Positions 1-10,657 of a stretch of DNA of 10,657 bases are shown piece by piece; positions within the stretch are counted from its first letter, which is position 1; each line of letters opens with the position of its first letter. The stretch spans positions 1 through 10,657 of the forward strand of contig CADWAF010002078.1 of the NCBI GenBank assembly GCA_902984215.1, read 5' to 3'. This stretch comes from Willaertia magna (lineage: Eukaryota; Heterolobosea; Eutetramitea; Acrasida; Naegleriidae). The position numbers and the translations under genes were made by a program. Under the pieces are notes generated by a model. The model saw only the letters and a program-made list of their open reading frames with translations. It was not told the DNA's origin and searched no databases.

Positions 1-712
1 AAAGAAATGATTTTAAATTGTAATGGAATACAAAGTATTAATCATTTTGACGGTTATTATGAACAAGGATTAAGCGTTAGTTATACTTATAAATTAAATA
101 GTAACAAATTAGTAAATGTGACTCAACAACATGTCGATAATAATGCTATGGATTATATTAATGTTGTTAAGAATGGAAATGAATACATAATTAATGAAAT
201 AGATCCTTTTGAAATTTATAATTTACAATTTGATCGATATGGTGCTGTTGGAAAACTTGTTTTTAATCTATTAAATTTAAAATCTTTAAAAGAATTAATA
301 TTTAATGATAAAAACAAAGTTCATGATGAAATTGTTATTAGTAATTTTAGTAGTTTAACTATATTAATTATTTACAATATTTGTAATTTACAAATTCCAT
401 TTAACGATTTAAAGAATTTGACTGAATTAGAAATTAAAAATTCTTCAAATATTAAATTATTTAATACTGACGATAGTCTTAGTAATGAAGAATTGTCAAA
501 TATAATTGTTGAAAATGTTAGTCAGTTACAAATTGATTTAACATTAAATTGTCCTAAATTAATGAATTTATTATTAAAATATTTTGAAGAAGACAAACAA
601 AATATTAATTTAACATTTAAATATGTTCCTTTATTAGAAAATGTTAACATCTCAACAAGCATGGTACACAAAGATTTCAAGAAATTATTTAAATTAAGAA
701 GGGGAAGAAGTA
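1..712 (+). repeat. Left copy of a 0.7 kb dispersed direct repeat (LRR gene 3' half)
   Basis: Base 1 aligns with base 9476, and the two stretches are nearly identical through about 657/10138. They differ by scattered substitutions and by two extra codons in the right copy near 9945-9965, where a DDS/LSN stretch became an Asp/Asn run. The last 60 bases diverge but remain recognisably related (both contain tttaaattaagag/aagg). Sequence after the stop codons is unrelated. This is a paralogous gene pair in direct orientation, not a terminal repeat of the AT-rich block, because about 1.1 kb of other sequence (8340-9475) lies between the block and the right copy. Confidence -1.
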
Positions 713-729
713 GACCACCATTGTATTGA
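1..729 (+). CDS. Leucine-rich-repeat protein, C-terminal part (gene runs off the left edge)
   Basis: The reading frame is open from base 1 to a TGA at 727-729, so the window begins inside the gene; the internal ATG at 7 is probably not the true start. About 242 residues are visible. They show irregular LRR-like units spaced roughly 20-25 residues, for example LKSLKELIF, FSSLTILII and LKNLTELEIKNSSNIKLF, with Leu/Ile at repeated positions and Asn at unit ends. This kind of repeat normally binds proteins, often in F-box substrate receptors. The C-terminus turns basic (LRRGRSRPPLY). It is nearly identical to the C-terminal half of the gene ending at 10198, whose N-terminus is F-box-like, so this copy may have had the same architecture. 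All glutamines are CAA or CAG. The LRR call rests on pattern only; substrate and partners are unknown. Confidence -1.
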   Translation, partial: KEMILNCNGIQSINHFDGYYEQGLSVSYTYKLNSNKLVNVTQQHVDNNAMDYINVVKNGNEYIINEIDPFEIYNLQFDRYGAVGKLVFNLLNLKSLKELIFNDKNKVHDEIVISNFSSLTILIIYNICNLQIPFNDLKNLTELEIKNSSNIKLFNTDDSLSNEELSNIIVENVSQLQIDLTLNCPKLMNLLLKYFEEDKQNINLTFKYVPLLENVNISTSMVHKDFKKLFKLRRGRSRPPLY

Positions 730-769
730 AATAAAAGCTTTTAATGATTTCGATTAATAAAGGAAAAAC

Positions 770-1146
770 TCAAGAAGAATAAGAATTGAATTTACTGTTG
801 CTTTTAAATATATATTTAAAAGGAAGTTTACTACAAACTGTATCATCACCAAGTATTCTACCCATTAGTTATTGTTTGACTACTAGTATTTTGCTTGCTC
901 TATTCCGTGTTGTAGTTAGATCCGTAAAAGCATTAACAAAACTAAGCCTTGATGCTATATCCAGTTGAGGCAACTTGATGGAGCACTGATTTCTTCAATT
1001 CATCTTTTCTAAACCTTAATTTAAAAAATTCTATTCTGTGGTTTATGTTTACTTCTATAACAATGATAAAACACATAATGCCAATCTGCCTCTTTCCAGT
1101 ATTCTTTTCCAAAATCTCTGAAGATTTAAGCCTTATATATATAAGT
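770..1146 (-). pseudogene. Broken unrecognised gene relic, three frames
   Basis: This stretch is richer in G/C than its surroundings and shows coding signal on the minus strand in three consecutive frames. From about 1140 to 1021 one frame carries an aromatic-rich segment (DFGKEYWKEADWHYVFYH) with A/T-biased third positions. From about 1040 to 965 a second frame reads FFKLRFRKDELKKSVLHQ. From about 1000 to 770 a third frame reads LPQLDIASRLSFVNAF and later GRILGDDTVCSKLPF, with one in-frame TAA, ending at a TGA at 770-772. Switches between frames imply at least two indels, so it reads as a pseudogene. I do not recognise the family; a transposase or a host gene fragment are both possible. A plus-strand open frame at 786-968 is the antisense shadow of this relic. 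Confidence -1.
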
Positions 1147-1800
1147 AACCACTAATCTCTGTTTGTAATAAGAATATTTATAATTATATGAGACTTATTA
1201 TGTGAATATTTTTAAATTTTTTTGCTGTTTTTTTGTAGTTTTTGTTGTTTTTATTTTTATTTTTTTAATAAATGATTTTTAAATTTCTTATTTTTAAAAA
1301 TATCTATTAACGAACAATTAATTAAGATTAAAGAAAAAAAGTTAATAGGATTTAAATTAAAGAATATTAAATTAAATATATAATTTTAAGAACTCTAATT
1401 ACTTTTATATTTTTTAAAATTAATTAATTAAATAATACATTAAATCTATTTTTAAATTCTAAAAGATAAATTTTATAAATAAATATTATTAAAAATTTTT
1501 AAAAAATATTTAAAAAATTTATTTAGATAAAAATTTAAGAATTATATTTATTAAATTATAAAATCTAAAATTATTTATATACATTATACTATAATATTAA
1601 ATAATTATAATATTTATATAAAAAATAAATATTTTAATAATAATATTATTAAATAAAATTATATAATTATAAACATAAAAATTTAATTTTATATATTTAG
1701 ATTTTAATTAATATTATTGGTTATACTTTATAAATATTATAATCTATAAAAGTTAAAAATAATATTTATTTTAATATATTTTAAAAAATATATTAAAAAA

Positions 1801-1844
1801 ATACTTGAATTATAAAATTATTTAATATATTAAATAACAAGTAT
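1801..1844. repeat. Palindrome with short inverted flanks
   Basis: A perfect 20-base palindrome, TTATTTAATATATTAAATAA, lies at 1818-1837. It is bracketed by the inverted pair ATACTTG (1801-1807) and CAAGTAT (1838-1844), with a 10-base spacer on the left side only. It could extrude as a cruciform. In DNA this rich in A/T a palindrome may arise by chance, but the C/G-containing arms make that less likely. Confidence -1.
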
Positions 1845-2135
1845 AAATAAAATTTATCTAATTATATTATTTTATTACAAAAAAAGAATTTGATTTAAAT
1901 AAAAATTTTTTTAAAAACTAAAATTAATAAAAGAAAAAAGTTTTATTAAAAATAAAGAATAAATAGAAAAAATAATAAATTTTTGTTTTTAAATTTTTTA
2001 TTATGATGAAAGATATAAAATTAATAAAAAATATTCAGTTTAATTTACTTTTTAATTACTATAATTTTACTTTTTTTAAAAAGAAATTCTTTATTTATTT
2101 AAAATAAAAAATTAATTATAAACTAAATATTACAT

Positions 2136-2193
2136 AAAAAAACTTATTTGAAACAATATTATATTAAAATATTTGTTTCAATATAAGTTTTTA
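2136..2193. repeat. Long imperfect hairpin, arms about 24 bases
   Basis: The left arm (2136-2160, AAAAACTTATTTGAAACAAT...) matches the reverse complement of the right arm (about 2168-2193) with two single-base gaps, around a loop of about 7 bases. The paired AACTTAT/ATAAGTT and GAAACAA/TTGTTTC blocks contain G and C, so this is the most convincing long stem in the desert. A T-run follows on the plus strand. It could be a small inverted-repeat element, a hairpin terminator or a structured origin; nothing else identifies it. Confidence -1.
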
Positions 2194-3555
2194 TTTTTTT
2201 TATAATGTTTAAAATAAGATAATAAATAATTATTTTTAATTTATTTATCTAATTAAATTATATGTTAATTAAATTAAAATAATTTAATTTTGTTAATAAT
2301 GTATATAAAGATTTAAAGTATATAAATTTATATATTTTATTAAATATTTTAAGCTTTTTAATATAAATTATTTAAATTTGTAATTTTTAGTATTTTATTT
2401 TTATTTATAAATTTATAAATAATTTCAATATTACTAAGATAATTAATATTTTATAATTGTTTATTGATATTTTATTTAAATAAAATTTGTAATTAATAAA
2501 TTTAATATAAATGTAATAAATTTATAAATTTTGTATTTTTATAGTTTTTTTATAAATTTTTATAAATTTAATAAATAATTTATTAATAATTATTTTTATA
2601 AATTAATAATTTTATAATATAAAAATAATATAATAATTTATCTAAAAAAAATAATTTTATTAAATAAAAATAATATAAAAAAAGAAAATAAAATATATAT
2701 TTAATAATAAATTATTTTTATTAAAATATTTACTAGAATTATTAATAATAATAATAATTTAAGTAATAGTTTAAATAATTTTATTTGATTTTTTTTTATT
2801 AATAAATTTTTTAAAAAGTAAAAATTTAGTTTTAATTTTATTTTTTTAATTAATTATTATAAAAAAAAGGTTAATATAAATTTATTTTTATTGTATATAG
2901 TTTTAAAATTATTAAAATTAAACAAAAATAATTAAATAATAATTAAATATAAAAAAATTTCTATAGATAAGGTTATATTATATTATATTTTAATAATAAT
3001 TATAAAATAATTTATTTAAAACAAAATAATAATATTTTAAATATAAAGATTATTAAAAAAATAAAAGATATAATAAAAAATATATTTAAAATTTTTAGAA
3101 TTTTTTTATAAATTAATTTATAATAATATTAATAGAATAATAAATAAAATAATTTTAATATTATTATTTTATTTTGGATAATAATATTTTTTTTAAATAT
3201 ATAAAAAAATTATAGAAAACATTATTAAAATTTATATATTTTTGATTTATTAATTATTAATATTTATTTATTTAATATAAAATAATTTAAATATTACAAA
3301 TAAAAAATTAAAAAAAAATATTTATTTATTTATTTATTTTTAATTATTTTAATTAAATAAATAACAAACAGAAAATATTATTAAAAAAATATATTTAGTC
3401 CATAGTTTTTTTAAAGAAAAAAAATAAAAAATTTTTTATAAAATTTTATAAAATCTATATAAATTGTACTATTAACTGTATAATTTATATTTTTAAAAAA
3501 ATGTTACTTTTGTGTAAAATATTTTTTTAAAAAAAATTAAAAATTAAAAATGTTT

Positions 3556-3583
3556 CAAAAAGTATATAAATTTATACTTTTTT
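3556..3583 (-). terminator. Hairpin plus T-run at the 3' end of the 3625-4560 frame
   Basis: AAAAAGTATA and TATACTTTTT form a 10-base stem around TAAATT and include the palindrome TATAAATTTATA at 3565-3576. It lies about 50 bases beyond the TGA of the minus-strand frame ending at 3625, with a T-run on that strand. It belongs to the palindrome family listed at 4584-4758, 6340-6395 and 7571-7723. A role as gene-end signal is inferred from position. Confidence -1.
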
Positions 3584-3624
3584 AATATTATTAAAAAAAA
3601 TTATTTTTATTTAAATAAAAATAT

Positions 3625-4560
3625 TCATAATATTTGCTTAATCTTTTTTTGTTTAATTTTGTTTATAAAATATTTATTATTATCTTCAATCCATTTATCA
3701 ATTAATTCATTTAGGTTTTGAAGTATAATTTTATTAATAGTAATTACTTTTTTTACTTTATTATCAGTTACCAAAATCTAAAAAGATTTTTCAGAACAAA
3801 TTAATTTTTAAAAATTATTTTCTTTTAGTTCTTCATATATTTATTATAATTCTTCTATAACACAAATAACATTTGTATCATTTAGTTTTAAATAATGTTT
3901 ATTAATAATATAAAAAGTATCAAAAGCATTATGTAAATTATAAATAAAATTAATATTTTTAAATTCTTTTTGTTTTTGTTTTAAAATATTAGAATTATTA
4001 TTATTATTGCGAGATCAAAATAAATAATTAAAAGCTATTTCATTAATTTCTTTATTGAAACCACCAATATTGTGTACTATATACAGTATAAGGCTATTAT
4101 TATTTTTATTTCAATAGTTAAAAAGTAAAAATTGTAATAATTTAGTATAACTATATAATAATTACTTAGAAATAATGAAATTATTAAATAGAGCAAAGTC
4201 ATTAATTTTAAATACAAAATAATAATCATGTAAGATAAAAATAAATAATTCAAAAAATAATCTAAAATTTTTACAGTATGCCTTAGTTTTAAAAATAATA
4301 TTTTTAATAGACTTTAAAAATTAAAAGTTATAATTATGATAAGTTATTGCTAAAATATTAAAAATTTAAATAAGGTCATAAAGAATTTATTTTTTTTTTA
4401 ATTTTTTCTTAATCAAGAAAAACAATTTTAATTAATTTTAAAATGTAAGACTGTATAAAAATTTTTTAAATACAAAGACAAACCATTTTAAAAATATATT
4501 ACAGACTATTAATTATACAAAATTTATTTTTTCAATGTTTAAAAAGTTAATAATTAAAAA
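3625..4560 (-). pseudogene. Long coding-like frame with TAA/TAG at Gln-like positions; unrecognised
   Basis: On the minus strand, one frame (codons starting at multiples of 3) runs from about 4560 to a TGA at 3625-3627, some 311 codons without a frameshift. It contains about 10 TAA, 1 TAG, 6 CAA, 2 TGG and 2 internal TGA. Every TAA/TAG falls where Gln fits, as in VIEELxxIYEELKENN, and both TGA sit where Trp fits (after FNY and after YLF). In the last 80 codons G is at position 1 in 17 codons against 3 each at positions 2 and 3, a strong coding signature. Segments include VHNIGGFNKEINEIAFNYLF and NLNELIDKWIEDNNKYF. No ATG occurs in the frame, so the start is lost, spliced or decayed. Two readings remain: a gene using TAA/TAG as Gln, or a relic degraded by C-to-T changes. 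Coding ancestry is fairly sure; family unknown. Confidence -1.
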
Positions 4561-4583
4561 TAACTAATAAAATCTAAAAACAA

Positions 4584-4758
4584 TATAAATTTATACAAAT
4601 TTAATTTAAAAAGGAGTATAAATTTGTATAAATTAATTTAATAAAAAGAGTATAAATTTATATTGTTTAATTAAAAAAAAAGTATAAATTTATATAAATT
4701 TTATAGGATAAAAAGAGTATAAATTTATATTTTTTTAATTAAACAGTATAATTTTATA
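4584..4758 (-). repeat. Cluster of TATAAATTTATA palindromes between two minus-strand frames
   Basis: Four perfect copies (4584-4595, 4651-4662, 4683-4694, 4718-4729) and two near copies (4617-4630, 4747-4758) lie between the end of the frame at 4787 and the start of the next minus-strand frame near 4560. On the minus strand most are followed by CTCTTTTT or a longer T-run, so the fuller unit is TATAAATTTATACTCTTTTT. With the paired GAG on the other side the stem can extend to 18 bases in a two-sided copy. The arrangement, palindrome then T-run immediately after a coding frame, resembles a transcription-end or 3' processing signal; repeated promoter elements for the next gene are an alternative. 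Confidence -1.
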
Positions 4759-4786
4759 TAAGTTAATATAAAATATTTTAATAAAT

Positions 4787-5338
4787 TTACTTTATAAATT
4801 CTTTTAAACAAATTAACATCAACCTTAAAAAAATAATTTTATTATCTTTGTCGTATTTAATAATGTTATTTAAAATTTTAATTAAATTATAATCAAATGA
4901 AGGTAAATATAGAATAAATTTTATAGGTCTATAAGTATTAATAATTAAAAACAGTTTTATTTTAATTTAATTTGGTTTTAAAAGATTGTTAAAAGTATTT
5001 GAAAAAATAATTTCTAATTTCAATATTCAAAGAAAACACTTTTTTAAATATTTAATATATACAAAATTTTTATATATCTTTTTAGTAAAAACTGTATCTT
5101 TGGTTAATAGATATATATACTTACATTTTGCTAAATATTTATCTTATTAAAATAAACAAATTTTAAAAACTATTAAAATTTCAGAAAAATCGATTTCTTT
5201 TAAATAAATAATATAAATTGACAAGACTTTATTTATAAAAATGAGATCTATTTTTTAATGATTAAAATATTTTTTAATTTAAAAAAATAAAACAACTTTA
5301 TTATATTTAACCTTTTATCATTCCACAACAATATCATT
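4787..5338 (-). pseudogene. Coding-like minus-strand frame with TAA at Gln-like positions; unrecognised
   Basis: About 183 codons on the minus strand, in a different frame from the 3625-4560 segment, ending around a TAA at 4787-4789. Contains about 6 in-frame TAA and 2 TGA. G is concentrated at codon position 1 (8 of 12 G in a 40-codon stretch I counted). Recognisably protein-like stretches include YLKEIDFSEILIVFKICLF, YLLTKDTVFTKKIYKNFVYI and RPIKFILYLPSFDYNLI. No ATG near the upstream end; going upstream the frame dissolves into the trinucleotide repeats at 5316-5462. It may be the continuation of the 5446-5760 frame, separated by repeat slippage. Same two interpretations as for 3625-4560. 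I recognise no family. Confidence -1.
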
Positions 5339-5462
5339 TACAACACAACAACTAAACAATCATCATTATCATCATCATCATCATTATAACAACAATAAAT
5401 CAACAACAACAACAACAACAATAACATCATTATCATAACAACAAATCAACAATCATCAACCC
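5316..5462. repeat. CAA/CAT trinucleotide repeats in a G-free tract
   Basis: Interspersed (CAA)n and (CAT)n runs on the plus strand, the longest being seven CAA units at 5401-5421 and five uninterrupted CAT units around 5370-5384. The plus strand has no G at all from 5261 to 5496, 236 bases, so a minus-strand transcript would contain no C here. It lies between two minus-strand coding-like frames. If translated, it would give homopolymer-like Leu, Val or Asp runs depending on frame, typical of slippage-prone microsatellites. Confidence -1.
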
Positions 5463-5760
5463 ATCTAAAATTATACTTACTTTTCTTATTTAAAATGATA
5501 AATAATTTAATTAATTTAAAAACATCTTTTAATACTATAAATACTTCATAATAAAAAAATTTATATAATTTTTTACATTTTTCAGAAAAATTAAATATAA
5601 TATTTAAAAAATACCACAAACTAAAAAATAAACATAACAACAATCTTAAACTTGATTATAGTTCAAATTTATTATAGTACTTATATTATTATAATTAAAA
5701 TAATTTTTTAAAACCATTTTTTAGATACAAAAAGAAAAAAATTTAAAATAATTAATGAAT
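5446..5760 (-). pseudogene. Coding-like minus-strand frame, about 105 codons; unrecognised
   Basis: The frame runs from about 5760 to a TGA at 5446-5448. The last 65 codons contain no stop in any code, including LLLCLFFSLWYFLNIIFNF, FSEKCKKLYKFFYYEVFIV and NFRWVDDC. Upstream of 5643 the same frame continues through about six TAA codons at positions where Gln is plausible (NKFELxSSLRL). There is no ATG; 5643 is a TTG. The hydrophobic, aromatic stretch near 5640-5580 could be a membrane segment. It overlaps the possible upstream exon of the plus-strand frame at 5812. It may be the N-terminal part of the protein continuing at 4787-5338. No family recognised. Confidence -1.
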
Positions 5761-5774
5761 GAGTTTATTTATAT

Positions 5775-5811
5775 GTAAGTAATTTATTGTTTGTATGTTT
5801 TATTTTTGTAG
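5775..5811 (+). other. Candidate 37-base intron (GTAAGT ... TTTTTGTAG)
   Basis: A textbook donor GTAAGT at 5775 and a T-rich acceptor TTTTTGTAG ending at 5811 bracket 37 bases. Removing them joins the plus-strand frame ending ...GTT TAT TTA TAT with TAT ATT ATT TAT at a codon boundary, and the downstream frame then continues into clearly coding-like sequence (KAKDFDLVK). Very short introns are usual in ciliates and some other protists. The call is tentative because GT...AG pairs are easy to find in such DNA. Confidence -1.
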
Positions 5812-6007
5812 TATATTATTTATAATATTTTTTAAAAGAATTTTTTTAATTTAATATGTCTTTATAACAATAAATTTAAGGCTAAAGATTTTGATTTGGT
5901 TAAATAGTTGATAATTGTGTGAAAAATAATTTTATTATTAATAAAGATAAAAAATTACATTTAAATTTCAGATAACGCAAAAGAAGATAAATTTATTTTA
6001 AATTAAT
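5812..6007 (+). pseudogene. Coding-like plus-strand frame, possible exon; unrecognised
   Basis: About 65 codons in one frame, with KAKDFDLVK near 5878-5904 and ISDNAKEDKFILN near 5965-6003. G is at codon position 1 in nine codons of this short stretch. It includes TAA/TAG at Gln-like positions and one TGA where Trp fits. It begins just after the candidate intron and ends at a TAA followed by the palindrome at 6011-6022. It may be part of a longer plus-strand gene shared with 6114-6340 and 6526-7659, or a separate small gene. No ATG. Confidence -1.
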
Positions 6008-6043
6008 GTATATAAATTTATATTCTTTTTATTATTTTTTTAG
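6008..6043 (+). terminator. Palindrome plus T-run after the 5812-6007 frame (or a 36-base intron)
   Basis: TATAAATTTATA at 6011-6022 is followed by TTCTTTTTATTATTTTTTTAG. It fits the palindrome-plus-T-run family found at other frame ends. The same stretch also reads as a short intron, starting GTATAT at 6008 and ending TTTTTTTAG at 6043; its length is a multiple of 3, so splicing would not change frame. I cannot choose between the two. Confidence -1.
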
Positions 6044-6113
6044 ATAAAAAAGTTATTAAAATTTTTTACAACAAAAAAAAGATTTAAAAATTAAATTATA
6101 GATAAAATAATGA

Positions 6114-6340
6114 ATAAATACTAAAAAAGTTATATATTTTTTAAATACTGTTTGGTTTTTTAATTATTGTTAAGATATTATTATAAAATTCTATATATCT
6201 AATCCAGAAATTGATATAGCAATTTGTAATTTTTTTTAAGTTTTTATAGAATAATATTAAATTAAAGCTTGTAAAACCTAGTATTTATAATATTTTGACT
6301 AAATATTTAATAAATAGTAAGTTTTTTTAAACAAAAGAGT
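6114..6340 (+). pseudogene. Coding-like plus-strand frame between palindromes; unrecognised
   Basis: After a TGA at 6111-6113 this frame runs for about 75 codons, with KKVIYFLNTVWFFNY, YISNPEIDIAICNFF and Gln-rich continuation where six or more TAA/TAG occur. G is at codon position 1 in 11 codons against 4 and 3 at positions 2 and 3, and the two alternative frames lack this bias. A GTAAGT at 6317 could be a splice donor at its 3' end. The frame differs from those before and after it, and palindromes lie at both junctions, so it is either a separate small gene or an exon. Confidence -1.
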
Positions 6341-6395
6341 ATAAATTTATATTTTTTTATTATTTTTAAATTAAATTAATTTATATAAATTTATA
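6340..6395 (+). repeat. Pair of TATAAATTTATA palindromes at a frame junction
   Basis: Perfect copies at 6340-6351 and 6384-6395 separate the frame ending near 6340 from the one that becomes coding-like at about 6427. The left copy is preceded by AAAAGAG and the right copy followed by CTTATTTT, so the two face each other as an inverted pair. They belong to the same family as the cluster at 4584-4758. Confidence -1.
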
Positions 6396-6525
6396 CTTAT
6401 TTTAACATTTAAAATATAATATTTTTAAAACTTATTGCTCTAAAATTAAGTGTAGATTAGAAGGTTTTGTTGTTGTTTTTAAAATTGAATTAATTTTAGG
6501 TCATAAAATAAATAAGAAAAAAAAT

Positions 6526-7659
6526 ATGACTAAATATGTTTTAAATTTTTACAATAAATTAATAAACAAATTTTATGACATTCAAATAAAATCTGATTTA
6601 AGGAGTAATTTGAAGGTTGATTAAATAAAAGATTTTATTAATAAAATATTTGATATTCAAAAAGTATTTTTAAATTTAAGTTTAATAATTAGTTTAAGTA
6701 AAAAATTTATAATTAATATTACTAAAACATCGATTCTGTTTGAAATATTTTCTTTTAATATATTTCCTAATACTAATGTTTTTTTAATTAAGAAACAAAA
6801 TAAAGATATTTAGTTTAGTATAAGACTTATTTAAAAAATTATTATTAAACTATTTATCATAAATTCAAAAACATTATTATTTGTTTTTTTCTGTTTTATT
6901 AAAGATTTATATAAATTATAATTCATGTTACAGTTATAATTTTATATTATTTTCATTTAAATCTAAATTTTTAATCTATAAAAATTAAATATTAATATCA
7001 ATAATAGTCAAAAGTTTTTTTTATTAATTGTATATTTATTCAATATCAATTTCAGATGGTTTAATTTTTAATTTATATTTTAATATAAATATTATTTTTT
7101 TAATTATTTTAATAACAGAAAAGAATGTGCTGGTTTTAAAATTAATAAATATTAATACAAAATGACAGTTAATAGATTGAAAATAACTGTAATTAATATT
7201 TAAAATAAAAATATAAATACTCTTTTAGCCCCATATCTATAGTTTCTTCTAATACATTCTGTTTTTGTTGAGCTTGATAATAAAAAGAAAAAAGTCTAAA
7301 AATTATAAAAAAAAACTGTTATAAAAAAATATTAAAAGTAAAAACAAAAAAAGTAGAAAAAAGAAATTTATTAAGTTAGTTTTTAAATAAAAAAAGTAAA
7401 AACAGTCTATTCTTCAAAAATATATAAATTAAAAAGCTTTAAACAAGAAGAAGAAAAAGAAAAAAAATTAAAGATTATTGATTAAAAGATTAAAAAAAAA
7501 TAATTATTCTATATTTATTAACTAATAAATTAAAATTTCTTTTAAAAATTTTTTTAAAAAAAAAAAGCAATATAAATTTATATTTTTTTATTAATTTTTA
7601 TTGTTCAAAATATTAGTAAAAATAGTGTAAATTTATATTACTTTTATTATTTTTATTGA
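6526..7659 (+). CDS. 377-residue ORF if TAA/TAG encode Gln; unrecognised protein with Lys/Gln-rich end
   Basis: From ATG at 6526 to TGA at 7657 there is no TGA and no frameshift in 378 codons. Up to 7510 I hand-counted about 19 TAA, 3 TAG, 6 CAA and 1 CAG, the pattern of an AT-rich genome with TAA/TAG reassigned to Gln. Coding signal extends upstream in the same frame to about 6427 (CSKIKCRLEGFVVVFKIEL), so the start may be earlier or spliced. The middle reads TKTSILFEIFSFNIFPNTNV; about 7126-7180 reads RKECAGFKINKY and KMTVNRLKITVIN; 7216-7275 reads NTLLAPYLxFLLIHSVFVEL. From 7285 it becomes Lys/Gln/Glu-rich, like a basic, possibly nucleic-acid-binding tail. Signal fades after about 7530, where the palindrome cluster begins. 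Under the standard code this is a heavily interrupted pseudogene. Family unknown. Confidence -1.
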
Positions 7660-7723
7660 CTTTAAAAAATATAAATTTATACTCTTAAATATTTTAAAAT
7701 TATAAAAACTATATAAATTTATA
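7571..7723 (+). repeat. Cluster of TATAAATTTATA palindromes downstream of the 6526-7659 frame
   Basis: Perfect copies at 7571-7582, 7670-7681 and 7712-7723 and a variant at about 7626. On the plus strand the last two are followed by CTCTT, the same asymmetric flank seen on the minus strand in the 4584-4758 cluster, so the orientation follows the strand of the preceding gene-like frame. Supports a gene-end or inter-gene signal specific to this block. Confidence -1.
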
Positions 7724-7858
7724 CTCTTTAAGTTAAAATTTTTTATGTTTTTTACAAAATTTTATTATTAAAACAACAATTAATATTTATAATTTATTTA
7801 AACACATCTAAAACAGTGTTTTAATTAAAAAAAAATTATTTTAAGGTTATTCTAAAAG

Positions 7859-8242
7859 ATGTTGTATTAAAGATTTTTTTTGTTTTATTTTTATATGAAT
7901 AATGGAAAAATTATATATAATTTTATGTACAATCATTATGGAATTATTAAGATATATAGGTTTACAAAAAGAAAAGAAATTAATAAATTTGATAATAAAG
8001 TTTTAAAAATGTATTACACTTATTTTTAAGTAGTATTTTAAAAATCAATAATAATAAATTTATTTACATAAAAAATGATTATTTATATTTAAATAATAAT
8101 AGTTATAAAAGTAAAAAATAATTTATTTAGTTTATTTAATTTAATAAATAATGAAATTAATTTATTTAATTTAAATAATTTTAAAAAGATCTTTTTTTTT
8201 ATTTAATATAGATAACGATTTTATTAAGATTAATTTTAATGA
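7859..8242 (+). CDS. 127-residue ORF if TAA/TAG encode Gln; unrecognised
   Basis: ATG at 7859 to TGA at 8240-8242 with TAA codons in between; codons 5 to about 56 contain no stop in any code. An internal ATG at 7895 begins MNNGKIIYNFMYNHYG, followed by KIYRFTKRKEINKFDNKVL. Several ATG codons are present, unlike the minus-strand segments. G is at position 1 more often than elsewhere. The second half is low-complexity Asn/Leu/Phe and could be noncoding. A competing frame starting at ATG 7903 has a weaker position-1 bias. Moderate-to-low confidence; no family recognised. Confidence -1.
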
Positions 8243-8395
8243 TAAATATTTATTTCAATTATATTTTAATTACGTTTAGATTTTAATTGAATTTATTTTA
8301 ATTACATTTCTTCAAAGTTTTGTTTTTGTAAACTTCAAAACCATTTTATTCAAATGAAATGGAAATAAATTCCAGCATCTGAAAATCGAAAAAAA
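8243..8395 (+). promoter_or_regulatory. 5' region of the LRR gene with two tiny upstream ORFs
   Basis: Between the last frame of the AT block and the LRR start, base composition steps back toward that of the flanks near 8290-8340. Two short ATG-initiated frames precede the gene: ATG AAA TGG AAA TAA at 8354-8368 and an eight-codon frame at 8359-8382 ending TGA. Both end before 8396 and could reduce initiation at the main ATG if present in the mRNA. No TATA box can be told apart from the background. Confidence -1.
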
Positions 8396-9130
8396 ATGAT
8401 TCATCTTCTTCCAAAAGAATTAATTGCAGAAATTATTTTCTTTTTAATTCCAAAGATAATATATGCTGAAGATGAAAATGTATTGTTAACTTTATTACCA
8501 ATATTACAAACAAGTAGATCATTAAAAGAAAAAATAGTTAATAATGAAGTTATTTTTAGTAAAATTATGTATCATCTTAACGAAACAAATAATATTTATA
8601 AAAAGGAAATTAATAATTTATTTTTTAATGACAACTCTAAAAAATTAATTACAAAGATTGTACTTTCGCAAACATTAAAAATACCTTCCAAAGAATTAAT
8701 AAATTTATCAAAACAATTAATTAATTTAACTTATTTAAAAATAGATTTATATGAAAATATTGATTTTACAAAAATTATTTTTCCAAAATTAAAAACACTT
8801 AAAATTCAATCATATATATTAATAGCAAAACAATTTATTGAAAATCACATTTCAACTTTACAAAAAGTAAATCTTTCATTATTAAATGAAAATCCAAATG
8901 TGGCAATCAATTACGAAGCAATTATAAAATTGTTAGAATATTTAAAATTTAATAAAATTGAAACAAAAATAGCATTGAATTCTAGTGTTTTAATTAATAA
9001 TCAAGAATTGTATAACTTTATTAGTAACAAAACTATTTCAAATAATTTAACTTGTGTTAGTATTTTATTTGATAAGATTAAAAATATTAATTTTAAATTA
9101 TTTAATAATTTAAAATCAGCAACGTATTAA
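8396..9130 (+). CDS. F-box-like / LRR protein, N-terminal part, closed by an in-frame TAA
   Basis: The ATG at 8396 follows an A-run, a favourable context in AT-rich eukaryotes. Residues 3-45 (HLLPKELIAEIIFFLIPKI... then a Leu-rich helix) resemble an F-box, the roughly 40-residue domain that binds Skp1 in SCF ubiquitin ligases. From about residue 95 irregular LRR units follow, such as INLTYLKIDLYENIDFTKI and FPKLKTLKI. The frame closes at TAA 9128-9130, but the same frame continues with LRR sequence (NCSSIYISNCKNLKTINLV) without a break to 10198. The whole locus is therefore one 601-codon gene with a nonsense codon at position 245, or the TAA is read through. Glutamines elsewhere are CAA. If F-box-LRR is right, the protein would select substrates for ubiquitination; this is a fold-level guess. 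Confidence -1.
   Translation: MIHLLPKELIAEIIFFLIPKIIYAEDENVLLTLLPILQTSRSLKEKIVNNEVIFSKIMYHLNETNNIYKKEINNLFFNDNSKKLITKIVLSQTLKIPSKELINLSKQLINLTYLKIDLYENIDFTKIIFPKLKTLKIQSYILIAKQFIENHISTLQKVNLSLLNENPNVAINYEAIIKLLEYLKFNKIETKIALNSSVLINNQELYNFISNKTISNNLTCVSILFDKIKNINFKLFNNLKSATY
9128..9130 (+). other. In-frame TAA interrupting the LRR gene
   Basis: Reads ...AAA TCA GCA ACG TAT TAA AAT TGT TCT.... A single change from CAA or AAA would restore a sense codon. Coding character is the same before and after. It is the only interrupting stop in the 601-codon locus, so it is either a recent nonsense mutation, a sequencing error, or programmed readthrough. Confidence -1.
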
Positions 9131-9310
9131 AATTGTTCTTCAATATATATTTCAAATTGTAAAAATTTAAAAACAATTAATCTAGTAGCTAGTGATGATA
9201 TTAAAATTGAAAATATTAATTCTTTACAAAATTTAAATTTAAATTATATTAAAACTGCAAACATTTCAGTAAAAGATTTTATTGACAATTTAAATGTTTA
9301 TCCAAAAGAA

Positions 9311-10198
9311 ATGCATTACAATAATATTTTTATAAAATGTAATAAAGTAGTTAACTGTATTTTATTTAATTTTTCAATGGCAGACGATTCTTATAAATAT
9401 TTATTTAAAAATGTTAATAAAGTAATGAATGTTAAATTAGCACCTGATAATCCAGGACATTTATTTGAACCAATGAAAGAAATGATTTTAAATTGTAATA
9501 GAATACAAAGTATCAATCATTTTGACGGTTATGATGAACAAGGATTAAGCGTTAGTTATATTTATAAATTAAATAGTAACAAATTAGTAAATGTGTCTCA
9601 ACAACATGTCGATAATAATGCCATGGATTATATTAATGTTGTTAAGAATGGAAATGAATACATTATTAATGAAATAGATCCTTTTGAAATTTATAATTTA
9701 CAATTTGATAGATATGGTGCTGTTGGAAAACTTGTTTTTAATCTATTAAATTTAAAATCTTTAAAAGAATTAATATTTAATGATAAAAACAAAGTTCATG
9801 ATGAAATTGTTATTAGTAATTTTATTAGTTTAACTATATTAAATATTCACAATATTTGCAATTTACAAATCCCATTTAATGATTTAACGAATTTGACTAA
9901 ATTAGAAATTAAAAATTCTTCAAATATAAAATTATTTAATACTGATGATGACAACAATAATATTAATGAAGAATTGTCAAATATAATTATTGAAAATGTT
10001 AGTCAATTACAAATTGATTTAACATTAAATTGTCCTAAATTAATGAATTTATTATTAAAATATTTTGAAGAAGACAAACAAAATATTAATTTAACATTTA
10101 AATATGTTCCTTTATTAGAAAATGTTAACATCTCAACAAATAAAAGGCTCAAGGAAATATTTAAATTAAGAGGCAGAAGGGGAAGAGGCTACTATTAA
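9311..10198 (+). CDS. LRR protein, C-terminal part of the same locus
   Basis: In frame with the 8396-9130 segment (915 bases apart, 305 codons), so ATG 9311 is most likely an internal methionine; sequence between 9131 and 9310 is also LRR-like. LRR units include LNLKSLKELIF, FISLTILNIHNICNLQIPF and LTNLTKLEIKNSSNIKLF, with an Asp/Asn insertion at about 9945-9965. From 9476 on it is nearly identical to the partial gene at 1-729. The C-terminus is Arg/Gly-rich (LRGRRGRGYY) and ends at TAA 10196-10198. It converges with the minus-strand gene, whose stop is only about 50 bases away, so the two 3' ends share this short gap. If the upstream nonsense codon is real this part may be untranslated. Confidence -1.
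   Translation: MHYNNIFIKCNKVVNCILFNFSMADDSYKYLFKNVNKVMNVKLAPDNPGHLFEPMKEMILNCNRIQSINHFDGYDEQGLSVSYIYKLNSNKLVNVSQQHVDNNAMDYINVVKNGNEYIINEIDPFEIYNLQFDRYGAVGKLVFNLLNLKSLKELIFNDKNKVHDEIVISNFISLTILNIHNICNLQIPFNDLTNLTKLEIKNSSNIKLFNTDDDNNNINEELSNIIIENVSQLQIDLTLNCPKLMNLLLKYFEEDKQNINLTFKYVPLLENVNISTNKRLKEIFKLRGRRGRGYY
9476..10193 (+). repeat. Right copy of the 0.7 kb LRR direct repeat
   Basis: Pairs with 1-712. Amino-acid differences are few and scattered (for example NGIQ/NRIQ, YTYK/YIYK, TQQH/SQQH, LIIYN/LNIHN), plus two extra codons and a rewritten tail. High similarity at synonymous sites too implies recent duplication or gene conversion. Confidence -1.
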
Positions 10199-10248
10199 TA
10201 CTCTTAGAAAATCTCACATAATTAGAAAATTTGGTATTAAATTAAATT

Positions 10249-10657
10249 TTACTTTTTACTGCTCTTTTTTTGTTGTTTTTTAAACTTTTTAAGAGTACGA
10301 TTCATCACACCTGTTGTTGTTCTATTAAAATTACTATTATTATTATTATGTTTTCTACCCATGTTACTATTATCTCTTGTTATCTTGGCACTATTTGGTG
10401 GAATTGCGGTTAAATCAGTTTCATTTTCATCCCAAGTTTCAATTTCTGCAATTTCTTCAGGGGTCAACTCTTCTGCCTCTATATCTTCTAATTTTCCTTG
10501 TAGCCTTAATTTAGTTTGTTTATTTGGTTTAGCAAATAATTCAGCCATTGAATTATCTTCGTCATCAAAAGAAATTGGAGCTTTAAGAGCTTCATTAGCA
10601 GATTCACCAGTCACAGCCATTCTTGTCAGTGTCTGTTCAATTTCTAAAGTATCTGCT
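10249..10657 (-). CDS. C-terminal part of an unrecognised protein with acidic middle and Lys-rich tail
   Basis: The minus-strand frame is open to the right edge, so the gene begins outside the window; the ATG at 10620 is probably internal, because codons upstream of it (ADTLEIEQTLTR) are coding-like. About 135 residues are visible. An acidic segment (LEDIEAEELTPEEIAEIETW) is followed by TAIPPNSAKITRDNS, an Asn run after GRKH, and a basic tail (TLKKFKKQQKKSSKK). The stop TAA lies at 10246-10248, just beyond the last Lys codon. Gln codons are CAA/CAG. Acidic-plus-Lys-rich tails are common in nucleolar and ribosome-biogenesis proteins, but I do not recognise the family. It has much less AT bias than the rest of the window and looks like a conserved host gene. 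Confidence -1.
   Translation of the reverse strand, partial: ADTLEIEQTLTRMAVTGESANEALKAPISFDDEDNSMAELFAKPNKQTKLRLQGKLEDIEAEELTPEEIAEIETWDENETDLTAIPPNSAKITRDNSNMGRKHNNNNSNFNRTTTGVMNRTLKKFKKQQKKSSKK

Follow-up and report, generated by a model that had tools for sequence, protein, structure and literature searches.

Adenine methyltransferase genes of the protist Trichomonas are linked to a large mobile element, the Maverick. Mavericks and 6mA are among the subjects treated in PMC12695648. In Arabidopsis, as outlined in PMC5735166, VANDAL transposons with VANC anti-silencing proteins carry short motifs that are dense in introns and upstream regions, differ among related elements and often stand in tandem, and these elements encode proteins that act on their own DNA. 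Introners, in the outline given in PMC9860276, are many introns with a common sequence. A literature search (titles and abstract openings) returned no description of the element family reported here.

The locus lies in a window of 10,657 nucleotides from Willaertia magna, within which the original prediction saw an AT-rich block with hidden frames in which TAA and TAG might stand for glutamine. We conclude with high confidence that the block holds one damaged copy of a likely transposable element present in many copies, that C-to-T and G-to-A change most likely eroded it, and that its in-frame TAA and TAG probably derive from standard-code Gln, Trp and other codons. Like the VANDAL elements as outlined, it holds a short family-specific motif, and a self-acting protein is here proposed; unlike them, its motif is a perfect palindrome of 12-14 bp and its second gene has a predicted DNA-methylase domain. 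Pfam matched neither a MULE transposase (VANA) nor a VANC homologue in the pieces of genes scanned. With the Trichomonas Mavericks it shares a methyltransferase gene associated with a protist mobile element, but the pieces scanned contained no recognisable Maverick genes, and the unit measures about 6.6 kb. As in the outline of introners, many introns here have a common sequence; however, it is the palindrome alone and not the intron that is common, two compared intron positions are kept across families, and eight other genome loci hold the two family motifs only 2 and 0 times.

The element copy and its two genes

Window positions 3600-8340, searched against the organism's own 19.24-Mb genome, gave 326 matches (309 candidates, of which 40 were scored, the window being one of them), with 64-89% identity to the window copy among the matches listed. 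Two of these copies, L030 and L029, have about twice the G+C of the window copy, and their longest stop-to-stop frames in the standard code reach 151 and 175 aa, respectively, versus 78 aa in the window core. In less decayed relatives genes A and B lie on opposite strands. Both L029 and L030 are broken as well, and neither shows the ancestral state whole. Weaker matches extend beyond the core of the window copy, to the right as far as 8152 (L032) and 8265 (L036) and to the left as far as 3025-3050 (L031, L034). The features are as follows.

3432..7951, plus strand: core of the eroded copy, in the same orientation as its relative L030
3604..5026, minus strand: remains of gene A, broken by stops, ends approximate
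3628..4014, minus strand: best-kept piece of gene A, the frame of the original prediction; G 20/4/5 by codon position, four TAA/TAG
4574..4790, minus strand: degraded probable intron of gene A; palindromes at 4584, 4651, 4683 and 4718; donor GTAAGT of L030 now GTAAAT (4785-4790)
5099..5556, plus strand: 458 bp at the site where L030 has 2,020 bp (2778-4797); gene B lacks most of its 5' part here; a CAA/ATC simple-repeat tract inside
5557..7500, plus strand: remains of gene B, the methyltransferase gene, with stops and frameshifts, right end approximate
5987..6043, plus strand: degraded probable intron of gene B; GTAAGT donor of L029 and L030 now ATAAAT; palindrome at 6011; acceptor TTTTTTTAG retained
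6317..6412, plus strand: probable gene B intron; donor GTAAGT retained; palindromes at 6340 and 6384; TTTAG acceptor of L029 now TTTAA
6811..6813, plus strand: site without match to 273 bp of L030 (6098-6370)
7055..7114, plus strand: ruined methyltransferase motif I, LIFNLYFNINIIFLIILI in the window versus LIFDLCSGTYIISLVALIS in L030
7534..7951, plus strand: 3' end module that follows gene B; palindromes at 7571, 7670 and 7712; it finds matches at more sites than other parts of the element

Relative to its relatives, the window copy has lost probable splice sites at 5987 and 6411. A tRNA scan of the window found none. Across the genome the actin family was detected at 37 places and enolase (PF00113) at none.

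Gene A matched no Pfam family over the cut-off, and its frame in L047 matched no NCBIfam family. A profile search with gene A found three public proteins, P0001 (E 1.9e-51), P0002 (1.3e-5) and P0003 (4.1e-4), none of which had a Pfam match over the cut-off. AlphaFold gave two models of gene A, both poor (pLDDT 50.3 and 47.4). DUF6589 was considered as an assignment for gene A, but Pfam did not list that family.

Gene B of the less decayed relatives has a predicted C-terminal N6/N4 DNA-methylase domain and a lysine-rich tail. The Pfam profile PF01555 exceeded its cut-off of 26.7 bits, and that barely, only in relatives of a second family (27.9 bits, E 2.8e-6, on an L045 piece in which one stop was masked as X; 27.3 bits, E 4.1e-6, on the unbroken 222-aa exon of L052), the match spanning 54 of 221 profile positions (163-216); in the window's own family C114 (22.8 bits) and C415 (22.6 bits) stayed below it. 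Like the N6_N4_Mtase/CcrM-like adenine enzymes of PF01555, gene B matches the C-terminal part of the profile and has DLPY, QKP and DLCSGTGTT-like motifs in CcrM-type order; unlike them, it is split by introns, lies in a repeated element, ends in a lysine-rich tail and scores over only part of the domain. In the stretch 7055..7114, which we take to be the AdoMet-binding motif I, DLCSG of L030 has become NLYFN, and an intact motif I is absent from the window copy. The best hit of the L045 piece among solved structures was CcrM at E 0.067, which is not significant; structure searches with the L046 frame, alignment A2 and L052 returned nothing relevant, and protein searches with an L029 frame and the L045 exon gave no match at E <= 0.01.

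Some copies stand in head-to-tail arrays. In L043 positions 1-2381 recur at 6348-9000 in three pieces that are 91-96% identical, a unit spacing of 6347-6619 (6.3-6.6 kb, on a single contig); C566 holds two units in the same direction, and C629 three gene B matches 5.1-5.6 kb apart. Judged by its dispersal and these arrays, the element is likely mobile. The arrays, together with genes on opposite strands, would also suit an integrated circular DNA element, a plasmid or virus, lying in concatemers of which the window copy is a dead remnant. We regard this origin as doubtful, however, since unequal crossing-over of a transposon would likewise produce arrays, the genes have probable spliceosomal introns, and no replication or capsid gene was recognised in the pieces scanned. 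Pfam recognised no transposase in the pieces scanned.

Reassigned code or decay

The coding signal in the window is real but local. The concentration of G at codon position 1, on which the original prediction relied, was recovered both in the minus-strand frame 3628-4014 (20/4/5 over 129 codons) and in the plus-strand frame 6114-6340 (11/5/3 over 75 codons, 11/4/3 having been reported earlier), and three-base periodicity rose above that of shuffled sequence, reaching a z of 9.7 at 3751-4050 (200 dinucleotide shuffles for each segment). Periodicity with p <= 0.01 was found in 5 of 30 segments of 300 nt in 3601-8250 versus 1 of 14 in 1201-3450. As had been claimed, both strands bear coding remains, those of gene A on the minus strand (about 3604-5026) and those of gene B on the plus strand (about 5557-7500). 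When six window frames were translated with code 6, Pfam matched no family over its cut-off. When 12 related copies, which are not independent, were pooled, rates of change depended on position in 6 of 20 blocks (chi2 over 9.21), chiefly 3670-3909 and 5830-6069; in the former the excess of change falls at codon position 1, where G concentrates, and not at position 3, a pattern that does not indicate a conserved protein.

Other claims fared less well. The absence of indels from long frames was not confirmed: only 13 of 50 alignment gaps to L030 and 9 of 35 to L029 are multiples of three (counts that pool coding and non-coding gaps), and frame 6114-6340 is shifted past 6236, where a T run is two bases shorter than that of L029. 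That TAA and TAG fall where Gln is suitable held for frame 3628-4014, all four of whose TAA/TAG codons are aligned to Gln in one or more of five copies; it failed for TAA 6171 of frame 6114-6340, which is aligned to Trp in one copy, to Cys in a second and to stops in six others. The flanking genes were said to use CAA/CAG for Gln and TAA as stop, and gene 8396-10198 proved to have an in-frame TAA (9128-9130), opposite Glu in L002 and Lys in L004.

In a comparison of 769 codons against L030 and L029, each window codon being counted once, changes by codon position number 190/149/181. Twenty-two in-frame window stops face Gln (12), Trp (4) and Lys, Arg, Cys, Ser, Glu and Leu (1 each); restricted to the 21 TAA/TAG, Gln lies opposite 12 and Trp (4), Lys, Cys, Ser, Glu and Leu opposite the other 9, the single TGA being opposite Arg. 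Change of C to T affected 12 of 25 Gln codons at position 1, 14 of 18 His codons at position 1, 19 of 47 other position-1 sites, 64 of 112 position-2 sites and 42 of 68 position-3 sites.

An element with a ciliate-like code, TAA and TAG standing for Gln, within a standard-code genome was one of the two options originally offered. The position-1 G bias, the four of four TAA/TAG codons of frame 3628-4014 and the Gln opposite 12 of the 22 stops are what such an element might display, and C-to-T change at Gln codons (0.48) does run slightly above that at other position-1 C (0.40), a counterpoint to decay. Yet 10 of the 22 stops appear opposite seven other residues, and TAA opposite residues other than Gln is what the original prediction had itself set as a refutation. 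A prevalence of Gln is expected in any case because CAA and CAG are one C-to-T step from TAA and TAG. CAR-to-TAR as a silent change is unsupported: C-to-T at Gln codons does not exceed that at His codons or third positions, so in the element TAA was not treated as Gln. Furthermore, the window frames contain frameshifts, L030 and L029, with more G+C, retain longer frames in the standard code, and reading TAA as Gln would hardly yield a working enzyme because the motif-I stretch is ruined. We consider the ciliate-like code exceedingly improbable. The other option, standard-code genes decayed through C-to-T biased change, fits better, with the amendments that G-to-A is equally frequent on the same strand and that the decayed unit is a multi-copy element. 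The block is read as a decayed element because of its many dispersed copies, its lower G+C than L029 and L030, its stops, frameshifts and missing stretches, the Gln, Trp and other residues that its stops face, and the lack of any excess of supposedly silent change.

As to the manner of decay, window versus L030 (4040 sites) gave 263 C-to-T and 267 G-to-A differences with 46 T-to-C and 61 A-to-G in reverse, and window versus L029 (2387 sites) 160 and 171 with 41 and 32, respectively, while the comparison with the equally AT-rich L031 was balanced (C-to-T 99, T-to-C 108). From these we infer that the direction in the window copy was from GC to AT. Multi-copy elements wrecked from GC to AT, with stops at former Gln codons, also describe the RIP-decayed transposons of fungi; unlike those, the present element lacks a consistent CpA context. 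The strong transition bias, the multi-copy target and a slight lead of CpA against L030 could be taken to indicate that the copies were ruined through RIP-like CpA-directed mutation or the loss of methylated CpG. However, the share of C read as T before A, C, G and T (.64/.49/.45/.55 for L030;.60/.74/.60/.63 for L029) reveals no preference for CpA or CpG consistent across the two comparisons, (CA+TG)/(AC+GT) is 0.95 in the window block versus 1.05 in L030 and 0.99 in L029, and the spacer 1250-3600 is even poorer in G+C (0.057) than the element block, though it may itself be an old repeat. Such directed mutation is very unlikely in our estimation. The early doubt about repeat-induced point mutation was well placed, and CA (1.18 of expectation) and TG (0.87) are, as had been remarked, without strong depletion.

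Family palindromes and a possible self-recognition system

The genes of the family carry probable GTAAG..AG introns, and perfect palindromes of 12-14 bp lie in these probable introns and in the flanks of the relatives. Family-1 loci hold 155 TATAAATTTATA and 7 AATATTAATATT in 122,878 bases (14 sequences), family-2 loci 0 and 48 in 28,180 bases (8 loci), and other loci of the genome 2 and 0 in 26,320 bases (8 loci); at two shared intron positions the two palindromes are swapped between the families. In both families examined they are apparently mostly outside coding stretches: 0 of 31 fall in exons of L029 and L030, with exon limits set by eye, and 2 of 25 in L043 (1057, 7474) lie inside the methyltransferase frame. 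The window also has two palindromes, at 2321 and 2406, that fall outside the element.

It is a real possibility that the palindromes are mere signals for splicing or transcription with no role in self-recognition, and many do closely follow a GTAAG donor (17 of 25 in L043 against 0.16 for random positions, 5 of 14 in L029 against 0.23, 4 of 17 in L030 against 0.13). Against this, the two families differ in palindrome at the same two intron positions, the eight other genome loci hold almost none, and several palindromes per intron together with clusters downstream of genes exceed what one signal would need.

A self-recognition reading, in our estimation less likely than not, is that a family of protist mobile elements would possess its own DNA methyltransferase and a private palindromic tag in introns and flanks. 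The tags would have changed together at the family split while intron positions remained constant, as expected if tag and reader co-evolve, each family recognising only its own DNA. The decayed element may thus mark its own DNA with the family palindrome. We propose that an element protein, the methyltransferase or protein A, would bind or methylate the palindrome of its own family and so distinguish element DNA from that of the host, which could serve to keep the element expressed or to mobilise it. An inactive copy would then be eroded by AT-biased mutation, to which all-A/T palindrome cores would be immune, and hence these would stand out in eroded copies.

At about 87-95% A+T, decayed standard-code genes mimic genes in which TAA and TAG encode Gln, and with this a tempting false lead is closed; what resolves the question of code versus decay is to set the block beside better-preserved copies of its own element. 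An element family that couples a predicted methyltransferase gene with family-specific palindromes would offer a natural test of how mobile elements might discriminate their own DNA from that of the host.

A repeated element and its setting

The AT-rich block of the window is a decayed copy of an element (core 3432-7951) that is repeated in its own genome, an assembly of 19.24 Mb in 894 contigs in which the window is contig C424. A search with bases 3600-8340 returned 326 matches and 309 candidates, 40 of which were scored, the window itself among them; identity to the query was 64-89% among the matches listed. Two G+C-richer relatives, both themselves broken, are central to what follows: L030 (contig C604), in which other copies match about 6.55 kb, from 1083 to about 7636, and L029 (C415), with an element part of about 4.5 kb truncated by the contig start. 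The G+C of the element parts is 0.242 in L030, 0.262 in L029 and 0.127 in the window block. At 5099-5556 the window copy falls about 1.6 kb short of L030, and at 6811 a further 273 bp of L030 are absent; a CAA/ATC simple-repeat tract lies at 5320-5460, adjoining the gene B stretch that is missing. A palindrome-bearing 3' end module of 437 bp (L030:7204-7640 and relatives) has matches on a larger number of contigs than other parts of the element do, and several of these matches lie close to a contig end.

Some copies form arrays. In L043, a locus of a second family, bases 1-2381 are found again at 6348-9000 as three pieces (91-96% identical, spacing 6347-6619), contig C566 holds two same-direction element units, and C629 holds three gene B matches 5.1-5.6 kb apart. 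Such arrays could have arisen either by recombination or from a circular form.

Downstream of the block, 8396-10198 forms a single frame of 601 codons, leucine-rich in appearance, with a TAA at codon 245 (9128-9130). As this TAA faces Glu in paralogue L002 and Lys in paralogue L004, the flanking gene copy is probably also broken. Its 3' part is duplicated at 1-729 and 9476-10198 (repeated pieces 96-97% identical), the contig start falling within the former, and thus the AT block has a copy of a repeated gene on either side, one of the two apparently broken. The genome is eukaryotic, as its 37 actin-family matches show, the strongest of them an open frame of 377 aa (E down to 1.5e-203 against solved actins). 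Enolase (PF00113) has no match there, and among AT-rich eukaryotes such a gene complement is unusual.

Coding signal, decay and the genetic code

Under the standard code, 3600-8340 contains one frame of at least 60 aa counted from a start codon (65 aa), and the longest stop-to-stop frame in the core is 78 aa. Relative to dinucleotide shuffles, 3601-4200 shows strong three-base periodicity (z up to 9.7), which is also seen at 6601-6900 and 7201-7500; p ≤ 0.01 was reached in 5 of 30 scoring windows in 3601-8250 versus 1 of 14 in 1201-3450. The codon-position counts of the original prediction were approximately reproduced, and its warning that long frames arise by chance was well founded: 61 code-6 frames of at least 60 aa lie wholly or partly within 1190-8345, and a good part of the longest one (1030 aa, 2152-5244) is signal-less spacer. 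That spacer (1250-3430) has a G+C of about 5-6% and almost no periodicity, and its similarity to other AT-rich stretches is uninterpretable.

Relative to L030 and L029, C>T and G>A changes exceed the reverse changes some 4-6 fold, whereas against L031, which is equally G+C-poor, both directions are balanced. We infer from these comparisons among copies of the element that change has run toward A/T. The next base has a small, inconsistent effect on the fraction of C sites that read T, and hence neither CpA-directed RIP nor CpG decay accounts for the change.

It had been proposed that TAA and TAG encode Gln in the block or, alternatively, that standard-code genes had decayed. Fourteen open frames (10 of L030 and 4 of L029, limits drawn by eye) were projected onto the window, giving 769 codons, each window codon counted once and gapped codons and the relative's stop codons left out; changes by codon position number 190/149/181. 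The 22 in-frame window stops face Gln 12 times, Trp four times, and Lys, Arg, Cys, Ser, Glu and Leu once each (31 stops, with 16 facing Gln and 7 Trp, if window codons may count twice). If TAA/TAG specified Gln, CAA/CAG could undergo C>T silently, and an excess over His codons would be expected; we observed 12/25 at Gln codons versus 14/18 at His codons, with 19/47 at other position-1 C, 64/112 at position 2 and 42/68 at position 3. Gln stands opposite 12 of the 21 TAA/TAG, and the nine facing other residues contradict reassignment; the decay of standard-code genes stands. Counter-evidence comes from 12 pooled copies, in which change rates are uneven by position (chi2 over 9.21) in 6 of 20 240-nt blocks, most strongly at 3670-3909 and 5830-6069; in the former, the excess falls on codon position 1, the site of G, rather than position 3. 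The claim that stops sit where Gln is suitable holds for the best predicted frame, where each of the four has Gln opposite it in one or more of five copies, with stop sites varying among copies. The second frame is shifted after 6236 because a run of T has two bases fewer than its L029 counterpart, and the long frames are not free of indels: gap lengths are divisible by three in only 13/50 (L030) and 9/35 (L029) cases, counts which include non-coding gaps.

Genes, probable introns and family palindromes

In L029 and L030, stretches beginning GTAAG and ending AG separate the open frames and, judged by sequence, are probable introns; in the window one donor now reads ATAAAT (5987) and one acceptor AA (6411-6412). 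The element's genes would accordingly be spliced. Gene A, on the minus strand, has three similar public proteins and matched no family in the family libraries searched. Gene B, on the plus strand, ends in a lysine-rich tail, and in the second family its exon reads LIICDLPYGIS, then QKP, then LIIDLCSGIGIT in L045 and LIIDLCSGTGTT in L052. The methylase profile PF01555 matches the L045 piece (one stop entered as X) at E 2.8e-6 and the unbroken L052 exon at E 4.1e-6, each just over the cut-off and spanning 54 of 221 profile positions. Genome-wide it finds four places, on C248 (L052), C447 (L045), C114 and C415, the last two belonging to the window's own family and scoring under the cut-off; NCBIfam's closest model for gene B pieces, the adenine methyltransferase CcrM, is far under its cut-off. 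Methyltransferase motif I reads NLYFN in the window versus DLCSG in L030. The L052 exon (L052:3-668, 222 aa, G+C 0.256) lies at the start of its contig and, being unbroken, indicates that some copies are not decayed in the methyltransferase part. Near a second-family copy, L044:1240-1590 (minus strand) holds a frame that, by motif, we take to resemble a plant-type [2Fe-2S] ferredoxin.

The window contains 13 copies of the palindrome TATAAATTTATA, 11 of them inside the element, versus 0.25 expected in all; L030 contains 17 versus 0.04 expected. The second family (C662 and elsewhere), at 24-50% identity in aligned protein pieces, has its own repeated palindrome, AATATTAATATT, with 25 in L043 versus 0.07 expected. 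With flanks included and L052, which has neither, left out, TATAAATTTATA and AATATTAATATT number 155 and 7 in the window's family (14 sequences, 122,878 bases), 0 and 48 in the second (8 loci, 28,180 bases), and 2 and 0 in other loci (8; 26,320 bases). None of the 31 palindromes in L029 and L030 is exonic, a count that is partly circular as exons were drawn by eye. In an exon-free test, GTAAG lies at most 60 nt upstream, on either strand, of 17/25 palindromes in L043 (random positions 0.16), 5/14 in L029 (0.23) and 4/17 in L030 (0.13); two of the 25 in L043 (1057, 7474) fall inside the methyltransferase frame. Two intron positions are common to both families, with differing palindromes:

Gene A: after KRIYK or KRIYR (copies L030 and L047)
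Gene B: four codons and one base after VLI (copies L029 and L043)

We infer that the element is mobile. One of its proteins may recognise its own family's palindrome, through binding or methylation, in a manner likened to the VANC proteins of VANDAL elements, whose target motifs are located in introns and upstream parts of those elements (PMC5735166). Once an element becomes inactive, AT-biased mutation would strip most of its G and C; the palindrome cores, being all A/T, would be immune to such loss and hence still visible in the decayed copy.
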